A stretch of 5,482 bases of DNA, taken from NCBI GenBank assembly GCA_019242065.1, contig JAFAWJ010000328.1, positions 1-5,482 of the forward strand. The letters run 5' to 3'. Below are positions 1 through 5,482 of this stretch, one piece after another; positions within the stretch are counted from its first letter, which is position 1; each line of letters starts with the position of its first letter. This stretch comes from Chloroflexota bacterium. Lineage in GTDB: Bacteria > Chloroflexota > UBA6077 > CF-72. A program made the translations under genes and the position numbers. The notes below the pieces were generated by a model. The model worked only from the letters and a program-made list of their open reading frames with translations. It was not told where the DNA came from and ran no database searches.

Positions 1-825
1 CACGAAGTAGACGATGGCGATCGCCGCGGCCTGGGATGCGCCGCCCTGCGAGAACCCGATCGTGGCCGCGATCGCACCAGCCGTGATCGGCCCGACGACA
101 GGAATGATCTCCAGGATCCCGGTCAGAATGCCAACCCATAGCGAATACGGCAGGTGGAAGCCGTATTCCAGAATCAAAAATGTCACGGTCGTCATCAGGA
201 CGATCAGCACCAGTTGCCCGCGTAGATAGCGACCGAGGACGTGGTGGATCTGGAGTGCGAGGAATTCGACGTGTGCGCGATGGTTGTTCGGCACGAAGCG
301 CAGCACATAGCGAAAGAAGTTCGGGCCGTCCATCAGCAGGTAGGCCAGGCTCAGGAAAACCAGTAACAGTCCGAACAGGATGGAGAAGCCCGCCGAGATG
401 GCCTGGATCGCCTGCGACGGAGTGCCAAGCTCCTCCTGAATGGCGGCGTCCAGACGACGGCCCAGCTCACGCGAGCTCATGTTCTGGCCGAGCATGTCGA
501 GATCCTGACCACCAGTCAGCTTCTCGACGACCGACTGGACGATGCTCGGGCTCTCGCGCTCCAGGGCGCGGACCTCGAAGTTGACGCGTGCGCCGGCGAG
601 CAGGATCACGGTGCCACACACGATCAACACGACGACGAACACCGCAATCGCCGCCAGCCGTCGGTGCATGCCTGTGCGTTCAGCCAGCTCGTCGACCAGC
701 GGGCTCAGGACATAGGCAAGGATGCCCGCCACGATGAACGGTGGTAGGACGCCGCGCGCCACCCACAGCAGCGTCACCAGGGCGGCGAGCACCAACCACT
801 TCGACACGCTGGTGCCGAAGATCAC
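1..825 (-). CDS. AI-2E family (UPF0118) transporter, C-terminus beyond left edge
   Basis: Reading the minus strand from GTG at 825-823 gives 275 uninterrupted residues that run off the window at position 1. Usual family length is about 340-400, so most of the protein is present. It begins VIFGTSVSKW. Family hallmarks are PPFIVAGILAYVLSPLVDEL (residues 28-47), DGPNFFRYVLRFVP (166-179), GRYLRGQ (198-204) and the C-terminal block with GILTGILEIIPVVGPITAG (232-250). Hydrophobic segments lie near residues 8-24, 26-43, 57-78, 146-164, 205-222, 228-258 and from 263 to the edge, which indicates an inner-membrane protein. Known members export autoinducer-2 or act as ion antiporters or other exporters, so the substrate is unassigned. 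The frame stays open upstream of 825 (another GTG at 900), but the family-like sequence starts near 825 and a -10-like hexamer sits just before it. No Shine-Dalgarno motif is visible. It is divergent from the acyltransferase gene, and any functional link is speculative. Confidence 0.9.
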   Translation of the reverse strand, partial: MIFGTSVSKWLVLAALVTLLWVARGVLPPFIVAGILAYVLSPLVDELAERTGMHRRLAAIAVFVVVLIVCGTVILLAGARVNFEVRALERESPSIVQSVVEKLTGGQDLDMLGQNMSSRELGRRLDAAIQEELGTPSQAIQAISAGFSILFGLLLVFLSLAYLLMDGPNFFRYVLRFVPNNHRAHVEFLALQIHHVLGRYLRGQLVLIVLMTTVTFLILEYGFHLPYSLWVGILTGILEIIPVVGPITAGAIAATIGFSQGGASQAAAIAIVYFV

Positions 826-849
826 GCCGAGAGTGTACGGTTTGCAGGC
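826..849. promoter_or_regulatory. Candidate symmetric bidirectional promoter with leaderless starts
   Basis: The gap between the divergent genes is only 24 bp. On the plus strand TACGGT (836-841) matches the TANNNT -10 pattern and ends 8 bases before the ATG at 850. On the minus strand TACACT (837 down to 832) also matches and ends 6 bases before the GTG at 825. The two hexamers overlap at the self-complementary TA (836-837). A start site about 7 bases past each -10 would fall at or next to each start codon, so both transcripts could be leaderless; this agrees with the absence of a Shine-Dalgarno motif on either side. No convincing -35 element is seen in either direction. It is inferred from sequence only, and the start codons themselves are not certain. 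Confidence 0.45.
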
Positions 850-1665
850 ATGACGCAGTCCGCGGCGACACGCTCCGGTGTGACAGTCCGCGACATTCAC
901 GGAGTCGACGAGCTGCGCGCCTGTCAGTCGCTCCAGCGCAAGGCCTGGGGCATCACCGAGGATGGTTACGTCATGCCCGTGGCGACCATGGCCGCCGCAC
1001 AGCGTGTCGGCGGGCTGATCCTGGGCGCCTTCGACGCCGACGCGCGGCTGCTCGGGTTCGCCTTCGCCTTTCTGGGCAAACTCGACGACCAGCTGATCCT
1101 GTGGTCGCAGCTGACAGGCGTCCATCCGGCCCAGCAGAGTACTGGCGTTGGCCGCCTGCTCAAACTCGAGCAGCGCCGCCGCGCAGGCGAGATGGGACTG
1201 GACAGCATCGCCTGGGCGTTCGACCCGCTCCAGGCCAGTAATGCCGCCTTCAACCTCGGAGTCCTCGGCGCCAGAAGCCGCCTGTACGAACTGGACCTGT
1301 ACGGGTCGCGCTCTGATGCACTCAACGTCGGTCTGGCCACGGATCGGCTGATTGCCGAGTGGTCGACGCACGGCGACACCGGCGGACGGACCTTGCCCTG
1401 GTCAGACGCCAGCGACCTGATCGAGACACGCGACGGCGAGGTGTCGAGCGTCCGTGCGGCGGACAGCGCAACCGAGCATCTGCACATCGAGATCCCACCC
1501 AACCTCTCCCGAGTGAAAAGCGGCGGACCGCCGAATTCGGCTCACAAGTGGCAGAACGCCCTGCGCCAGGCCTTTCAGGTCGCGTTCGCCGATGGCTTCG
1601 TCGCCGTCGGCTTCACCCGTCAGGATCCATTCCACCCGAGATACGTGCTGGAGCGCAGCCCATGA
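850..1665 (+). CDS. COG3375-type GNAT acyltransferase, probable amino-acid N-acyltransferase
   Basis: A 271-residue protein. The GNAT fold shows in the acyl-CoA pyrophosphate-binding loop QSTGVGRLLK (residues 96-105) after the beta-4 stretch QLILWSQLTGVHP (81-93). This is followed by SIAWAFDPLQASNAAFNLG (119-137), a stretch typical of the COG3375 'predicted GNAT' group. Residues 210-256 (LHIEIPPNLS, then ALRQAFQVAFADGF and VAVGFTR) form the C-terminal part characteristic of that longer family. GNAT enzymes move an acyl group from acyl-CoA to an amine. In the known D- to L-amino acid conversion route a GNAT protein encoded beside the racemase succinylates the D-amino acid, and that role is inferred here from gene order. 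Substrate and acyl donor are not readable from sequence. ATG 850 is chosen; GTG 880 (codon 11) is an alternative. There is no well-spaced Shine-Dalgarno motif at either start. Its stop overlaps the racemase start (ATGA), indicating coupled translation. Cytoplasmic; no signal peptide. Confidence 0.85.
   Translation: MTQSAATRSGVTVRDIHGVDELRACQSLQRKAWGITEDGYVMPVATMAAAQRVGGLILGAFDADARLLGFAFAFLGKLDDQLILWSQLTGVHPAQQSTGVGRLLKLEQRRRAGEMGLDSIAWAFDPLQASNAAFNLGVLGARSRLYELDLYGSRSDALNVGLATDRLIAEWSTHGDTGGRTLPWSDASDLIETRDGEVSSVRAADSATEHLHIEIPPNLSRVKSGGPPNSAHKWQNALRQAFQVAFADGFVAVGFTRQDPFHPRYVLERSP
1650..1653 (+). promoter_or_regulatory. Shine-Dalgarno for the racemase gene, inside the GNAT gene
   Basis: GGAG lies 8 bases before the ATG at 1662, within the last codons of the acyltransferase gene. 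This spacing supports ATG 1662 as the racemase start rather than the much earlier in-frame ATG at 1359. Translation from 1359 would add about 100 residues of arginine-rich, non-homologous sequence. Confidence 0.6.
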
Positions 1666-2816
1666 CGCACACCCTCCAATCGGTCGAGCTCTACCTGGTC
1701 CGACTGCCGTTGATTCGGCCGTTCACGACCTCCAGTCATACCAAGGACCATCTCGACCACATCCTGATCCGGGCCCGCGACGAGCACGGGGCCGACGGCT
1801 GGGGCGAATGTGCGAGCGCCGCCGACCCGTATTACTGCTCTGAAACGACCGAGTCGTCCTGGCACATGCTGCGCGACTTCCTGATTCCCGAGCTGCTCGG
1901 CGTCGCTTGGGACCATCCTGACGCGGCCGCCGCCACCTGGGCCAAGGTGCGCGGCAACAACTTCGCCAAGGCCGGCCTCGAAATGGCTTGCTGGGACCTG
2001 TACACCCGCGGCCGCGACGAGTCCATCGCCGACGCCCTGGGCGGCACCCGCCGCGAGATCTATTCCGGCGTCAGCCTGGGCATCGAACCAACCATCGCAG
2101 GTCTCCTCGAGCAGGTCGAGCGCTTCCTGGACCAGGGCTATCGTCGCATCAAGATGAAGATCGGCCCCGGTCGGGACCTGGAGTATCTGCGCGCCGTTCG
2201 CGAGCGGTGGCCCGACATCCTGCTCATGGCCGACGCCAATTCCGCCTACAGCCTCGAGGATCCGACCCACGTCGCCGCCCTGCGCGCGCTCGACGACCTG
2301 AACCTGATGATGATCGAGCAGCCACTGGCCGACGACGACATCGTCGATCACGCCCGCCTGCAGGCAGAGCTGGCGACGCCCATCTGTCTCGACGAAAGCA
2401 TCCACTCGGAACACGACGCGCGTAAAGCCCTGGACCTGGGCAGCTGTCGCATCATCAACATCAAAGTCAGTCGTGTGGGTGGCCTCAGCGAGGCGCGGCG
2501 GATCCACGACGTGTGTCTGAAGCGTGAAGTGCCCGTGTGGTGCGGCGGCATGCACGAGTTCGGCATCGGCCGCGCCGCGAACGTGGCGATCTCGAGTCTG
2601 CCGGGTTTCACCCTGCCTGGCGATGTCTCGGGCTCCGACCGCGCCTATCGCGAGGACATCGTCGATCCCCCGATTCGGGCGCACGCCGGCGCCATCGACG
2701 TGCCCTATGCTCGACCCGGCCTCGGCTTCGACGCCAACCTCGAACGCATCCAGACCCGCCGCGTGCGCGAGCTGGTCCTCGAAGCTCGGCGTCCACTGGC
2801 GGCGACACACGCGTGA
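1662..2816 (+). CDS. N-acylamino acid racemase / o-succinylbenzoate synthase-type enolase-superfamily enzyme
   Basis: A 384-residue protein of full family length. The N-terminal capping domain (about 1-125) carries WGEC (47-50). The barrel domain carries the muconate-lactonizing subgroup catalytic set: KMK (K164, K166), metal ligands D191 (DANSAY), E219 (IEQP) and D244 (CLDES), and the opposite-face base K268 (NIKVSRVGG). Downstream, CGGM.EFGIGRAANVA (294-309) and FTLPGDVSGSDR (316-327) are signatures of the NSAR/OSBS subgroup, close to Amycolatopsis N-acylamino acid racemase as I remember it. Two lysines facing each other across the active site permit 1,1-proton transfer, i.e. racemisation of N-acylamino acids. 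Many relatives also make o-succinylbenzoate for menaquinone, but no other men gene is nearby, whereas an acyltransferase and an amidohydrolase flank it, so racemase is preferred. It starts at ATG 1662, overlapping the upstream stop; its TGA overlaps the next gene's GTG. Unusual pocket residues are H298 and A328. Cytoplasmic, Mg-dependent. Confidence 0.88.
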   Translation: MTHTLQSVELYLVRLPLIRPFTTSSHTKDHLDHILIRARDEHGADGWGECASAADPYYCSETTESSWHMLRDFLIPELLGVAWDHPDAAAATWAKVRGNNFAKAGLEMACWDLYTRGRDESIADALGGTRREIYSGVSLGIEPTIAGLLEQVERFLDQGYRRIKMKIGPGRDLEYLRAVRERWPDILLMADANSAYSLEDPTHVAALRALDDLNLMMIEQPLADDDIVDHARLQAELATPICLDESIHSEHDARKALDLGSCRIINIKVSRVGGLSEARRIHDVCLKREVPVWCGGMHEFGIGRAANVAISSLPGFTLPGDVSGSDRAYREDIVDPPIRAHAGAIDVPYARPGLGFDANLERIQTRRVRELVLEARRPLAATHA

Positions 2817-3979
2817 GCGGCGCCGAGCTCACCGCCAGCCTGCGCCCGGAGCTGGAGCCGCGCTGTCAGGAGATGGTCGACCTGCTCGGGGAGCTGGTGT
2901 GCCTCGAGTCACCCTCCGACGACACTCCGTCGTTGGAGCGATTCGCAGCCAGACTCCAGTCGCTGTTCAGCGTCTTCGGCAATATCGAACGAATTGCTAC
3001 CGGCGATCCGCAACGCGGTCCCCATCTGCGACTGACGCTCGATGGGCACACCGGCGACGGCGACGGCCAGCACGCCGTGGCGCTGTGTCACTACGACACG
3101 GTGTGGTCGCTCGGCACGCTGGAGCGCATTCCGTTCAGCGTGGACGCCGCCGGCGTCGCGCGCGGGCCGGGCTGCTTCGACATGAAGGGCGGCATCGTCG
3201 TCCTGTACTTCGCGCTCCAGGCGCTGCGCGTCCGCGGACTGCGACCCGCCCGACCGTTGAAAGTCCTGTTCACCTGCGACGAGGAGGTCGGGAGTCCCAC
3301 CTCGCGAGCGCTCATCGAATCCACGGCCACCGGCGCCGCGGTTGCGTATGTCCTGGAGTCGCCGCTGCCGGGTGGCACGCTCAAGACCGCCCGCAAGGGC
3401 ACCGGCGACTTCGTCGTGCGCATCGTCGGTCGCGCGGCGCACGCCGGCGTCGAACCCCAGAAGGGCATCAGCGCCACGGGCGAGTTGGCGCATCAGATCC
3501 TGGCGCTGCACGCGCTCAACGATTACGCGGTCGGCACCACCGTCAACGTCGGCGTGGTGCAGGGTGGCACGCGACCCAACGTCGTCGCCGCCGAAGCCGA
3601 GGCCCAGGTGGACATCCGCGTCGAGACGCTGGCTGAGGCCGACCGCCTCGAAGCCGCCATCCGCGGTTTGCAGCCACACCTGCCAGGCGCGGTCCTGGAG
3701 ATTGACGGCGGCCTGAACCGACCGCCGATGGAACGTTCGGCAGCCATGGCCGCGTTGTTCGAGCAGGCGCGCCGCAACGCGGCGGCAATGGGTGTGGACC
3801 TGCAGGAGGGCAGCACCGGCGGCGGCTCAGACGGCAACTTCACCGCCGCCATGGGCGTCCCGACGCTGGACGGACTCGGACCCGAAGGCGAGGGCGCCCA
3901 CGCCGCCCACGAACACGTCGACACCGACAGCTTCCCCAGGCGCGTGGCGCTGCTCGCCGGGCTACTCGTCGATCCGTAA
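2813..3979 (+). CDS. M20 metallopeptidase/amidohydrolase, CPG2-like; probable N-acyl-L-amino acid hydrolase
   Basis: Starting at GTG 2813, which overlaps the racemase TGA (GTGA), gives 388 residues, the usual M20 length. Recognisable elements in order: CHYDTVW (H93, D95), RGPGCFDMKGG (bridging D123), TCDEEVGS (catalytic E157, metal E158), VLESP (E182), the lid/dimerisation domain from about residue 195 with RAAHAGVEP (H210) and GGTRPNVV (251-258), then GGGSDGN (336-342) and GEGAHAAHEH (H363). All five zinc ligands and the general base are therefore present, so the enzyme should be active. The layout follows carboxypeptidase G2 of Pseudomonas, which removes C-terminal L-glutamate from N-acyl compounds such as folates. 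Beside an N-acyltransferase and an N-acylamino acid racemase the likely job is release of the free L-amino acid. No signal peptide is evident at this start, so it is probably cytoplasmic. The open frame continues upstream of 2813 inside the racemase gene, but that extension is arginine-rich and unlike the family. The Shine-Dalgarno motif is weak, so translation probably relies on coupling. Confidence 0.88.
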   Translation: MSGAELTASLRPELEPRCQEMVDLLGELVCLESPSDDTPSLERFAARLQSLFSVFGNIERIATGDPQRGPHLRLTLDGHTGDGDGQHAVALCHYDTVWSLGTLERIPFSVDAAGVARGPGCFDMKGGIVVLYFALQALRVRGLRPARPLKVLFTCDEEVGSPTSRALIESTATGAAVAYVLESPLPGGTLKTARKGTGDFVVRIVGRAAHAGVEPQKGISATGELAHQILALHALNDYAVGTTVNVGVVQGGTRPNVVAAEAEAQVDIRVETLAEADRLEAAIRGLQPHLPGAVLEIDGGLNRPPMERSAAMAALFEQARRNAAAMGVDLQEGSTGGGSDGNFTAAMGVPTLDGLGPEGEGAHAAHEHVDTDSFPRRVALLAGLLVDP

Positions 3980-4023
3980 CTGCCGCTACGGTACAGTGTG
4001 GCCCCTTGGTGGTCACCCCGAAC
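3980..4023 (+). promoter_or_regulatory. 44-bp gap: -10-like TACGGTACAGT and a Shine-Dalgarno-like stretch
   Basis: Between the hydrolase stop and the chosen large-subunit start lies TACGGTACAGT (3987-3997), two overlapping TANNNT hexamers. The first, TACGGT, is identical to the hexamer before the GNAT gene. GGTGGTC (4008-4014) resembles the anti-Shine-Dalgarno complement GGTGATC and sits 9 bases before ATG 4024. The gap could hold a weak internal promoter, or merely be an operon spacer; no hairpin terminator with a T run is visible. Confidence 0.3.
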
Positions 4024-5482
4024 ATGCTGGGTCTGCCCATCAAGCGCGGCGAGGATCCGCGCCTGGTGTCTGGCAATGGTGCGTACCTCGAGGACCTCGC
4101 CCTGGCGGGCGTCGTGCACCTCGTCTTCGGGCGCAGCCCGCACGCGCATGCTCGCATCACGCGCATCGACGTCTCCGCCGCGCGCGACATGCCCGGCGTG
4201 CTGGCGGTCCTCACGGGCGACGACGTCGACGCCATCCTGCCCGTCGACCTGCCCAAGGACTGGCCGCCGTTCGAGGTCAACAATCCGCCGCCCAACAAGA
4301 TCCTCGCCCGTGACAAGGTGCGGTTCGTCGGCGAGCCGTTTGTCGGCGTGGTGGCCACGTCGCGCGCCATTGCCCAGGACGCGATCGACGCCGTCGAGAT
4401 CGACTACGAGCCGCTGCCCGCCGTCTCCGATCCGGAGGCCGCCCTCGCGCCCGACGCGCCCCTTCTGTATGAAGAGCTCGGCACCAATCTGGCCCATCAC
4501 CTGCTCAAGAGCGGCGGCAATGTCGAGGAAGTCTTCAGTCGATCCGACATCCAGGTCGTCTCCGGCCGCTTCGACAATCCGCGCGTCCTGCCGGTCCCGA
4601 TGGAGACACGCGGCGCGGCCGCGACCTTCGACCCCGGCACGCGCGAGCTGACTTTCTGGGCCAGCACCCAGTTTCCGCACACCTTCAGGACGATGCTCGC
4701 CGGCATCCTCGATCTGCCCGAGACCAACGTGCGGGTCATCGCGCCAGATGTCGGCGGCGGCTTCGGCGCCAAGATCGACTTCACCGCCGAAGACGTCCTG
4801 ACCGGCCTACTGGCGATGCGACTGCGCCGACCGGTGCGCTGGGTGGAGGAACGTCGCGAGAACTTCATCAACATGGTGCACGGTCGGGGTCAGACGGACT
4901 ACGTCGACGCCGCCGTCACGTCCGACGGCGAGATCGTCGGTCTGAAGATCCGCGCCATCGCCGACCTGGGCGGCCGCTACAACCTGAACACGCCAGGCAT
5001 TGCCACACTCACCCCGGTCGTCCTGCCCGGTCCGTATCGAACGCCCAACATCGAGTTCAGCCTGGACGGTGTCTACACCAACAAGACACCGGTCGGCGCC
5101 TACCGCGGCGCGGGTCGTCCCGAAGCGACGTACCTGGTCGAACGCATCGTCGACGTCGTGGCCGACACATTGCGGCTTGACCCGGCCGAGGTCCGCCGCA
5201 AGAACTTCCTGCGCCCCGAGGAGTTCCCCTACAAGACGCCGATGGGCACCTCCTACGACACCGGCGACTATGCCCCGGCCCTGGATCGCGTGCTGGACAT
5301 GGCCGGTTACGCGGACCTGCGTCGCCAGCAGGCCGCCTGGCGGGACGATCCGAGCCAGCCCCTGATCGGCATTGGCATTTCGGGCTACCTGGAGATCTGC
5401 GCGTTCGGTCCGTGGGAAAGCGCTACGGTGCGCGTTGAAAAATCCGGCAAGGTGACCCTGCTGGCCGGCACGTCGCCCCACG
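4024..5482 (+). CDS. Xanthine dehydrogenase/CoxL-family molybdopterin-binding large subunit, truncated by right edge
   Basis: 486 residues are visible of a family that is usually about 750-800 long. The N-terminal aldehyde oxidase/xanthine dehydrogenase hammerhead domain (about 1-130) shows [19 protein letters not shown] (7-25), RSPHAHARI (37-45) and [13 protein letters not shown] (98-110). The molybdopterin-binding domain follows with [10 protein letters not shown] (241-250), [13 protein letters not shown] (269-281) and AYRGAGRPE (359-367). The window ends at LLAGTSPH, just where GQGHET-type cofactor residues normally follow, so the catalytic glutamate region lies outside. AYRGAGR rather than AYRCSFR marks the form II/CoxL-like group, so carbon monoxide dehydrogenase activity is not supported. 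These enzymes hydroxylate aldehydes or N-heterocycles using a Mo-cytosine-dinucleotide cofactor with FeS and FAD partners, which are not in the window and may lie downstream. ATG 4024 fits the usual N-terminal length; GTG 4009 and TTG 4006 are in-frame alternatives. It may be cotranscribed with the hydrolase, but the substrate is unknown. Confidence 0.9.

Follow-up and report, generated by a model that had tools for sequence, protein, structure and literature searches.

Three overlapping genes in a 5,482-nt stretch of DNA from a Chloroflexota bacterium (contig JAFAWJ010000328.1; the window) encode a GNAT acyltransferase, an enolase-superfamily racemase and an M20 hydrolase. Judged from their sequences, the three genes are likely to form an acylation/racemisation/deacylation module that would convert D-amino acids to L-amino acids, with the racemase probably doubling as MenC of the menaquinone pathway.

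The gene trio and its predicted proteins

The GNAT gene (850..1665, 271 aa, ATG start), the racemase gene (1662..2816, 384 aa, ATG start) and the M20 hydrolase gene (2813..3979, 388 aa, GTG start) all lie on the plus strand in open frames. The first-pass annotation described them as joined by 4-base overlaps and as having intact active sites, and both descriptions hold: the GNAT stop and the racemase start share an ATGA at 1662–1665, the racemase stop and the hydrolase start share a GTGA at 2813–2816, and active-site motifs were found in all three proteins. A promoter scan gave no promoter-like site and a terminator scan gave one terminator-like site, on the minus strand, the same as in shuffled sequences.

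The assignment of the first protein (850–1665) to the GNATs was borne out through its relatives, homologue names and predicted fold. The window protein itself matched no Pfam family at E 0.01 and no NCBIfam model, and a sequence search of the PDB returned nothing at E 10. The PF00583 cut-off was passed by four of the seven relatives scanned, and many of the homologues listed carry the source name 'predicted GNAT superfamily acetyltransferase'. The predicted structure has a mean pLDDT of 89.2, and its residues 9–176 match GNATs and adopt the GNAT fold, while residues 177–271 form a C-terminal extension. The motif Q96-S-T-G99-V-G101, in which Q96, G99 and G101 are invariant across 37 aligned rows, fits the Q/R-x-x-G-x-G/A CoA loop. 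The 271-aa protein is thus a putative acyl-CoA:amino acid N-acyltransferase. One scan of viral contigs with the GNAT query found zero relatives.

The second protein (1662–2816) contains the domains PF13378 and PF02746 in a profile search and scores 343.6 bits (cut-off 200.65) against TIGR01928, a model labelled as the MenC equivalog. The best-matching solved structure is 1sja, an N-acylamino acid racemase of Amycolatopsis (E 3.2e-97). Of the best 14 PDB sequences, 11 bear the name N-acylamino acid racemase, o-succinylbenzoate synthase (OSBS) or both, and the other three have generic names. The catalytic KxK lysines Lys164/Lys166, the metal ligands Asp191, Glu219 and Asp244, and the second catalytic lysine, Lys268, are all present, so that the Lys pair, the metal ligands and the Arg of 1sja are retained. 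The latter corresponds to Arg271, at position K+3 after Lys268; in the alignments its counterpart is Arg in 1sja and Gln in 7s8w, and it is presumably the Arg266 of the Amycolatopsis N-succinylamino acid racemase (NSAR). With similarity over the full length, the catalytic residues and Arg271, the NSAR/OSBS-type call made earlier stands. The K+3 Arg was found in all 34 racemase matches examined (about 20 genomes) and in none of the 14 MenC proteins encoded in men operons; in Planctomycetota it was found in 9/9, planctomycete genome G004 being counted again among these. The pocket motif reads MHEFG in the window racemase and MIETG in the Amycolatopsis enzyme, and the substrate range may therefore differ. 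The kinetics of another such enzyme, 'RcNSAR/OSBS', are given in PMC8142540. Its source is presumably Roseiflexus castenholzii, also a member of the Chloroflexota.

The third protein (2813–3979) combines a catalytic PF01546 domain (106 bits) with a PF07687 dimerisation domain (74.2 bits), and its best solved relative is carboxypeptidase G2 (CPG2; 1cg2, E 1.9e-34). His93, Asp123, Glu157/Glu158, Glu182 and His363 align with the metal/base motifs of CPG2, and the lid domain carries His210, Asn256 and Arg269; by analogy with CPG2, these residues would include the zinc ligands, the catalytic Glu and the residues that bind the carboxylate. Domains and alignment agree with the earlier M20 call and place the hydrolase as carboxypeptidase-G2-like. 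It remained below the cut-offs of NF005602 (250.7 vs 357), NF005678 (231 vs 386), the glutamate carboxypeptidase model NF004788 (229.1 vs 349) and the amidohydrolase model TIGR01891 (44.7 vs 153.75 bits).

Recurrence of the trio in Chloroflexota and Planctomycetota

Besides the window, the trio was present at all four loci found by way of the GNAT, three in Chloroflexota and one in a planctomycete. In the planctomycete the racemase gene comes first, followed by M20 and GNAT, and other Chloroflexota have M20-GNAT-racemase; the reaction order remarked on earlier is therefore real in the window and is not general. Among 400 Chloroflexota genomes, 126 had both GNAT and racemase, 5 GNAT only, 27 racemase only and 242 neither, an odds ratio of 226 from counts that take no account of shared ancestry. 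Against MenD, the odds ratio in the same genomes was 1.9 for GNAT and 1.5 for the racemase. GNAT and racemase lay within 3 kb of each other in 48 of the 124 genomes with coordinates and farther apart in the other 76, and 46 of the 48 close pairs were on the same strand with GNAT first. The best four to six candidates were scored per genome in these phylum-wide searches, so some genes may have been missed. The GNAT is patchy within the class of the relatives (5/29 genomes), and 15 of 24 GNAT loci in Planctomycetota had no racemase inside flanks of at most 1.5 kb.

By these sequence comparisons, the M20 hydrolase is the loosest partner of the trio. At E<=1e-70, a threshold chosen after the score lists had been seen, M20 relatives were found in 18 of the 45 genomes with GNAT and racemase, against 5 of the 35 controls. 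The 27 GNAT-racemase genomes without one would suit a module for handling N-acylated amino acids, for detoxification of amino acids through acylation, or for conversion from L to D, and sequences reveal neither stereoselectivity nor acyl group. We nevertheless consider such a module improbable, since the gene for an N-acyl amino acid hydrolase overlaps the racemase gene, which points to release of free amino acids, and the Geobacillus precedent is reported to go from D to L. Ten neighbour genes at six loci, eight of them adjoining GNAT-racemase pairs, were scanned to see whether pairs lacking the CPG2-like M20 have another hydrolase next to them, and no M20 was found. The neighbours scanned included a recombinase, an HTH protein, a NUDIX protein, an APH, two alpha/beta hydrolases, a DUF4058 protein and one protein without a family. 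The GNAT-racemase pair of genome G007 has next to it a GH1 gene and a gene for a cysteine-rich/Fer4 protein, and the next gene after the lone GNAT of locus L105 encodes an Amidohydro_1 enzyme.

The racemase and the menaquinone pathway

The racemase exceeded the cut-off in 153 Chloroflexota genomes, 87 of which had no MenD at E<=1e-60. Of the 126 genomes with both GNAT and racemase, 59 had MenD and 67 did not, and the racemase can therefore hardly be a menaquinone enzyme only. In the planctomycete genome G004, neither MenD nor MenB was over its cut-off. It is accordingly very unlikely that the enolase-superfamily gene is a plain MenC lying beside an unrelated acetyltransferase and peptidase: the score against the MenC equivalog, the failure to find another MenC in three relatives and the scarcity of men-operon MenC beside the racemase (both below) would fit that reading, but the genomes without MenD speak against it, as do the retained K+3 Arg, the tracking of the racemase with GNAT rather than with MenD, and partners that stay together in three different gene orders.

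The MenC proteins encoded in men operons of other Chloroflexota belong to the same superfamily as the window racemase and likely catalyze the same OSBS reaction; they differ in having no Arg at K+3 and in the location of their genes near menB/menA and menE. In the tree, all 14 of them formed one clade (100/99), with seven cassette enzymes and 21 other rows outside; the window-type racemase is not in this clade, the two types forming separate clades, each with support of 100/99. The two proteins are also nearly exclusive of each other in Chloroflexota. At E<=1e-70, men-operon MenC was detected in 65 of 83 MenD genomes without the racemase vs 2 of 66 with it; the threshold was chosen after the score lists had been seen and undercounts, because two genomes whose men operon does include an enolase-superfamily gene, G094 and G129, score 7.5e-63 and 1.1e-59.

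In three relatives of the window (G001–G003) that have the remaining pathway genes, the searches turned up no other MenC; the absence was judged from these relatives rather than from the window's own genome, in draft MAGs whose clusters lie partly at contig ends. Their menD/menH and menB/menA/menE clusters contained no enolase-superfamily gene, families being scanned for G001 only. The alternative candidates G001:C12, G002:C125 and G003:C487 all fell outside the MenC clade in the tree. The racemase would fit the MenC gap in these three MAGs. The lack of another MenC in the relatives, together with its scarcity beside the racemase, suggests that the enzyme is probably bifunctional and not a racemase only, and enzymes with both racemase and OSBS reactions have been described (PMC4215206). 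From these comparisons, the racemase probably also serves as the o-succinylbenzoate synthase of the cell, replacing MenC.

Conversely, the trio might serve salvage from D to L only, with the racemase uninvolved in menaquinone synthesis, which would depend on a MenC that has gone unrecognised at another place in the genome. The co-occurrence of GNAT and racemase fits this reading equally, and PF13378 matched 22, 28 and 21 enolase-superfamily proteins in G001, G002 and G003, most of them not looked at singly, the MenC-profile search having scored four candidates per genome. Yet in G003 the top scorer against the men-operon MenC profile, C487, is placed by the tree away from the MenC clade, and the best MenC scores of G001 and G002 fall among those of GNAT+racemase genomes without MenD, so we regard an uninvolved racemase as unlikely. 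The first-pass annotation had set against its own reading an enzyme that makes only o-succinylbenzoate in a genome without another menC. The menC half of this holds by proxy in the three relatives, and the OSBS-only half is opposed by the 67 GNAT+racemase genomes without MenD.

Proposed pathway and its significance

By analogy with the Geobacillus precedent, we infer the following reactions, direction, acyl group and substrates. The GNAT would take an acyl group, probably succinyl and possibly acetyl, from acyl-CoA and attach it to a free D-amino acid; the N-acyl amino acid would be racemised by the enolase-superfamily enzyme by means of its Lys166/Lys268 pair and a Mg2+-bound enolate; and the M20 enzyme would split the N-acyl-L-amino acid to yield the free L-amino acid. 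D-selective acylation and L-selective hydrolysis would make the flow one-way. In this lineage the racemase probably has a second role, supplying menaquinone synthesis with o-succinylbenzoate in place of MenC. The D to L salvage proposed earlier for this window thus gains from the GNAT/racemase co-occurrence and the 67 genomes without MenD, as well as from the trio at four of four loci and Arg271, and it is modified in that the racemase is probably bifunctional and the M20 hydrolase loosely tied.

A pathway of this kind, with a succinyl-CoA:D-amino acid N-succinyltransferase, an NSAR and an N-succinyl-L-amino acid desuccinylase, was reportedly described from Geobacillus kaustophilus by Sakai et al. 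in 2006 as running from D to L. It is likewise reported to have GNAT, NSAR/OSBS and M20 encoded together in the same logical order; the window trio differs in belonging to another phylum and in its carboxypeptidase-G2-like M20, far under the TIGR01891 cut-off. The DgcN-DgcA pathway for D-glutamate (PMC12363236, PMC10845958) is different: the DgcA model gives the window racemase 100.4 bits vs a cut-off of 400, and DgcN is not known to be a GNAT.

Slowly degraded organic matter includes D-amino acids. Catabolism of D-amino acids in Chloroflexi has been reported by a metagenome study (PMC12363236). Judged by its sequences, the window trio is probably another instance of an established pathway; in its phylum, MenC seems to have given way to the racemase. 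The trio would extend the acylation/racemisation/deacylation route, reported for Geobacillus, to MAG-derived members of the Chloroflexota and Planctomycetota. As 87 of the 153 genomes that pass its cut-off show no MenD at E<=1e-60, TIGR01928 is an unreliable basis for 'menC' calls in Chloroflexota. The 59 genomes with GNAT, racemase and MenD, set against the 67 with GNAT and racemase but without MenD, would make it possible to test whether a single enzyme is retained for two pathways. We lean slightly towards the view that, in a large part of the Chloroflexota, the men-operon MenC was lost and a salvage racemase, linked to an acyltransferase for D-amino acids, works in respiration as well as in salvage, while many other members without MenD keep the racemase for salvage alone; if this is true, the annotation 'menC' would be wrong in those members.

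Gene trio and its neighbours

Three open frames are arranged head to tail on the plus strand of the window (67% G+C): a GNAT-type frame (850–1665; 271 aa), a racemase frame (1662–2816; 384 aa) and an M20 hydrolase frame (2813–3979; 388 aa, GTG start), with stop/start overlaps of ATGA at 1662 and GTGA at 2813. The first-pass annotation had described this trio as an N-acylation, racemisation and deacylation cassette converting D- to L-amino acids, with a precedent in Geobacillus kaustophilus. The trio itself is confirmed, and the kind of pathway is likely right, but the interpretation was incomplete: the racemase probably has two functions, and of the three partners the hydrolase is the one least regularly present.

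A membrane protein, which we take to be of the AI-2E transporter family, is divergent from the cassette (window 1–839, start not fixed), and its close spacing to the GNAT start leaves scant room for two promoters. Downstream, the family scan identified a molybdopterin-binding oxidoreductase large subunit on the plus strand (4006–5481, cut by the window end), with a gap of 26 or 44 bases to the cassette according to the oxidoreductase start chosen. Scanning the genome collection with a GNAT alignment revealed four loci, three in Chloroflexota MAGs (L001–L003, genomes G001–G003) and one in an Isosphaeraceae MAG (L004, genome G004), all of which hold the three genes. The Chloroflexota loci keep the window order, and the planctomycete has racemase-M20-GNAT. 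Both flanking genes are present again in 3/3 Chloroflexota loci, the membrane protein at 69–87% identity and the oxidoreductase, downstream of the cassette, at 78–90%; in L001, the next gene after the oxidoreductase is a DNA methylase on the opposite strand.

Linkage of the three genes and the variable hydrolase

Co-occurrence was scored in 400 Chloroflexota genomes of unstated completeness, with the best 4–6 candidates per genome. The GNAT was found in 131 (nine further genomes with best E of 1e-3 to 4e-5 were dropped), a racemase over cut-off in 153, and MenD in 149 at E ≤ 1e-60 (148 over cut-off). Of the 400 genomes, 126 have both GNAT and racemase, five only the GNAT, 27 only the racemase and 242 neither (odds ratio 226). 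The association with MenD has an odds ratio of 1.9 for GNAT (p 0.004) and 1.5 for racemase (66 with both; p 0.057), both p values ignoring shared ancestry. GNAT, racemase and MenD coexist in 59 genomes, GNAT and racemase without MenD in 67, and MenD alone in 80. When both coordinates were listed (124 genomes), the GNAT and racemase lay within 3 kb in 48 and not in 76; 46 of the 48 close pairs are on the same strand with GNAT first.

The hydrolase varies more. Five of the 29 genomes in the class of G001 carry the GNAT (G001–G003, G007 and G022), the last two as GNAT-racemase pairs with no M20 on the stretch examined; in G022, whose racemase sits at the end of its contig, another contig carries an M20 with 58% identity to that of the window, and G007 has no M20 at E ≤ 1e-40. 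Among the best 30 GNAT loci of the 400 Chloroflexota genomes, flanks of up to 1.5 kb contain a racemase in 19 and an M20 in 12. Wider regions, fetched for 20 of these, show M20-GNAT-racemase in two (L109, L110), GNAT-racemase-M20 in one (L108), and GNAT-racemase without a window-type M20 in six. One further region reads M20-GNAT, the GNAT lying at the end of its contig, and the other ten (L098–L107) have a GNAT without racemase or M20; in all ten of these genomes TIGR01928 is over cut-off for a gene elsewhere. In one such region (L105:8236–9504), the GNAT frame touches or overlaps that of an Amidohydro_1 enzyme, which may be an alternative deacylase. In Planctomycetota, the GNAT was matched at E ≤ 1e-15 in 24 of 255 genomes; nine of the 24 loci have a racemase in the flanks, and one of these nine (G004) has an M20.

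At E ≤ 1e-70, an M20 was matched in 18 of 45 cassette genomes (43 of the 48 close-pair genomes, five being left out, plus G004 and G192) vs 5 of 35 controls drawn from the 80 MenD-only genomes (Fisher p 0.014, 80 genomes). The third step is therefore either dispensable or handled by other hydrolases elsewhere. Five MenD-only controls (G142, G163, G184, G191 and G198) encode a 50–57% identical M20 without GNAT or cassette-type racemase. The closest solved relative of the window's M20 enzyme is carboxypeptidase G2 (1cg2, E 1.9e-34). In the alignment to CPG2 the metal ligands and the catalytic Glu are retained, as are the lid residues that bind the substrate carboxylate in CPG2. Of the NCBIfam models listed, the enzyme reaches the cut-off of none, scoring 250.7 vs 357 for NF005602, 229.1 vs 349 for NF004788 (glutamate carboxypeptidase) and 44.7 vs 153.75 for TIGR01891 (amidohydrolase).

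The racemase and the place of MenC

The closest solved structures to the racemase are N-acylamino acid racemase/o-succinylbenzoate synthases (1sja, E 3.2e-97), and its NCBIfam label is MenC (TIGR01928, 343.6 bits vs a cut-off of 200.65). The catalytic Lys pair and the metal ligands are present, as is an Arg at the third position after the second Lys (K+3). PDB 7s8w, presumably an engineered variant for testing NSAR specificity, has Gln at this Arg position and otherwise aligns like 1sja. Among the racemase hits in 45 loci, the K+3 residue is Arg in 34/34 (33 by pattern and one by eye; 20 genomes by our count, some genes being counted twice in overlapping loci); it is also Arg in all nine planctomycete flanking racemases, and in 0/14 men-cluster MenC. 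Residues 297–301 read MHEFG in the window and L001–L004 and MHEYG in L050, whereas the Amycolatopsis enzyme has MIETG, a pocket difference that may alter substrate range. According to one paper, the Amycolatopsis racemase proved later to be an OSBS, and other enzymes catalyse both reactions (PMC4215206); another lists kinetics for several NSAR/OSBS enzymes, citing Sakai 2006 and Odokonyero 2018 (PMC8142540).

MenD and MenB are over cut-off in G001–G003, and neither is in G004. In 6/6 genomes (G001–G004, G007 and G022), the sole TIGR01928 match over cut-off is the GNAT-cluster enzyme, and TIGR01927 has no match over cut-off. The family scan of G001 located menB-menA-menE and menD-menH clusters (menH a contig-end fragment slightly below its cut-off; an upstream gene is putatively menF), from which those of G002 (menB at a contig end) and G003 were located by similarity. 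The six men regions contain no enolase-superfamily gene; in MenD-only genomes, 18/20 MenD loci have one within the men cluster, the other two being short contigs (6.1 and 6.6 kb).

A MenC profile was built from 14 such men-cluster proteins of MenD-only genomes. At E ≤ 1e-70, a threshold that undercounts (G094 and G129 were missed), it matched 65/83 MenD genomes without a cassette-type racemase (51/69 without the 14 profile-building genomes) vs 2/66 with one (G342, G401). The profile is not wholly MenC-specific, since the threshold is also reached in 11 of the 73 listed genomes that have neither GNAT, racemase nor MenD. Median -log10 E was 114 in MenD-only genomes, 51 with GNAT, racemase and MenD, and 52 with GNAT and racemase without MenD. 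In a tree of 42 enolase-superfamily proteins, the 14 MenC form one clade (100/99) and seven cassette enzymes a separate one (100/99); none of the 21 other rows, from G001–G004 and G007 and including a second G004 racemase copy, falls in the MenC clade. The cassette enzyme thus appears to occupy the expected place of MenC where MenD is present, and it stays with the GNAT where MenD is unseen.

Of the 400 genomes, 87 have TIGR01928 over cut-off and show no MenD at E ≤ 1e-60, so its equivalog label, "o-succinylbenzoate synthase," is probably wrong there. Thermus composti and Deinobacterium chartae, used as controls, have TIGR01928 over cut-off and are absent from the MenD matches, likewise consistent with racemases labelled MenC. 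For Deinococcus-Thermus, a survey gives MenC in 12/12 proteomes, an empty MenB cell and MqnA/C/D in 12 (PMC3914697), a pattern that agrees with racemases labelled MenC.

For acidic D-amino acids, an irreversible racemisation pathway is described in which dgcN is the key gene (PMC12363236). The kind of system seen in the window is already known. What is added here is one more lineage that carries it and, at the scale of whole genomes, a pattern in which MenC appears to have been replaced.
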